This document shows, piece by piece, positions 1 through 64,000 of a stretch of DNA of 64,000 bases (positions within the stretch are counted from its first letter, which is position 1; the number at the start of each line of letters is the position of its first letter). Location: assembly GCA_903862935.1 (NCBI GenBank), contig CAIOZY010000028.1, positions 1 to 64,000 on the forward strand, in the 5' to 3' direction. The notes under the pieces were generated by a model that worked only from the letters and a program-made list of their open reading frames with translations, did no database searches and was not told where the DNA came from. The position numbers and the translations under genes were made by a program. The DNA comes from an uncultured Opitutaceae bacterium (lineage in GTDB: Bacteria; Verrucomicrobiota; Verrucomicrobiia; Opitutales; Opitutaceae).

Positions 1-29
1 AGCATTTGCTCGCGCGTGGTTGCCATTGT

Positions 30-140
30 GGTAATGTCCTTCGCCGGACGGGTCATGGTATTCCTTCTGTTGGTGGTTTCTGGTTCGCACCTCACCACCT
101 ACCATGATCCGTCTTTTTGCTGAAGATTTAGGACACTACC
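30..140. repeat. Direct repeat copy 1, probable insertion-sequence end (5' UTR, Shine-Dalgarno and start codon of a truncated ORF on the minus strand)
   Basis: Gapless alignment by eye with 4025-4135, about 12 mismatches in 111 bp. The minus strand reads AGAAGGAATACC-ATG ACC CGT CCG GCG AAG (MTRPAKDITTMATTREQM...) running off the window edge. Confidence 0.7.
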
Positions 141-226
141 TGTTTTTCCGTTTCGGTCGACGTTATCGGTCGTAAAAAGCACTGGCATTTCTCGCCTTCG
201 ATGTCTGCTGCGAGATAACTACGCAC

Positions 227-931
227 CTAGCGTGCGCTGAAGATCAGGAAAATACCGCCCAAGAGGACAAGCGCGCCACAACTGCGGCGAATCCACTTGG
301 ATCCCGGACTACCATCCTGCCAAGCCAGCCAGCGTTGCACCCAGGTGCTGGACATTCCGGCCAGCCCGATGACGGTGCAGTGCCCGAGTCCGAAGCACGC
401 CAACACCCCGAACGCGAACAAAGGGGCAGTTGATGCGACGCCAAAGGTCACACCCAGAACCGGTGCCATAAACCCAAATGTGCAGGGTCCCAGGGCCACG
501 CCGAAGATCAGGCCGAAGAGGAACGCACCCCATGCACCACGCCGCGGTTGCCCAGGTGTGGCGCGCCATGCCTCTGGCAATGGCAGCACGTCCAGCAAGT
601 GCAGACCAAAAACGAAGAACACCAGCGCGACGGCGTAATTACCCCAGGAGCCGACATCGCCCAGCATGCGACCAGCCGCGGCGGTAAGCGCCCCGATGAG
701 CGCGATTGATAGCAGGATCCCAAGCGCAAAGAGCACCGCCAGCCAAGCTGCGCGGCGCGGCCGGACTTCGCCTCCGCTTTGAAGGTAACCTACGATGAGC
801 GGGATGCTCGCCAGATGACAGGGGCTAAGGACGATGCTCAGCACCCCCCAGAGGAACGCGGCCCCCAATGCCAGGGCGGGCGTCCCGCTCATGGCATCGG
901 TTAGGCCCGAAAAGACCGACGCGAGATTCAC
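227..931 (-). CDS. CcdA-family cytochrome c biogenesis / thiol-disulfide transmembrane protein
   Basis: Multi-TM protein with SPCHLASIPLIVGYL and GPCTFGFMAPVL cysteine motifs. GTG at 931 overlaps the upstream thioredoxin stop codon. Confidence 0.8.
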   Translation of the reverse strand: MNLASVFSGLTDAMSGTPALALGAAFLWGVLSIVLSPCHLASIPLIVGYLQSGGEVRPRRAAWLAVLFALGILLSIALIGALTAAAGRMLGDVGSWGNYAVALVFFVFGLHLLDVLPLPEAWRATPGQPRRGAWGAFLFGLIFGVALGPCTFGFMAPVLGVTFGVASTAPLFAFGVLACFGLGHCTVIGLAGMSSTWVQRWLAWQDGSPGSKWIRRSCGALVLLGGIFLIFSAR

Positions 932-1311
932 GTTGCCTTGCCGTCCTCGGAAGCTGGCGGCGGCGTTAGCGTCACGCCCAACTCCTTGAATTTGGCGACA
1001 ATCGCCTCCTTCGACCAATAGCCCTCATGGCGATAGAGTTCCTTGCCCGCAGCATCCACGAAGACCTGCGTTGGGATCAGGCGGATGCCGTAGGGCTTTC
1101 CGGCCGCGTTGTTCTCCCAAACATCAATGAAGACGACCTCGAGCTGACCGGCGTATTCGCCCTTCAGGGCAGCCAACACCGGGATCATTTGCTTACAGGG
1201 GATGCACTTGGTCGCCCCCAGATCAATTAGACGCGGCAACGGAGCCGATGAAGCGGCGAAGGCCGGACTGACGGACACTAGGAGCATCAAGGCTAGGATT
1301 CGGGTTTTCAT
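928..1311 (-). CDS. Secreted thioredoxin-like protein
   Basis: Signal peptide followed by LGATKCIPCKQMIPVL (CxxC) and a cis-Pro region (IRLIPTQVFVD). Confidence 0.85.
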   Translation of the reverse strand: MKTRILALMLLVSVSPAFAASSAPLPRLIDLGATKCIPCKQMIPVLAALKGEYAGQLEVVFIDVWENNAAGKPYGIRLIPTQVFVDAAGKELYRHEGYWSKEAIVAKFKELGVTLTPPPASEDGKAT

Positions 1312-1715
1312 GACTGCGAGCTGGAGGCTAGGAGCGTTTCAACGTGGCGGACGACGGTCTGAACGGCGGTGTCTGTGGCAGGGGATTGGCCTTTCTTGAA
1401 CCCGAGTTCCGTCACGCGCACGGAATGCTCCGGAGGGAACCCTGCAAGCTGAAGGGTTTGGGTCGCACAGTCGTGTGGACACCCGTTGATGGCGATCAAG
1501 GCGGGCGCGGCGGCGGCCTTGGCCATTAGCCCGGGCACCCGACCGCCGACACCCGCGAGGCATGACATTTCCGCCTTGTTGTCGGCATCGAGCTTGCGAG
1601 CGGCATGGTCGGCGATCTCACCCACATCGGCCGAGCCGGAGCAGGGATAAACCAGTGCCGAAGGGCCGGCGTCCTCGTTACTGCTGCACATACATTTGGG
1701 CGGTGGTGTATTCAT
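1308..1715 (-). CDS. Putative zinc-binding protein, DGC-domain family
   Basis: YPCSGSADVGEIADHAARKL, MSCLAGVGG and AINGCPHDCATQ are typical of the DGC family. Stop overlaps the start of the next gene. Confidence 0.7.
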   Translation of the reverse strand: MNTPPPKCMCSSNEDAGPSALVYPCSGSADVGEIADHAARKLDADNKAEMSCLAGVGGRVPGLMAKAAAAPALIAINGCPHDCATQTLQLAGFPPEHSVRVTELGFKKGQSPATDTAVQTVVRHVETLLASSSQS

Positions 1716-1735
1716 GGGAACGGGAAGGACCCGAG

Positions 1736-1969
1736 CTAGAATAGGAGGACTTTGATCTGGTCCGCGGTGAGCAGGCGGCCCTGGGACTTGACGACTCCGT
1801 CGACCGCGAGCGCAGGGGTGGACATGACCCCGAACTTCATGATGGCGGAAAGCTCCGTGACTTTCTCGAGTTCATAGGGAAGCCCGAGGGCCTTCGCCGC
1901 GGTCTCCGCATTGTGGGTCAGGGCCTGGCACTTGGCGCAGCCGGTGCCGAGGATTTGGAGTTTTTTCAT
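1736..1969 (-). CDS. Small thioredoxin-like redox-active disulfide protein
   Basis: 77 aa, MKKLQILGTGCAKCQAL (CxxC), MSTPALAVDG. Confidence 0.85.
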   Translation of the reverse strand: MKKLQILGTGCAKCQALTHNAETAAKALGLPYELEKVTELSAIMKFGVMSTPALAVDGVVKSQGRLLTADQIKVLLF

Positions 1970-1998
1970 GGGAGGAAGGGAGCGTGACGGGAGAAAGG

Positions 1999-3054
1999 CT
2001 ATAGGAGGGCATTGAACAGGAAGCCGACGAACATGATGCCCAGGGCGACAATGCCGAAGAAGGTCGCGATCAGGCGGGGCTTGAGGACCTTCCGCAGAAT
2101 GATCGCCTCGGGCAGCGACAGCGCGATGACCGACATCATGAAGGCCAGCACGGTCCCCAGCGCGGCCCCCTTACCGAGGAGGGCCTGCACGATCGGGATG
2201 ATCCCCGCCGCATTGGAATACATGGGGACGCCGATCAACACGGCCAGTGGCACGGACCACCAAGCCCCCTTGCCCATGATCGACGCCATGAAGTTCTCAG
2301 GGACATAGCCGTGGATCCCGGCCCCCACCGCGATGCCGATGAGCACATAGAGCCAGACCCGGCCGACGATATCCCGGACTGCTTCGAGGCCCAGGTCGAT
2401 GCGCAAAACCCAGTCGAGCTTTTCGTCGGCATCCGCGACGCCAGTCTTGGTCGCGTAGACCCACGCCTCCACGTGCTTTTCCAAATGCAGCTTGCCTAGC
2501 ACCCATCCGGCCAAGATCGCGATGACCAGCCCCGTGCTCAGGTAGAGCGCGGCAACTTTCCAGCCGAAGAGTCCAAACAGCAGCACGAGGGCAACCTCAT
2601 TGACCATGGGCGCCGAAATCAGAAACGAGAACGTGACGCCGAGGGGCACGCCGGTGGTCACAAATCCGATGAAGAGCGGCACGGCCGAGCAGGAGCAAAA
2701 AGGGGTGACGATACCCAGAAGAGCCCCCAACACATTGCCCACCGACTCGCGCCTGCCCGACAGAATCCGCCGGGTGCGCTCCGGCGTGAAGAACGACCGG
2801 ACGATGCCGACACCAAACACAACCGCGGTGAGCAGCATCAGCACCTTGGGAACCTCATAGATAAAAAACTCAACCGCCCCCGCAAGATGGGAGCCGACCG
2901 TCAGGCCCATCAGGGAATAAGTCAGCCAGTGAGCCAGCGCCTCCAAGCGTCCGTAAACGAGCCACCAGACGATCAGGGCAGCGACGCCACCCCAGACGTG
3001 CCGCTTAATCGGCCGCGTCAACGGAGGAGCAAGCGCGGCTTCGAGAGGGTTCAT
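1999..3054 (-). CDS. Permease (YraQ/ArsP-like, former DUF318 family)
   Basis: Multi-TM protein with GIVTPFCSCSAVPLFIGF and GVPMYSNAAGIIPIVQALL. MNPLEAAL chosen as start within the longer ORF. Confidence 0.85.
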   Translation of the reverse strand: MNPLEAALAPPLTRPIKRHVWGGVAALIVWWLVYGRLEALAHWLTYSLMGLTVGSHLAGAVEFFIYEVPKVLMLLTAVVFGVGIVRSFFTPERTRRILSGRRESVGNVLGALLGIVTPFCSCSAVPLFIGFVTTGVPLGVTFSFLISAPMVNEVALVLLFGLFGWKVAALYLSTGLVIAILAGWVLGKLHLEKHVEAWVYATKTGVADADEKLDWVLRIDLGLEAVRDIVGRVWLYVLIGIAVGAGIHGYVPENFMASIMGKGAWWSVPLAVLIGVPMYSNAAGIIPIVQALLGKGAALGTVLAFMMSVIALSLPEAIILRKVLKPRLIATFFGIVALGIMFVGFLFNALL

Positions 3055-3062
3055 GGTGGAGG

Positions 3063-3392
3063 CTAGGTGGCGCTGCAACAGCGGCGCATCTCGACCGGTT
3101 CGCCTTTTTGGGCTGCATCCAGACAAGTCATGAATGACGGAACGCACGGCAGGGCGAGGCGGTAGAACACCTGAAGACCCCGTTTCTCGTTAGATACGAC
3201 CCCGGCCTCTTTCAGGACCGACAGGTGGCGGGAAGCCGTCGACCAGGCCGACTCCACGGTCTCTACCAGTTCGCACACGCAGCGCTCTCCGTCGGCCAGT
3301 TCCTCAATCATGCGCAGTCGGTCGGGGTGGCTCAGGGCCTTGAACACCAGAGCCCGGGCTTCACGGGCCTGCTTGGAAGGGTGAGTCTTCAT
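3063..3392 (-). CDS. ArsR-family winged-helix transcriptional regulator
   Basis: LSHPDRLRMIEELADGERCVCELVE...STASRHLSVLKEAGVV. Confidence 0.9.
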   Translation of the reverse strand: MKTHPSKQAREARALVFKALSHPDRLRMIEELADGERCVCELVETVESAWSTASRHLSVLKEAGVVSNEKRGLQVFYRLALPCVPSFMTCLDAAQKGEPVEMRRCCSAT

Positions 3393-3398
3393 TCCGCC

Positions 3399-3424
3399 AC
3401 TATTTCGCCATTATGCTAAATAGT
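3399..3424. promoter_or_regulatory. Candidate ArsR operator (inverted repeat ACTATTT-N12-AAATAGT)
   Basis: Perfect 7-bp arms immediately upstream of the arsR start codon (3392). Confidence 0.5.
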
Positions 3425-3677
3425 CAAAGCATTACCTTCTGACTATCTGGGTCCCCGTCAGTCCCGACGGAACCCACCCGAGCGAACCAGCCGATGCCGC
3501 GGTCGGCCAACTCATCAGCCCGCTGATAGCTAACCGCACCCGGGCAAGCTGACCATGCGCGCGCTCGGATTCTTGGCGGCAAGTCGGGTTAAGTTTCCCT
3601 GTTCTGGGTGAGTCGGATGCAGCGGCGTCTATGGGCCGAGAGGCAAAGAGTCCTGGCTTAGTGGGACCGAGTCTCGA

Positions 3678-3729
3678 AAACAGAATTAAAACCTCGGGAA
3701 ACAGAATTAATTCCGAAAAACGGAATTAA
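3678..3729. repeat. Three short direct repeats (AAACAGAATTAA x2, AAACGGAATTAA x1)
   Basis: At 3678-3689, 3699-3710 and 3718-3729, with roughly 20-bp periodicity. Confidence 0.6.
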
Positions 3730-3779
3730 ACCCGCGGACCAGAGGTTCCCCTCCTCTGAGAATCCCCCAATCTCACTAC

Positions 3780-3804
3780 CCGTCATATTACCCACCAACA
3801 GTTG
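3780..3804. repeat. Left copy of imperfect repeat CCGTCATATTACCCACCAACAGTTG
   Basis: Matches 13819-13844 (CCGTCATTCTTACCCACTAACAGTTG) in the same orientation; weaker similarity extends upstream. Confidence 0.5.
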
Positions 3805-4024
3805 GGCGGATGTCCGCCCCCGGAACAGAGGCGCTATTGATCAGACCGGATGAGTCTCCAGGTCCATCGACTATACCGGGAGCCTCTCCTGTTGCTTTAT
3901 TGATCACGAATTTCGCTTGGGCGTCCTCCCCACCCTCACCTGTGTGGGCTGGATGATCGCGATTGCAGGAGCGGCGCCCCCGCCGACAGGCACACCAGCA
4001 GTTGTTGGACACGGAGAAATCGAG

Positions 4025-4135
4025 GGTAATGGCCTTCGCCGGAAGGCTCATGGCATTCCTCCTGTTGGTGGTGTCTGGTTCGCGCCTCACTACCTGCCAT
4101 GATCCGTCTTTTCGCTGAAGTTTTTGGACACTACC
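4025..4135. repeat. Direct repeat copy 2 (probable insertion-sequence end)
   Basis: Gapless counterpart of 30-140. The minus strand retains an Shine-Dalgarno (AGGAGGAATGCC) and ATG. Confidence 0.7.
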
Positions 4136-4249
4136 CGTCATCAGCATCCGCATTAACTTACGAGCCAACGCAAACAGGAATCGAAATGAATTCGCAGGCA
4201 GCTCTTTTTGGCGGGTAACTCGCCCTGCCCGCGGCTGCCTGCGGGGTCG

Positions 4250-4435
4250 ATGACCAAAATCTGCGCTGGAAATGGGATTGACTGGGCAGACAGGAGGGTC
4301 TGCAGTCCCGCCGTCCGTTCTTTTTCATATCTGAGGCAGCGGGGAAGGCCGTGAGAATCGGCCACAGTTGCGCTGCGGTATCGCATCAGTCCAAACCTCC
4401 GCCACGCCCATAAGGGCGTGGCAAAGCCAATCGGG
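4250..4435 (+). ncRNA. Candidate cobalamin riboswitch (boundaries approximate)
   Basis: GGGGAAGGCCGTGAGAATCGGCCACAGTTGCGCTGCGGTA (4341-4380) resembles the GGGAA...GTGAAAATC...CNACTGT core. CAGTCCAAACCTCCGCC (4387-4403) resembles a B12 box. Located upstream of a btuB-like gene. Confidence 0.65.
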
Positions 4436-4660
4436 TTCATTCTCGGTGAAGGCGGAGGTCAGGCGGTCGGCCTGTGCCGGCGACAAATGCGGAGTCCGAA
4501 TATCTGCTCCTCAGAGGCTCACTCGTCCGGCGCGAAACTTTTGCGCGTGCCGGTCGCAAAATCTTCATCGCAAAAATGAAGCGTGAGAGCAGGGTTGCCG
4601 ACCGGCATCCGGGAGGCGGTGTCTGCTCTTACCCAAACTAAGAGAGACCCTTCCGTGAAT

Positions 4661-6514
4661 ATGCCCTCCCTGTCCCGCCTCGTGGGATCGTTCGTTGCCG
4701 CCGGCGCTACTGCTGCGCTCGGCGTGTACGCCCAGGCCCAAATCGAGCCGGCTGCCCAGCCGGACGAGACGTTGCAACTCGCCCGCATGGTGGTGTCAGC
4801 CACACGCACACCGCAGGACCCGAAATACGTTGCGAGCAGCGTTAGCACGCTCGCTCTCGATGACCTCGCAGCTGCACAGATCACCGACCTGCGCACAGCC
4901 CTTGCTGCAGAGCCTGGCGTCGGCGTGATCAACACAGGCGCCGTGGGCGGGCAGACCTCCGTCTTCCTGCGCGGCAGCAATTCCTACCAGACTCTTTTCG
5001 TCGTCGACGGCGTGCGGATGAACGACCGCTCGGCTGCGTACTTCAATTTTCTTGGCGGGGCTGATCTCTGCGGGGTCGAACGCGTTGAGGTGCTGCGCGG
5101 GCCGCAGAGCACGCTCTACGGTAGCTCCGCGATGGGTGGTGTGATCGTCATCGACACGCCACACGGGCGCGCACCGGACAGCGGCAGCGTCGCTGCAACC
5201 ATGGGTTCGTTCAGAACCTTTGGGGCAGCGGTGGCGGCGCAGGGCGCCGCGAGCACCCTGGGGTACAGTGCGTCGGCCTCTTACCTCGAGACGGACAACG
5301 ACCGACCCGCTAATACCTTCCGGCAGTGGAGCTTCAGCACACGGCTGGAAGACGTGGTGACGCCTGCCCTGCTCGTCGGGGCTACATTCCGCGGCCAGAC
5401 GGGCGATTACGAAGAACCGGGATCACTCGCCTATCTGTCCCCCGGCACGGTCAAGACCGATAATTACCTCACTACGCTCTACGCGCAGGCAAAGGCCAGT
5501 GACGATTTCACATCGCGCCTCACGCTCGCCCAGCACCTGCGCGGCTACACCTACACGAGCACGGGGGCCTACGGCTACGTGTCCAAGTTGAAAAATGGCC
5601 GCAACATCCTCGATTGGCAGAACACCTGGGCCGCAATCAAGAATCTCGAAGCTGTTGCCGGGATTAACCTAGAGCACTCGCGCTACACTGTGGACGGGGT
5701 CGAGAGCAACGATGACGTCACCGCTGGCTTTCTCTCGCTAACAGCGAGACCGGCTGACGCTCTCGCGTTGACCGCCGGCGTGCGGCACGACGACTTTAAG
5801 TCGGCTGGCGGCGCAACTACCTGGCGTGCCGGCATTGCATGGCTGCCCGTCGCCGGCACGAAACTTCGAGCAACCTACGGCACGGGTTTCACGGCCCCTG
5901 GCTCCGATGACCGTTACGGCGTGGCAGAGTGGGGCCAGTTGCCAAACCCCGGTCTCAGACCAGAGAAATCGCAGGGGCTGGACGTGGGAGTCGACCAAAC
6001 CCTGTTGTCCGGAGCGATGACAGTTAGCGCGACGTACTTTGAAAATCGCTTTCGTGATCTTTTCCAATGGGCCTATGTGAGCTACGTGACCTATCAAGGG
6101 CAGGTTGTGAACGTTGCGCGTGCATCCACCGCTGGCGGCGAGCTCGCGGTTACGTGCAAGCTCAACCCGGCCTCGAAGGCACGGCTGGCCTATACTTACG
6201 TCGACGCCTGGGACGATGCCACACAGGCTCGTCTCATCCGCCGCCCGCGCCACACGGTCGACGCTGAGCTGCAGGAACAGCTTACAGAGGTGTGGTTGGC
6301 GGGTCTGGGACTGCATGCCCTCGCAGACCGGCTCGACACCGCCGGTCCCATGCCGGGTTATTCGACCCTGCGTCTTTTTACGAGCTACGCAGTCACCAAA
6401 CGCCTCAATCTGAAACTCCGCGCCGAGAACGCCCTGAATAAGGTCTACCAAGAGACCTACGGTTATCCGGCACTGCCGCGAGCCGTGTACGGTAACGCAG
6501 AGTGGCGTTTCTGA
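4661..6514 (+). CDS. btuB: TonB-dependent outer-membrane receptor, BtuB-like vitamin B12 transporter
   Basis: Plug (LRTALAAEPGVGVINTGAVGGQTSVFLRGSNSYQTLFVVDGVRMND...RGPQSTLYGSSAMGGVI) and C-terminal barrel. First gene of a cobalamin locus. Confidence 0.8.
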   Translation: MPSLSRLVGSFVAAGATAALGVYAQAQIEPAAQPDETLQLARMVVSATRTPQDPKYVASSVSTLALDDLAAAQITDLRTALAAEPGVGVINTGAVGGQTSVFLRGSNSYQTLFVVDGVRMNDRSAAYFNFLGGADLCGVERVEVLRGPQSTLYGSSAMGGVIVIDTPHGRAPDSGSVAATMGSFRTFGAAVAAQGAASTLGYSASASYLETDNDRPANTFRQWSFSTRLEDVVTPALLVGATFRGQTGDYEEPGSLAYLSPGTVKTDNYLTTLYAQAKASDDFTSRLTLAQHLRGYTYTSTGAYGYVSKLKNGRNILDWQNTWAAIKNLEAVAGINLEHSRYTVDGVESNDDVTAGFLSLTARPADALALTAGVRHDDFKSAGGATTWRAGIAWLPVAGTKLRATYGTGFTAPGSDDRYGVAEWGQLPNPGLRPEKSQGLDVGVDQTLLSGAMTVSATYFENRFRDLFQWAYVSYVTYQGQVVNVARASTAGGELAVTCKLNPASKARLAYTYVDAWDDATQARLIRRPRHTVDAELQEQLTEVWLAGLGLHALADRLDTAGPMPGYSTLRLFTSYAVTKRLNLKLRAENALNKVYQETYGYPALPRAVYGNAEWRF

Positions 6515-6537
6515 GTTCGCCCCACGGCCTGCCTCCC

Positions 6538-7404
6538 ATGAGAATCACGTTGGTCATCGCCCGCAGCGCCTGTTTACTTGGGACGCTCTGGTGGGTGCCC
6601 CAAGCGGGAGCCTCAGACGAGCCGGTGCGCGTGGTCTCGCAGACGGTAGGCACCGACGAGCTGCTCCTCGCGCTCGCCGAGCCCGGGCAGGTGGCGGCGC
6701 TGAGCCACCTTGCTACAGCGCCGGAATTCTCTGCAGTGGCAGAACAGGCGAAGGGTTATCCCCAGATCGCACAGGGCGACGCTGAAACGATCCTCAAGTT
6801 CCGGCCGACGCTCGTGCTTGCGGCCGATTATAGTCGCCTCGAACTAGTCGAACAGGTGCGGCGCGCGGGGGTGCGCGTGATCAGCTTCGAACACTACGCA
6901 GACCTAGCGGATGCCTACGCGAACCTCCGCCTTCTCTCGCGGGAACTCGGCGGCCGTGCGCCAGCGCGCGCCGAGCACATCATCGCCGATTGCGAGGCCC
7001 GCGTACGCGCGCTCGCAACGAGACTTGCCGGGGTGAAGCCTGTGCGCGTAATCGCCCCGTCGACTTACGGCATTATGGGCGGTGCGGAGACGACGTTTCA
7101 GGACCAGTGCGATCATGCCGGTGCGGTAAATCTTGCCGCCACGCTCGGCCATATCAAAGGTCAACAGGTGGCGCCGAACGAGCAGATGCTTACCTGGCCA
7201 GTCGACATGGTAGTTGTAGCCGGCCGGGATCCGGCCACCGCGCTCGCGCCTTACCGTACCCTGCCACCGTATCAGTTCATCCAGGCCGTGCGCGACGGCC
7301 GGGTGGCGCTTCTCCAGCCTTGGATGTTGAGCAGCGTGTCGCATCATAGAGTTGAAGCCTACGAAACGCTCGCGTTGGCGTTACACCCTGAGGTGTTTCA
7401 ATGA
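6538..7404 (+). CDS. btuF: Periplasmic corrinoid/iron-siderophore-type substrate-binding protein (BtuF-like)
   Basis: Class III SBP pattern (VVSQTVGTDELLLALAEPGQVAALSHLA...GDAETILKFRPTLVLA), followed directly by FecCD permease and ATPase genes. Confidence 0.75.
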   Translation: MRITLVIARSACLLGTLWWVPQAGASDEPVRVVSQTVGTDELLLALAEPGQVAALSHLATAPEFSAVAEQAKGYPQIAQGDAETILKFRPTLVLAADYSRLELVEQVRRAGVRVISFEHYADLADAYANLRLLSRELGGRAPARAEHIIADCEARVRALATRLAGVKPVRVIAPSTYGIMGGAETTFQDQCDHAGAVNLAATLGHIKGQQVAPNEQMLTWPVDMVVVAGRDPATALAPYRTLPPYQFIQAVRDGRVALLQPWMLSSVSHHRVEAYETLALALHPEVFQ

Positions 7405-8381
7405 TACCATCTGCCTCAGTTTCGCGTTTCGCGCTGCCGGGAACCATCATTATGCTCGTCGGACTCATGATAGGGTCCCTCGGTGTCGGCGACCTGACGC
7501 TCGGGCCCGCGAGAATCTTGGCAGGTTTGTTGCACCACGACGCGCTCGCTGCAACCGTCCTCTGGGACATCCGGGTTCCGCGCTTACTCGTGGCTATGTT
7601 TGTGGGGGCCGCATTAGCAGCGAGCGGCCTCGTGATGCAGGCGTATTTTCGCAACAGCCTTGCGAGCCCCGGCCTTTTGGGCGTGAGCAGCGGCGGTGCG
7701 GCAGGCGCGGTGATCGCAATTGGCGCGGGCTGGGTATCCCACTCACTTCTCGTGTTGCCGGGCGCGGCAATAGTGGGAGCGCTCGTTGCGACCGTCGCGG
7801 TGCTCATACTCGCTCGGCGCGGCGCGAGCACAGAGAGACTTCTGCTCGCCGGGGTCGCTCTCAACGCGGTGCTCGCTGCAGTGACGAGTTATGTGCTCTC
7901 GAACTTCACGCTCACCTATGAGCGCAATGCACAGATCCTTTTCTGGCTGCTCGGCGGCCTCGAGGACCGCACCTGGGAGCATGTGGCCATTTCTCTGCCG
8001 GTCATAGGCGCAGCGGCGGCGTTGTTACCCCTCAGGCGCCCGATGGATCTGCTCAGCCTCGGCGCGCTCGAGGCGCAGAGCCTTGGTGTTGACGTCCGCC
8101 GGCTGCGCCACTGGCTGCTGGCGCTCGCCACGGTGCTGACCGCGCTTGCTACTGCCGTGGCAGGCACCGTGGGCTTTGTCGGCCTGATCGTACCGCATGT
8201 GCTGCGTCTCCTCGTAGGTCCAGAGCATCAGCGGCTCGTCCCGCTGTCGCTGGTCGGCGGTGCGGCATTTGTCGTCGGGTGTGATTTGCTCGGGCGGATG
8301 GCGGGCGGCATCCGCGTGGGCATTGTCACGTCAATAGTCGGAGGTCCCTTCTTCCTATGGATGCTACGGCGCAAGGCGTAA
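7401..8381 (+). CDS. btuC: FecCD-family ABC transporter permease (BtuC-like)
   Basis: RVPRLLVAMFVGAALAASGLVMQAYFRNSLASPGLLGVSSGGAAGAV and VAGTVGFVGLIVPHVLRLLVGPEHQRLVPLS. Confidence 0.88.
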   Translation: MIPSASVSRFALPGTIIMLVGLMIGSLGVGDLTLGPARILAGLLHHDALAATVLWDIRVPRLLVAMFVGAALAASGLVMQAYFRNSLASPGLLGVSSGGAAGAVIAIGAGWVSHSLLVLPGAAIVGALVATVAVLILARRGASTERLLLAGVALNAVLAAVTSYVLSNFTLTYERNAQILFWLLGGLEDRTWEHVAISLPVIGAAAALLPLRRPMDLLSLGALEAQSLGVDVRRLRHWLLALATVLTALATAVAGTVGFVGLIVPHVLRLLVGPEHQRLVPLSLVGGAAFVVGCDLLGRMAGGIRVGIVTSIVGGPFFLWMLRRKA

Positions 8382-9091
8382 GCGCCCTTGAGCTTTCAGA
8401 GGTGAGTGTGCCGGGCCGCCTGCACAAGGTCAGTCTCACGCTCGCGCCGGGCACACTGGTTGGACTTGTCGGACCAAACGGTGCTGGAAAGTCCACGTTG
8501 CTCCAAATTGCGGCAGGCTTGCTTCCGGGTCACGGGACAGTCAGTTGGGCAGGGAGGCCCTTAGCCAGCATGCCCATGCTCGACCGCGGTCGTGCGGCGG
8601 CCTGGGTGCCACAGGAGGCTCAGTTCGAGTTCGGATTCTCCGTTCGCTCCGTCGTCGCCCAAGGACGCTATGCGCACGGCGACGATGCGCAGAAAGTCGA
8701 AGAGACCCTGGCAACAATGGGCCTATTGCGCCTGGCCGACCGCCCTGTAAACCGCTTATCTGGGGGTGAGCGCCACCGCGTTTTGCTTGCGCGTGCGTTA
8801 GCGACCGAGGCTCCGCTTCAACTCTGGGACGAGCCGCTCGCCGCACTCGATGTGCGGCACGTACTCGAGGTCCTGGCGCTCGCCCGGCGACTTGCCGGCA
8901 CAGGTCGAACGCTGCTCATGTCGTTGCACGACCTACGAGTGGCCCACTCGCTGGACACAGTGGTCGTGCTGCACGAGGGCCGGTTGCGCGCGGTCGGGCC
9001 GCCGACCGAGATATTGACACCCGCATTGCTACTCGAAGTGTTTGGCGTGCAGGCTGAGATCGCACCTGGACTGACTGTGAGGCTTTCATGA
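8357..9091 (+). CDS. btuD: ABC transporter ATP-binding protein (BtuD-like)
   Basis: Walker A GPNGAGKSTLL, signature RLSGGERHRVLLARAL, Walker B LQLWDEP. Confidence 0.88.
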   Translation: MDATAQGVSALELSEVSVPGRLHKVSLTLAPGTLVGLVGPNGAGKSTLLQIAAGLLPGHGTVSWAGRPLASMPMLDRGRAAAWVPQEAQFEFGFSVRSVVAQGRYAHGDDAQKVEETLATMGLLRLADRPVNRLSGGERHRVLLARALATEAPLQLWDEPLAALDVRHVLEVLALARRLAGTGRTLLMSLHDLRVAHSLDTVVVLHEGRLRAVGPPTEILTPALLLEVFGVQAEIAPGLTVRLS

Positions 9092-9699
9092 ACGACTCCG
9101 ATCGTACTCTGCCCACGGATGAGGAACACGAGGCTCGCATGCGGGAACTGCAAGCGGGGATGCATGCGCGGATCGCCGCCGCCCGCGAGAAGCGGGACCT
9201 CGTCATCGTCAACACAGGGCCCGGCAAGGGGAAGAGCACTGCGGCATTTGGCCTTCTCGCTCGTAACCTTGGCCACAATCGTCGAAGCGTCGTGATCCAG
9301 TTCGTCAAGGCGGGGGACAATGCGGTGGCTCGAGCACTGCACGGGCCCCTGCTGGAGTGGCACCGCGTCGGCGATGGGTTCACCTGGGACACGCAGAATC
9401 GCTCAGCCGACATCGCGAGTTGCCGCAAAGGATGGGCTCTTGCGTGCGCCGCGCTTCAAGATCCCGATGTCAAATTTGTCCTGCTCGACGAGTTGAACAT
9501 CGTCCTCTCCTACAACTACCTGCCCGTCGCAGAAGTGATTGCCGCGTTAAAGGCGCGCGCCCCGGGCAAGCATGTCGTTATCACCGGCAGAGGCGCGCCT
9601 GAGGAGCTGATCGCCGTAGCCGATCTAGTGACAGAGATGACCGAGGTGAAGCATCCCTTTAAGGCGGGCGTGAAGGCGCAGGTCGGTGTGGAGTTCTAA
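9088..9699 (+). CDS. cobO: Cob(I)yrinic acid a,c-diamide adenosyltransferase
   Basis: LVIVNTGPGKGKSTAAFGLLARNLGH...VLLDELNIVLSYNYLPVAEV...VVITGRGAPEELI. Confidence 0.92.
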   Translation: MNDSDRTLPTDEEHEARMRELQAGMHARIAAAREKRDLVIVNTGPGKGKSTAAFGLLARNLGHNRRSVVIQFVKAGDNAVARALHGPLLEWHRVGDGFTWDTQNRSADIASCRKGWALACAALQDPDVKFVLLDELNIVLSYNYLPVAEVIAALKARAPGKHVVITGRGAPEELIAVADLVTEMTEVKHPFKAGVKAQVGVEF

Positions 9700-9711
9700 C
9701 CAACCGCACGC

Positions 9712-11169
9712 ATGAAGGCCCTCGGCGTCCTCGGCACAGCGTCTGGAGCGGGAAAGTCATGGATGGCCACGGCCCTCTGTGCGTGGCTTCGCGGACAGGG
9801 TGTGCGCGTGGCACCGTTCAAGGCACAGAACATGTCAAACAATGCGTCGGCCACCGTCGAAGGCGGAGAGATGGCCCGCGCACAGGTGGTGCAGGCCGAG
9901 GCTTGCGGCCTGCATCCCACCGTCGAGATGAACCCCCTTCTGCTTAAGCCCAGCGGGGCACAGGGGGCGCAGGTGGTTGTGCGGGGCCAGGCGCAAGGCC
10001 ATCAGAGCGGATCGGACTATTACCGCGACTTTGAGCGGAACTGGCAGACCGTGGCGGACACACTCGACGGCTGGAAGAGCCGTTGCGACGTTCTCGTGCT
10101 CGAGGGGGCGGGCAGCCCCGTCGAGCTCAATCTGATGGATAGCGACCTGGTAAACCTGCGGCCGCTGCGATACCTGGACGGACGTTGGCTGCTTGTCGGT
10201 GACATCGACCGCGGTGGGATTTACGCCCAGCTCTGCGGCACGTGGGCACTACTGCCGGCTGAGGATCGCGCGCGGGGGCTTGGAGCGATCATAAACCGAT
10301 TCCGCGGCGATCTAAGGCTGTTTCCGAACCCAGCGCAATGGCTAGCGCCGCACGCGCCTAGCCTGACCGTGCTCGGCACTGTGCCGCTGCGAGCGGACCT
10401 CCAGCCTGAGGAGGAGGATGGGCTCTTGTCTGGCGACGAGGACCGTGGCTCTGGCGACACGATCGCATGGGTCCGTCTTCCGCATGCGGCTAACCTCACC
10501 GATTGCCAGCCGTGGTGGGCCGATACCGGCGTGCGAACCCGCTGGACCACAGATCCTGTAACGCTGGCCAAGGCGCGGTGTATTGTGCTGCCCGGCACAA
10601 AAAATGCGATTAGCGACATGCGCTGGCTCCGCGCGCGGAGGCTCGACTCAACGATCATCGCGGCGGCCCGAAGCGGGGTGCTTGTGATTGGCGTGTGTGG
10701 TGGCTACCAAATGCTCGGTGAACGGCTGATCGATCCTGCAGGCATCGCGGGTGACGCAGGTGAGGAAGTGGGCCTCGGGCTATTGCCGGTTACGACCCGT
10801 TTCGAGCTGCCGAAGATTGTGCGCCAAGTGCAGGCCAACTGGGCAGGCCAGCGCTGGAAGGCTTACGAGATCCATATGGGTCGAACTACTGCGACGGCAG
10901 CCGTCCCGGCCCTGCAAAGCGTGGAGGCCGCCGACGGAACAACCCAAACCGAAGGCGCCCGCCAAGGTAACGTCTGGGGAACCTATCTACATGGATGGTT
11001 CGAAGGACCGGCCGTGCGCTCCCATGTCGCCGCAGCTGCGGGCCTCACAGCGCACCGAGCCAACCCGCTCCCGTGGAGCGACCAACGCCGCGCAATCTAC
11101 ACCGCGATGGCCGCCCATGTCGCGGCACACGTGAACCTCGATCCCGTCCGCCACTACCTCGGGCTCTAA
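9712..11169 (+). CDS. cobQ: Cobyric acid synthase
   Basis: LGTASGAGKSWMATALC, PFKAQNMSNNA, VVEGAGSP-like VLEGAGSPVELNL, GVCGGYQMLG glutaminase site. Confidence 0.92.
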   Translation: MKALGVLGTASGAGKSWMATALCAWLRGQGVRVAPFKAQNMSNNASATVEGGEMARAQVVQAEACGLHPTVEMNPLLLKPSGAQGAQVVVRGQAQGHQSGSDYYRDFERNWQTVADTLDGWKSRCDVLVLEGAGSPVELNLMDSDLVNLRPLRYLDGRWLLVGDIDRGGIYAQLCGTWALLPAEDRARGLGAIINRFRGDLRLFPNPAQWLAPHAPSLTVLGTVPLRADLQPEEEDGLLSGDEDRGSGDTIAWVRLPHAANLTDCQPWWADTGVRTRWTTDPVTLAKARCIVLPGTKNAISDMRWLRARRLDSTIIAAARSGVLVIGVCGGYQMLGERLIDPAGIAGDAGEEVGLGLLPVTTRFELPKIVRQVQANWAGQRWKAYEIHMGRTTATAAVPALQSVEAADGTTQTEGARQGNVWGTYLHGWFEGPAVRSHVAAAAGLTAHRANPLPWSDQRRAIYTAMAAHVAAHVNLDPVRHYLGL

Positions 11170-11204
11170 GCGTACGGATCCCTGCTCAGCCGGGGGTTCG
11201 GTTG

Positions 11205-12242
11205 TTAGCGTGACAAAAGCCAGCCGACCGCGAAGGTGATGAGCGTGGCGAGGATCAGCAGCAGGTAGCAGCGCCGAATGTCGCGGGGTTCCGCCCCCTC
11301 CGGATCTGGCGGATCGCCGAGCCACAGGTCGCACACTTGAACACCGTTCTTATAGATGGGACCGACGAGGCGCACTCCCAAGGCCCCGGCCATGGTCGTC
11401 TCGGGCCAGCCGCTGTTAGGGCCCGGGACGAGAGCATGACCCGCGAGGCCGACACGCCACGCCTTCCGCCCGTGAAACCCAGGCAGCGCCATCGCTAGCG
11501 CTGTGAGCAGAAGAAAACTACCCCGCGCCACAAGATAGTTAGCCGCGTCGTCCAGCCGTGCGCCGCACCATCCGAACCGCATGTAACGCTCCGATTTGTA
11601 GCCCACCATGCTGTCCATCGTGCTGACAACCTTGTAGAGTACCGCGGCAAGCGGACCGAAAGCTAGGGCAAACACAAGGGGGGAGAGAACGCCGTCGACA
11701 AGGTTCTCAGCTAGGCTCTCGATAGCTCCGCGGCCACAGGCGCGCAGATCCATGCGGTCCGTGTCACGCCCGACCAGCATGGCGATCGCCGACCGCGCGG
11801 TGGGCAAATCACTCCGCTCTATGGCGCGAGCGATGCGTTCACCGTGGGCGATGAGATCGCGCAGTGCGATGCAGGCCCACAGGACCGCACCCGCCATTGC
11901 ATGAAAAACAAATACGTGAAGCGCACGGGCTGCGGCAAGCAGGCAAAAGGTCAGTGGGAGCACTGTGGCCGTCAGTAGAAAGAACAACAGGATGCCGCCT
12001 CCATAGCCGTTCCAGCCCGTTCGAAAAAGCCATTGTTCCAGCCACGCGAGCCACCGCCCCAGCAAACGGATTGGGTGCCAACGAAAAACCGGATCGCCGA
12101 TCAGAGCGTCGATCCCTAACGCGATGGCAGACCAGAGGACGAACTGAGGGGCGCAACAGCCGGTCAGTTCAGTCCAAGTTCCGGCAATCGCCGTCGTTAG
12201 GGCAGACATGCAGGGAAGCGCTGCGGGGTTCAGTTGGCCCAC
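11205..12242 (-). CDS. cbiB: Adenosylcobinamide-phosphate synthase (CobD/CbiB family)
   Basis: ALIGDPVFRWHPIRLLGRWLAWLE, ESLAENLVDGVLSPL, KVVSTMDSMVGYKSERYMRFG. Confidence 0.88.
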   Translation of the reverse strand: MGQLNPAALPCMSALTTAIAGTWTELTGCCAPQFVLWSAIALGIDALIGDPVFRWHPIRLLGRWLAWLEQWLFRTGWNGYGGGILLFFLLTATVLPLTFCLLAAARALHVFVFHAMAGAVLWACIALRDLIAHGERIARAIERSDLPTARSAIAMLVGRDTDRMDLRACGRGAIESLAENLVDGVLSPLVFALAFGPLAAVLYKVVSTMDSMVGYKSERYMRFGWCGARLDDAANYLVARGSFLLLTALAMALPGFHGRKAWRVGLAGHALVPGPNSGWPETTMAGALGVRLVGPIYKNGVQVCDLWLGDPPDPEGAEPRDIRRCYLLLILATLITFAVGWLLSR

Positions 12243-13513
12243 TTGCGCTGCCAGCCAAGCGCCACCGCACTTTGTGCCAGCGCCACCGCCGTGTCGATCA
12301 CGGCAGCCGGCTCTTTACCCAGTTCGGTCGGCAGCTGCGGGATCAGGTCGCGCCGAAATGCAGCAAACTCGTCGGGCCGGTTCGCCAGGCCAGCAGCCAT
12401 CAACGCTGCCTGGTGCAGCAGGCTCTCTCGCGCCGACGACGCGCCGAGCGTGCCCGCAAGCACACGGTCCAACACGGTTGCATAGGCATAGCAGGCCGCG
12501 GCCAGCTGCGGCTCATAGACCACCGGTTTCCAATTGCCCTTCAGCAACTGAAACTCCCGCTCCGAGAGCAACCGCTCCTGGGCCAATTTGAATGCTTCCT
12601 CTGTGAGACCGAATCGACCCAGCGCGTGGAATAACGAGCGCGTGTAGCTAGGTTCGAGGCCGTTTTGCCACCGGAGGGCTTCCAACGTCGCCTCGCGAAC
12701 AGCCCGGCCTACCAGTTCTCCCGCTTTTGTGTGATGGCCCGTCCAAGTTCGTCGCGGGGTACCCTCCTGCGGAGCGGCGATGGCGAACTGATCGGTGCCC
12801 GTGCCGGTGGCCAGCCGCCAGGAACTCATGCTCCCCACCGCAAGCTCGAGCAGCGCGCTCGTCTTGCCCTCGGTCATGGTAACAACCGCGCGCGCGAGTG
12901 CGCTGTCCGTCAACGGCGCGGAAAAAAACAACAGGGTGTTGATCGTGCCGCCGTGGGTGCCGGCGGGCTTGGCTGCCGATCCCGGGGGGCTTGTCCGCAC
13001 CCACATGCCATCCCTCTCGTCATAGTGGGCAGGATCCCCTGCGGAGCCGGCGTTCCCTGTCACACCTCCCGTGACGATCGCTGTAACTTCCAGATCATCC
13101 CATCGGTGGGTGACGAGCCCAAAATATTGCATCGTGGCTGCTGTTCCCATCAGCGCGGTCTGCGCCGGATCGAGACCCAGCTCCTCGCACACCAGCCGAT
13201 GGTAGCCGTCCTGCCCTAGCGACGTGACCAGATTGAAACGCTCCTGGTGCTTCACCGGTTCGCAGCTCTGGTGATTCACCAGATATCGTAGGTCTCCGCG
13301 CAGGCCGCCGTTGACATGGCTCGTGCTGAGCACCCGGGCCGGCACAAGCAGCTCGGCAATTACGTGGCGCTGAGAGCGTCGCACCTTTACAAACGGGGAG
13401 CTAAATAGCGGCAGGTCCGACCGGATCCGCTCAGCTGCGGGTGAGGAAGCGTCACCTTGAGCCGCGTCTCGAGTTTCAGAGTCGGTCGGACGCTGGGGAC
13501 TACCGATAGGCAT
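12230..13513 (-). CDS. cbiZ: Adenosylcobinamide amidohydrolase CbiZ with C-terminal extension
   Basis: LMGTAATMQYFGLVTHRWDDLEVTAIVTGGVTGNAGSAGDPA and TGHHTKAGELVGRAVREATLEAL. About 140 further residues follow the CbiZ-like region. Confidence 0.8.
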   Translation of the reverse strand: MPIGSPQRPTDSETRDAAQGDASSPAAERIRSDLPLFSSPFVKVRRSQRHVIAELLVPARVLSTSHVNGGLRGDLRYLVNHQSCEPVKHQERFNLVTSLGQDGYHRLVCEELGLDPAQTALMGTAATMQYFGLVTHRWDDLEVTAIVTGGVTGNAGSAGDPAHYDERDGMWVRTSPPGSAAKPAGTHGGTINTLLFFSAPLTDSALARAVVTMTEGKTSALLELAVGSMSSWRLATGTGTDQFAIAAPQEGTPRRTWTGHHTKAGELVGRAVREATLEALRWQNGLEPSYTRSLFHALGRFGLTEEAFKLAQERLLSEREFQLLKGNWKPVVYEPQLAAACYAYATVLDRVLAGTLGASSARESLLHQAALMAAGLANRPDEFAAFRRDLIPQLPTELGKEPAAVIDTAVALAQSAVALGWQRKWAN

Positions 13514-13818
13514 GGTAATGTTGCCTATCCCACCGTGAAAACGGGCTGTAGCAACAAAATCCGCAGTTTGTCGCTCCCCGCAGGCAATAACCCTGAGTAC
13601 TGAGTTTTGATACTCAATGGATAAGGCAATTTTGAGCCCAGGATTGGACTCAATTGCCGTGATTTCGAACGCGTCTTATTGACGGTCGCCGTTCTTAACC
13701 ACGCATAGGCTAAACCTGAGCGAAACTGCGACTCAGTTTCCCGCTACTCCTGAACCAATCTGCGTTCATTGCTGGTCTGCAGCTTCTCCCTCATCTGAAA
13801 GCTCCCGATTTCCATCTT

Positions 13819-13844
13819 CCGTCATTCTTACCCACTAACAGTTG
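13819..13844. repeat. Right copy of the short imperfect repeat flanking the cobalamin locus
   Basis: CCGTCATTCTTACCCACTAACAGTTG; compare 3780-3804. Confidence 0.5.
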
Positions 13845-14033
13845 TCCGCGGAGTAGATCGCAGCTGAAACGGGAGCTGAGATCCCCTGTAAAACGGCCTC
13901 CCAGCTCTTGTCGGAACGACGGTTAGCTTTCCCACCGACTTGAACACGGCTCCTTAGCGGTCTTGGGCTACCCAGACGACTATCGACAATATTCTGAAGC
14001 CTTGGATATTTGGTGCGTGGAGGTGGATCCGCA

Positions 14034-15605
14034 ATGAATCGACGCGAGTTCTTGAAATTGGGCGGTGGTGCCTTGCTGGCTTCACAGACCTGCCGTGCGC
14101 TCGCGCTGACGACCCCCACAGAGAAGGCCCCAAAATTCACAACGACCAACACCCGTTGGCAAGCCGCCTACGACGGAGCGCTGGCCGTTCTCGCTGGCAA
14201 TGTGCAGGAACTGCCAGGATACAAACAGCCGGTGCTTATCGAAGGCTTGGGCTACACCGGCATCTGGATGGAATGCGGGCCCCACGAGGCCCTGGTTTAT
14301 CGGAAGTTTCGGCCCGATGTGGCCCGCAACAGCCACGTCATTTTCTTTGCGTTGCAATGCGGGGATGGACAGCTCCCGGCGAACATCAAAGTCTCCGAGA
14401 CGGGCTACGGCCAGATTCAAATGGGGGTGCCCTTGGCCTCCACCGCCTTGGAGCTCGCGCGGGCCACAAAGGATGACGAGCTGCTGCACACCGCCTACCA
14501 TGCCTGCTCCCGTTGGGACAAGTGGCTGGTCCGCAACCGCAATACCCGCGGGACTGGTCTCATTGAAGGCGTCTGCACCTACGACACAGGAAACGACAAC
14601 AGTCCGCGCTGGTGGGGCGTTCCCAATCAGTGCCCAGATCGGGACGCCAAACGATATCCGCCTCTAACCTCCCTACCGCGGCTCTGTCCTGACCTCTCCG
14701 CGACCGCCTACGGGGCAAGGCTCGCTTTGGCGGGTATGGCAATGGAGCTCGGGAAAAACGGGGAGGCTGACCGATGGACCGAGAGCGCCGAGAAGCTGCG
14801 CCGTTTGGTCCTGACCAGATTATACGTGCCGGACGACGCCGCATTCTACGATCTGGACGCCAAGGATCGCTTTGTGAGGGTCCGTAGCGAGATCATCACG
14901 CGCATGTGCGCCGAGCACCTGCCGAATCAGGCGCTCTTTGACGAGCTGTGGGCACGGCAGATCCACAACCCTGCGGCATTCTGGGCTCCATTTCCCCTGC
15001 CCTCAGTTGCGCTCGACGACCCGCTTTTTGTGCACCCGCCACCGCGGAACTCCTGGGGCGGGGCAGCCCAGGCCCTGACTGCCTTGAGGGCCGGCCGCTG
15101 GTTTGACTATTATGGACGCTCAGCGGAGTTCGGCGCCTTGATGAATCTGTGGTGCGGGGCGATCCAGCGCGACATGACCTTCCGTCAGCAAGTCGATCCG
15201 CTCGATGGGACCTTTACCCGGGACGACGCGCCCAATTATTCACCCTGTGCGTTGGTGATGCTCGACTATACGTGGCGGCTAGCCGGCGTCTGTGAGGACC
15301 CGGAAGGGTTGCACTGGAACATCCGGCCTCGGCATCCTGCAGCCGAATCCGCCCTCTTTTCCGTGCAGACTGATGAGGGGAAGGAGGCCGTCCTGCATTA
15401 CCACGCCCAGGGAGCCGAATTTTCGCTCGGAGGTAAATTGCTCGGCCAAATGGAGTCCGGCACGGTGCGGATTATCACCGATAAGAAAGGCCACCCTCAG
15501 GCGTTGCTCGGCATCGACGAACAGGTGCAGCACGTTGCGTTTCGGGTGCCGGGCCAGACCCCGCGCCTATTCACGATCCAACCGAATCAGCGGATTGCCC
15601 TCTAG
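14034..15605 (+). CDS. Tat-exported MGH1/GH63-like (six-hairpin) glycosidase family protein
   Basis: MNRREFLKLGGGALLASQT (Tat-like signal); alpha-helical glycosidase-like segments (DNSPRWWGVPNQ, RNSWGGAAQALTALRAGRW). Confidence 0.6.
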   Translation: MNRREFLKLGGGALLASQTCRALALTTPTEKAPKFTTTNTRWQAAYDGALAVLAGNVQELPGYKQPVLIEGLGYTGIWMECGPHEALVYRKFRPDVARNSHVIFFALQCGDGQLPANIKVSETGYGQIQMGVPLASTALELARATKDDELLHTAYHACSRWDKWLVRNRNTRGTGLIEGVCTYDTGNDNSPRWWGVPNQCPDRDAKRYPPLTSLPRLCPDLSATAYGARLALAGMAMELGKNGEADRWTESAEKLRRLVLTRLYVPDDAAFYDLDAKDRFVRVRSEIITRMCAEHLPNQALFDELWARQIHNPAAFWAPFPLPSVALDDPLFVHPPPRNSWGGAAQALTALRAGRWFDYYGRSAEFGALMNLWCGAIQRDMTFRQQVDPLDGTFTRDDAPNYSPCALVMLDYTWRLAGVCEDPEGLHWNIRPRHPAAESALFSVQTDEGKEAVLHYHAQGAEFSLGGKLLGQMESGTVRIITDKKGHPQALLGIDEQVQHVAFRVPGQTPRLFTIQPNQRIAL

Positions 15606-15665
15606 GGGTTGCCGGTTTCGAGCAATCGGGCCGCCCTTATCGCCGACTCGACCTGGGGTTGGTGT

Positions 15666-16052
15666 GCCTACTCGGCCACCTGAACGAGGTGAACTTGTAG
15701 AGCATCACCCGTGTGCGGGAATGATCAACGCAAACGGGTCTTTGCTCGGATCCAGCAGGTCAGCAAGATCTCTCTGCCGCCAGAGGTCGCGCACACGCAG
15801 TTTGGATCTGAAACCGAGGTATCGAAACTTGTTGAACAAAACGTTCTGCACGGTGGAGTCGCGATTGAAGAATCCGAGGACCAGGGATCCGGGACGTACC
15901 CCGAATATCGCCGGGCCATTGACCCGCGGCATCATGGGTGGAAGAGGTGTTAAGACCTCCTCCTCAGTACTTCCTATGGCACAAACCGAGCAGATTAGGC
16001 TCAGGAAGATCGCAGGGACAAACGACCGCGGGCCTGATCGTGTGATCTTCAT
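15666..16052 (-). pseudogene. Remnant of an alpha-galactosidase (GH27-type), internal deletion plus frameshift
   Basis: Signal peptide, then NGPAIFGVRPGS (N-terminal-type motif) joined directly to LVLGFFNRDSTVQNVLFNKF...LRVRDLWRQRDL...IPAHG (C-terminal-type motifs). One missing G after PAHG shifts the frame; the alternate frame reads VMLYKFTSF. Confidence 0.65.
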
Positions 16053-16464
16053 TGTGGTACGTGATAGACTGGTGACGAATCAGAATGTCCGCCGAAGGCG
16101 GGTTGATTCGCTAGGGGAACTCTTGCGCAGGCCCGAAAGGCGGAATCGGATTCGGGTCGCCCATCTCATTGAGTCATTATTGTCGGCAATCCTAACGCCG
16201 CTTACTTACCAGCACTCCACGGTGCCGGTCATTTGGTCCGCGAATTTCTCTCCCTTGTGTGTATATTATGGCGGGGCCGTTTGCGCTGGGATTTCATCCG
16301 GTCCACATTCCCGTGAGACTGGTTAATCCTAGACAAAATGATCATCGAAGACTGCGCGGCATTGTCCTTGGGCAGCTTAGCCGTTTAAAGACTGCACGCC
16401 AGATCCGCGGGCCGTCGGTTCCTCTCTCGGTGAGCCGTTTGCCATCAGCATAGCAGAAAATTTT

Positions 16465-16929
16465 ATGCAACCAATCGACGGCTATTTTCTTGTTACCCCA
16501 GAGAACCATTCATGGAAGTTCGCAAATCCCATGAAGATACCCTTCACGGACCTCCTGGAGCATACCAAGAGCGAGAATCTCGGCGCCCGGCTCTGGCGTT
16601 TTCCACCCAAAAGCGCGAACACGCTCCACAAGCACGTTAAGGCCGAGGAACTCTACTTTGTCCTTGAGGGTGTCGGGCGCATCCGCGTCGGGGAGGAGAC
16701 GCTCACGGTGCCGAGGTATGGCAGTGTGCTCGTCGGACCCCAGACGATGCGGCAGGTCTTTAACGACACGGACACCGAGGTGCTTTGGCTGATCATCGGC
16801 GCACCCGAAACGGAACTCGGGCCGGGCGAGAAGTTCGATATCAGGCTCTTTTGGCCTACCAATCCGAAACAGTTGCCGAAGGAGCTCGACGGGGCGGTCT
16901 GGCCGCCAAAGGAGAATGGCTCGATCTAG
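16465..16929 (+). CDS. Cupin-domain protein
   Basis: HKHVKAEELYFVLEGVGRIRVGEETLTVPRYGSVLVGP. Confidence 0.85.
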   Translation: MQPIDGYFLVTPENHSWKFANPMKIPFTDLLEHTKSENLGARLWRFPPKSANTLHKHVKAEELYFVLEGVGRIRVGEETLTVPRYGSVLVGPQTMRQVFNDTDTEVLWLIIGAPETELGPGEKFDIRLFWPTNPKQLPKELDGAVWPPKENGSI

Positions 16930-17096
16930 GACGATCCGCCACTGACCGGGTGGCAGACTCGCACCCATCACCGTGCTCCTTTGGGTGGCGCAGGGAGCGG
17001 CCATGGGTAGCGCCATGCAAGGCAACTGAAAGGCATCCCGGGCCTCCGAGGTTTGCGGTGCTAACCGCAGAGTGTCCCCGGCTTGTTGACCCTAGC

Positions 17097-17744
17097 TCAG
17101 GCGCTTAGCTCAGCCACCGAGGCCAAATAGCCCTTCGCCGCCTCGGTTGCGCTGCTCGCCGAGCAGTTCAAGTCGCGCAATAGCCCGTCTCGCAGGCCGT
17201 AGATCCAGCCGTGAACGGTCAACTCCTGTCCGCGTTGCCAAGCATCGCGGACAATCGAGGTGTGACAGACGTTCGAGGCCTGCTCGATGACGTTGAACTC
17301 GCACAGCCGCGCACTGCGCGCCGTCTCGTCGGGAAGCCGGCAGAGGCAGGCATCATGCTTCTCCCGCACATCCTCGACGTGCCGGAGCCAGTTGTCGGCC
17401 AGCCCCACCCGCTCGCAGCGCAGCGCCGCCCTCACGCCGCCGCAGCCGTAGTGCCCGACTACCATAATGTGCCTCACCTTCAGCACATCGACCGCGAACT
17501 GAATCACGCTCAGACAGTTTAGGTCGGTGTGCACGACCACATTAGCGATGTTGCGGTGGACAAAGACCTCGCCCGGGAGCAAGCCGATGATCTCGTTGGC
17601 GGGAACGCGACTGTCGGAGCACCCGATCCAAAGGTATCTCGGGTTCTGCTGATGCGACAGCTTTAGGAAAAACTCCGGGTCCCGCCGTTTGATGGCGTCT
17701 GCCCAGGACTTGTTCTGCGCAAAGAGGTGGTCGAGCGTTTCCAT
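17097..17744 (-). CDS. can: Beta-class carbonic anhydrase
   Basis: WIGCSDSRVPANEIIGLLPGEVFVHRNIANVV and VVGHYGCGGVRAAL. Confidence 0.95.
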   Translation of the reverse strand: METLDHLFAQNKSWADAIKRRDPEFFLKLSHQQNPRYLWIGCSDSRVPANEIIGLLPGEVFVHRNIANVVVHTDLNCLSVIQFAVDVLKVRHIMVVGHYGCGGVRAALRCERVGLADNWLRHVEDVREKHDACLCRLPDETARSARLCEFNVIEQASNVCHTSIVRDAWQRGQELTVHGWIYGLRDGLLRDLNCSASSATEAAKGYLASVAELSA

Positions 17745-17858
17745 GGAGCGCTATATTCTGAACTCAACCCAAGATATCCACGCCAGTTTCCGGGCGCAAC
17801 AAGAGCACCGTGAATTGGCGCATATATCTATAGTCGGCCAAGATGGGCCCATCGCGAC

Positions 17859-18422
17859 CTAGAACCGTCGATAGACAAAGTTGACCGCAAGGAGCATGGC
17901 GGGGGTTCCCCCCCGGTTGTGGAAGCGGTGGCGTCGGCGTGAATCGAGGTAGGCCGAGCCGCCGGCCTTGAGAGCATGCCGCCGGCGTTCGTACTCGATC
18001 TCGATCTCCCCCTTCACGACGTAAAGAAATTCCTCCCCGTCGTGGCGGAAATATGCGGTGGTTCCCCGCGGCACCCGCATTAGGAAAGGAGACAGGTACT
18101 TGTTCCGGTACGAGCGCAGCAGCGGCAGGAAATGGTACCCGCCTAGCTTCTCCGCAGCCTGCCAGTCCGCCTCGTCAGGCTTGTGGATTTCTATGTTCGC
18201 AGATGAGGAACCGCCCTCCCGGGGCTGCAGGAGCTCCCCCACGTCCGCCCCCAGGGCGGCCGCAAGGGCCTGCAGCGTCGAAAAGGTCGGCGGCTGGGCG
18301 GAGTGCTCGATCTTGGAAAGATATCCTTTCGTGATGCCCGCGGCGATCGCTAGAGCCGGCAGGGTCAGGCCGCGGCTTTGGCGCAGCGCGCGCAGCCTCG
18401 GGCCGAACGGGGAGGAGGGCAT
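17859..18422 (-). CDS. XRE-family transcriptional regulator with C-terminal cupin domain
   Basis: LRALRQSRGLTLPALAIAAGITKGYLSKIEHSAQPPTFSTLQALAAAL HTH plus YFRHDGEEFLYVVKGEIEIEYE cupin. Start set at 18422 (MPSSPFG). Confidence 0.88.
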   Translation of the reverse strand: MPSSPFGPRLRALRQSRGLTLPALAIAAGITKGYLSKIEHSAQPPTFSTLQALAAALGADVGELLQPREGGSSSANIEIHKPDEADWQAAEKLGGYHFLPLLRSYRNKYLSPFLMRVPRGTTAYFRHDGEEFLYVVKGEIEIEYERRRHALKAGGSAYLDSRRRHRFHNRGGTPAMLLAVNFVYRRF

Positions 18423-18424
18423 GT

Positions 18425-19696
18425 TCAGCGCCGGGTGTACCGCTCCACCCGCACATCCGCGGTTATCGCATGGGCAAGCATGCGCTCCACCCGGCACTGC
18501 CGCGCAGTGACCTTGGCCACTTCGACCGAGGCCTCGCGCGTCATCCGCTGATAGGTCACCGTCTTTAGGAACTTGCCGACCCAGACTCCCCCGGTGTACC
18601 GCGCCGCGCGGCTTGTAGGGAGTATATGATTGGTGCCAATGGACTTGTCCCCGTAGGCAACGGTAGTCTCCTCTCCAATGAAGAGGGACCCGTAGTTGGT
18701 CAGGCGCTCGAAGTAGTAGGCCGGATCGAGCACCTGGATTTCCAGGTGCTCCGGGGCGTAGTCGTCGCACAGGGCCACGGCTTCCTCGGGGCTCTGCGCC
18801 ACATAGATGCGTCCGTTGGCTCCCCAGCTTTGAGCGGCGATGTCGCGGGTGGGCAGGACGGCGAGCTGGCGCTCCACCTCGGCCAGGCACTGGCGGCCGA
18901 AGGTCTCGCTCAGGCACACGAGGGCTATGCCGCTGTTGGGGTCGTGCTCGGCCTGCCCAAGGAGGTCGCAGGCCACAAGAGCCGGATCGGCTGAGTCGTC
19001 GGCCAAAACCATGATCTCCGTCGGCCCGGCCAACAGGTCGATCCCGCAACGCCCGAACAGCTGCCGCTTGGCCTCGGCAACGTACTTGTTTCCCGCCCCG
19101 CACAGGACATCCACGGGTTCGACTACCCCCATCCCGAACGCCATGAGCGCCAAAGCCGGAACCCCGCCTATGACAAAGACCCTGTCAGCCCCCGCGGCGT
19201 GGATCGCGTTGATCGTGGCCGGATACCAGCCCTCGCCCCGGACTGGCGGGGTGCAGGCGAGCACCGTCTTAACCCCCGCCACCTTCGCGGGAATGATACT
19301 CATCTGCGCCGATCCAAACATGGGATAGCGCCCACCCGGGACATAGCTCCCAACCGAGGAGACGGGAATGTGCTTGTGCCCCAAGACAACCCCCGGCCGG
19401 GTCTCAACCTCCAGCGGGGCCATGGTCGCCCGCTGCGCCTCGGCGAAGCGCCGGACGTTGCCCTGACAGAAGTGCGTGTCGGCAATCACCTGGGGATCAA
19501 GCCGGGCTATCGCCGACCGGATCTCAGCCGGACTCAGCTCAAAGTTTGTCGGTTTCCAATCATCGAACTTTTCGCTGTATCGGCGAACGGCGGCGAGCCC
19601 GTTCTTCTCAAGGTCCAGCAGCATGGCCGAGACGACCTGGGCAGTCTCAGGATCGTTTTCGAATAGGCGATGGTTGCCTTCTTTGATGGTCTTCAT
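18425..19696 (-). CDS. Histidinol dehydrogenase family protein, possibly HpsN-type sulfopropanediol 3-dehydrogenase
   Basis: HisD fold motifs (SYVPGGRYPM, GPTEIMVLAD, LLGQAEHDPNS, YAPEHLEI) plus LTNYGSLFIGEETTVAYGDKSIGTNHILPT and YTGGVWVGKFLKTVTYQR, recalled as typical of HpsN-like paralogues. Confidence 0.8.
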   Translation of the reverse strand: MKTIKEGNHRLFENDPETAQVVSAMLLDLEKNGLAAVRRYSEKFDDWKPTNFELSPAEIRSAIARLDPQVIADTHFCQGNVRRFAEAQRATMAPLEVETRPGVVLGHKHIPVSSVGSYVPGGRYPMFGSAQMSIIPAKVAGVKTVLACTPPVRGEGWYPATINAIHAAGADRVFVIGGVPALALMAFGMGVVEPVDVLCGAGNKYVAEAKRQLFGRCGIDLLAGPTEIMVLADDSADPALVACDLLGQAEHDPNSGIALVCLSETFGRQCLAEVERQLAVLPTRDIAAQSWGANGRIYVAQSPEEAVALCDDYAPEHLEIQVLDPAYYFERLTNYGSLFIGEETTVAYGDKSIGTNHILPTSRAARYTGGVWVGKFLKTVTYQRMTREASVEVAKVTARQCRVERMLAHAITADVRVERYTRR

Positions 19697-19737
19697 CGGC
19701 TGAGAGCATGAAGGATGGGAGGCTCAAGGGCGACAAA

Positions 19738-19760
19738 AAAGTTTCCTTTTAAGAAACTTT
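19738..19760. promoter_or_regulatory. Palindrome AAAGTTTC-CTTTTAA-GAAACTTT upstream of the hisD-like gene (operator or minus-strand terminator)
   Basis: Perfect 8-bp arms, 42 bp upstream of the hisD-like start. The minus strand continues into a T run after the stem. Confidence 0.5.
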
Positions 19761-19825
19761 AGCGCGACCGCGATGCCATGCCGAAAGCGGGATGTCTGGA
19801 ACTCCGGGTCCAGAATCGCAGGAGC

Positions 19826-20887
19826 CTAGTCGAGCTTCTGAAGCTGCGCGCGGACAACCTCGGCGGTTAGGGGCAGGAACTCACCCTCGCGAAGGACCAT
19901 TTCCTGGCCTTCCCGGCTGAGCACGTAACGCAGAAATTCGATAACCTTCGGGTCGGCGGGGATGGCAGGTCCCTTGTTGATGTAGAACATGACGGGCCGA
20001 GCGAGCGGGTAGCTCAAATTCGCCACGTTTTCCTTTGTGGCCTCGACGTAGGGCCCGCCGTCATCCACCGCCAGTGCAACAAGCTTGGCGTTGGGATTCC
20101 GGTATCCGGCCCCGGCAAGGCCGATGCCGCGACGATCCGAGCCGACGGCATCGACGACCTTCTGGTAGGCATCGACAAGGCGGTTGATCACGGGGGCCGC
20201 CGATTCGGTCCCGGCCGACGGGATCTCCTCCTCGACGTTCTCAAACTGCCTCAGGCCGCAGTTCCAAAGGACGCTGCCCTTCATGACCGTTTGCGAGAAG
20301 AAGTATCCGGGCGCCTCATAGGCGAGGCCGCTGTAGGGATGAATCGGCTCACCACACCACCCACCGGACAGGCCCAGCTGATCCCAGGAGCGAACAGCCG
20401 ACTTGGCCCCCCGCCTGCATTCGACTCCCAAGATTGCATCCAACTGAGCGAACGTGAGTTTCGAGATGGGGTTGTCCCTGTTCACAAAGACCCCGAGCGC
20501 CATGATCTTGTCCTGGCACCCGTAGCTTCCGGTCAGGACGGTGATCGGAGTCAATTTTTGCCGGGTCATCTTCTCATAGGCCGCAGCCTCAGGGGGAATG
20601 ATCTCTCGGGCCAAGACCCCCAGGTCGATCCTCTCGGTATACAAGCCAGCGATGGCTGCAGCGCTGGTCACAAGCTTGTCCTCAAACCGGGCGCCGGGAT
20701 GGTACTTTTGGAACCCCTGTTCCCAAAGCTTCATCATGGGCCGCAGGAACCCATGTCCCCAGCTGCGGATCGTTCCGCTGACCTGCCTCGTTGGTTGGTA
20801 GGAGGGGAGCGCACTCAGGTCCTGCGCGGAACCCCGCACAGTCGCAAAAAGCGCTATGACCGCCGCGATTCGAGCTACATGACTCAT
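19826..20887 (-). CDS. PstS-like phosphate-type substrate-binding protein
   Basis: Signal peptide; GTIRSWGHGFLRPMMKLWEQGFQKYHPGARFE; LTFAQLDAILG; C-terminal LSREGQEMVLREGEFLPL. Confidence 0.75.
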   Translation of the reverse strand: MSHVARIAAVIALFATVRGSAQDLSALPSYQPTRQVSGTIRSWGHGFLRPMMKLWEQGFQKYHPGARFEDKLVTSAAAIAGLYTERIDLGVLAREIIPPEAAAYEKMTRQKLTPITVLTGSYGCQDKIMALGVFVNRDNPISKLTFAQLDAILGVECRRGAKSAVRSWDQLGLSGGWCGEPIHPYSGLAYEAPGYFFSQTVMKGSVLWNCGLRQFENVEEEIPSAGTESAAPVINRLVDAYQKVVDAVGSDRRGIGLAGAGYRNPNAKLVALAVDDGGPYVEATKENVANLSYPLARPVMFYINKGPAIPADPKVIEFLRYVLSREGQEMVLREGEFLPLTAEVVRAQLQKLD

Positions 20888-20933
20888 AAAAGGGTCCTTT
20901 TCTCAGCCCGGTGATGGATGCTCCGACCGGCGT

Positions 20934-22145
20934 CTACTCGAGCTTCCTCAGCTGCTCCTGCACGACCTTCGCCGTTAGCGGAAGATAGCGGCCTTCCCGC
21001 TGCACCTCCTCCTGACCCTCCTGGCTCAGGACATAGTGAAGAAACTCGTTGATCTTCGGATCGATCGGTTGTCCCGGATTTCGGTTAAAGATGAAGTAAC
21101 TCTCGTGGAAGAGGGGATAGGTCCTGTCGCGCACGGTCTCGAGGCTTCGCATGACATAGGGCCCTCCTTCGTAGGATTGGACCGCGAGTTCCTTCAGCTC
21201 CGGCCCCAGCGAGACCGGAGAAACGTAGTACAGGGCATAGCGGTCCTTGGCGATCGCCCGCCGGGCCTGCATGCTCCAGCTGTTTATCTTGCCGTTGGGC
21301 ATGACGTAGTTGGTGAAGGCCTGATATCCCTCGACCCACATATCGCTTTCCTTGAGAATATCGTTGGAGAATTTCTGGCTCACACCCGCCCGGGCGTTCT
21401 GCCCGCCGACATGAATGGGCTTGTCGGCCCATTCACCTGTTAGGCCAAGCTGTCCCCAGGTCCGGATATTCTCCTCGGGCCCCCGCGAGTAGGGGTACTC
21501 GGTATGCCACACGCTGCCTACATAGCCCCCCGTTCTCGCGCCGCCGAAGACCCCATCGAGCTGCTTCATGGTGATCCGCGTGAGCGGATTCGCCCGGTTG
21601 ACGACAATGATTCCCGGAGGACTCCATCCATAGACATCGAAGGACCCGGTCAACGCCGAGACCTCAGTCATCGGATGGTGGAAAACCTGTTCGAAGGTCA
21701 GCCGGTCGGCAAGGCTGGCCTCCTTGTTCATGCTCAGGTCGGCGACTCCGCAGGCCAGTGCCGGCGCGGCGATCGCGACTGTAGGCAAGTGATACTCGAG
21801 CGTGATGCCCGGCTGGAACTTCTTGAATCCCTCCCTCCAGTACTCTCCCAGGTCGCCGTCCTTGATGTAGTTGTTTCCCCAGATTCGCAGCGTGGCGGTC
21901 AGCCGCTGTTTCGGCACATAATGGGGAAGGTCGCTCAGATCCCACCTGTTCGTGTATCCGCCCACCTGGCCGTGGGCTTTGCGGAATCCACTGACATCCT
22001 GGGTCCAGATGCTAACCCCCGCATTCTCCGGCTCCTTGCCGCCAGCTGGTTGGACCTCCGCACTGCGGAGTTGGAGATCGAGGGCGCAAACGAGCAACGC
22101 AGAAAGCAGCGCCCGGCTAAGGTGTAATGCGGAGACTTGGTTCAT
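20934..22145 (-). CDS. PstS-like substrate-binding protein (tandem paralogue)
   Basis: Signal peptide; LRIWGNNYIKDGDLGEYWREGFKKFQPGITLEYHLPT; ITMKQLDGVFGG; LSQEGQEEVQREGRYLPL, similar to the neighbour. Confidence 0.72.
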   Translation of the reverse strand: MNQVSALHLSRALLSALLVCALDLQLRSAEVQPAGGKEPENAGVSIWTQDVSGFRKAHGQVGGYTNRWDLSDLPHYVPKQRLTATLRIWGNNYIKDGDLGEYWREGFKKFQPGITLEYHLPTVAIAAPALACGVADLSMNKEASLADRLTFEQVFHHPMTEVSALTGSFDVYGWSPPGIIVVNRANPLTRITMKQLDGVFGGARTGGYVGSVWHTEYPYSRGPEENIRTWGQLGLTGEWADKPIHVGGQNARAGVSQKFSNDILKESDMWVEGYQAFTNYVMPNGKINSWSMQARRAIAKDRYALYYVSPVSLGPELKELAVQSYEGGPYVMRSLETVRDRTYPLFHESYFIFNRNPGQPIDPKINEFLHYVLSQEGQEEVQREGRYLPLTAKVVQEQLRKLE

Positions 22146-22548
22146 GGTCGGCAGGATGGCCCCGGTCGAGGGGAGTCTTGAGATAAAGGAACTTACCTTG
22201 AGGGACTGGAAAAGCCAGACTCAGTCCGGATAAAACCAGGGGGGGTCGAGCCCTTCCCGATACCGAACAATCCGAAAGCGCCCGTCGGAATAGGATTCGC
22301 TCAGGTTCACTGATCAATGTCAGCGCCTTTCACGCGAAACTCCGGGCGAGCGCAGGCCCGATCAGGCCGTCAGGGGATTTCCCACGTGTCAGGCGCGCGG
22401 GCCAACGCGCGAATCGGGAGATAACAGCCGATCGCAAGCTGCTGGCAGACTTAAGGGACCAATGGAAGTCGCTAATAGATCAGAGCTTGAGCCTCAGGCC
22501 CCCAATTCGATACTTGCCCGCCGGTACTCAGGAGGCATCCTCCACGCG

Positions 22549-22830
22549 ATGAAGGCTTGGAAAAAGGTGAGCTCTCTGGCCGCACTTTCAATGGGGTGGG
22601 TGCTTGCGGGACCCGTTACCTGCAACTCCATCCTCGAGCCGTCGAAGCACGCGCAGGATGATGGATACACGTATGTGACACCAACCGGCTCGATCGCTCC
22701 GCAGCGCGTGAAGAAGGGCGGTGACGCTGTGATGAGTTCCGAGCTGAATTCAACGACGGCGGTGGGGTTCAGCCAGATGCCGCTGGGTAACGTGAGGACG
22801 CCCAGATCGGGGGGCGGAGGAGGCCCGTAA
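22549..22830 (+). CDS. Small predicted secreted protein of unknown function
   Basis: MKAWKKVSSLAALSMGWVLAGPVT signal-like N-terminus; Gly-rich C-terminus; single ORF only. Confidence 0.4.
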   Translation: MKAWKKVSSLAALSMGWVLAGPVTCNSILEPSKHAQDDGYTYVTPTGSIAPQRVKKGGDAVMSSELNSTTAVGFSQMPLGNVRTPRSGGGGGP

Positions 22831-22998
22831 GGGCCCGAGATCAGAAGGGCGAACGCTGCCCCCTGCAACCGGTCTCAATTGTCGGCAGCGCCTAGAGCCT
22901 TCTTGAAGCGCCGCCCGGAGCGGGTGAAGTTGGTTTCAGCGAGAAATGCCGTGCACAGAGGCATTTCCATCTGAATAAGAACGAAAGAGATCATTTCC

Positions 22999-23790
22999 AT
23001 GCCCGACACCCCATCCTTCTCCTTGCGCGGAAAAACGGTCGTCTTAATCGGCGGCACCGGCCTTCTTGGCCGCGCCCTGGCCACGGCCCTAGCCGGTGCA
23101 GGTGCCTCGCTCGTGATCACCTCGCGCGACCGCGCGAGGGCCGAGGAGATCGCAAAGGCGGAACGGGCGGCTGGCAGGACGGTCCACTCCGAATCGGCCG
23201 ACCTCGAAGAGGAAGCCCAGATCCTGGCCCTGCGGGACCGGATCGTGAAGGCCCACCCGCGGATCGACGGGTTGGTCATCAACGCAGCCTACAAGCAGCC
23301 CATGAAGCAGGGCTGGGCCAGCCCACTCTCGGAATGGGAGCTTTCGATGCGGGTCAATGCAACAGGTGTCTTTGCGGCCCTTCGGACCTTCGGGGATGTG
23401 ATCGCAAGCCAAGGCGGCGGAAGCGTTGTGGGCATCTCCTCGATGCAGGGCATGGTCGGGCAGAATCCCTGGCTCTACGAGGGGACCAACCTGTTCACCG
23501 CACCGGACTACTTCTTCCACAAGGCGGGCATGATCAACCTGGTCCGATACTCGGCCACTCATTACGGACCGCGCAAGGTCCGTGTGAACGCCGTCGCTCC
23601 CGGCGGAATCTACAATCCGGACAAGCCCCAGCCCGCGGCCTTCCTGGAGCGATTTGGAAAGATGACTGCCCTTGACCGAATGGCTGACGCTGCCGAAATC
23701 ACCGGTGCCGTGGTGTTCCTGTTAAGCGACGCGTCAAGCTACGTGACGGGAACAACCCTGACCGTCGACGGCGGCTACACCGCTCGCTAA
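22999..23790 (+). CDS. SDR-family oxidoreductase
   Basis: LIGGTGLLGRALATALAGAGA (cofactor loop), INAAYK, YEGTN..., VNAVAPGGIYN, TVDGGYTAR. Confidence 0.9.
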   Translation: MPDTPSFSLRGKTVVLIGGTGLLGRALATALAGAGASLVITSRDRARAEEIAKAERAAGRTVHSESADLEEEAQILALRDRIVKAHPRIDGLVINAAYKQPMKQGWASPLSEWELSMRVNATGVFAALRTFGDVIASQGGGSVVGISSMQGMVGQNPWLYEGTNLFTAPDYFFHKAGMINLVRYSATHYGPRKVRVNAVAPGGIYNPDKPQPAAFLERFGKMTALDRMADAAEITGAVVFLLSDASSYVTGTTLTVDGGYTAR

Positions 23791-23881
23791 GGCCCAGCGA
23801 TCCTCTTATCAGTCAAGCCCGCCACGGTAATCGCGGAGTCGGGCCGGAGCCTGGCTTAGATCGCAGGACCAGGAGAGCGCA

Positions 23882-24409
23882 TCATCCCGCAGCGGGTCTC
23901 TGCGGGGCCTCCTGAAGGAGCGACGCAAGGTCGAGCGGCTCGGTGCCCATGGCGAGGCCGCCGTCGGCGGTGCGTGGCCACTGCCCAGCAGGGCGGTCCC
24001 AGTAGAGTTCGATCCCATTTCCATCCGGGTCGCGCAGGTAGATCGCCTCACTCACGCCGTGATCGGCCGCGCCGTCGAGGGGCAGCCCGGCTGCTATGAC
24101 CCGGCCCACAGCTGCGGCAAGTTCGACGCGATTCTGGAAGAGGATTGCGACATGGTAGAGGCCGGTTGTCCCCCGGGGGGGCGGCTGGCCGCCCGCGCTC
24201 TCCCAGGTGTTGAGGCCCAGGTGGTGATGGTACCCACCAAACGACAGAAAGACGGCTTGTGACCCGTAGCGCTGCGTGACTGAGAATCCGAGCACGTCGC
24301 GGTAGAACTTGAGCGATCGGTCCAAGTCGGCGACCTTGAGGTGGACATGGCCGATGCTCGCCTTCGGGGCAGATACTCCGGCCGTTTCGAGCGGTTGGTG
24401 GACTTTCAT
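23882..24409 (-). CDS. VOC-family (glyoxalase / extradiol dioxygenase-like) protein
   Basis: IGHVHLKVADLDRSLKFYRDVLGF...HHHLGLNTWES...LRDPDGNGIELYWDRP. Confidence 0.9.
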   Translation of the reverse strand: MKVHQPLETAGVSAPKASIGHVHLKVADLDRSLKFYRDVLGFSVTQRYGSQAVFLSFGGYHHHLGLNTWESAGGQPPPRGTTGLYHVAILFQNRVELAAAVGRVIAAGLPLDGAADHGVSEAIYLRDPDGNGIELYWDRPAGQWPRTADGGLAMGTEPLDLASLLQEAPQRPAAG

Positions 24410-24611
24410 GAGTGAATCTTGTCGATAGTGGAATGTCACGAGTCCCCCTTCGGGGCGCGTGCTTAACGCTTGCCGCTGGGCTCAGCGAAATCGAGCACAC
24501 ATTGTTGTGCATGCCCGCAGATCTCTCCCTAAGTTCGCCCGGGTGGAATCCAGAAATCCCCGGGCTTTCGCAAGGGGCCAATACCTCACTCCATGGTGGC
24601 AGCTCAGGTGC

Positions 24612-26192
24612 TCAGTGCAGCTGGATCAGCGACGGTGTCGCGTAGGCCGCCGGGTCCGTCGTCGCGAGGAATGAGAGCTGGACGAGCAGCCGGAAGACGT
24701 CGCGGTTCTGTGTCGAGGACGGCTGCCCTGGTAGGTCCGGCGGGTCGGCAACCACATAGTGGCGGCCGGCATAATTGAGTTCGGCGACGACATGGCCGAT
24801 GCGTGTGGCCGATGTAGGAATCAGATCGAGCGTGGCGTGGTCCTCAAGATCGGGAAGGGGCGCCCAGTACAGGGGCTCGCCTTGGGGCGCCAGAGGTATT
24901 GGGGCTGTCTTTGATATAGTCCTGATATCAACGATTCTGGGTGGCGCGGGCCGCGCAGGGCGGCGGGCTATCTCTCCGCCTCCGTCTCCCTGAAAATAAT
25001 CCCTGAAGAGGCGGAATCCATCGCCCTCGTTGGCGAGGGCGTTCATCACGGTGATCAGGGAACGCATGATCAGACGCACGCGGAAGGGCCCGTTGCCCTG
25101 CGGCTTGTCTGCGACTTCAAACCCCTTGAAGACCAGAAGATTGAAACGGTTGATGGGATCGTCCCAGCCCCAGTATGCCTTCTGTTCAGCGAGGGCATTG
25201 CACAGGGCGAATGACGTATCGTTCGCAATGATCTGGAAGTAGAAATCCTTACCGGGCTGGCCCGACTTGCCGGCAGCGCCCCCGGCCTTCGGGGGTGAGG
25301 TCCCAGATCCCTCCTCCGAAGCGCCTTTCTGCAGTGCCGAGGTCAGGGTCTTCAGAAGAGACGTTAGAGCCTTCGCCTCGTCCTGGGGCTCTTCGGCAAC
25401 CTTTGCCTGCTTCGCTCCGGGCTTCGTTTCCGAGTCGCCAACCGCCAGATACAGGAGCCCGTGCCGCTGATATTCACGGGCGAGAGCGCAGGCGCGAAGG
25501 AACCGGTCGTAATGACCCTTTGGACCGTCAGGCGCGACATCGACCGGATCTTTCGGATCACGAATCCCCTGCCAGGGATCGTTTTCCAGAATCTCGGTTC
25601 GATCGTCTTTTTTGGGCTCGGATACCGCCGTTTCGCCGGCCCTGCCGCGGCCCTCCCTCCCATGGGCCAGTCCTGCCTGCTCCGCCGGCACTTCATCTCC
25701 GGTCACAGCATCCGGGAAGATCTCGATTTTCTCGATCAGGACCCTCATCAGCAGATCGATCGGCCAACCCTCCTCGTACAGGTCATAGAACACCTCGGGC
25801 TTGATCGGCTGCAGAAGCTGCTGGGCGAACTTGTCGCCGGCTAGGGGAACGAGCGTGAACACGGGCTGGTGGGTTGCCGTGCCGCTGAGCGTGCCGTTGG
25901 CGACGTGAAAATTCGTAGCGCCGTTGTTAGTGAGCCCAATCTCCTTGTTGTCCCCTAGCCCGAGCTGCGAGGTGAAGGTGTAGCTCGCGGAAATCTGGGT
26001 GAGCTGGAAGAAGTACGTGGGCTCGTGCTCGTGGAGCCGGGCCAGGTTGAGCAGCATCTGCCGGTTCTGGGTGTCGGCGTAGACATCGCCGTAGTCGTTG
26101 AACGACCGTCTGAGTGCCGGCCGGCTCGCGCACCCACCAAAAAGTGTCAGGGCGCACACGACCGCGAGAACGCTTGGGGTTGGGCGCATCAC
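24612..26192 (-). CDS. Predicted lipoprotein of unknown function
   Basis: Lipobox-like LTLFGGCASR; full-length ORF, NRQMLLNLARLHEHEPTYFFQLTQISASYTF. Confidence 0.65.
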   Translation of the reverse strand: MMRPTPSVLAVVCALTLFGGCASRPALRRSFNDYGDVYADTQNRQMLLNLARLHEHEPTYFFQLTQISASYTFTSQLGLGDNKEIGLTNNGATNFHVANGTLSGTATHQPVFTLVPLAGDKFAQQLLQPIKPEVFYDLYEEGWPIDLLMRVLIEKIEIFPDAVTGDEVPAEQAGLAHGREGRGRAGETAVSEPKKDDRTEILENDPWQGIRDPKDPVDVAPDGPKGHYDRFLRACALAREYQRHGLLYLAVGDSETKPGAKQAKVAEEPQDEAKALTSLLKTLTSALQKGASEEGSGTSPPKAGGAAGKSGQPGKDFYFQIIANDTSFALCNALAEQKAYWGWDDPINRFNLLVFKGFEVADKPQGNGPFRVRLIMRSLITVMNALANEGDGFRLFRDYFQGDGGGEIARRPARPAPPRIVDIRTISKTAPIPLAPQGEPLYWAPLPDLEDHATLDLIPTSATRIGHVVAELNYAGRHYVVADPPDLPGQPSSTQNRDVFRLLVQLSFLATTDPAAYATPSLIQLH

Positions 26193-26271
26193 GCGCCGGA
26201 GCCTAGGGGATTGTCCCCGAATGGCAATTTCGGAATCGCTCCGGCGGGCGCGCCGGCCGTTCCGGGCAGTT

Positions 26272-27171
26272 CTAAGCGACGAGGGACGACTGGGACTCGC
26301 GCTCGGCGAGCCTGCGGCGGATCTTCATCAGCGCCATCTGTTGCAGCTGGCGGATCCGCTCGCGGGTCACATTGAAGCGCTTGCTCACCTCTTCGAGAGT
26401 CATCTCGTCCCCGCCGCTCAAGCCGAAGCGCAGCCGGATGATCTCCGCCTCGCGCTTGTCGAGCGAGGCGACCATTTCCCTCAGGTCCGATGACAGGTCC
26501 TTTGCCCGGAGCTGGTCGGAGGGCATGGCGGCGCCCTCGTCCCGCACGATGTCGCCCAGGGAGGCCGAGTCCGAGGTCTCCCCAAGGGGGGCGTCGAGCG
26601 AGGCAGGCTGGACCGAGACCGACTTCAGGTGGGAAACCTTGCTGACGGGCAGGTTCAGCTCGATCGCGAGCTCCTCGTCAGTGGGCTCGCGGCCCAGCTC
26701 GTCGGTTAGGGTCCGGGTCATCTTCCGCATCTGCGAGATCCGGGCGACCGCGTGAACGGGCAGCCGGATTGTCTTGGACTGGTTGGCCAGAGCCCGTTGC
26801 ATCGACTGCTTGATCCACCAGGAGGCGTACGTGCTGAGCTTTCCGCCCTTTCGGGGGTCATAGCGGTCCACGGCCTTCACCAGACCGATATTGCCCTCGC
26901 TGATCAGGTCGAGCAGCGGAAGGCCGAAGTCCCGATAGTCCATGGCGATCTTAACCACCAGGCGCAGGTTCGCCTGGATCATGTGACTTCGGGCTGCCTG
27001 ATCGCCCCGGCGGATCTTGGCGGCAAGCTTTAGCTCCTCGTCAAGGGTCAGAAGCGGCGTCTTGCCAATCTCCTGAAGGTAGGCGCTGAGGCTGTCGCGT
27101 TCCGGCGGCGCCTCCCTCTCGGGAGCGGGTGCGGGACGTTCGGATGTGATGGACGGGGAAAAGTGTCTCAT
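26272..27171 (-). CDS. RNA polymerase sigma-70 family factor (RpoD/RpoS-like, non-primary)
   Basis: DLISEGNIGLVKAVDRYDPRKGGKLSTYASWWIKQSMQRALANQSKTIRLPVH and region 4 [16 protein letters not shown]. Confidence 0.93.
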   Translation of the reverse strand: MRHFSPSITSERPAPAPEREAPPERDSLSAYLQEIGKTPLLTLDEELKLAAKIRRGDQAARSHMIQANLRLVVKIAMDYRDFGLPLLDLISEGNIGLVKAVDRYDPRKGGKLSTYASWWIKQSMQRALANQSKTIRLPVHAVARISQMRKMTRTLTDELGREPTDEELAIELNLPVSKVSHLKSVSVQPASLDAPLGETSDSASLGDIVRDEGAAMPSDQLRAKDLSSDLREMVASLDKREAEIIRLRFGLSGGDEMTLEEVSKRFNVTRERIRQLQQMALMKIRRRLAERESQSSLVA

Positions 27172-27178
27172 GGAAATG

Positions 27179-27259
27179 TTAAGAGGAGGAGCCGCGGTCA
27201 CCCGCGTCCCATGCGGTGAACACGACCAGCACGACAAGAATGGCGGCTTGGATGATCAT
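27179..27259 (-). CDS. Possible 26-aa hydrophobic leader/small membrane ORF upstream of the sigma factor
   Basis: Reads MIIQAAILVVLVVFTAWDAGDRGSSS*, ending 7 nt before the sigma start; no clear Shine-Dalgarno. Confidence 0.2.
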   Translation of the reverse strand: MIIQAAILVVLVVFTAWDAGDRGSSS

Positions 27260-27314
27260 CGGTAATGGAGATAGTTGACTGTTTGGTAAAAAATTTGATC
27301 CACGAAAAATGATA

Positions 27315-27926
27315 TCATGCAACAGCCGCTGACCGGGCCCTCAACAGGTCCAGTCCCATCGCCGGCAGGTGCCGGATGACCTCGGGATCGTTCATGATGC
27401 GCCCCTGGCTCACGACCCCTTCGATCAGGCCCACCAGACTGGCTGCCTTTTCGACTGGGTCGCAGGGCTCGATGGACCCGTCCGCCACCGCGTCGCGGAT
27501 CGCCGACTCGTAGTACCGCCGCTTGCAGGCGCAGATCTCTCTGATCTTGGCTCCGAGCTTTTCATCGCGAGTGCTAATCTCTGTACCCAAGGAACATACG
27601 GGACATCCAAGAACCTTCCCCGATCTCTCCTTGGACTCCACCTGCCGCTTGTAAATGGCCTGAAGGTAGTCCGTAAGCCGCTTGAGGGGCTCAATCGACG
27701 GTGAAAACTGGGCGTCCAGCTGGGGCTTCCATTTCTCGCTCCAAAGGGCGTCCACCGCAGCCACCGCTAGATCGGACTTCGAGTGGAAAAAATAGTAAAA
27801 GCTCCCCTTGTTGACGTCCGCCCTCCGGCAGATGTCATCGATCGTGATAGCCCCATAGCTCTCCTCCCACATGAGATCGAGCGCGGCCTCCATCAGGTGC
27901 TGTCTGGCGTCACTTGTTCTACCCAT
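27315..27926 (-). CDS. TetR/AcrR-family transcriptional regulator
   Basis: ARQHLMEAALDLMWEESYGAITIDDICRRADVNKGSFYYFFHSKSDL. Confidence 0.92.
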   Translation of the reverse strand: MGRTSDARQHLMEAALDLMWEESYGAITIDDICRRADVNKGSFYYFFHSKSDLAVAAVDALWSEKWKPQLDAQFSPSIEPLKRLTDYLQAIYKRQVESKERSGKVLGCPVCSLGTEISTRDEKLGAKIREICACKRRYYESAIRDAVADGSIEPCDPVEKAASLVGLIEGVVSQGRIMNDPEVIRHLPAMGLDLLRARSAAVA

Positions 27927-27935
27927 GACCGGAAT

Positions 27936-27955
27936 AGTTGACCTTTTAGTCAACT
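27936..27955. promoter_or_regulatory. Candidate TetR operator AGTTGAC-CTTTTA-GTCAACT
   Basis: Perfect 7-bp inverted repeat 10 bp upstream of the tetR start. Confidence 0.6.
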
Positions 27956-27990
27956 TGGCAAGAACAAAGCGCCCCTAGGAACCTATCCCC

Positions 27991-29091
27991 TTAGCGCAGC
28001 TGCAGTGAGTCCGCCTCGTAAATTAACCCAAGCTGCGGAATAACAACGGCTTTTCTATTTCCTTCGCGTCTGGCCCGGCCGGCGATCCAGGCCTCATGGC
28101 CCGCCGCCTTTGCAGCCGCAACCGTGTCCTCGGCAAGGCCGGGCGGAACCCAGACCGCAAACCCAATTCCCATGTTGAAGGTCCCGTAGGCCTCCCGGGT
28201 TGAGATGGGCCCCTGGGACATGAGGAAGCGGAACAGCGGCGGGGCCTCCCGCACCGAGGTGATCTCGTGGACAAAGGGCTCCTCAAGCCGCATGAGCTTG
28301 CGCCAACCGTGCCCGGTCACGTGGGCAGCATACTTGAGCGTGATGCCCCGCTTCTGGCACTCGGCGACAAAGCCGACATAGATCGCCGACGGGGCGAGCA
28401 GCGCCTCCCCGAACTCCTCCCCGGTCTCCAGGCGACTGCGATAGCCCTGCGGCAGGCGCTCGGCGAGCTGCCGGCAGAGGGTCAGGCCGTTGGTGTGGAC
28501 CCCGTTCGAGGCCAAAAATACGATCGCATCGCCGTCGGAGACGTCACCGAGGATGCGGTGGGACTTGGGCTCGATGCGGCCAACAGAGGATCCCCCCAGG
28601 ACGATGGCCCCCGGCACGACAACGCCGCGCAGGGTCGGGGTCTCCCCTCCCCCCCAGACGGCGCCCGCGGCCCGGCACCCTGCCGCGAATCCCTCGGCCA
28701 GCTCCGAGGCGCGCAGTCCGTCGGCAAACCATTCCGAGTCACCCACGGCCGCGTGCATCGCCACCGAGATGGGCAGCGCCCCGCAGGTCACCAAGTCGTT
28801 AACGATCGTCGCAACCGTATCGATCCCGATCGAGCGGTAGTGGCATTTCCCGGTAGCGCGGGCGACCTCGTCGGCCACCAGATTCTTTGTGCCGAGGCCC
28901 TCCTCGACATGGGCAAGGTAATGGCCGGCCGCCTCCACGAGGTAGGCGCTTTCGCCGCGCACCGCCGGAGGCTCCGCATAGCCGCGGCCGGCGAGCAGGC
29001 CGGAGGTCTCGCGCGCAGCCTTCTGGCACGCGCGCTTGAATGCGTCGAGCCGGTCGTAGTTGACCCCGGAGGCCTCGTAGCTCAGCGCCAT
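27991..29091 (-). CDS. purM: Phosphoribosylformylglycinamidine cyclo-ligase (AIR synthase)
   Basis: GIDTVATIVNDLVTCGALPISVAMHAA, GGGETPTLRGVV, HVTGHGWRKLMRL, TFNMGIGFAVWV; end of a purine cluster. Confidence 0.88.
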   Translation of the reverse strand: MALSYEASGVNYDRLDAFKRACQKAARETSGLLAGRGYAEPPAVRGESAYLVEAAGHYLAHVEEGLGTKNLVADEVARATGKCHYRSIGIDTVATIVNDLVTCGALPISVAMHAAVGDSEWFADGLRASELAEGFAAGCRAAGAVWGGGETPTLRGVVVPGAIVLGGSSVGRIEPKSHRILGDVSDGDAIVFLASNGVHTNGLTLCRQLAERLPQGYRSRLETGEEFGEALLAPSAIYVGFVAECQKRGITLKYAAHVTGHGWRKLMRLEEPFVHEITSVREAPPLFRFLMSQGPISTREAYGTFNMGIGFAVWVPPGLAEDTVAAAKAAGHEAWIAGRARREGNRKAVVIPQLGLIYEADSLQLR

Positions 29092-29095
29092 GCGT

Positions 29096-31012
29096 CTAGT
29101 AGGAGCGCCCCTCGCTCTTTTCGTAGTAGTTTACAAAGGCCTGGTTCACGACCCGGTAGCCTCCCGGCGTCGGGTACCGCCCGGTGAAGTACCAGTCCCC
29201 CGTGTTCTGCGGAACCGCGGCGTGGAGGTTCTCGATCGTCTGGAAGATGATCTCGATATCGCCCTTCCATGCCGTGTCCCGGGGCCTCACACGGTCGACG
29301 ATCTTCGCCGAGATCTCCTCCGGGGTGAACGGCTCGTAGAGCGCCCGGACGTGGTTGACGGCGTGGGTCCCGAAGGGCTTGGCAACCTCCTCGCGGCAGC
29401 GGGCGTAGATCTCCTCCAGGATTCCCCCCCGCCCGGTCTCCTTCAGGAGTGCCACCGCCGCCTCGAAGGCGATGAATTTGCCGATTTCGGACATGTCGAT
29501 CCCGTAGCAGTCCGGGTAGCGGATCTGCGGGGCGGTCGATACGATGACGATCTTCTTCGGGTTCAGCCGAGAGAGGATCCGCAGGATCGAGCGGCGGAGG
29601 GTCGTGCCACGGACAATTGAGTCGTCCACGCACACCAGCGTGTCGGTGGGCTTCACCGAGCCGTACGTGATGTCGTAGACGTGGCTGCCGAGCTGGTTTC
29701 TGAGGTTCTCCTTGCCGATGAAGGTGCGCAGCTTGATGTCCTTGCTGACGACCTTCTCGCTGCGCGGCCAGTTCCTCAGGATCAGGTCGTCGAGAAGCTC
29801 CTCGGTGAGCTGCCCGGTGCGGCTCGCCTTCATGATCGCCGCCTTGACCTCGTCGCGCCGGATGACCCGAAGGGCCGACATGAGCCCGTAGTAGGCCACC
29901 TCGGCCGTGTTCGGGACGTAGCCGAAGACCGTGTTGTGCCAGTCCCGGCCGATCGCTGTGACGATTTGGTCGGCCAGGTTGCCTCCGAGCGCCTTGCGCT
30001 CCTGGTAGATGTCGACGTCGTTGCCCCTCGAAAAATAAATCCGCTCGAACGAGCACGAAGCGCGCGGAAGGGGCCCCGTGAAGGGCTTTGAGGTGATCTC
30101 CCCCCGCCGCTTGATCACGACCACGTTGCCCGGGGGAACCTCTTTTACCTCGTCGAGCCCCAGGTCGAACACCGTCATCAGGGGCGCCCTCTCCGAGGCG
30201 AACGCCACGACCTCGTCGTTCTGGAAATAGTGGCAGGGCCGGATCCCCGACGGGTCCCGGGCGACGAACGCATCGCCGTTCCCGATGACACCGCACAGCA
30301 CATAGCCTCCGTCCCAGTTTTTGGCGGCCCGCGTGAGAACCCGGGTGAGGTCCAGGTCCTCGCTGATCTGCCGGGAGAGCTCCTCGCCGGAAAGGTCGCG
30401 CTTGCGCAGGAACCGGTAGATGTCCTCGTGCTCCTCGTCCAGGAAGAAGCCGATCTTCTCGAGGATCGCCTGGGTGTCCGTGGCGAAGATCGGGTGCTGG
30501 CCCATGGCGATCAGGCTGTCGTTCAGCTCCCGGGTGTTCGTCAGGTTGAAGTTTCCGCACAGCGCCAGGTTGCGCGTGGGCCAGGGACTGCGCCGGAAGA
30601 ACGGGTGGCAGGCGCTCAGGTTGTACCCGCCGCTCGTTCCGTAGCGCAGGTGCCCGAGGAGCAGTTCGCCCCCGAAGTCGAAGTGCTTCTTCACCGTGTC
30701 GGAGAACTCCGGGTGGATGACGCCCAGGGCGACCGCGTCGTTGTACTGCTTGAGGAGCAGCCGGAAGATCCGGTCGAGCGGGTTCACCTTCACGTTCCTC
30801 TCCCGGTACATGAACGGCTCCCCGGCAGGCATACCCAGCTTGACGCAGGCCGCCCCCGCCCCGTCCTGCCCGCGGTTGTGCTGCTTCTCCATCAGCAGGA
30901 ACAGCTTCGTGAAGCCCCACAGGGGCGTGCCGTACTTGTCCTGGTAGTAGGAGAGGGGCTTGAGAAGGCGGACCAGCGCTACGCCGCATTCGTGGGTGAG
31001 GAGGTCGCTCAT
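29096..31012 (-). CDS. purF: Amidophosphoribosyltransferase
   Basis: HECGVALVRLL...KQHNRGQDGAGA...VCVDDSIVRGTTLRRSI PRPP loop. Start at MSDLLTHECG. Confidence 0.92.
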   Translation of the reverse strand: MSDLLTHECGVALVRLLKPLSYYQDKYGTPLWGFTKLFLLMEKQHNRGQDGAGAACVKLGMPAGEPFMYRERNVKVNPLDRIFRLLLKQYNDAVALGVIHPEFSDTVKKHFDFGGELLLGHLRYGTSGGYNLSACHPFFRRSPWPTRNLALCGNFNLTNTRELNDSLIAMGQHPIFATDTQAILEKIGFFLDEEHEDIYRFLRKRDLSGEELSRQISEDLDLTRVLTRAAKNWDGGYVLCGVIGNGDAFVARDPSGIRPCHYFQNDEVVAFASERAPLMTVFDLGLDEVKEVPPGNVVVIKRRGEITSKPFTGPLPRASCSFERIYFSRGNDVDIYQERKALGGNLADQIVTAIGRDWHNTVFGYVPNTAEVAYYGLMSALRVIRRDEVKAAIMKASRTGQLTEELLDDLILRNWPRSEKVVSKDIKLRTFIGKENLRNQLGSHVYDITYGSVKPTDTLVCVDDSIVRGTTLRRSILRILSRLNPKKIVIVSTAPQIRYPDCYGIDMSEIGKFIAFEAAVALLKETGRGGILEEIYARCREEVAKPFGTHAVNHVRALYEPFTPEEISAKIVDRVRPRDTAWKGDIEIIFQTIENLHAAVPQNTGDWYFTGRYPTPGGYRVVNQAFVNYYEKSEGRSY

Positions 31013-31025
31013 GGGTGGGTTGAGG

Positions 31026-33359
31026 CTAGCCCAGTCCAGGGCGCGCCATCTGCGCTTCGATACTCGTCTCCCACGCCCGGCGCAACTCCGCAACGGGCCA
31101 CGACACGTTCGCCTCGGGCCGCGCAAGCCTGAGGGCGAGTATCCCGTCGCCAGTGACCGCCCCGATCTCGGCGGCGTCAACGCCCGCGGCTCTCGCCGCT
31201 ACCAGGACCGCCGGCTCGTCCGCCGGCAGGACGGCCAGGACCACGCGGCCCTGGCTTTCGCCGAAGAGCAGGGCATCCGTCCGGGTAGCTGCACCTTTCG
31301 AGAGGTCGATCGCGGCGCCCAGGCCGGGAGCGGCCGGAGGGTTGTCGCCCCCGAAGAGCATCTCGCTCAGCGCAACCAGCAGCCCGCCCTCGCTTAGGTC
31401 GTGGGCCGCGCGCACGCGGCCAGCGCGGATCTGGCTCAAGAGGAGGTCCTGCAGGCTCTTCTCAACAGCGAGGTCCACCGCGGGGGCATCCCCCATCTTC
31501 AACCCGTGGATCACGCCGAGGTACTGGCTTGCGCCGAGCTCGTCCGGCCAGCCCCCGAGGAGCAGCAGGCGCTCGCCCGCGGAGCGGACATGCTGGCGCG
31601 TGACATGGGCCTCGCTCTCGATCAGGCCGACAACCCCGACTGTCGGGGTCGGGTCGATCGCCCCCTCGGGCGACTCGTTGTACAGCGACACGTTTCCGCC
31701 CACGACCGGCACATCGAAGAACCGGCACGCCTCGGCGAGCCCCCGCACGCACTCCTTCAGGGGGTGGAAGGCCTCCGGCTTGTAGGGGTTCCCAAAATTC
31801 AGGTTGTCGGTCATCGCCAACGGCACCGCCCCGGAGCAGGCGAGGTTGCGCAGGCACTCGGCCATCGCGATCAGGGCGCCGCGGTGCGGGTTAACGTAGC
31901 AGTAGCGGCCGTTGCCGTCGTTGCTGATCGCGATGAACCTCTCCGCCTCCCCGAGCCGCAGGCGGACAACCGCCGCATCGCTTCCAGGGGCGACGACGGT
32001 GCCGTGCTGCACCATGTGGTCGTACTGCCGGTAGATCCACCGCTTGGAGGCAATCGTCGGGTGGGAAAGAAGCCTCGGCAGGGCGGCGCAGACGCCCGCG
32101 CAATCCAGGTCGGCAAGGCCGGCCGGGGTCCACGCCCGGGCCGCGACCGGTCCGGGCCCCTCGCGGGCCTCGCGCTGGTAGACCGGGGCCTCGTCGGTCA
32201 GCGTCCGTGCCGGGATGTCGGCGACAACCGTGCCGTGGTGCCGGACCACCATCCGGCCTGTGTCCGTCACAAACCCGACCCGCGAAGCGTGCAGGTCCCA
32301 CTTCTCAAAGATCTGCTCGATCTCGCGCTCGCGGCCCTTCTTCACGATCACGAGCATCCTCTCCTGGGACTCGGAGAGCATGATCTCGTAGGAGTTCATC
32401 CCGGTCTCCCTCTGGGGAACCTTGTCGAGTTCGATCTCGATTCCGGCGCCGCCGCGGCTGGCGGTCTCGCAGGTTGAACAGGTCAGCCCGGCGGCCCCCA
32501 TGTCCTGGATCCCCACCACGAGCTCCGGAACGGACATCATCTCGAGGCAGGCCTCGATCAGGAGCTTCTCCATGAAGGGGTCCCCCTTCTGGACGGCGGG
32601 CCGGTCGGCCGAGCTTTCCGCGCTGAGCTCCTTCGAGGCGAAGGCAGCCCCTCCCAGCCCGTCGCGGCCCGTCGCGGCGCCGACGTAATAGACCGGGTTG
32701 CCCACCCCCGTCGCCTTGCCCCGGCGGATCTGGTCGTGGCGGAGCGTTCCCAGGCACAGGGCGTTCACGAGCGGGTTTCCCTCGTAGGATCGGTCAAAGT
32801 AGACGTCGCCGCCGATCGTCGGGACCCCGACGCAGTTGCCATAGTGGGAAATCCCGGCGACCACGCCCCGCAGGAGCCTCTTGGTCGCGGGCGAACTCAG
32901 GTCGCCAAAGCGCAGGGAATTGGTGAGCAAGACCGGCCGGGCCCCCATCGTGAAAATGTCGCGGATGATCCCGCCCACCCCGGTCGCCGCGCCCTCAAAC
33001 GGCTCGACTGCGCTCGGGTGGTTGTGCGACTCGATCTTGAAGGCGATCGCCCAGCCGTTGCCTATGTCGACGATGCCCGCGTTCTCCTCGCCGGCCTTGA
33101 CGAGCACGCGCCCGAACCCGGCCCCGATATGCTTCTTCTCGGTGGGAAACCCCTTCAGCAGGGGCCGCGTGTTCTTGTAGGAGCAGTGCTCCGACCACAT
33201 GACCGAGAAGATCCCCAGCTCGGTCAGGGCCGGATCCCGGCCCAGCGCAGCGCGGATCCTCGCGTACTCGTCGGGGAGCAGTCCGTGCTTCTTGACGAGC
33301 GCGGGCGTGATCGGCTGGTTTAAGACCGGGTCGGGATTGGGCGGAAAAGGCTCGGTCAT
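31026..33359 (-). CDS. purL: Phosphoribosylformylglycinamidine synthase II
   Basis: [64 protein letters not shown]. Confidence 0.96.
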
Positions 33360-33376
33360 CGCGGCAGGGTGCGGGC

Positions 33377-34060
33377 TCAGCCAGCCCGTTTCAGGACCTC
33401 GGGGAACCGGGTCGCCAGGACAGCGCGGGCGACGGCCAGGCCGTCCTGGCTCGGATGGAAGCGCTCGAAGGCCCGGTCCGGGTGCGGCATCATGCCGAAG
33501 ACGTTCCCCGTCTCGTTGCGGATCCCGGCGATGTCGTCCAGGGAGCCGTTGGGATTGGAGGCGTAGCGCAGGAGAACCTGCCGGTTGGCGCGCAGCCGGG
33601 CGAGCCCCTCCGGATCGATCCGGTAGTTGCCCTCTCCGTGCCCGATCGGCATGCGGATTGTTGGCCCCAGGGTCGCCGGGCCGAAGGACGGCGTGCTCGG
33701 TTCAACGGCGAGCTCGCACGTGAGGCACCGGTATTCGAGCGAGGAATTGCGGATCAGGGCCCCGGGCAGCAGGCCCGCCTCGCACAGGATCTGGAACCCG
33801 TTGCAGATTCCCAGGACAAGCCCACCCGCCGACGCGAAATCCCGGACGGCCCGCATGACGGGCGAGAACCGGGCAATCGCCCCGCACCTGAGGTAGTCGC
33901 CGTAGGAGAACCCCCCGGGCACGACCACCAGGTCGGCCGATCCGAGCCCGGTGTCCTTGTGCCAGACGTAGCGGGCCGGGACCTTAAGTCCGCTGGCGAA
34001 TAGATGGAGAGCGTCCTGGTCGCAGTTGGATCCCGGGAACTGCAGGACGGCTACGTTCAT
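33377..34060 (-). CDS. purQ: Phosphoribosylformylglycinamidine synthase I
   Basis: [56 protein letters not shown]. Confidence 0.96.
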
Positions 34061-34299
34061 CGCCCGATCTCGCAGCGGAAGTCCTCGATCACGGGGTTGC
34101 TGAGCAGGTCGCGGCACACCTGGTCGAGCCGGGCCCTCAGCTCCGGGGAGTCCGGCCCCTCGACATCGAGCTCGATCAGCTTGCCGATGCGCGCTCCCTT
34201 CAGACCCGGGAATCCGAGGCTCTCCAGGGCATGGCCGACCGCCGCTCCCTGCGGGTCGAGCACGTTTTTCTTCGGTGTGACAAAGACGGTGATCTTCAC
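34057..34299 (-). CDS. purS: Phosphoribosylformylglycinamidine synthase, PurS subunit
   Basis: VTPKKNVLDPQGAAVGHALESLGF...GKLIELDVEG; overlaps purQ. Confidence 0.92.
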   Translation of the reverse strand: MKITVFVTPKKNVLDPQGAAVGHALESLGFPGLKGARIGKLIELDVEGPDSPELRARLDQVCRDLLSNPVIEDFRCEIGR

Positions 34300-34352
34300 G
34301 GGCCGTTAAAGCGAAACGATGACGCCGTGAAACGCAAAGCGGTCAAGGGTAT

Positions 34353-35294
34353 TCAGCCCCGATTGCGCGGATGATAGCGGGCGTGATGCTCGAGAAGCCT
34401 TGCGGGCTCTACTGCGGTGTAAATCTGGGTCGTCGAAATGCTCGCGTGCCCGAGCATCTCCTGGATCGCCCTTAAGTCGGCCCCTCCCCCGAGCAAATGG
34501 GTTGCGAAACAGTGCCGGAGTAGATGGGGCTTCACCGGTTTGGTTATCCCGGCGCGCCGGGCGTAGGCGCGGACAATCATCCAGAGCCTCACCCGGGAAA
34601 GGGAGGTCCCGCGGTTGCTCAGGAAGAGCTGGCTGCCCGTCCTGGGCTTGACCAGGTGGGGCCGGCCCGAGGCGAGGTAGGACGTGAGGGCGTCGCGGGC
34701 CCGGCCTCCCACCGGGACAATCCGCTCCTTGGAACCCTTTCCGAAGACCCTCAGATAGCCGCCCTCTAGGTCGAGCTGCTGCAGCGTGAGCTGCGCCACC
34801 TCGGAAACGCGCAACCCGCTCGAATAGAACACTTCGAGGATCGCCCGGTCGCGAAGCGCGGCGGGCGAGGCCCCGGTCGGAGCGGACAGAAGACGGCCAA
34901 CTTCCTCCGGGGTGAGGGTTCCGGGAAGGCGCCGGACCAGCTTTGGCCCGGACAGGAGCGCCGAAAAGTCGTCCTTGCGCAGGCCCTCGCGGACGAGGAA
35001 CCGGGCGAAGGCCCTGAGGGCCGCGAGTTTGCGCGCGAGGCTCGCCGGGGCGAATCCCCTGCCTAGGCTTCCGATCCACTCCCCCGCGGTTTGGGCCGGG
35101 GCGGCCCGCCAGTCGGCGACCCCGCTCCGCGACAGAAACGCCGAGGCCTGGTCGAGGTCGCGCTGGTAGGCCTCCCTCGTGTGACGGGAAAGCCCGCGCT
35201 CGAGCTCCAAAAAGGCGATGAACCGGTCCACGTCCCCGGCGAAGCGGCCCGGCGCGCGGCTGCCCGCTAAGCGCTTGGGAACGGGGCGTCTCAT
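34353..35294 (-). CDS. xerD: Site-specific tyrosine recombinase (XerC/XerD family)
   Basis: SSGLRVSEVAQLTL, HLLRHCFATHLLGGGADLRAIQEMLGHASISTTQIYTAV. Confidence 0.88.
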   Translation of the reverse strand: MRRPVPKRLAGSRAPGRFAGDVDRFIAFLELERGLSRHTREAYQRDLDQASAFLSRSGVADWRAAPAQTAGEWIGSLGRGFAPASLARKLAALRAFARFLVREGLRKDDFSALLSGPKLVRRLPGTLTPEEVGRLLSAPTGASPAALRDRAILEVFYSSGLRVSEVAQLTLQQLDLEGGYLRVFGKGSKERIVPVGGRARDALTSYLASGRPHLVKPRTGSQLFLSNRGTSLSRVRLWMIVRAYARRAGITKPVKPHLLRHCFATHLLGGGADLRAIQEMLGHASISTTQIYTAVEPARLLEHHARYHPRNRG

Positions 35295-35322
35295 GGAGGG
35301 GGAGACGCGGGCTTCAGGGCGG

Positions 35323-35583
35323 TCAGTACCGCCGGCGCATCGGCGGCGGCGCCATCGGGTTGGTTTCCTTCATCCGGAAGGTGATGCGCGCCTTCTCCAA
35401 GTCGTAGGGGCTCATTTCCATCTTCACCGTGTCGCCCGCGGCGATCTTGATGAAGTTCTTCCGGAGCTTGCCCGAGATGTGGGCCAGGACCACGTGGCCG
35501 TTGGCCAGCCTCACCTTGAACATCGTGCCTGGAAGGACGACCACCACCTTGCCCTCAACCTCTATGGAATTGCCGTCAGCCAT
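35323..35583 (-). CDS. infA: Translation initiation factor IF-1
   Basis: [56 protein letters not shown]. Confidence 0.93.
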
Positions 35584-35739
35584 GGTGGGCCTGCAGGCTC
35601 GAGATTGAGGTGACGGTCATGGTGGTGTTGCTCAACCAGCAGAAAAGCCCCTTGTAAGGTGTAATTGGGGACGATAAGTCAAGAAAATCATGGAAGGCTC
35701 TAAACGGTAAGCGGCTAGAACGGTCGGCCCATAACGACG

Positions 35740-36255
35740 ATGCCTGAGGCAACCTGCCCCTTCGAAAAGCGCTTCCCCTCGCAGCTGTCCCGCGACGACG
35801 CGTTCTTCATGAGCGCCGCCTACAACCAGGCGATCGACGCCTGGCGCAAGGACGAAGTCCCCATAGGGGCGGTGATCGAGATGGGGGGGGAGATCGTGGC
35901 CTCGGCCCACAACGCGGTCGAGGGCTCGCACGACCCGACCGCGCATGCGGAGATGCTCGCCCTGACCCAGGCCGCGGCGAAGCTCGGGGACTGGAGGCTG
36001 GAGGGGGCGACCGTGTACGTCACCAAGGAGCCCTGCCCGATGTGCTCGGGGGCGATGGTGATGTCCCGGGTCAAGCGCGTCTGCTACGCCGTCCCTGACC
36101 CGAAGATGGGGTGCCTCGGCGGGGCGATGGACCTAAACGGGCTGCCGCGGGCAAACCACCGCCTGGAGATCACCGCGGGCGGGGTCCTCGAGGCCGAGTG
36201 CCGGGAGCTCCTTCAGGGGTTCTTCCGCACCAAGCGCAAGGAAGAGGAAATTTGA
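35740..36255 (+). CDS. tadA: Nucleoside deaminase (TadA-like)
   Basis: [11 protein letters not shown] and [24 protein letters not shown] zinc-deaminase motifs. Confidence 0.85.
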
Positions 36256-36259
36256 CGTC

Positions 36260-36275
36260 CGCACCCGGTGGTGCG
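36260..36275. terminator. Hairpin CGCACC-CGGT-GGTGCG after the deaminase
   Basis: 6-bp perfect stem, 4-nt loop, just after the stop at 36255; no strong T tract. Confidence 0.35.
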
Positions 36276-36328
36276 ATTATTCCAATTCAGACACACTCCG
36301 AATCCTCACCCACAACAGACGACTTACC

Positions 36329-36961
36329 ATGGCCTACGAACTCCCCAAACTGCCCTACGCCTACACCGCGCTCGAGCCGCACTTCGACGCCCGAACGATG
36401 GAGATCCACCACTCGAAGCACCACCAGGCGTACGTCAACAACGCGAACAACTTCCTGAAGGACCTGCCGGCCCTGGCGGCCCTGCCCGTCAACGCCCTGA
36501 TCGCCGACCTGGGCAAGGTGCCCGACGCGGTCCGCACCGGCCTTCGCAACAACGCCGGGGGGCACAGCAATCATTCGTTTTTCTGGACGATCCTCGGAGC
36601 CGGCAAGGGCGGCGTCCCGACGGGCTCCCTGGGGGCCGCGATCCAGGCGTCCTTCGGCTCCTTTGACAAGTTCAAGGAGGAGTTTGCAAAGGCCGCCGCC
36701 GGCCGCTTCGGCTCCGGATGGGCCTGGCTCGTCGTCGCGGCCGACAAGAAGCTCGCCGTCGGATCGACCGCCAACCAGGACAGCCCGCTGATGGGCAAGG
36801 CCGTCGCCGGATTCGAGGGCAAGCCCGTCATCGGACTGGACGTTTGGGAGCACGCCTACTACCTGCACTACCAGAACCGCCGCCCGGACTACATCGCGGC
36901 CTGGTGGGCCGTGGTCAACTGGGACGCGGCCGAGGCGAACTACCGCGCCGCCCTGGCCTAG
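36329..36961 (+). CDS. sodB: Superoxide dismutase (Fe/Mn)
   Basis: [33 protein letters not shown] and [19 protein letters not shown]. Confidence 0.95.
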
Positions 36962-36980
36962 CGCCGGGAACCGCCTGCGC

Positions 36981-38168
36981 CTACGGGGCGCAGACGTTGG
37001 CCTGAAGCGCCGCGCCGAAGCTCGCCGGACTGACCGGCGTGCTTCGCCCCGTCTCCGTGTCGAGAATGCAGATGCGGTTGGTGGAGGCGCTGCGCGCCGT
37101 GTAGACTAGGTGCCGCCCGTCGGGCAGCCAGCTAGGCTCCACGCCGTCGAAGGGGGCCTTGGAGACCTGCTCGCTCTCGCCCTTGGAGAAGTCGTAGACG
37201 GCGATCTGGAATCGGCCGCCGACGCGGATCGTGAAGGCGATCTTGCCGGAGTTTGCGCGGCTCCAGTCGGGCTCGGCGCAGTAGGTGCTGATCGCGCTCG
37301 AGGTGATGCGGCGGGCGGGCCCTCCGGACGAACCCATGACGTAGAGTTGGGGGCCCGGCTCCTGGGCAAAGACCAGGCGCGAGCCGTCCGGGGAGAAGCA
37401 CGGGGATGACTTGGCGGAGTCTGAGCGCGTCAGGCGGGTCAGACCGCGGCCCTGGGCGTCGCTCACCCAGACCTCGGTCGAGCCGCTGCCGGTGAGTACC
37501 ATGGCGACGCGCCGGCCGTCGGGGCTGAAGCGGGCGCTCATGTTCGTCCCCTTGAAGCTCTCAAAGGTCGTGCGCTGGTAGGTCGCCAGGTCGATCAGAA
37601 AGATGTCGGGGAATCCGTGCACATAGCTTGTGTAGAGGACCTTTCTGCCGTCGGGGGACCAGCGTGGCATCAGGGCGTCGGCCCGGTCGGAGGTGATCCG
37701 GCGGATCTCGCCGAAGAACAGGTCGCTCGTGCACACCTCGGAGGACCCGGTCGATTTTCCGATGAAGACAAGCTTCGAGGCGAAATACCCCTTAAGGCCC
37801 ATCCCGTTCGTCTTTTCGACTGCGAAATCGGCGGCGCGGAAGAGCGCGTTTCGCTCGCTCGTGCCGGTGGCGACCTCCGATGCGATCGGGCCGCCGCCCC
37901 CGCCCTTCGAGACGTCGACTTTGACCTGGAAGCGGCCGGCCTGCGTGAATCGGATGTCGTAGGCGTAGCCGCTCGCCTGCAGGCGGTAGCGCCCGTGGCT
38001 CGAGAAGGCCTGGAGGGCGAGGTTGTTCAGTTCCGGCGAGTCGGCGGAGACGCGCACGGGGACGGTCTTGCTGTTGACGATGACCTCGACCGAGCCGATG
38101 TCGCGCTGGGCGAAGGCCGGGGCGGCCACGGGAAGGAGGGCGAGGAGCAGGCGCAGGAGTCTGGGCAT
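36981..38168 (-). CDS. TolB-like WD40/PD40 repeat periplasmic protein
   Basis: Signal peptide; repeated ...FSPDGRRVAMVLTGSG, FSPDGSRLVFAQ, WLPDGRHLVYTA motifs. Confidence 0.85.
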   Translation of the reverse strand: MPRLLRLLLALLPVAAPAFAQRDIGSVEVIVNSKTVPVRVSADSPELNNLALQAFSSHGRYRLQASGYAYDIRFTQAGRFQVKVDVSKGGGGGPIASEVATGTSERNALFRAADFAVEKTNGMGLKGYFASKLVFIGKSTGSSEVCTSDLFFGEIRRITSDRADALMPRWSPDGRKVLYTSYVHGFPDIFLIDLATYQRTTFESFKGTNMSARFSPDGRRVAMVLTGSGSTEVWVSDAQGRGLTRLTRSDSAKSSPCFSPDGSRLVFAQEPGPQLYVMGSSGGPARRITSSAISTYCAEPDWSRANSGKIAFTIRVGGRFQIAVYDFSKGESEQVSKAPFDGVEPSWLPDGRHLVYTARSASTNRICILDTETGRSTPVSPASFGAALQANVCAP

Positions 38169-38270
38169 GGGCGGAAAGGAGGAAGGATTCAGTGATTTGT
38201 ATTTGCGCGCGGGCGCCGCTTAACAACTCTTATTTATTCCAAAGTTCCACACGACCCTACCCATCACACC

Positions 38271-39365
38271 GTGACCGACAACGAAATCAAGGAGCACCTC
38301 AGGCAGGTCAAGTACCCCGGCTTCAGCCGGGACATCGTCTCGTTCGGCCTGGTCCGATCGGCCTCCTTCAAGGACGGGACCGCTCACGTCGAGCTGGCCC
38401 TGACGACCAACGACCCCAAGGTGCCCCTGGCCCTCCGGGGCGAGGTCGACAGGTGCCTGCGGGCTATTCCCGGGGTCACCCGCGCGGTGATCGACGTCGC
38501 CGTGCAGCCGGTCAAGGGGCCGGCCCCGGGAGGCAACCTGCCCGGCTCGGGCTCCGCCCCCCAGGGGATCCTCCATTCGGTTGCGATCGGCTCCGGCAAG
38601 GGAGGGGTCGGGAAGACCACCTTCGCCGTGAACTTAAGCTGCTCCCTAGCGCAGGTGCTCACGGCCCGCGGCCGGCCCGGCCGGGTGGGGCTTCTGGACT
38701 GCGACATCTATGGGCCGAGCGTGCCCCTCATGATGGGGCTGCACGGCCGCCCCGAGATCGAGGGGGACGGCCCCGACGCCGTCCTGATCCCCATGGAGAA
38801 GTACGGGGTCCGGGTCATGAGCATGGGGTTTCTGGTCGATGACGACACGCCGGTCGTCTGGCGCGGCCCCATGATCATGAAGACGATCCAGCAGTTCATC
38901 CAGAATGTGCGCTGGGGCGACCTGGACGTCCTGGTGGTCGACCTTCCGCCCGGGACCGGCGATGCGCAGCTTTCGCTCGTCCAGACCCTGCCCCTCGACG
39001 GGGCGATCCTCGTCACCACGCCCCAGCCTGCGGCCTCGAACGTGGCCCGCAAGGGCGGGCTCATGTTCCAGAAGGTCAACGTCCCGATTCTCGGTGTTGC
39101 GGAGAACATGAGTGCCTTCGTCGATCCGGCCGGCAACCGACACGCCCTGTTCGGCGAAGGCGGCGGGCTCGCGATCGCCGAGCGGCTCGAGACGACGCTC
39201 CTCGGCCAGGTGCCGCTCCTGCCCGGGATCCGGGAGGGGGGAGACACGGGGGTCCCGGTCGTCGTCAGCGACCCCAAGGGGCCGGCCGCGGGGGTCTTCC
39301 GCGGGATGGCCGAGTCGCTTCTCGCCCGCCTGGAGAAACCGCGCCCGGCAGCTGGCGGCGCCTAA
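38271..39365 (+). CDS. Mrp/NBP35-family P-loop Fe-S carrier ATPase
   Basis: GSGKGGVGKTTFAVNLSC, DCDIYGPSVPLMMGL, VVDLPPGTGDAQLSL, N-terminal DUF59-like region. Confidence 0.92.
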   Translation: MTDNEIKEHLRQVKYPGFSRDIVSFGLVRSASFKDGTAHVELALTTNDPKVPLALRGEVDRCLRAIPGVTRAVIDVAVQPVKGPAPGGNLPGSGSAPQGILHSVAIGSGKGGVGKTTFAVNLSCSLAQVLTARGRPGRVGLLDCDIYGPSVPLMMGLHGRPEIEGDGPDAVLIPMEKYGVRVMSMGFLVDDDTPVVWRGPMIMKTIQQFIQNVRWGDLDVLVVDLPPGTGDAQLSLVQTLPLDGAILVTTPQPAASNVARKGGLMFQKVNVPILGVAENMSAFVDPAGNRHALFGEGGGLAIAERLETTLLGQVPLLPGIREGGDTGVPVVVSDPKGPAAGVFRGMAESLLARLEKPRPAAGGA

Positions 39366-39437
39366 CGTTACGTTCCGGTCAAATTGCCGTTGTTGACAGC
39401 CCCCCGCGCATCGTTCTCTCATGGGGGCGTCCGCGGC

Positions 39438-39692
39438 ATGCCACCTACTCTAAAAGAACCTGCTCCGCCTTCACAGGAGTTCGTGAAGCAGTCGAGCCTG
39501 TACCAAGAGTTTCTCGCGGAGCGCGAGGAGATCCTCAAGCACAAGTGGCTGGAGTCAGAGCGCCTGGGCTACGATATCGGCTTCGAGCGGGCGCTCCTGG
39601 ACTGGATCCGCAAGCACCGCGAAGGGTGGCGCGCTGCCCGCAGGCAGCAGCTTTCCCACCAGCAGTCGGGCGCGGCAGAGCCGCGCTCCTGA
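39438..39692 (+). CDS. Small conserved-looking hypothetical protein
   Basis: 84 aa, SLYQEFLAEREEILKHKWLESERLGYDIGFERALLDWIRKHREGWR. Confidence 0.6.
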   Translation: MPPTLKEPAPPSQEFVKQSSLYQEFLAEREEILKHKWLESERLGYDIGFERALLDWIRKHREGWRAARRQQLSHQQSGAAEPRS

Positions 39693-39698
39693 AGAAAC

Positions 39699-39715
39699 AG
39701 GGCCTAAACGGCCCT
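39699..39715. terminator. Bidirectional terminator-like hairpin GGGCC-TAAAC-GGCCC
   Basis: Sits between two convergent genes and overlaps the rpmG stop. Confidence 0.45.
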
Positions 39716-39878
39716 ACTTGATCTCCTTGTGGACGGTGTGGCGCCGCAGGTGCGGGTTGTACTTCTTCTTGGAAATACGCTCCGTGACCGTCTTCTTGTT
39801 GCGAAACGTGAGGTAGCGGGAGACCTGTTTGCCTTCCTTCTTAGCCTCGGTGCATTCCAGGGTGACAAGTTCTTGCAT
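39714..39878 (-). CDS. rpmG: 50S ribosomal protein L33
   Basis: Translated manually: [54 protein letters not shown]; absent from the ORF track. Confidence 0.92.
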
Positions 39879-39952
39879 GGTGTTTAAAGGGTGAAGGGGT
39901 CAAACGAAGGCTAAGGCGGGCCCGGTTTGCAACCTGAAAAGGCCCGGGGGGC

Positions 39953-41299
39953 CTAGCGGCGCTTCTCCGTGAGCGGCAGCATCACCCCGCGCCGGAAGAG
40001 CGTCACCTGGCCGGTGCTTGAGGAAACAACGATCGAAATGCAGTCGGCCGCCACGCTCACCGCGGCCGCTGCGGCGTGGCGGCTGCCCAGCCCGCTCGGC
40101 AGGTTGTGGTCGCTGTCGGTCGTCGCCTGGACGAGGCTCCCGGCAGACTCCACCACCCCGTCGCCCCGGATCACGAAGGCCCCGTCGATCGACGAGAACT
40201 CCTTGACCGTCTCGTCCATGAAGGGGTTGAGGATGTTGCGGTCCTCCTCCTTGTACCCGTGGAAGGGATTGAGGACCAGGGGCTTGGTCAGGGTCGTGAC
40301 CTTGTCGGTGTCGCCGACCACGAACAGGCACCCCACCGGGCGCCCCTCGCGCCCCTCAACGCCGAGCTCGGTGGCCACCGCGATCACCCGCTCGAGGACC
40401 TCGGGCTTCACGTCGGCGGGCAGCAGGTCCGCCGTAGAGCCGGTCAGCAGGGTCTGGAACTCGCGCTCGATGTCGACGACGATCAGCGTGTCGAACTGGT
40501 TGCTCCCGGTGGTGCCGCCGATGCAGCAGACCCGGTCGTTGAAGGCGATCACCCCGCGGGTGAGGGCGACGAGAATCGCGCTGCGCAGTTGGGCCATGCG
40601 CTGGCTGGAGAAGGACCGGACCTGGATCGTGTCGGCGAAGGCGTCCTTGTCCTCGCTCGGCTCGATGGGGTTTCGGGTGACGAGGATCGTCTTCAGCCGG
40701 GACTGCAGGGCCTCCCGCTCGATCCCGCCGATGAAGGTGTCGCCGAAGACCATCATGACCCGGCACGCCGCCCCGCGGGCGACCCGCTCGGCCTCGCGGA
40801 GCATCAGCCGGTTGATGCGGTTCTGCTGGGCCTGGACGGGCCGGATCCCGCCGAAACCGCCGACCAGACGCTCGAAGAGGCTGTCCAGGTCGGGCGCGTT
40901 GATCAGGCTCTCCACGAGCTCGGGCTCGCGCACCTGCCGGGCGATGGAGGCCAGGACCTGCAGGTAGTCGCGGGCCTTCTCACCGGCGATCAGCATCACG
41001 ATCAGGTGGACCCGCTCGTCTGCGATCGCGCCGTCGTGCCGGATCCCGGCCCGGCTGCGCCCGATCGCCAGGACATAGCGCCGGCTCATCTTGACCCGGA
41101 CGTGGGGGAGGGCGACCCCGAACCCCAGGTAGGTCGTCATCGTGCTCTCGCGGGCGAGCAGGCCCTTGAGGAGTGCCTCAGGCTTCAGGTCGGGAAACTT
41201 TCCGACAGAGACCCGGACGAGCTCGTCCAAGGCGCCCTCCAAGTCGGCGCTGCGCAGGTCGACGATCCGGCTACGGGCGATTATCTTGTCTAGCCTCAT
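39953..41299 (-). CDS. PTS EIIA-like / PK-C-like / diadenylate cyclase (DAC) fusion protein
   Basis: EIIA site TTYLGFGVALPHVRV; middle domain RGAACRVMMVFGDTFIGG...SRLKTILVTRNP; DAC-like SSIDGAFVIRGDGVVESAG...LPSGLGSRHAAAAAVS...ISIVVSSSTGQVTLFRRG. Confidence 0.78.
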   Translation of the reverse strand: MRLDKIIARSRIVDLRSADLEGALDELVRVSVGKFPDLKPEALLKGLLARESTMTTYLGFGVALPHVRVKMSRRYVLAIGRSRAGIRHDGAIADERVHLIVMLIAGEKARDYLQVLASIARQVREPELVESLINAPDLDSLFERLVGGFGGIRPVQAQQNRINRLMLREAERVARGAACRVMMVFGDTFIGGIEREALQSRLKTILVTRNPIEPSEDKDAFADTIQVRSFSSQRMAQLRSAILVALTRGVIAFNDRVCCIGGTTGSNQFDTLIVVDIEREFQTLLTGSTADLLPADVKPEVLERVIAVATELGVEGREGRPVGCLFVVGDTDKVTTLTKPLVLNPFHGYKEEDRNILNPFMDETVKEFSSIDGAFVIRGDGVVESAGSLVQATTDSDHNLPSGLGSRHAAAAAVSVAADCISIVVSSSTGQVTLFRRGVMLPLTEKRR

Positions 41300-41339
41300 G
41301 GCCGGTTCCTAGGGGGGTTGGGGGACCCGGGGGTGGTCC

Positions 41340-41714
41340 TCACCTCTCCCATTCGAGGGCGCCCTTCTTGACCTCGTAAATCAGGCCCAGCACCAGGATG
41401 CCGAGGAAGAACAGGAGCGGGCCGAGGATCGCGATGTGGTTGGCGAGGAACTCGCGGTAGACAACGGCCGACGGAATCAGGATCACGACCTCGAGGTCGA
41501 ACAGCATGAACAACAGCGCCGTCACAAAGAACTTGATCGGGAAGCGGACCGGGGCCGGGCCGCTCGACGCGATTCCGCACTCGTAGGGGGAGTCCTTGAT
41601 CGGCGTGCGCTTCGCCCGCTGGCCGAGCAGCGCGTGCGCACCGATGACCGCACCCGTGATGACCAGGGCGAGCACGGCTTGGACGAGGAAAGGCAGGTAG
41701 GAGGAGGTCGTCAT
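41340..41714 (-). CDS. nuoA: NADH-quinone oxidoreductase subunit A
   Basis: SPYECGIASSGPAPVRFPIKFFVTALLFMLFDLEVVILIPSAV. Confidence 0.93.
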   Translation of the reverse strand: MTTSSYLPFLVQAVLALVITGAVIGAHALLGQRAKRTPIKDSPYECGIASSGPAPVRFPIKFFVTALLFMLFDLEVVILIPSAVVYREFLANHIAILGPLLFFLGILVLGLIYEVKKGALEWER

Positions 41715-41787
41715 GCCTGGGCCAAAAATGGCCCCGGAGCCTCACCGGACACAAGCGGGAATTTGCTCCCCCACTCCCCGGGGTCGG

Positions 41788-42936
41788 TCACTGTTTGACC
41801 GGGATGATGATCGCCTTCTTGGTCGCCGTGGAGCCGACCCCTAGGGCCGCCGCGTACTCGAGGGTGCGGATCTCGTCGGAAATATCGTCAAAGCCGTCTT
41901 TGCGGCGCCAGTGGTTCATGCGGTCGCGCATCAGCGCGTCCATGATCACCGGGTCCGCGCTCAGCCAGACGTAGGGCTCGGAGGCGGTGTACAGGGAATT
42001 GAAATACGGGCCGCCGATGTACTGGTAGGCCTGGAGGCTGGCGATCGTGAAGATCCAGGTCTGGCGCAATTCGGGGATCGCGCTCATCTCGGCGACCGCC
42101 GCCGGGGCGTTCGCCGGGGAGCGGAAGAAGCGCGCCGTGTTCGAGGCGTTCCAGAGGGTCGCGTTCACAAGGGCCCCGTTGACCCCGAGGGTCGGGTGGT
42201 CGGTGTAGACCGGCAGGTCGATCCAGAAGTCGGCGTCCAGGAAGAGCATCGTGTCGAGGAAGCTCTTGCGGTCCTCGTCCCGGGTGGAGTTGTTGGAGTA
42301 GTCGCGCGTCTGCTGGGCGGCGAAGACCGGGTCGAACCGCTCCGGCAGCGGGCTGTCGTAAAACCACACCGGATCATAGTAGCGACCCGATTCCAGCACA
42401 TAGATCGGGTTTCCCTCGAAGGGGGTCTTGCCCGTGACCAGGGACGGCAGGTAGCCGGTCATCCGCAGGCGCAGCTGGTTCAACCCCACCAGGAAGATGT
42501 TCCGGTGCTGGAATCCGCGGTTCTCGAGAGCAGTCATGACCGCCTTGACGAGCGCCACCGGGGTCTCCAGCCCGGGGCCCGAGTCAGTGTAGACCTTCAG
42601 GCCCACCCGGCGCTTGGGGCCCGGGACGACCTTGCGGTGCGCCGCCTTTTCGTAGGCGGCGAAGACGGACTCGACCGCCTGGGCGTAGCCCGACTCATCG
42701 AAGTTGGCGAGTCTCGCCTGCCACACGGGGTTGCGGGCCACAGGGGCCGGGGCCGGCGTGGGCCGCGGCGCCTCCGCAGAAGTCTGGGCGCGCGCCGGGA
42801 CGGCCAGGCACGCGGCGAGGAGAAGGGGCGCCAGCAGGCGCGCCCCGAAGCGGGGGCGGGAGGCCGGTGGCCGGGCTAGGATTCCGAGGCTCAAGCCGCC
42901 GAACTTGACAGTACCGTCAACGGGTTGAAAGTGCAT
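41788..42936 (-). CDS. Exported protein, possibly DUF362-like
   Basis: VGLKVYTDSGPGLETPVALVKAVMTALENRGFQHRNIFLVG; full-length ORF; family assignment tentative. Confidence 0.6.
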   Translation of the reverse strand: MHFQPVDGTVKFGGLSLGILARPPASRPRFGARLLAPLLLAACLAVPARAQTSAEAPRPTPAPAPVARNPVWQARLANFDESGYAQAVESVFAAYEKAAHRKVVPGPKRRVGLKVYTDSGPGLETPVALVKAVMTALENRGFQHRNIFLVGLNQLRLRMTGYLPSLVTGKTPFEGNPIYVLESGRYYDPVWFYDSPLPERFDPVFAAQQTRDYSNNSTRDEDRKSFLDTMLFLDADFWIDLPVYTDHPTLGVNGALVNATLWNASNTARFFRSPANAPAAVAEMSAIPELRQTWIFTIASLQAYQYIGGPYFNSLYTASEPYVWLSADPVIMDALMRDRMNHWRRKDGFDDISDEIRTLEYAAALGVGSTATKKAIIIPVKQ

Positions 42937-42974
42937 TCTTCACGCTTAAGACGCCAGCGGCGCCGCGTCGTTCC

Positions 42975-44816
42975 ATGCCCGTAATCAAACCCACCTGCGT
43001 TCGCGATCTGAAGCTGCGCGTAAATATCGCCGACGTGGTGTCGCGCGTCGCGACCCTGCGCAAGGCCGGCTCGCGGATGAAGGGCCTGTGCCCCTTCCAC
43101 AACGAAAAGACGCCGTCCTTCCACGTGGACCCCGAGAAGGGCTTCTACAAGTGCTTCGGGTGCGGCAAGGCCGGCGACATCATCTCGTTTGTGCGGGAGA
43201 CTGAGCAGCTCAACTTCACCGAGGCCGTGGAGGCGCTCGGGCAGCGGTTCGGGATCGTGATCGAGTACGAGGAGGGCTCCGGCCCCACCCGCGAGGACCG
43301 CTCGCTGCGCCAGGAGCTTTACGACATCCACGAGCAGGCGGCCGACTTCTACCGGGAGGCGTTCCGTTCCGCCAAGCCTATAGGGGAGTACATGCGCGTC
43401 TACTGGGAGGCCCAGCGCCGGTTCCCGGCGGCGCTCGCCGAGGAGTTTCGGATCGGGGCGGCTCCGCCCGACGACGGCGGGCTGGCGGCGAAACTGTGGC
43501 AGCGCCGCTACTCCGAGGAGGCGCTCCGGCAGTGCGGGCTTTTCTTCCTGCGGGATGGGGCCGCCGTGACGGCCGCCGCCTTGAGGCCGCGCTTCCGCGG
43601 CCGACTCATGATCCCGATCCGCGACCATCAGGGCCGGGTTGTGGCCTTCACGGCCCGGCAGACCGAGAGGACCCCCGAGGACGACCCGGCGCACGAGGCC
43701 AAATACGTCAACTCCCCCGAGACCCCGATCTTCACCAAGGGAAACCTCCTGTTCAACCTGGACCGCGCCCGGACCGGCGTCGGCGAGGGGCACCCCTTCG
43801 TCCTCGTTGAGGGGCAGCTGGACGCGATGCGCTGCTGGCAGGTCGGGCTGAAGACCGCGGTCGCCCCCCAGGGGACCGCGATCACCGAGACCCAGCTTTC
43901 GCTTCTGCGCCGCTACCACCCGCAGGTCGAGTGCTTCTTCGACAGCGACGGGGCCGGCCAGAAGGCGGCCCTGAGGCTCCTGCCGATGGCTATCCGGGCC
44001 GGGCTCGAGGTCCGGTTCCTGACGCTCGCCGGGGCAGAAAAGCTCGACCCCGACCTGTTGTTCCTCGAGAAGGGCCTTGCCGCCTACGAGGAGGTCAGGG
44101 GCAAAGCCTTGAGCGCCATGGCCTTCGCCTGCCGGGCCGTCCTGCCCCCGGGTCAACCCGCCACATCGCCCGAGCAGAAGAGCCGGGCCGCCCGCACCGT
44201 GCTCGAGACAATCGCCGCGGCGGAGAGCGAGGTTGCGCGTTCGGCGTTCATCTCGGAGGCGGCCGCGCACCTGGCCCTGCCGGCAGCGGCCCTGCAGCGG
44301 GACTTCGAGCGGATGCTCGGGCGCAGGTCCGCGCCCCAGCGCGCCCCGGCCGAGGCCCCTGCGGCCGCGGCGGGCCCGACCCCGGAGCACGACTTGCTGC
44401 TGCTGCTGCTGCACTGCGAGGGGCTGGGCAAGCCCATGAGCGCCGTCCTGCCCCACCACTGGATCGACACCAGCCACGCCGCCGGGGTCCTCCTGAACCG
44501 CTTCCTGGCCGAGTTCGAGCACGACGCATGGCCGGGACGCGACCACCTCGACGGGCTTCTCGAGTCGCCCTCGGAAAAGGCCCTGATCGCATCGCTCCTG
44601 TTCGACCCCCCGGGTTTCGACGACCCCCTCAAGGTGGCTCAGGAGGGCCTGCGGCAGCTGCGGGCCCGGTCGATCGAGCCCAGGCTCAGGCAAATAGAAC
44701 TTGCATTAGCCAGGGTGTCAGCGGACAGTAAGGATGACCCGGTATCACTGCTGAGAGAGAGTTTCGAATTGCAACGACAACTGCGCCAGCCGCTTGTGCT
44801 GACGGTTGCAAGGTGA
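42975..44816 (+). CDS. dnaG: DNA primase
   Basis: CPFHNEKTPSFHVDPEKGFYKCFGCGKAGDIISFV zinc finger; TOPRIM VEGQLDAMRCWQVGL. Confidence 0.95.
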   Translation: MPVIKPTCVRDLKLRVNIADVVSRVATLRKAGSRMKGLCPFHNEKTPSFHVDPEKGFYKCFGCGKAGDIISFVRETEQLNFTEAVEALGQRFGIVIEYEEGSGPTREDRSLRQELYDIHEQAADFYREAFRSAKPIGEYMRVYWEAQRRFPAALAEEFRIGAAPPDDGGLAAKLWQRRYSEEALRQCGLFFLRDGAAVTAAALRPRFRGRLMIPIRDHQGRVVAFTARQTERTPEDDPAHEAKYVNSPETPIFTKGNLLFNLDRARTGVGEGHPFVLVEGQLDAMRCWQVGLKTAVAPQGTAITETQLSLLRRYHPQVECFFDSDGAGQKAALRLLPMAIRAGLEVRFLTLAGAEKLDPDLLFLEKGLAAYEEVRGKALSAMAFACRAVLPPGQPATSPEQKSRAARTVLETIAAAESEVARSAFISEAAAHLALPAAALQRDFERMLGRRSAPQRAPAEAPAAAAGPTPEHDLLLLLLHCEGLGKPMSAVLPHHWIDTSHAAGVLLNRFLAEFEHDAWPGRDHLDGLLESPSEKALIASLLFDPPGFDDPLKVAQEGLRQLRARSIEPRLRQIELALARVSADSKDDPVSLLRESFELQRQLRQPLVLTVAR

Positions 44817-44846
44817 GGCTTTGTTTCGGCATACACCTGTCTCCTA

Positions 44847-46691
<1,845 letters not shown>

Positions 46692-46708
46692 GCCAAATTG
46701 ACGCGCTT

Positions 46709-46728
46709 TCCCTCTTTACAGAGGGAGA
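46709..46728. terminator. Weak hairpin TCCCTC-TTTACA-GAGGGA after rpoD
   Basis: 6-bp stem shortly after the rpoD stop; no T tract. Confidence 0.3.
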
Positions 46729-46749
46729 GCCCGGTTTAGAGTGCGCCCC

Positions 46750-46992
46750 ATGGGAATCCCATCGCCCTTTTTTGCAGGCACGATAGGCGGGATCGAGGTC
46801 TGGCTGATCTTCGCCGTGGTGCTGCTTCTGTTCGGCGGCGCCAAGCTGCCGGCGCTCGCCCGCGGTCTGGGCCAGTCCATCAAGGAGTTCAAGAAGGCCC
46901 AGCGCGAGGACGAGCCGGAACCGAAGGCTACGGAGACCAAGCCCGCCGAGCCCAAGAAGAGCGAGCCGGCGAACACGCACGGTTCGAACTGA
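46750..46992 (+). CDS. tatA: Twin-arginine translocase TatA/E-family subunit
   Basis: [38 protein letters not shown]. Confidence 0.92.
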
Positions 46993-47008
46993 CGAACGGT
47001 TCCCGTTC

Positions 47009-48019
<1,011 letters not shown>

Positions 48020-48087
48020 GGGAGCCCCCGGGCGCCCCCAGCCCGTTTTGAGTTAACAACCCGGCGCCCGGCGCCTTTGCTTCGGCC

Positions 48088-48915
48088 GTGCCCAGACGCT
48101 TCGACCAGAACCGCCCGTTCGCCACCCTCGGCATCATCGTGGCCGCGTGGCTCATCCTGCCGGTGGGATTCAAGGCCCTGGTTCGGGCGAGCTTCTTCGA
48201 GCTGACGGCCCCCGTCGCCCAGGCCGCCTCCTACGTGCGCGACCTGCAGGAGTACTGGTCGCTCAGGCTCCACACGGAGTCCGAGTTGATCGAGGCCGGG
48301 CGCGACCTGGCGCGGGTCAACGCCTCCTACGCCCTGTCCGTCCAGCAGGTCGCCGACCTCCAGACCGAGATCTCCCGGCTGGAGTCCGCCCTTCGCCTGC
48401 CCCCGAGACCCCACTACCGCGAGGAGGCCGCCCGGGTCGTACAGCGAGACTTCTCGGGATGGTGGCAGCGTCTGGTGATCCGCAAGGGATCCAGTTCCGG
48501 GATCACCGTCGGCTGCCCGGTCGTGTTCACCGGGGGGGTCGTGGGCCGCGTGAGCGAGGTGCACACCTTCAGCTCGGTCGTCGAGATGATCAGCAGCCCC
48601 GACGTGCGGCTGGCGGCCGTGATCGAGGGCGACACCCGGCCGGTGGCCTATCAGGGCGGCGACAACCCGACGTTCGGCCCGGCAAAGGGCTCGATCGAAT
48701 TCGTCCCGCTCGACATCTTCGCGCACGCGGACTCCCCGCGCTCCCTGGTCACCTCGGGTCTCGGCGGTCAGTTTCCCCCGGGGCTGAAGATCGGCGACGT
48801 CGTTCGGGTCGCCCCAAGCGCAGACGGGCTGTTCAAGACCGGCGAGGTCAGGCTCGACCTGCGGCTGGCGGAGCTCGATGAGGTCACGGTGCTCGTCCCG
48901 GAGGCGCAGCCATGA
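48088..48915 (+). CDS. mreC: Rod shape-determining protein MreC
   Basis: KGSSSGITVGCPVVFTGGVVGRVSEVHTFSSVVEMISSP; follows mreB. Confidence 0.92.
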   Translation: MPRRFDQNRPFATLGIIVAAWLILPVGFKALVRASFFELTAPVAQAASYVRDLQEYWSLRLHTESELIEAGRDLARVNASYALSVQQVADLQTEISRLESALRLPPRPHYREEAARVVQRDFSGWWQRLVIRKGSSSGITVGCPVVFTGGVVGRVSEVHTFSSVVEMISSPDVRLAAVIEGDTRPVAYQGGDNPTFGPAKGSIEFVPLDIFAHADSPRSLVTSGLGGQFPPGLKIGDVVRVAPSADGLFKTGEVRLDLRLAELDEVTVLVPEAQP

Positions 48916-49427
48916 CCACGCGGCGGCTGCTCGTCTTACTCGCAACCCAGGTGCTCCTCTGGGCGCTCGTGTCAGGGCTCAACCACGAGCTGGTGCGCCT
49001 AAGGCTGTTCCTTTTCGAGGGGGGGCTTTTCGTGGCCTACGGGGCGCTCTTCCTGCCCTTCGGCACCGGGCTCGCTGCGGCCTTCATCGCCGGCCTGGTG
49101 TGCGATGCCCACTCAGCCGTCCCCTTCGGCACCCATGCCCTGCTCTTCGCCGCGGCCCAGGCCGTTCTCTTCCGGCTGCGCGACCGCATGCCCCACGACA
49201 CGCCCGCCGGGCTCCTTGCGGTCGTCCTCCTTGCCAACGCCGCCCTCTTCCTGGCCCTATCGGTTCTGGAGGTCCATGGCGGGCCGTTCGCAATGCGGCG
49301 CTGGGGGCGGCTCGTCTCGGACCTGGTGGGCTCCCAGCTGGCCCTCGCCCTGATCGCCCCCTGGTTCCTCGCCTTGCAGGCCAAGGCACTCGTCCTGGCC
49401 CGCGCCGAGTCCACGAGGCAGTCCTGA
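48912..49427 (+). CDS. mreD: MreD-like rod shape protein
   Basis: Small multi-TM protein overlapping mreC and preceding PBP2. Confidence 0.75.
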   Translation: MTTRRLLVLLATQVLLWALVSGLNHELVRLRLFLFEGGLFVAYGALFLPFGTGLAAAFIAGLVCDAHSAVPFGTHALLFAAAQAVLFRLRDRMPHDTPAGLLAVVLLANAALFLALSVLEVHGGPFAMRRWGRLVSDLVGSQLALALIAPWFLALQAKALVLARAESTRQS

Positions 49428-49431
49428 CTCC

Positions 49432-51381
49432 ATGGCAGCAGGCGGCGAGAACCTCGGGGACAGGTCGGGGCGCCTGGTCGAGTCCCATTCCGGCAGCAAC
49501 CCCCGGATCCTGGCGTTTTACTTCTTGATCGCCGCCGGGTTGCTGGCCCTGACCGCCGGGCTCGCCTACGAACAGCTGATCCGCTCCAACGCATACCGCG
49601 AGAGCGAGCGGCTGCAGACCCAGCGCCGGATCCTGGTCCCCGGGCCGCGCGGCAACATCTACGACCGCAACGGGCGCCTGCTGGTCGGAAACCGCCCGCG
49701 GTTCGCCGTCGTTTTGTATCTCGACGAGCTCCAGGACGACTTCCGGCGCGAGTCGATCCGCATCCGCAACAACTACCGTGCCACCGGGGACCGGGACACC
49801 CCCAGCGGGTCGCAGCTCGACCAGATCGCCCACTCCAGCCTTGCCCAGCGCTACCTCGACCAGGTGAACGCAATTCTGGGCCGCAGCGAGAAGATCGATG
49901 TCCGCGAGCTCCAGCGGCACTTCGCCCACCAGCTGTACATGCCCTTCACGCTCGTCGACGGTCTTTCGACCGCCGAGTTCGCGCGGCTCCTGGAGCAGCT
50001 CCCGGTGAGTTCGCCCCTGCAGCTGTACACGGCCAACGAGCGGTACTACCCGTACGGCTCGGCGGCGGCCCACGTCCTGGGCTACGTCGGAACCGAGGAC
50101 AACGTCGAGGCCGAGGACTTTCCCGGCGAGGACCTAAAAACTTTCCCGATGCCGGGCACCATTGGCCGCGACGGCCTGGAGAAACACTACGATACCGAGC
50201 TGCAGGGGCAGCCGGGCGGCTCCATATTCCGGGTGGACCCGGCCGGCTACAAGGTGAACCCCCCTCTCGAGCAGCGGATGCCCGTCCAAGGGCACAGCCT
50301 CACCACATCGATCGACATCGACTTGGAACTCGCCGCCGAGCAGGCGATCGGGGACCAGACCGGCGCGGCGGCGGCAATCGACATCCGCACCGGCGAAGTG
50401 ATGGTCCTGGCGAGCCGGCCCGACTACGACCTGAACGCCTTCTACCCGCACCTGACCCGGGCGACCGTCGCCGACATCGAGAAGCGCGGCGCCTGGCTCA
50501 ACCTCGCGATCGCCGGCTTCTACCCCCCGGGATCCACGTTCAAGACCATCGTGACGATCGCCGGGCTGCGCCACGGGACGCTCTCGCCCAGCGACACGAG
50601 CGTCGAGTGCGACGGGTACGTGAGGGTCGGCAACCGCAACTTCAGCTGCGACAACGGCCTGGGTCACCACGGCAGCCTCGACCTGAGGGAAGCGATAGCC
50701 CAGAGCTGCGACATCTACTTCTACGAGCACGGCCTGAGGATCGGCCCGCAGGCGATCGCGGATGAGGCGCGGCGCTTCCGGCTCGACCAGCCCACCGGGA
50801 TCGATCTTCCCGGGGAGCCTCGCCACATGATCATCCCCGACCCGGCCTGGAAGAAGCGCGTGCGGCACGAGGGCTGGACGGACGGGGACACCGCCAACAT
50901 GGCGATCGGACAGGGTGACGTCCAGGTGACGCCGCTGCAGATGGCCTGCTACGCGGCCTCGCTCGCCCGCGACGAGACGGTGACCCAGCCCACCCTCCTC
51001 CACGACCCCGACCGTCCGGACTGCCACAGCGAGCCGATCGGGCTTACCCCCTCCCAGCGCGCGGTTCTCCTGGACGGAATGGAGGGCTGCACAACCCACG
51101 GGACCGCGAAGATCCTCGCCCTTCCGGATCTGGCGATCCCCGGGGTGCGGATTGCCGGCAAGACAGGAACGGCCCAGTATGGCGAGCATCTCAACGTCGC
51201 CTGGTTCATCTGCTTCGCCCCCTTGGACAAGCCCGAGATCGCCGTCGCGGTCGCCATCCGCAGCGACAGGCCCGGAGAGAACTACGCCGGGGGAATCTAC
51301 GGGGCGCAGGTTGCCAACGCCGTGCTCAAGGCCTACTTCGCGAAGAAGGGCCGGCCCGCGGAGAACATCTCGCCTCGCTAG
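49432..51381 (+). CDS. mrdA: Penicillin-binding protein 2
   Basis: GPRGNIYDRNGRLLVGNRP, FYPPGSTFKTI (SxxK), KTGTAQYG (KTGT). Confidence 0.95.
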   Translation: MAAGGENLGDRSGRLVESHSGSNPRILAFYFLIAAGLLALTAGLAYEQLIRSNAYRESERLQTQRRILVPGPRGNIYDRNGRLLVGNRPRFAVVLYLDELQDDFRRESIRIRNNYRATGDRDTPSGSQLDQIAHSSLAQRYLDQVNAILGRSEKIDVRELQRHFAHQLYMPFTLVDGLSTAEFARLLEQLPVSSPLQLYTANERYYPYGSAAAHVLGYVGTEDNVEAEDFPGEDLKTFPMPGTIGRDGLEKHYDTELQGQPGGSIFRVDPAGYKVNPPLEQRMPVQGHSLTTSIDIDLELAAEQAIGDQTGAAAAIDIRTGEVMVLASRPDYDLNAFYPHLTRATVADIEKRGAWLNLAIAGFYPPGSTFKTIVTIAGLRHGTLSPSDTSVECDGYVRVGNRNFSCDNGLGHHGSLDLREAIAQSCDIYFYEHGLRIGPQAIADEARRFRLDQPTGIDLPGEPRHMIIPDPAWKKRVRHEGWTDGDTANMAIGQGDVQVTPLQMACYAASLARDETVTQPTLLHDPDRPDCHSEPIGLTPSQRAVLLDGMEGCTTHGTAKILALPDLAIPGVRIAGKTGTAQYGEHLNVAWFICFAPLDKPEIAVAVAIRSDRPGENYAGGIYGAQVANAVLKAYFAKKGRPAENISPR

Positions 51382-51390
51382 GGTCCCACC

Positions 51391-52089
51391 TCAGGCGAGA
51401 ATCTGCAGCATCCGCTCGAACAGCCGGTTGACCTTCGCCTGGTTCGACTTGACCGCGTCCTTGAAGTTCGAGAAGTCGATCGACGTCCCCTCTAGGCCGT
51501 TCGCGTAGTTGTCGATGACGGCCAGGCTGTTGTAGCTGAGCCCTGTCTCGGCGCACAGGTCGGCCTCGAAGGCGGCGGTCATGCCGATGACATCGCCCCA
51601 GTGCCTGACGATGGCGATCTCGGAGCGGGTCTCGAACCGGGGGCCGCGCATCTGCACGTAGACCTTGCCCGGCAGGATCCTAAACTCGGGGGAGAGCTTC
51701 TCGATCAGCATCGGCATCAGATTGTTGGCGATGCCGGCCGCCCCGCCCTTCAGCTCCTTGTCGAAGAAGGTCGCCGGGCCCTCCTGGAGGCACACGTAGT
51801 CCGCGCAGGACACGAGGGTCCCGGGCGGAAGCTCGGGTTTGAGGGAGCCAACCGAGTTAAGGGAGATGACGTCCTTGAACCCGAGGTCCGCGATTCCGCG
51901 GATATTGGCCCGGTAGTTGATCGAATGGGGAGGCAGAGGGAACCCGTAGCCATGGCGGTTGATCAGGATCTGGTCGCCCCGGGCCTTGTAGGTCAGGGTC
52001 CCGTAGGGGGTGTCGACCTTGCGGACTTCCCAGGCCGCGAAGAGCGTGGAATTTACGATGCTTGTCCCGCTGACGAAGGCTACTTTCAT
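51391..52089 (-). CDS. Purine nucleoside / methylthioadenosine phosphorylase family protein
   Basis: MKVAFVSGTSIVNS, HSINYRANIRGIADLGFKDVISLNSVGSL, VYVQMRGPRFETRSEI, DVIGMTAAFEADL. Confidence 0.9.
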   Translation of the reverse strand: MKVAFVSGTSIVNSTLFAAWEVRKVDTPYGTLTYKARGDQILINRHGYGFPLPPHSINYRANIRGIADLGFKDVISLNSVGSLKPELPPGTLVSCADYVCLQEGPATFFDKELKGGAAGIANNLMPMLIEKLSPEFRILPGKVYVQMRGPRFETRSEIAIVRHWGDVIGMTAAFEADLCAETGLSYNSLAVIDNYANGLEGTSIDFSNFKDAVKSNQAKVNRLFERMLQILA

Positions 52090-52225
52090 GGGGTGGGGCG
52101 CGCCGGCCCGAGGCCTGCGACCAAGGCCCAACGATTGATGAATTGCCGTTGCAAGAGAAGCCGTAAATCCTAGTCAAAGGCTGCGGCCCTGCGCGCCCTC
52201 CCCTCTTGCCCAGAACAAAAACACC

Positions 52226-52732
52226 GTGAAAAAACTCCTCCTCGGAATCCTCATCGGTATCGCGATTCCCCTAGTCGCGGCCTACCTCTTCATCAACGCG
52301 GGCGGCATGCCCGTGCCGACAAAGGGCCCGCCGCTCCCCCTGGAGCGCTACATCGCGCGGACCTCGATCCACAAGGCGATGCAGGGCCAGACCGATGTTG
52401 TGTGCCCGCTTCCCGCCGATGAGCCCAACCTGCGCCAGGGCGCCCGCATCTACCGGGCCGAGTGCGCGGTCTGCCACGGTCTGCCGGCCGGCAAACCCAC
52501 GGCGACGGCCCGAGGCATGTACCCGAGGCCGCCCCAGCTGGTCCGGCCCGACCGCACGGGCGTGACCGACGATCCGGCTGGAAAGGTCTTCTGGATCGCC
52601 AAGAACGGGATCCGCCTGACGGGCATGCCCGGCTACGTCGACAGTCTTTCCGAGGCCGAGCTGTGGCAGGTGAGCCTGCTGCTGGTGCACGCGCACGAGC
52701 TGCCCGCCTCCGTGCAGGACATCCTGCGCTAG
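52226..52732 (+). CDS. c-type cytochrome
   Basis: N-terminal TM anchor, CAVCHGLP heme motif, GIRLTGMPGY distal Met. Confidence 0.88.
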   Translation: MKKLLLGILIGIAIPLVAAYLFINAGGMPVPTKGPPLPLERYIARTSIHKAMQGQTDVVCPLPADEPNLRQGARIYRAECAVCHGLPAGKPTATARGMYPRPPQLVRPDRTGVTDDPAGKVFWIAKNGIRLTGMPGYVDSLSEAELWQVSLLLVHAHELPASVQDILR

Positions 52733-52793
52733 ACATCGCCCTTTCCCTGCTTGCCAGCCGAGGCCGTCAGAGCCCACGCTCGTCGGTTCCCGA

Positions 52794-53546
52794 ATGCCGC
52801 AGACCCATTCCTCACCGGCTAGCGTGCCCGCACATGTCGCCATCATCATGGATGGCAACGGGCGGTGGGCAAAGCAGCGTGGGTTGCCCCGGATTGAGGG
52901 GCACCGCCGGGGGGTGGAGACGGTGCGGACGATCACCTTTGCCGCCCGGGACCTCGGGGTGCGCATCCTCACCCTGTACGCGTTTTCAGTCGAAAACTGG
53001 AACCGGCCCAAGGACGAAGTCGGGGCCCTGATGGGCCTGCTCGAGATATACCTGAAGCGGGAGCTCGACACGTTCGTGCGGGACCGAGTCAGGCTCCGGA
53101 CGATTGGGCGCACGCAGGAATTGCCCGCGGGGGTCCGCAGGCTGCTGCGCCTGACCGAGGAGAAGACCAAGGACTTCGCCGACTACTCGCTTGTCCTGGC
53201 GCTCAACTACGGATCTCGCACCGAAGTCGCCGATGCGGTCCAGGCCTACTCCGCCGCGGCCTCGGCGGGCCGTGAAGACCCCAAGGGGTGCTCGTGGGAG
53301 GCGTTTCGCCGCTACCTCTACACCGCCGACCTGCCCGATCCCGACCTGGTGATCCGCACCTCGGGCGAGACCAGGATCAGCAACTTTCTGGCCCTGCAGG
53401 CCGCCTATGCGGAGCTGGTCTTCACCCCCGTTCTCTGGCCGGACTTCACCAAGGCCGACCTGGCGAAGGCCCTGGCCGACTACGCCCAGCGGGAACGCCG
53501 TTACGGGCTGACCAGCGAGCAGGTGCGCCCCGGGGTCTCACCGTAG
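52794..53546 (+). CDS. uppS: Isoprenyl transferase (undecaprenyl diphosphate synthase family)
   Basis: VAIIMDGNGRWAKQRGLPRIEGHRRGVETVR, TLYAFSVENWNRP, LVIRTSGETRISNFL. Confidence 0.96.
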   Translation: MPQTHSSPASVPAHVAIIMDGNGRWAKQRGLPRIEGHRRGVETVRTITFAARDLGVRILTLYAFSVENWNRPKDEVGALMGLLEIYLKRELDTFVRDRVRLRTIGRTQELPAGVRRLLRLTEEKTKDFADYSLVLALNYGSRTEVADAVQAYSAAASAGREDPKGCSWEAFRRYLYTADLPDPDLVIRTSGETRISNFLALQAAYAELVFTPVLWPDFTKADLAKALADYAQRERRYGLTSEQVRPGVSP

Positions 53547-53570
53547 CCCAAGCACCGTAATTCCAACCCC

Positions 53571-54401
53571 ATGGCCAAGCGCATCCTGAGCACACTCGTT
53601 CTGTGGAGCCTCATCTTCGGGATCCTGTGGCTTTTCCGGACGGTCGGGGCGGTCATGCTTGTGACCGGGATCACGGTCCTCACCCTGCGGGAGTTCTACC
53701 AGCTGCAGGCCGCCGCGGGCCGGGCCCCTTTCGCAAAGCTCGGAATCCTCTTCGGGGCTCTCATCACCGCGGCCCCCTGGCTGCAGGCCCGCTACGGGCT
53801 TCCCGCGGACCGCCTTCTGCCCCTGGGAGTTGTCGTCTTCTCGATCCGCATCTTGGGCGAGCGCGAGCCGGCCAAGCGGGCGGACTCGCTCGCCTCGACC
53901 CTGTTCGGCCTGGTCTACATCGCCCTAATGCTGCAGTTCCTGGTCCGGATCGCCATCCCGCAGACCTCGGATCCGGTGTCGGCTGACGGGAGGCTGCTGC
54001 TGTGCCTGTGGCTCGTCGTGGTTGCGAAGCTCTGCGACACGGGGGCCCTGCTGACAGGGCTTGCGGCGGGCAAGCACCCGCTCGCCCCAACCATCAGCCC
54101 CAAGAAGACCTGGGAGGGGGTGGCCGGCGGGATCGCAACCTCCGCTGCGGCGGGAGCCCTCTTCGCCTGGCTCGCCCGCGGCGAGATCGGCCCGTGCCTA
54201 TCCCCGTCGCGGGCCGCCCTGGTCGCCATCCCCGTCGCTGTCGTCGGAATCGTCGCCGACCTGGTGGAGTCCCTTCTCAAACGACAGGCCGACATCAAGG
54301 ATTCCGGTAGTTTGGTGCCGGGGATCGGGGGCATCTTCGACTTAAGCGACAGCCTGATCCTGGCAGCCCCCGTCGCCTATTTCCTTTTTGGGTTGAGGTG
54401 A
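53571..54401 (+). CDS. cdsA: Phosphatidate cytidylyltransferase
   Basis: ISPKKTWEGVAGGI...RQADIKDSGSLVPGIGGIFDLSDSLILAAPVAYF. Confidence 0.94.
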   Translation: MAKRILSTLVLWSLIFGILWLFRTVGAVMLVTGITVLTLREFYQLQAAAGRAPFAKLGILFGALITAAPWLQARYGLPADRLLPLGVVVFSIRILGEREPAKRADSLASTLFGLVYIALMLQFLVRIAIPQTSDPVSADGRLLLCLWLVVVAKLCDTGALLTGLAAGKHPLAPTISPKKTWEGVAGGIATSAAAGALFAWLARGEIGPCLSPSRAALVAIPVAVVGIVADLVESLLKRQADIKDSGSLVPGIGGIFDLSDSLILAAPVAYFLFGLR

Positions 54402-54405
54402 GCGC

Positions 54406-55584
54406 ATGAGTGCACGAAAGCGCGTTGTGCTCCTCGGGGCCACCGGATCAATTGGTGAGAACGCTTTGCGCGTCGTCGCGGCCCACGCCGACCGGCTCGA
54501 GCTCGCGGCCGTGGCCGCCCGGGCAAACTGGAGGAAACTGGCCTCGATCGCGCGCAACTTCGGGGTGAGAAAAGTCGGGATCTTCGACGGGGCCGCCTTC
54601 GCCGAGGCGAGAGCCTCGGGGGAGTTCCCGCCCGGAACCCAGATCGTCGGCGGCCTTGAGGGCCTGATCGAACTGGCCACCCTCCCAGAAGCCGACACGG
54701 TCCTCGTCGCCGTCGTCGGAACGACCGGGCTTGAGCCGTCCCTGGCGGCCCTGGGGGCCGGCAAGGAACTCGCCTTGGCGAGCAAGGAGATTTTGGTCCT
54801 CGCGGGCCGCTTTGTCATGGCCGCAGCCCGAACCCACGGGGCAAAGCTCGTGCCTGTAGATAGCGAGCACAACGCGGTCTTCCAGTGCATCGAGGGCCAC
54901 CCCACCGCGGAGGTCCGGCGGGTGCTCCTGACCGCAAGCGGCGGGGCCTTCCGAAACTGGCCGGTCGAGCGGCTGGCCCACGCGACCCCGGCCGACGCCC
55001 TGCGCCACCCCAACTGGGCAATGGGGCCAAAGATCACCGTCGACTCGGCGACCCTGGCCAACAAGGGCCTGGAGTTGATCGAGGCCCAGTGGCTCTTCGG
55101 GCTGCGGCCCGACCAATGCGGCGCGGTCCTCCACCCCCAGAGCATCGTGCACTGCCTGGTCGAGTTCGGCGACGGGGCGATGCTCGCCCAGCTCTGCCCG
55201 CCGTCGATGGCCTTCCCGATCCAGCACGCCCTCCTTCACCCGGCGCGGGCCGCAGGGGTCGATCCGCCGCTCGACTTCACCCGCCTGGTGTCGCTGGAGT
55301 TCAGGCCCGTGGACGAGTCCCGGTTCCCCATGATGAGGCTGGCCCGAAACGTGATGCAGTCAGGCGGCGTGGCCCCGGCCGTCTTCAATGCCGCAAACGA
55401 GGTGGCTGTCAGCGCCTTTCTCGCGGGGTCGCTCCCCTTCCTTGCGATTTCCGAGGTTGTCGAGCAGACTCTGGCAGGTTCGGCGAACTTTGAGCCCGAA
55501 AGCCTGTCCGCCGTGATCGGAGCCGACGGGGAAGCCCGGCGCTCGGCCGCCCACCACGTCCAAAAGCTCAAGTCCAAGTCCTGA
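54406..55584 (+). CDS. dxr: 1-deoxy-D-xylulose 5-phosphate reductoisomerase
   Basis: LLGATGSIGENALRVV, VPVDSEHNAVFQCIEG, LTASGGAFRNWP, HPNWAMGPKITVDSATLANKGLELIEA. Confidence 0.97.
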   Translation: MSARKRVVLLGATGSIGENALRVVAAHADRLELAAVAARANWRKLASIARNFGVRKVGIFDGAAFAEARASGEFPPGTQIVGGLEGLIELATLPEADTVLVAVVGTTGLEPSLAALGAGKELALASKEILVLAGRFVMAAARTHGAKLVPVDSEHNAVFQCIEGHPTAEVRRVLLTASGGAFRNWPVERLAHATPADALRHPNWAMGPKITVDSATLANKGLELIEAQWLFGLRPDQCGAVLHPQSIVHCLVEFGDGAMLAQLCPPSMAFPIQHALLHPARAAGVDPPLDFTRLVSLEFRPVDESRFPMMRLARNVMQSGGVAPAVFNAANEVAVSAFLAGSLPFLAISEVVEQTLAGSANFEPESLSAVIGADGEARRSAAHHVQKLKSKS

Positions 55585-57012
55585 ATGTCCATCGACCTCA
55601 TCCACTCGCTGCTCGCCAACGTCTGGACCACCTTCCTGGTGGTCCTGTTCTTCGGCGGCTCTATTTTCGTCCACGAGCTCGGCCACTTCCTGGCCGCGCG
55701 CCGGCGAGGGGTACACGTCGAGCGCTTCTCGATCGGGTTCGGGCCGGCGATCTGGTCCTGGCGGGGGCGGGACGGCGTGGAGTACCGCGTGGCCTGGTTT
55801 CCCCTGGGCGGCTACGTCCTGCTGCCGCAGCTTGCGGATCTGGGGGCAATCGAGGGCAAGAGCGAGGCGGACCCGAACCGCCTGCCGCCTGTTGGTTACG
55901 CATCGAAGATGATCGTCTTCGCCGCCGGCGCCCTCTTCAACATCCTGTTCGCTTTCGCCCTGGCCTGCGTGATCTGGATCGCGGGCCAGCCTGAGAGCAA
56001 CGAGACGGCGACGACCCGGATTGGCTATGTGAGCCCGACTCTCGACCTGCCCGACGGGTCACAGGTGCCCAGCCCGGCCGTCAAAGCCGGATTGCGGGTC
56101 GGCGACTGGGTCCGGGCGATCGACGGTCGCAAGATTTCGGTGTGGAGCGACCTGATGGAGGCCCTCACGACCAGCTCCGGCCGGGACGCCGCGGGGCAGC
56201 CACGCTCCGTCTTCACGGTCGAACGGGACGGGAAGCAGATCGACCTGACGATATTCCCGCGCCTTGCGGGCGACGAGAAGTTCCGCCGCGTCGGAATCCT
56301 GCCCGCGTTCCCGCTGGTCATTCACCGGGTCTCCGCCGGCTCCCTAGCAAGCCGATCCGGCTTCGAGGCCGGGGACGAGGTGACCCGGCTGGGCGGCGAG
56401 CCCATCATGAACAACGTAAGCTTCGGGGAGCGGTTGGAGGCGGCGCCCGGCCAGCCGATCCCCGCCGTCGTCATTCGGGCGGGCCGCGAGACGCAGCTTG
56501 TGATCCCGTCCCGAGCCGGTCTCAAGCCCGGCACGGACTTCGGACTGACGTTCGACCCCGGCTTCCGCATGGTCCACCCCTCGCCCTTCGGACAGCTGTG
56601 GGGCCAGGTTGCCGTCACCTTCAGAACCCTGGGGAGCCTGCTTAATCCCCGCTCGGACATCGGGCTTTCGAAAATGGCCGGCCCGGTCGGGATCGTGCAC
56701 ATGTTCACGAGCGCCGCCGAGTCCGGCATCCGGATCGTGATCCTGTTCACGATCCTGGTGAATGTGAACCTGGCGATCTTCAACCTGCTGCCGATGCCGG
56801 TCCTGGACGGCGGGCAGATGGTCTTCGCGACGATCGGCCGGCTGCGCGGCCGTGCCCTGCCGATGAACTTCATTGTGGCGGCGCAGAGCGTATTCCTGGT
56901 GCTCATCTTCTCGATGATCCTGTACATGAGTTATTCCGACGTCCGCAGGTGGGCCCGCGACTCGCAGTCGGAGCGCGCGGCGGCCGCGGCGGCAGCCGCC
57001 GACAAGCCGTGA
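55585..57012 (+). CDS. rseP: RseP-family site-2 membrane metalloprotease
   Basis: SIFVHELGHFLAARR (HExxH), PDZ-like domains, NLAIFNLLPMPVLDGGQM. Confidence 0.95.
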   Translation: MSIDLIHSLLANVWTTFLVVLFFGGSIFVHELGHFLAARRRGVHVERFSIGFGPAIWSWRGRDGVEYRVAWFPLGGYVLLPQLADLGAIEGKSEADPNRLPPVGYASKMIVFAAGALFNILFAFALACVIWIAGQPESNETATTRIGYVSPTLDLPDGSQVPSPAVKAGLRVGDWVRAIDGRKISVWSDLMEALTTSSGRDAAGQPRSVFTVERDGKQIDLTIFPRLAGDEKFRRVGILPAFPLVIHRVSAGSLASRSGFEAGDEVTRLGGEPIMNNVSFGERLEAAPGQPIPAVVIRAGRETQLVIPSRAGLKPGTDFGLTFDPGFRMVHPSPFGQLWGQVAVTFRTLGSLLNPRSDIGLSKMAGPVGIVHMFTSAAESGIRIVILFTILVNVNLAIFNLLPMPVLDGGQMVFATIGRLRGRALPMNFIVAAQSVFLVLIFSMILYMSYSDVRRWARDSQSERAAAAAAAADKP

Positions 57013-59039
57013 GCTACTGCGCCTCCCTCCAGCGGACCATCCGCCGGCAGGCGGCCGAGGTCAAAATAGGGTCGGTCGGGGTCGGCGGGGACAACCCGAT
57101 CCGGATCCAGTCGATGACGACAAGCGACACCCAGGACGTCGCCGCCACCGTCGCCCAGTCGGTCGCCCTCGCCGAGGCCGGTTGCGAGATCGTGCGCGTG
57201 ACCGCTCCGAACGTCGCGGCCGCCCGGTGCCTGAGGGCTATCCGGAGCGGCCTGACTGCCGCGGGCTTCGGGGAAATTCCCCTCGTGGCCGACATCCATT
57301 TCCTGCCGTCGGCGGCCATGGAGGCCGTGGAGCATGTTGAGAAGGTCCGCGTCAACCCGGGCAACTATGCCGACAAGAAGAAGTTCGCGATCAGGGAGTA
57401 CGCCGACTCCGACTACGAGAGGGAACTGCAGAGACTCTACGAGGCGTTCTCGCCCCTGGTGCTCAGGGCCAAGGAACTCGGCCGGTCGCTGCGCATCGGC
57501 ACCAACCACGGATCGCTCTCCGACCGGATCATGAACCGCTACGGCGACACGCCCCTCGGGATGGTCGAAAGCGCGCTCGAATTCGTCCGGATCGCCGAGT
57601 CCCACGGTTTCCACGGAATCGTCCTGTCCATGAAGGCCAGCAACCCCAAGGTCATGATCCAGGCCTACCGGCTGCTCGTGGAGCAGATGGACGCCCGGCA
57701 CCGGCCCTATCCGCTGCACCTGGGCGTGACCGAGGCCGGCGACGGGGAGGACGGCCGCATCAAGAGCGCGATCGGGATCGGGAGCCTCCTGCTGGACGGG
57801 CTCGGTGACACGATCCGCGTTTCCCTGACGGAGGACTCGGTGTACGAGATCCCCGTCGCCCGGGCGATTGCCGAGAAGGCGATGGGGCTATGGGCGGTTC
57901 CCTCTTCAGCCGCTTCCCCACAGCCCGCCCCCTTCGACCCGTTCCATTTCAGCCGCCGCGAGACCGGGACCCTCGCCCTGTCCCCGCGCTGCGCGGTGGG
58001 CCCGGGGGAGCCGCCGCGCGTGATCGTCCGGGTGGGTTCGGTCGAAGAGATCGCCCGTGCGGTCCAGGGCCTCTCATCGCCCCGGATGACGGATACGCCC
58101 GCCGAGGGGCTCCTTGTTCCGGTGGCCTCCGCCGCGGACCTCGCGGCCCTGCGCCGCGAGGCAAGCGGGCCGCTGCCGGTTGAATTCCTCGCGCTCGAGC
58201 TCTCCCCCGGCCTGGCCCCGGCCGACCTTGAGCAGATCCTAGCCCAGAGCGCCGCAAGACTGGTACTGGTCCGCCGGTTCGGCCCCGGGGACGGCGCGGC
58301 CCTCTCGGCCTTCGCGGGCCTAGTCCGCCGACGCGGGCACTTCATGGCGGTCGAGGTCGACCCCGGCCAGTTCGGGGCTCTGGAGCCGGTCCTGCGGCAG
58401 ATCGGCGACACCGGACTTATCTTCACCCTGGCCTACTCCGGCACCCCTCCCGCTGCGGGCCATGCGACCGGGGCCTACCGGCTGCTTCTCCAGAACCTTG
58501 CCGCCCTGGGATTCAAGGCTCCGCTTTGGATCCGCAACACCGCCGGGACGGCCGTCGGGTCCGATCCGAGCTTCTTGTCCAAACTCTTGGAGGCGAGCTT
58601 CCTGTCGGGGGGCCTCCTGTGCGACGGGGCCGGCGACCTAGTCAGCATCGAGACCGAGGCTGACCCGGTCCGTTCGGTCAAGCTCGCCTACAACGTTCTG
58701 CAGGGCGCCGGGGCCCGGATCTCCAAGACCGAATTCGTCGCCTGCCCCAGCTGCGGCCGCACGCTCTTCGACCTGCAGTCGACCACCCAGCGGATCCGCA
58801 GCCGCACCGGTCACCTCAAGGGGGTCAAGATCGCCATTATGGGCTGCATCGTGAATGGTCCGGGCGAGATGGCCGACGCCGACTTCGGCTACGTCGGAGG
58901 TGCTCCCGGAAAGATCAACCTGTATGTCGGCAAGCAGTGCGTGCAGTACAACGTGCCACAGGACGAGGCCGACGAGCGATTGATCGGGCTCATCCGAACC
59001 CACGGCAAGTGGACCGAACCGAACGCGGCGCATGTTTGA
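57009..59039 (+). CDS. ispG: 4-hydroxy-3-methylbut-2-enyl diphosphate synthase, large form with internal insert domain
   Basis: VKIGSVGVGGDNPIRIQSMTTSDTQDV; C-terminal FeS motifs CPSCGRTLFDLQ and MGCIVNGPGEMADADFGYVG. GTG start overlaps the rseP stop. Confidence 0.94.
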   Translation: MSYCASLQRTIRRQAAEVKIGSVGVGGDNPIRIQSMTTSDTQDVAATVAQSVALAEAGCEIVRVTAPNVAAARCLRAIRSGLTAAGFGEIPLVADIHFLPSAAMEAVEHVEKVRVNPGNYADKKKFAIREYADSDYERELQRLYEAFSPLVLRAKELGRSLRIGTNHGSLSDRIMNRYGDTPLGMVESALEFVRIAESHGFHGIVLSMKASNPKVMIQAYRLLVEQMDARHRPYPLHLGVTEAGDGEDGRIKSAIGIGSLLLDGLGDTIRVSLTEDSVYEIPVARAIAEKAMGLWAVPSSAASPQPAPFDPFHFSRRETGTLALSPRCAVGPGEPPRVIVRVGSVEEIARAVQGLSSPRMTDTPAEGLLVPVASAADLAALRREASGPLPVEFLALELSPGLAPADLEQILAQSAARLVLVRRFGPGDGAALSAFAGLVRRRGHFMAVEVDPGQFGALEPVLRQIGDTGLIFTLAYSGTPPAAGHATGAYRLLLQNLAALGFKAPLWIRNTAGTAVGSDPSFLSKLLEASFLSGGLLCDGAGDLVSIETEADPVRSVKLAYNVLQGAGARISKTEFVACPSCGRTLFDLQSTTQRIRSRTGHLKGVKIAIMGCIVNGPGEMADADFGYVGGAPGKINLYVGKQCVQYNVPQDEADERLIGLIRTHGKWTEPNAAHV

Positions 59040-59102
59040 GGGCCCGCAAGGCGCGTATCCGCACCGGCATCCCAAGGACTCGAGATTGTAACCTGACTGT
59101 AA

Positions 59103-59135
59103 CCCTGGAACAGGCTAGGAAAGCCTATTCCAGGG
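59103..59135. terminator. 14-bp near-perfect stem-loop after ispG (CCCTGGAACAGGCT-aggaa-AGCCTATTCCAGGG)
   Basis: Only one mismatched pair in 14; 5-nt loop; no U tract directly after. Confidence 0.5.
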
Positions 59136-59524
59136 CTATGTATCTCAATTTTTGTTACAAATTGAACCCGGTGTCCCCGCCGCACCTGAATCGGGCCCGG
59201 TGAGGCAATAGAAAAATCGGAAAAGTTATACCCAATCCGGCTGTGAACAACTTGTCAGAAACTTCGTCTTGAGATGATTTTTTGGTTCACAGAGAGTCGA
59301 TCCTCGTCCAGTTTCTTCAACCCGCTTGGTCGTTCTTTCACACGCCGTTGCCCGCCTTCTCTGCAAGGACGCCTGGGGTGTTATTCCTAATCATTGGTCA
59401 TCAAACTATTACGATCCAGCCCAAAGCTGGAAAATCGATCCTGGTGACCAAGTCCTAATTTTTCCCCAGCGACCCAGTTGGAAGGGCTGGAAGCGTCGTG
59501 ACGAAAGGCCCCCGGGCGGACCCG

Positions 59525-59533
59525 TGTGAATAA
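59525..59533 (-). promoter_or_regulatory. Candidate DnaA box (TTATTCACA on the minus strand)
   Basis: Matches TTATNCACA; 21 bp upstream of the dnaA start. Confidence 0.45.
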
Positions 59534-59554
59534 TATCAGCCTGTAAGCCCGTCC

Positions 59555-60937
59555 ATGCCCCCCCTCCCGTCCCTAGCCCCCAGTTTGTGGGAGACCGCGA
59601 AATGCGACCTGAAGTCGTTGTTTCCGGAGGACGTCTTCCAGATGTGGTTCGAGCCGCTGTCCTGCCTGGAGACCATCGGGGACTCGATGGTGCTGGGTGT
59701 TCCTAACGATTTCGCAGCCATCTGGATCCACGACAACTACCTGGACCTGATCACCCAAAGGCTAAGGCTGACGGCGGGGCGCGCGGTAAGCGTCACCCTG
59801 CGTAAGAGCGACTCCCCGCCGACCGGTCCGATCGCCCGCACGGCCTCCGAGCCTGTGCGGACCCGCATTCCGGTCTCGCGCCGAAGCTCCCGCGGCGACG
59901 ATCGGAGCCTGACTGCGGGAACCCTGAGCCCTCGCAACACCTTCGAGAGCTTTGTCGTCGGGGCGAACAACCAGACCGCCCACGCAGCCGCACTCGCCGT
60001 CGCGCAGGCCCCGGCGCAGGCCTACAACCCCCTGCTCATCTACGGGGAGACCGGTCTGGGCAAGACCCATCTGATGCATGCCATTGGGCACGCCATCCTG
60101 AGGAACAACCCCGAGGCCCGCGTGGCGTACCTGTCGACGGAGAAGTTCACCAACGAGTTCATCCAGGCCCTCCAGGAGAACAGCCTCACCAAGTTCCGGC
60201 AGCGCTACCGCCATGTGGATGTGCTGCTGATCGACGACATCCAGTTCCTGGCGGGCAAAGAGCGCATCCAGGAGGAGTTCTTCCACACGTTCAACGACCT
60301 GTTCGAGTCCGGCAAGCAGATCGTCCTGTCGAGCGACCGCCGGGCAAGCGAGATCCAGAAGATCGAGTCGCGCCTGGTCTCGCGCTTCGAGTGGGGCCTG
60401 CCGGCCGACATTCAGGCCCCCGACTTCGAGACGCGCCTAGCGATCCTGCGCTCGAAGGCCGTCAGCCTCAGGTGTGACGTTCCCGAGGCGGTGCTTAACT
60501 TCATCGCACAGAACATCACCCGGAACATCCGCCGCCTCGAGGGGGCACTGATCCGGGTCGCAAGCCACGGGGCGCTCTTCAACAAGCCCTTGGACGTGCC
60601 CGTCGCGGAGCGCCTGCTGCACGACATGCTGATCGAGCAGGCCCAGACGATGCTCACGATCGAGACTATCCAGAAGCGCGTCGCCGACCACTTCCAGATC
60701 CGCCACAGCGACATGACAAGCAAGCGGCGGCCCAACAACATCGCCATACCCCGGCAGGTCGCGATGTACCTGGCCCGCACGCTCACCAAGCACTCACTGC
60801 AGGAGATCGGGGACGCCTTTGGCGGCCGCGATCACGGCACGGTGATCCACGCCTGCAAGGCCGTGGACAACATGATGGAGCAGGACTCGGCAATGCGGGG
60901 CAGCGTCGCCTTCCTCAAGGCGCAGCTCTCGAAGTAG
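59555..60937 (+). CDS. dnaA: Chromosomal replication initiator protein DnaA
   Basis: NPLLIYGETGLGKTHLMHAIGH, VLLIDDIQFLAGKERIQEEFFHTFN, C-terminal GDAFGGRDHGTVIHACKAV. Confidence 0.97.
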   Translation: MPPLPSLAPSLWETAKCDLKSLFPEDVFQMWFEPLSCLETIGDSMVLGVPNDFAAIWIHDNYLDLITQRLRLTAGRAVSVTLRKSDSPPTGPIARTASEPVRTRIPVSRRSSRGDDRSLTAGTLSPRNTFESFVVGANNQTAHAAALAVAQAPAQAYNPLLIYGETGLGKTHLMHAIGHAILRNNPEARVAYLSTEKFTNEFIQALQENSLTKFRQRYRHVDVLLIDDIQFLAGKERIQEEFFHTFNDLFESGKQIVLSSDRRASEIQKIESRLVSRFEWGLPADIQAPDFETRLAILRSKAVSLRCDVPEAVLNFIAQNITRNIRRLEGALIRVASHGALFNKPLDVPVAERLLHDMLIEQAQTMLTIETIQKRVADHFQIRHSDMTSKRRPNNIAIPRQVAMYLARTLTKHSLQEIGDAFGGRDHGTVIHACKAVDNMMEQDSAMRGSVAFLKAQLSK

Positions 60938-60970
60938 CCGCCTCTTGCAATCGGTTCCCTGGGAACCAGA

Positions 60971-61558
60971 ATGGGGATTCCTATGGACCTTTCCGAAGAG
61001 CAAAAGCAGACCGTCGCCTCGTGGGTGGCCGCAGGGGCCAACCTGTCGGTAATTCAGCGCAAGCTGGCCGACGAACTAAAGATCTCGATGACGTACATGG
61101 ACGTCCGTTTCCTCGTCGACGACCTGAACCTAAGGCTCAAGGACGCCCCGCCGAAGGTGGACACAAACCTCGACAAGGCAGGGTCGGCGCAGGCCGCCCC
61201 GGCCCCCGAAAAGAAGGGCTTCCTGGACAAGGCCAAGGAGAGGCTGGGGCTTGGAAAAAGTGACGAGCAGGCCGGAGCGGACGCTCCGGAGGGGCTTGAG
61301 GAGGCCCTCGGCGACGAGCCGGAGCCGGCCGGCGCGGGAGGGGTGAGCGTGTCCGTCGACAAGGTCACCATTATCCCCGGGGCTCTCGCGAGCGGGACCG
61401 TGACCTTCAGTGACGGAGTCACCGGAAAGTGGATTGTGGACAACTACGGACGCCCGGGACTCACCGAGATGAGCAAGCCCGGATACCGGCCCAAGCCCGC
61501 GGACGCCGAGGCGTTCGTCAGGCAGCTGGGAGCGGCCCTCCAGCAGCGCGGATTCTGA
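60971..61558 (+). CDS. Hypothetical protein
   Basis: 195 aa, HTH-like N-terminus (LSVIQRKLADELKISMTYMDVRFLVDDL), low-complexity linker, C-terminal small domain. Confidence 0.6.
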   Translation: MGIPMDLSEEQKQTVASWVAAGANLSVIQRKLADELKISMTYMDVRFLVDDLNLRLKDAPPKVDTNLDKAGSAQAAPAPEKKGFLDKAKERLGLGKSDEQAGADAPEGLEEALGDEPEPAGAGGVSVSVDKVTIIPGALASGTVTFSDGVTGKWIVDNYGRPGLTEMSKPGYRPKPADAEAFVRQLGAALQQRGF

Positions 61559-61752
61559 GACCGACATCTCGGAACCTGGGTCTATCAGGGCCGTGTGACG
61601 CGCGACTCTGGATTTGGAGCACGCGGTCGAGTCAGGGCATCGGAGGGGCGCCTGGAAACGTCTCAGCCCGGATGAACTCTGCCCGGCTCCCTAATACCAC
61701 GCCGACATCATCAACCCATAATCTGCATCTGCTAAGATCTCCCCCCTCGCTA

Positions 61753-63939
61753 ATGAAGCGCCTGCTCCCTCTGCTCGCATTTCTGCTGTCCTTCCCGGCA
61801 GCAGGAGCCCAATCACCATCACCGTCCCCTGCGGGACAGCCTCCCCAGCCCCAGTCGGATACGGTGGTCAAGCTCGGCAAGTTCGAAGTCAGCGCCTCGC
61901 AGCAGACCTACCTCAATTCGATAGACCGCAAGGTTTACAATGTCGGTATGGACATCCAGGGGTTGACCGGCAGCGCCGCGGACCTGCTCCAGAACATCCC
62001 CTCGGTCCAAGTCGACGTCGACGGCAACGTTAGCCTGCGGGGTGACGCAAATGTCCAGATCCTGCTCGACGGCCGTCCGACCGCTCTCATGGGGGCCAAC
62101 AGGGCCGATGCCCTCTCCCAGATGCCGGCCGATTCGATCGAGAGGGTCGAGGTGATCACAAACCCGTCGGCAATGTACAAGGCGGACGGCACCGCAGGAA
62201 TCATCAACATTGTCACAAAAAAAGGCCGCTCCGCGGAATTCTCAGGATCGGTCCACATCACTGCTGGCAACGGCCGCAGGTTCAGCGCCGCGGCGAGCGG
62301 GAGCCGAGACGTCGGGAAGGTGAAGCTCTACGGCCAGGTCACGCTCCGCCAGGACGACCGGATCCGTGTCGCGACGGACAAGCGGCAGTTCTCGGATCAG
62401 GCCTCGGGCCAGCCGGCCACCACGCAAACGGCGACAACCGAACACTCCAGGCCGCTCTACCGGATGGCAAACGGAGGAATCGATTTTTCGCCCACCAAGG
62501 CGGACAAGCTTGGCGAGAAGGTGACCTACAGTTACCGCACCTTCGACCGGCATTCGGCCGAACTGGACACCTCCTCCGTCGGCGGAACCGTCACCACCGT
62601 CTACGACCGGCTCCGCGAGGATCCGGAGTACGAGCGGGATGTGGAATCGAAGTCGACCTACAAGCACGACTTCGGAGACGAGGGTCATGCGTTGACGGCT
62701 GAATTCCGGGCCGAGCACCACACCGAGACCGAGAACAACCATTACGCCAACGTCTTCGGGTTGCCCGCTGCCCCGACCACCTACGACAACACCAAGATCT
62801 TCACCAACGAGCCCGGAACCGAGGCCACGGTCGAGTATTCGGACCCCCTGGGCAAGGACTCCAAGCTCGAGCTTGGGTACGACCGCTCGGACGACAAGAG
62901 CAACCAGGACCACTTCCGCAACTATTTGAATTCTCCGGGTTCCCTTTGGACAGTCGATACCTCGGTCACCAACCGCTTCGTCATGAGACAGACGGTTCAG
63001 GCCCTTTACGGCGCCTACTCCCGCGCACTCGGAAATCTCGGGATTGAGGCGGGATTCCGGTTTGAGCAGACCGGCCTGAACACCAACCAGGTGACCGCCG
63101 CGATCACCCACGACAGCCGCTACTACCGCCTCTACCCGAGTCTCCACCTCGCCTACACCCTCGGTCCGACCCAGCAGCTCCAGCTCAATTACAGCCACCG
63201 CGTGCGCCGGCCCGAGAGCGACGACCTGAACCCGTACCCCGAGTATCAGGACCCGTACAACCTCCGCGAGGGAAACCCCTACCTAAAGCCCCAGGAGACG
63301 CACTCGATTGAGGCGGGCTACCAGTACAAGAACGACGATACGACTTACCTCACCAGCCTCTTCTACAAGTACTCCTACAACGGCTTCACCACCGTCAGCC
63401 GTTTCCTCGATGCGACAACCCTCCTGACGACCGAGGAGAATCTCGCCAAGAACCAGTCCGGCGGGCTGGAGCTGAATGCCAACACCTCGCCGATCGACAA
63501 ACTGACCATCAACGCGAGCGGGGACCTGTTCTACAACCAGATCGACGCGAGCAATCTCGGCTACACCGTCAACCGCTCGACCTTCGCGTGGGACGGAAAA
63601 TTCAGCTGCGAATACGAATTCTCAAAGCGCACGATGGTGCAGCTCAACGCCAACTACACCGCCAGGCGGCTCACACCCCAGGGGTATCGCATGCCCACGT
63701 TCGTCTCAAACCTGGGACTGAAGCACGAACTCGCAAACCGGCGTGTCACGCTGATCCTCACGGTCTCAGATCTTTTCAACTCTCTACGAGAGGAGACCAG
63801 GCTCGACACGCCGACCCTCCGTGATGATTCGACGCGGAGGCGCAGTTCACGGATCGTCTTCGTGGGCTTTATCTACGCATTCGGAGCGTCCCCCAAGAAG
63901 CCCAACGGCGAGAGCCTCCAGTTTGACAATCAGCTCTGA
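61753..63939 (+). CDS. TonB-dependent receptor / outer-membrane beta-barrel family protein
   Basis: Signal peptide; plug LLQNIPSVQVDVDGNVSLRGDANVQILLDGRPTALMG...IERVEVITNPSAMYKADGTAGIINIVTKK; long barrel. Confidence 0.85.
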   Translation: MKRLLPLLAFLLSFPAAGAQSPSPSPAGQPPQPQSDTVVKLGKFEVSASQQTYLNSIDRKVYNVGMDIQGLTGSAADLLQNIPSVQVDVDGNVSLRGDANVQILLDGRPTALMGANRADALSQMPADSIERVEVITNPSAMYKADGTAGIINIVTKKGRSAEFSGSVHITAGNGRRFSAAASGSRDVGKVKLYGQVTLRQDDRIRVATDKRQFSDQASGQPATTQTATTEHSRPLYRMANGGIDFSPTKADKLGEKVTYSYRTFDRHSAELDTSSVGGTVTTVYDRLREDPEYERDVESKSTYKHDFGDEGHALTAEFRAEHHTETENNHYANVFGLPAAPTTYDNTKIFTNEPGTEATVEYSDPLGKDSKLELGYDRSDDKSNQDHFRNYLNSPGSLWTVDTSVTNRFVMRQTVQALYGAYSRALGNLGIEAGFRFEQTGLNTNQVTAAITHDSRYYRLYPSLHLAYTLGPTQQLQLNYSHRVRRPESDDLNPYPEYQDPYNLREGNPYLKPQETHSIEAGYQYKNDDTTYLTSLFYKYSYNGFTTVSRFLDATTLLTTEENLAKNQSGGLELNANTSPIDKLTINASGDLFYNQIDASNLGYTVNRSTFAWDGKFSCEYEFSKRTMVQLNANYTARRLTPQGYRMPTFVSNLGLKHELANRRVTLILTVSDLFNSLREETRLDTPTLRDDSTRRRSSRIVFVGFIYAFGASPKKPNGESLQFDNQL

Positions 63940-64000
63940 GCGGGGCCGTCCGGACCCTTCAGGGAGATCTCCAGGAACCCCGGCTTCGGCATCGCCGCCT

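Follow-up and report, generated by a model that had tools for sequence, protein, structure and literature searches.

A diadenylate cyclase fused to a PTS EIIA-type domain suggests a route from nutrient status to potassium control in Opitutales

To our knowledge, the control of c-di-AMP synthesis is poorly known, and the input signal is obscure for most diadenylate cyclases (DACs). The locus described here lies in a window of 64,000 nucleotides (the whole stretch of DNA that was analyzed) from an uncultured Opitutaceae bacterium, and it raises the question of how a DAC might be controlled by a domain of the phosphotransferase system (PTS) to which it is covalently joined. Since the only DAC of the genome is fused to a domain that can be phosphorylated by known chemistry, the input to this cyclase is directly testable.

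The fusion gene, its domains and its neighbors

A preliminary description of the window had placed a 448-aa open reading frame (ORF) at positions 39953-41299. That ORF was confirmed, and its strand, which had not been given, is the minus strand, such that the gene reads from 41299 down to 39953. Since the frame of the encoded protein is kept at 52-84% identity in 27 contigs, and also across the order Opitutales, a chance ORF was ruled out, as was an artefact of antisense or overlapping ORFs, the plus-strand ORFs of 332 and 405 aa being GC-rich shadows. The features of the locus are as follows:

39953..41299, minus strand: EIIA-DacZ_P-DAC fusion gene, 448 aa, ATG start, stop codon included (ORF, Pfam and orthologues)
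40868..41248, minus strand: PTS EIIA type 2 domain, residues 18-144, EIIA-Ntr/PtsN-like fold (PF00359)
41102..41104, minus strand: codon of His66, the predicted phospho-acceptor, in GVALPHVRV (conservation)
40451..40822, minus strand: probable sensor domain DacZ_P (PF21755), residues 160-283, with a fold like that of the pyruvate-kinase C-terminus
39983..40363, minus strand: DAC domain, residues 313-439 (PF02457; Foldseek matches to CdaA/DisA)
40178..40186, minus strand: DGA motif, residues 372-374 (DG invariant, A in 54/56)
40076..40081, minus strand: Arg407-His408 of the 'RHR' motif, here RHA (RH in 124/124)
41340..41714, minus strand: nuoA-like gene, directly upstream with a 40-nt gap (Pfam PF00507, E 1.4e-27)
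39714..39878, minus strand: rpmG (ribosomal protein L33), downstream neighbor (Pfam PF00471, E 3e-15)

Three consecutive Pfam domains, all scoring far above their curated cut-offs, were identified in the protein: PTS_EIIA_2 (67.7 bits versus a cut-off of 27, E 1.4e-18), DacZ_P (108.7 bits versus 27.4, E 2e-31), which Pfam describes as a 'probable sensor domain', and DAC (74.6 bits versus 27, E 6.5e-21). All three were present in 27/27 sequences scanned. Structural modelling gave a consistent picture. The full-length AlphaFold2 model was built from an alignment of 27 sequences and had a mean pLDDT of 75.6 and a pTM of 0.50, a value so low that the model does not settle how the domains are arranged relative to one another. 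Foldseek searches with this model matched the first domain to EIIA-Ntr/PtsN and EIIA-mannitol and the last to CdaA/DisA. For the EIIA domain the TM-scores of the PtsN/EIIA-Ntr targets (1a6j, 3urr and 2a0j) were 0.79-0.88, and a PDB profile search also returned a PtsN match (E 3.7e-12). The middle domain was modelled separately (pTM 0.70), and pyruvate kinase accounted for all 50 of the top PDB matches listed. The assignments of EIIA-like, pyruvate-kinase-C-like and DAC-like segments made from the letters of the sequence were thus borne out by Pfam as well as by AlphaFold2 and Foldseek; the AlphaFold check proposed in the same description yielded structural matches to both EIIA (PtsN) and DAC (CdaA/DisA), and the likeness of the middle segment to the C-terminal fold of pyruvate kinase was upheld by DacZ_P and by the 50 listed matches. 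The first domain was classed as PTS EIIA type 2 based on a score above the cut-off and the presence of the phospho-His, in a genome that encodes both EI and HPr; its score for the PtsN equivalog TIGR01419 stayed well below the NCBIfam cut-off (43 versus 138.7 bits). The phospho-His context GFGVALPHVRV was found as first quoted, and His66 within it is invariant in 56/56 aligned homologues from close relatives.

The order dnaG, a 382-aa protein, nuoA, the fusion gene and rpmG is widely conserved among relatives, with rpmG neighboring the DAC gene in about half of them. As nuoA lies directly upstream in 23/27 relatives, at gaps down to 13 nt, co-transcription is likely, and the nuoA-like gene and the fusion gene probably share a transcript; a subunit of respiratory complex I is possibly co-transcribed with a c-di-AMP synthase gene. 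There were no PTS genes near the fusion gene, the neighbors being nuoA and rpmG, and a search for a riboswitch or a sigma-70-like promoter in front of the gene found none. Some DACs are linked to CBASS; a role in defence was ruled out here, based on the lack of any PADLOC match and the housekeeping nature of the neighbors. Elsewhere in the window, a cobalamin riboswitch was identified at 4286-4527 on the plus strand (Rfam RF00174, 33.1 bits).

Distribution, PTS partners and c-di-AMP turnover

The fusion protein is the sole DAC in its genome; in the same search E. coli, among the control genomes, yielded no DAC. DacZ_P was found in 46 of the 289 genomes sampled from the phylum, almost all of them in the order Opitutales, and a DAC was found in 128 of the 144 genomes sampled from the order, nearly always in the form EIIA-DacZ_P-DAC or in an EIIA-less form. 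The nearest named relatives come from Opitutaceae/Opitutia assemblies (77-84% identity), and every title in the scan of close-relative contigs was Opitutia, Opitutaceae, Puniceicoccaceae or Verrucomicrobiota. No DAC-EIIA fusions were found among plasmid records. Two further arrangements were observed. At L097 and L098, in a family outside the order (f24), an EIIA-DacZ_P-DAC gene has two EIIA-containing ORFs, of about 300 aa and 610-620 aa, within a few kb on its flanks. In one genus (g178; L075, L128, L129 and L130), several genomes encode an additional DAC protein that differs from the first; it is 402-438 aa long, its motifs are DGAV and GTRHAAA or GTRHSAA, and the third Arg is absent there too.

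The genome encodes the upstream components of a phosphorelay, namely EI with its active-site TSH motif (GSKTSHTAIVAR), HPr with a GIHARPA motif and HPr kinase (HPrK). EIIC was searched for as the PF02378 type, which is absent from this genome and from 43/46 sampled genomes of the order, and based on this the PTS may be mainly regulatory. In some relatives EIIC occurs together with EI-HPr-EIIA fusions, as belongs to a complete sugar PTS. One other EIIA_2 protein was identified in the genome of the window, encoded beside a P-type cation ATPase gene on contig C13 (L095:7855-8715, minus strand). It is about 287 aa long, with an intact phospho-His and a C-terminal half that has no domain assignment, and its gene lies about 9 kb from that of the PgpH-like phosphodiesterase.

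This last protein has the PgpH architecture (7TMR-HDED, 7TM and HD) and was designated a PgpH-like HD phosphodiesterase. Its presence tracks that of the DAC: among 41 genomes of the order, some of them incomplete assemblies, 34/36 with a DAC have one and 4/5 without a DAC lack one. A c-di-AMP (ydaO) riboswitch was identified on contig C16 at 1720-1891 (L209, plus strand; 56.6 bits, the gathering score being 38). It precedes, by about 110 nt, a gene whose 662-aa product is homologous to the K+ transporter KimA (L209:2001-3989, E 5e-62 to 6s3k). Under strict filters this riboswitch was found in 2/41 genomes of the order, in both cases preceding a kimA homologue.

The catalytic site and the role of the EIIA domain

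We consider it somewhat probable that the fusion protein is the sole, PTS-regulated and soluble DacZ-type c-di-AMP synthase of this bacterium, with its output set by two N-terminal inputs. The domains, the motifs, the status as sole DAC, and the presence of EI, HPr, HPrK, the PgpH-like protein, the riboswitch and KimA were computed directly; catalysis, phosphotransfer and gating by the fusion protein are what we infer.

With regard to catalysis, the DGAF (372-375) and GSRH (405-408) motifs are present as quoted in the preliminary description. Asp372, Gly373, Arg407 and His408 are invariant in 56/56 aligned homologues, and DGA is found in 111/124 members of the order. The full RHR motif of CdaA/DisA is not present, its third residue being Ala. 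This substitution had been read correctly at the outset; the doubt about activity that was drawn from it has been largely removed, given that Ala occupies the third position in 98 of 124 Opitutales proteins (S is found in 14, and the rest have T, M, V or G) and that two haloarchaeal proteins annotated as DacZ have GTRHHAAAA, that is, RHH. Because Ala is the norm of the family and haloarchaeal DacZ is also without Arg, Ala at this position is not a sign of decay, and, judging by these alignments, the third Arg is neither required nor defining in the DacZ branch. The missing Arg could nonetheless be taken to mean that the DAC is degenerate and that the protein is a sensor of c-di-AMP or ATP without synthase activity, in keeping with the finding that changing RHR to AAA in M. 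tuberculosis DacA abolished activity (PMC3328451). However, all three residues were changed in that mutant, whereas Arg and His are invariant in 124/124 proteins here, and Mn-dependent DAC activity is known for the DacZ of H. volcanii (PMC6741144), RHH itself having been read in the two haloarchaeal proteins annotated as DacZ. With RH invariant, Ala the norm, and the protein being the sole DAC beside a PgpH-like phosphodiesterase and a c-di-AMP riboswitch, we rejected a degenerate catalytic site, and consider a non-catalytic sensor very improbable.

With regard to phosphorylation, the logic is that if EIIA acts through it, the constraint on His66 should be lifted in lineages that have lost EI. 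His66 was kept in 86/95 EI-bearing genomes versus 10/29 EI-less genomes. Among the other EI-less genomes, 12 have a different residue and 7 lack the whole EIIA domain, the seven EIIA-less proteins still being DacZ_P-DAC with their DAC motifs kept. Loss of His66 or of EIIA was thus found in 19/29 EI-less versus 9/95 EI-bearing genomes (Fisher p 5e-9, a value that counts related genomes as if they were independent). About seven losses of His66 can be placed on the tree; five are nested in clades that lack EI, and the other two fall in EI-bearing clades, namely family f64, with PY, and genus g25. A branch-length test gave p 0.03-0.06, and an independent-pairs test of EI versus His66, which had too few transitions and pairs, was not significant. 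Some of the ten EI-less genomes that retain His66 are perhaps incomplete assemblies. Conservation of position 66 was 91% in EI-bearing genomes versus 45% in EI-less genomes, counting there the proteins that still contain EIIA; Gly59, Gly80 and Arg81 fall much less, and Leu103, Leu47 and a few other positions fall as far. General relaxation is a confounder, since the EI-less genomes are also small and streamlined and sit on long branches. With about seven independent losses, five of them in EI-less lineages, the association is only suggestive, and as such the co-variation of EI and His66 in these sequences, together with the presence of EI, HPr and HPrK, lends indirect support to gating by phosphorylation. 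In seven streamlined Opitutales genomes of 0.8-1.0 Mb in which EI is absent (L081, L105, L106, L143, L173, L187 and L189), the DacZ_P-DAC protein has no EIIA and is about 300-350 aa long, in effect a natural deletion of EIIA.

There are two further ways to understand the EIIA domain of an active synthase. It could be mainly a scaffold or docking module, with DacZ_P as the real sensor, of a metabolite, and with phosphorylation of His66 having little effect. The persistence of DacZ_P-DAC in small genomes whose protein has no EIIA (G307, G319, G320, G329, G342, G370 and G400) indicates that EIIA is dispensable and fits this explanation, as do the PK_C-like N-termini that are a common feature of DacZ/CdaZ (PMC6741144) and the two EI-bearing clades in which His66 is replaced while the EIIA domain is kept. 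A pure scaffold, however, needs no His, and the fall at position 66 with EI loss is much greater than at Gly59, Gly80 and Arg81; overall we regard this explanation as rather unlikely. Alternatively, EIIA could be a canonical phosphotransfer intermediate, in a sugar PTS or as a phosphate sink, in which case c-di-AMP synthesis would feed back to the PTS instead of being set by it. EIIA type 2 is indeed the fructose/mannitol/Ntr class, and the complete sugar PTS of some relatives would accommodate such a role, but the absence of PF02378 EIIC here and in 43/46 of the order, the presence of just one other EIIA_2 in this genome and the conservation of the fusion across the whole order all speak against it, and we hold it to be improbable.

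A proposed route to potassium and comparison with known systems

For a PTS-regulated synthase, the sequence of events would be as follows. Phosphate would pass from PEP to EI, to HPr and then to His66 of the PtsN/EIIA-Ntr-like domain, and the pyruvate-kinase-C-like DacZ_P domain, which probably binds a small ligand, would supply the second input. Phosphorylation of His66 may alter the packing of the N-terminal domains, which in turn may alter the head-to-head pairing of DAC domains and with it the output of c-di-AMP, such that the PEP:pyruvate (carbon/nitrogen) state would be coupled to c-di-AMP. The PgpH-type phosphodiesterase would degrade the messenger, and the riboswitch before the gene for the K+ transporter KimA would be one of the elements that sense it. 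It is possible, as a more tentative extension to the Opitutales as a whole, that the PTS of these bacteria serves chiefly as a regulatory phosphorelay, with the attached c-di-AMP synthase as its principal output and the signal running from PEP:pyruvate through His66 and c-di-AMP to K+ uptake. The branch of the circuit through the riboswitch and KimA is not general, given its occurrence in 2/41 genomes.

The highest DacZ_P scores in the scan of the phylum came from genomes of the window's own family, and it is therefore very probable that this group was seen when the Pfam DacZ_P family was made. Galperin 2023 is reportedly a census of DAC architectures. Since Pfam DacZ_P exists and its best scores in the phylum scan fall in this family, EIIA-DacZ_P-DAC has very probably been catalogued already and is perhaps listed there, as far as we can judge from these scores. 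Title and abstract searches of open full text turned up no article that describes a DAC-EIIA fusion or its regulation, the single hit being a review of biofilm regulation in S. mutans. What looks new here is the co-variation of EI with His66, as a phosphorelay, and the circuit from the PTS to c-di-AMP to K+. The genomic evidence suggests that in these Opitutales nutrient status may feed straight into potassium control by way of the fusion protein, in which case the nitrogen-type PTS and c-di-AMP, two potassium regulators that have been studied separately, would be joined in one protein.

Among known DACs, the archaeal DacZ/CdaZ (DacY) enzymes are among the closest in plan, having likewise a PK_C-like N-terminal domain and a C-terminal DAC and, in haloarchaea, likewise a non-Arg residue at the third RHR position. 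The resemblance to these enzymes that was noted in the preliminary description held up, in that the DacZ model matches residues 234-440 of the fusion protein (E 1.3e-34) and the PK-C-like domain is present. However, the protein lies far below the cut-off of the DacZ equivalog NF041371 (119.8 versus 430 bits) and, unlike archaeal DacZ, it is bacterial, has the DacZ_P version of the sensor and carries an added PTS EIIA. Its mode of action would resemble that of DacZ/CdaZ, with an EIIA-Ntr-like domain as an input, while by the NCBIfam cut-offs it is an equivalog of neither DacZ nor PtsN. With CdaA, DisA, CdaS and CdaM it shares the DAC domain, the DGA and RH(x) motifs and a fold match, but it has no transmembrane, HhH or CdaS-type regulator, and its input would come from EIIA and the PK_C-like domain. 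With PtsN/EIIA-Ntr it shares the fold and the phospho-His context of the EIIA domain; His66 is also the phospho-site of S. fredii PtsN1 (PMC9239096), where the identical residue number is a coincidence. Unphosphorylated EIIA-Ntr controls K+ uptake via KdpD (PMC9239096), and the targets of PtsN are proteins that it binds, KdpD among them, rather than a cyclase, whereas here EIIA is covalently fused to the DAC. If the proposed circuit is true, it would be a direct route from the PTS to a second messenger to potassium, one that parallels, by different parts, the EIIA-Ntr/KdpD system of Proteobacteria.
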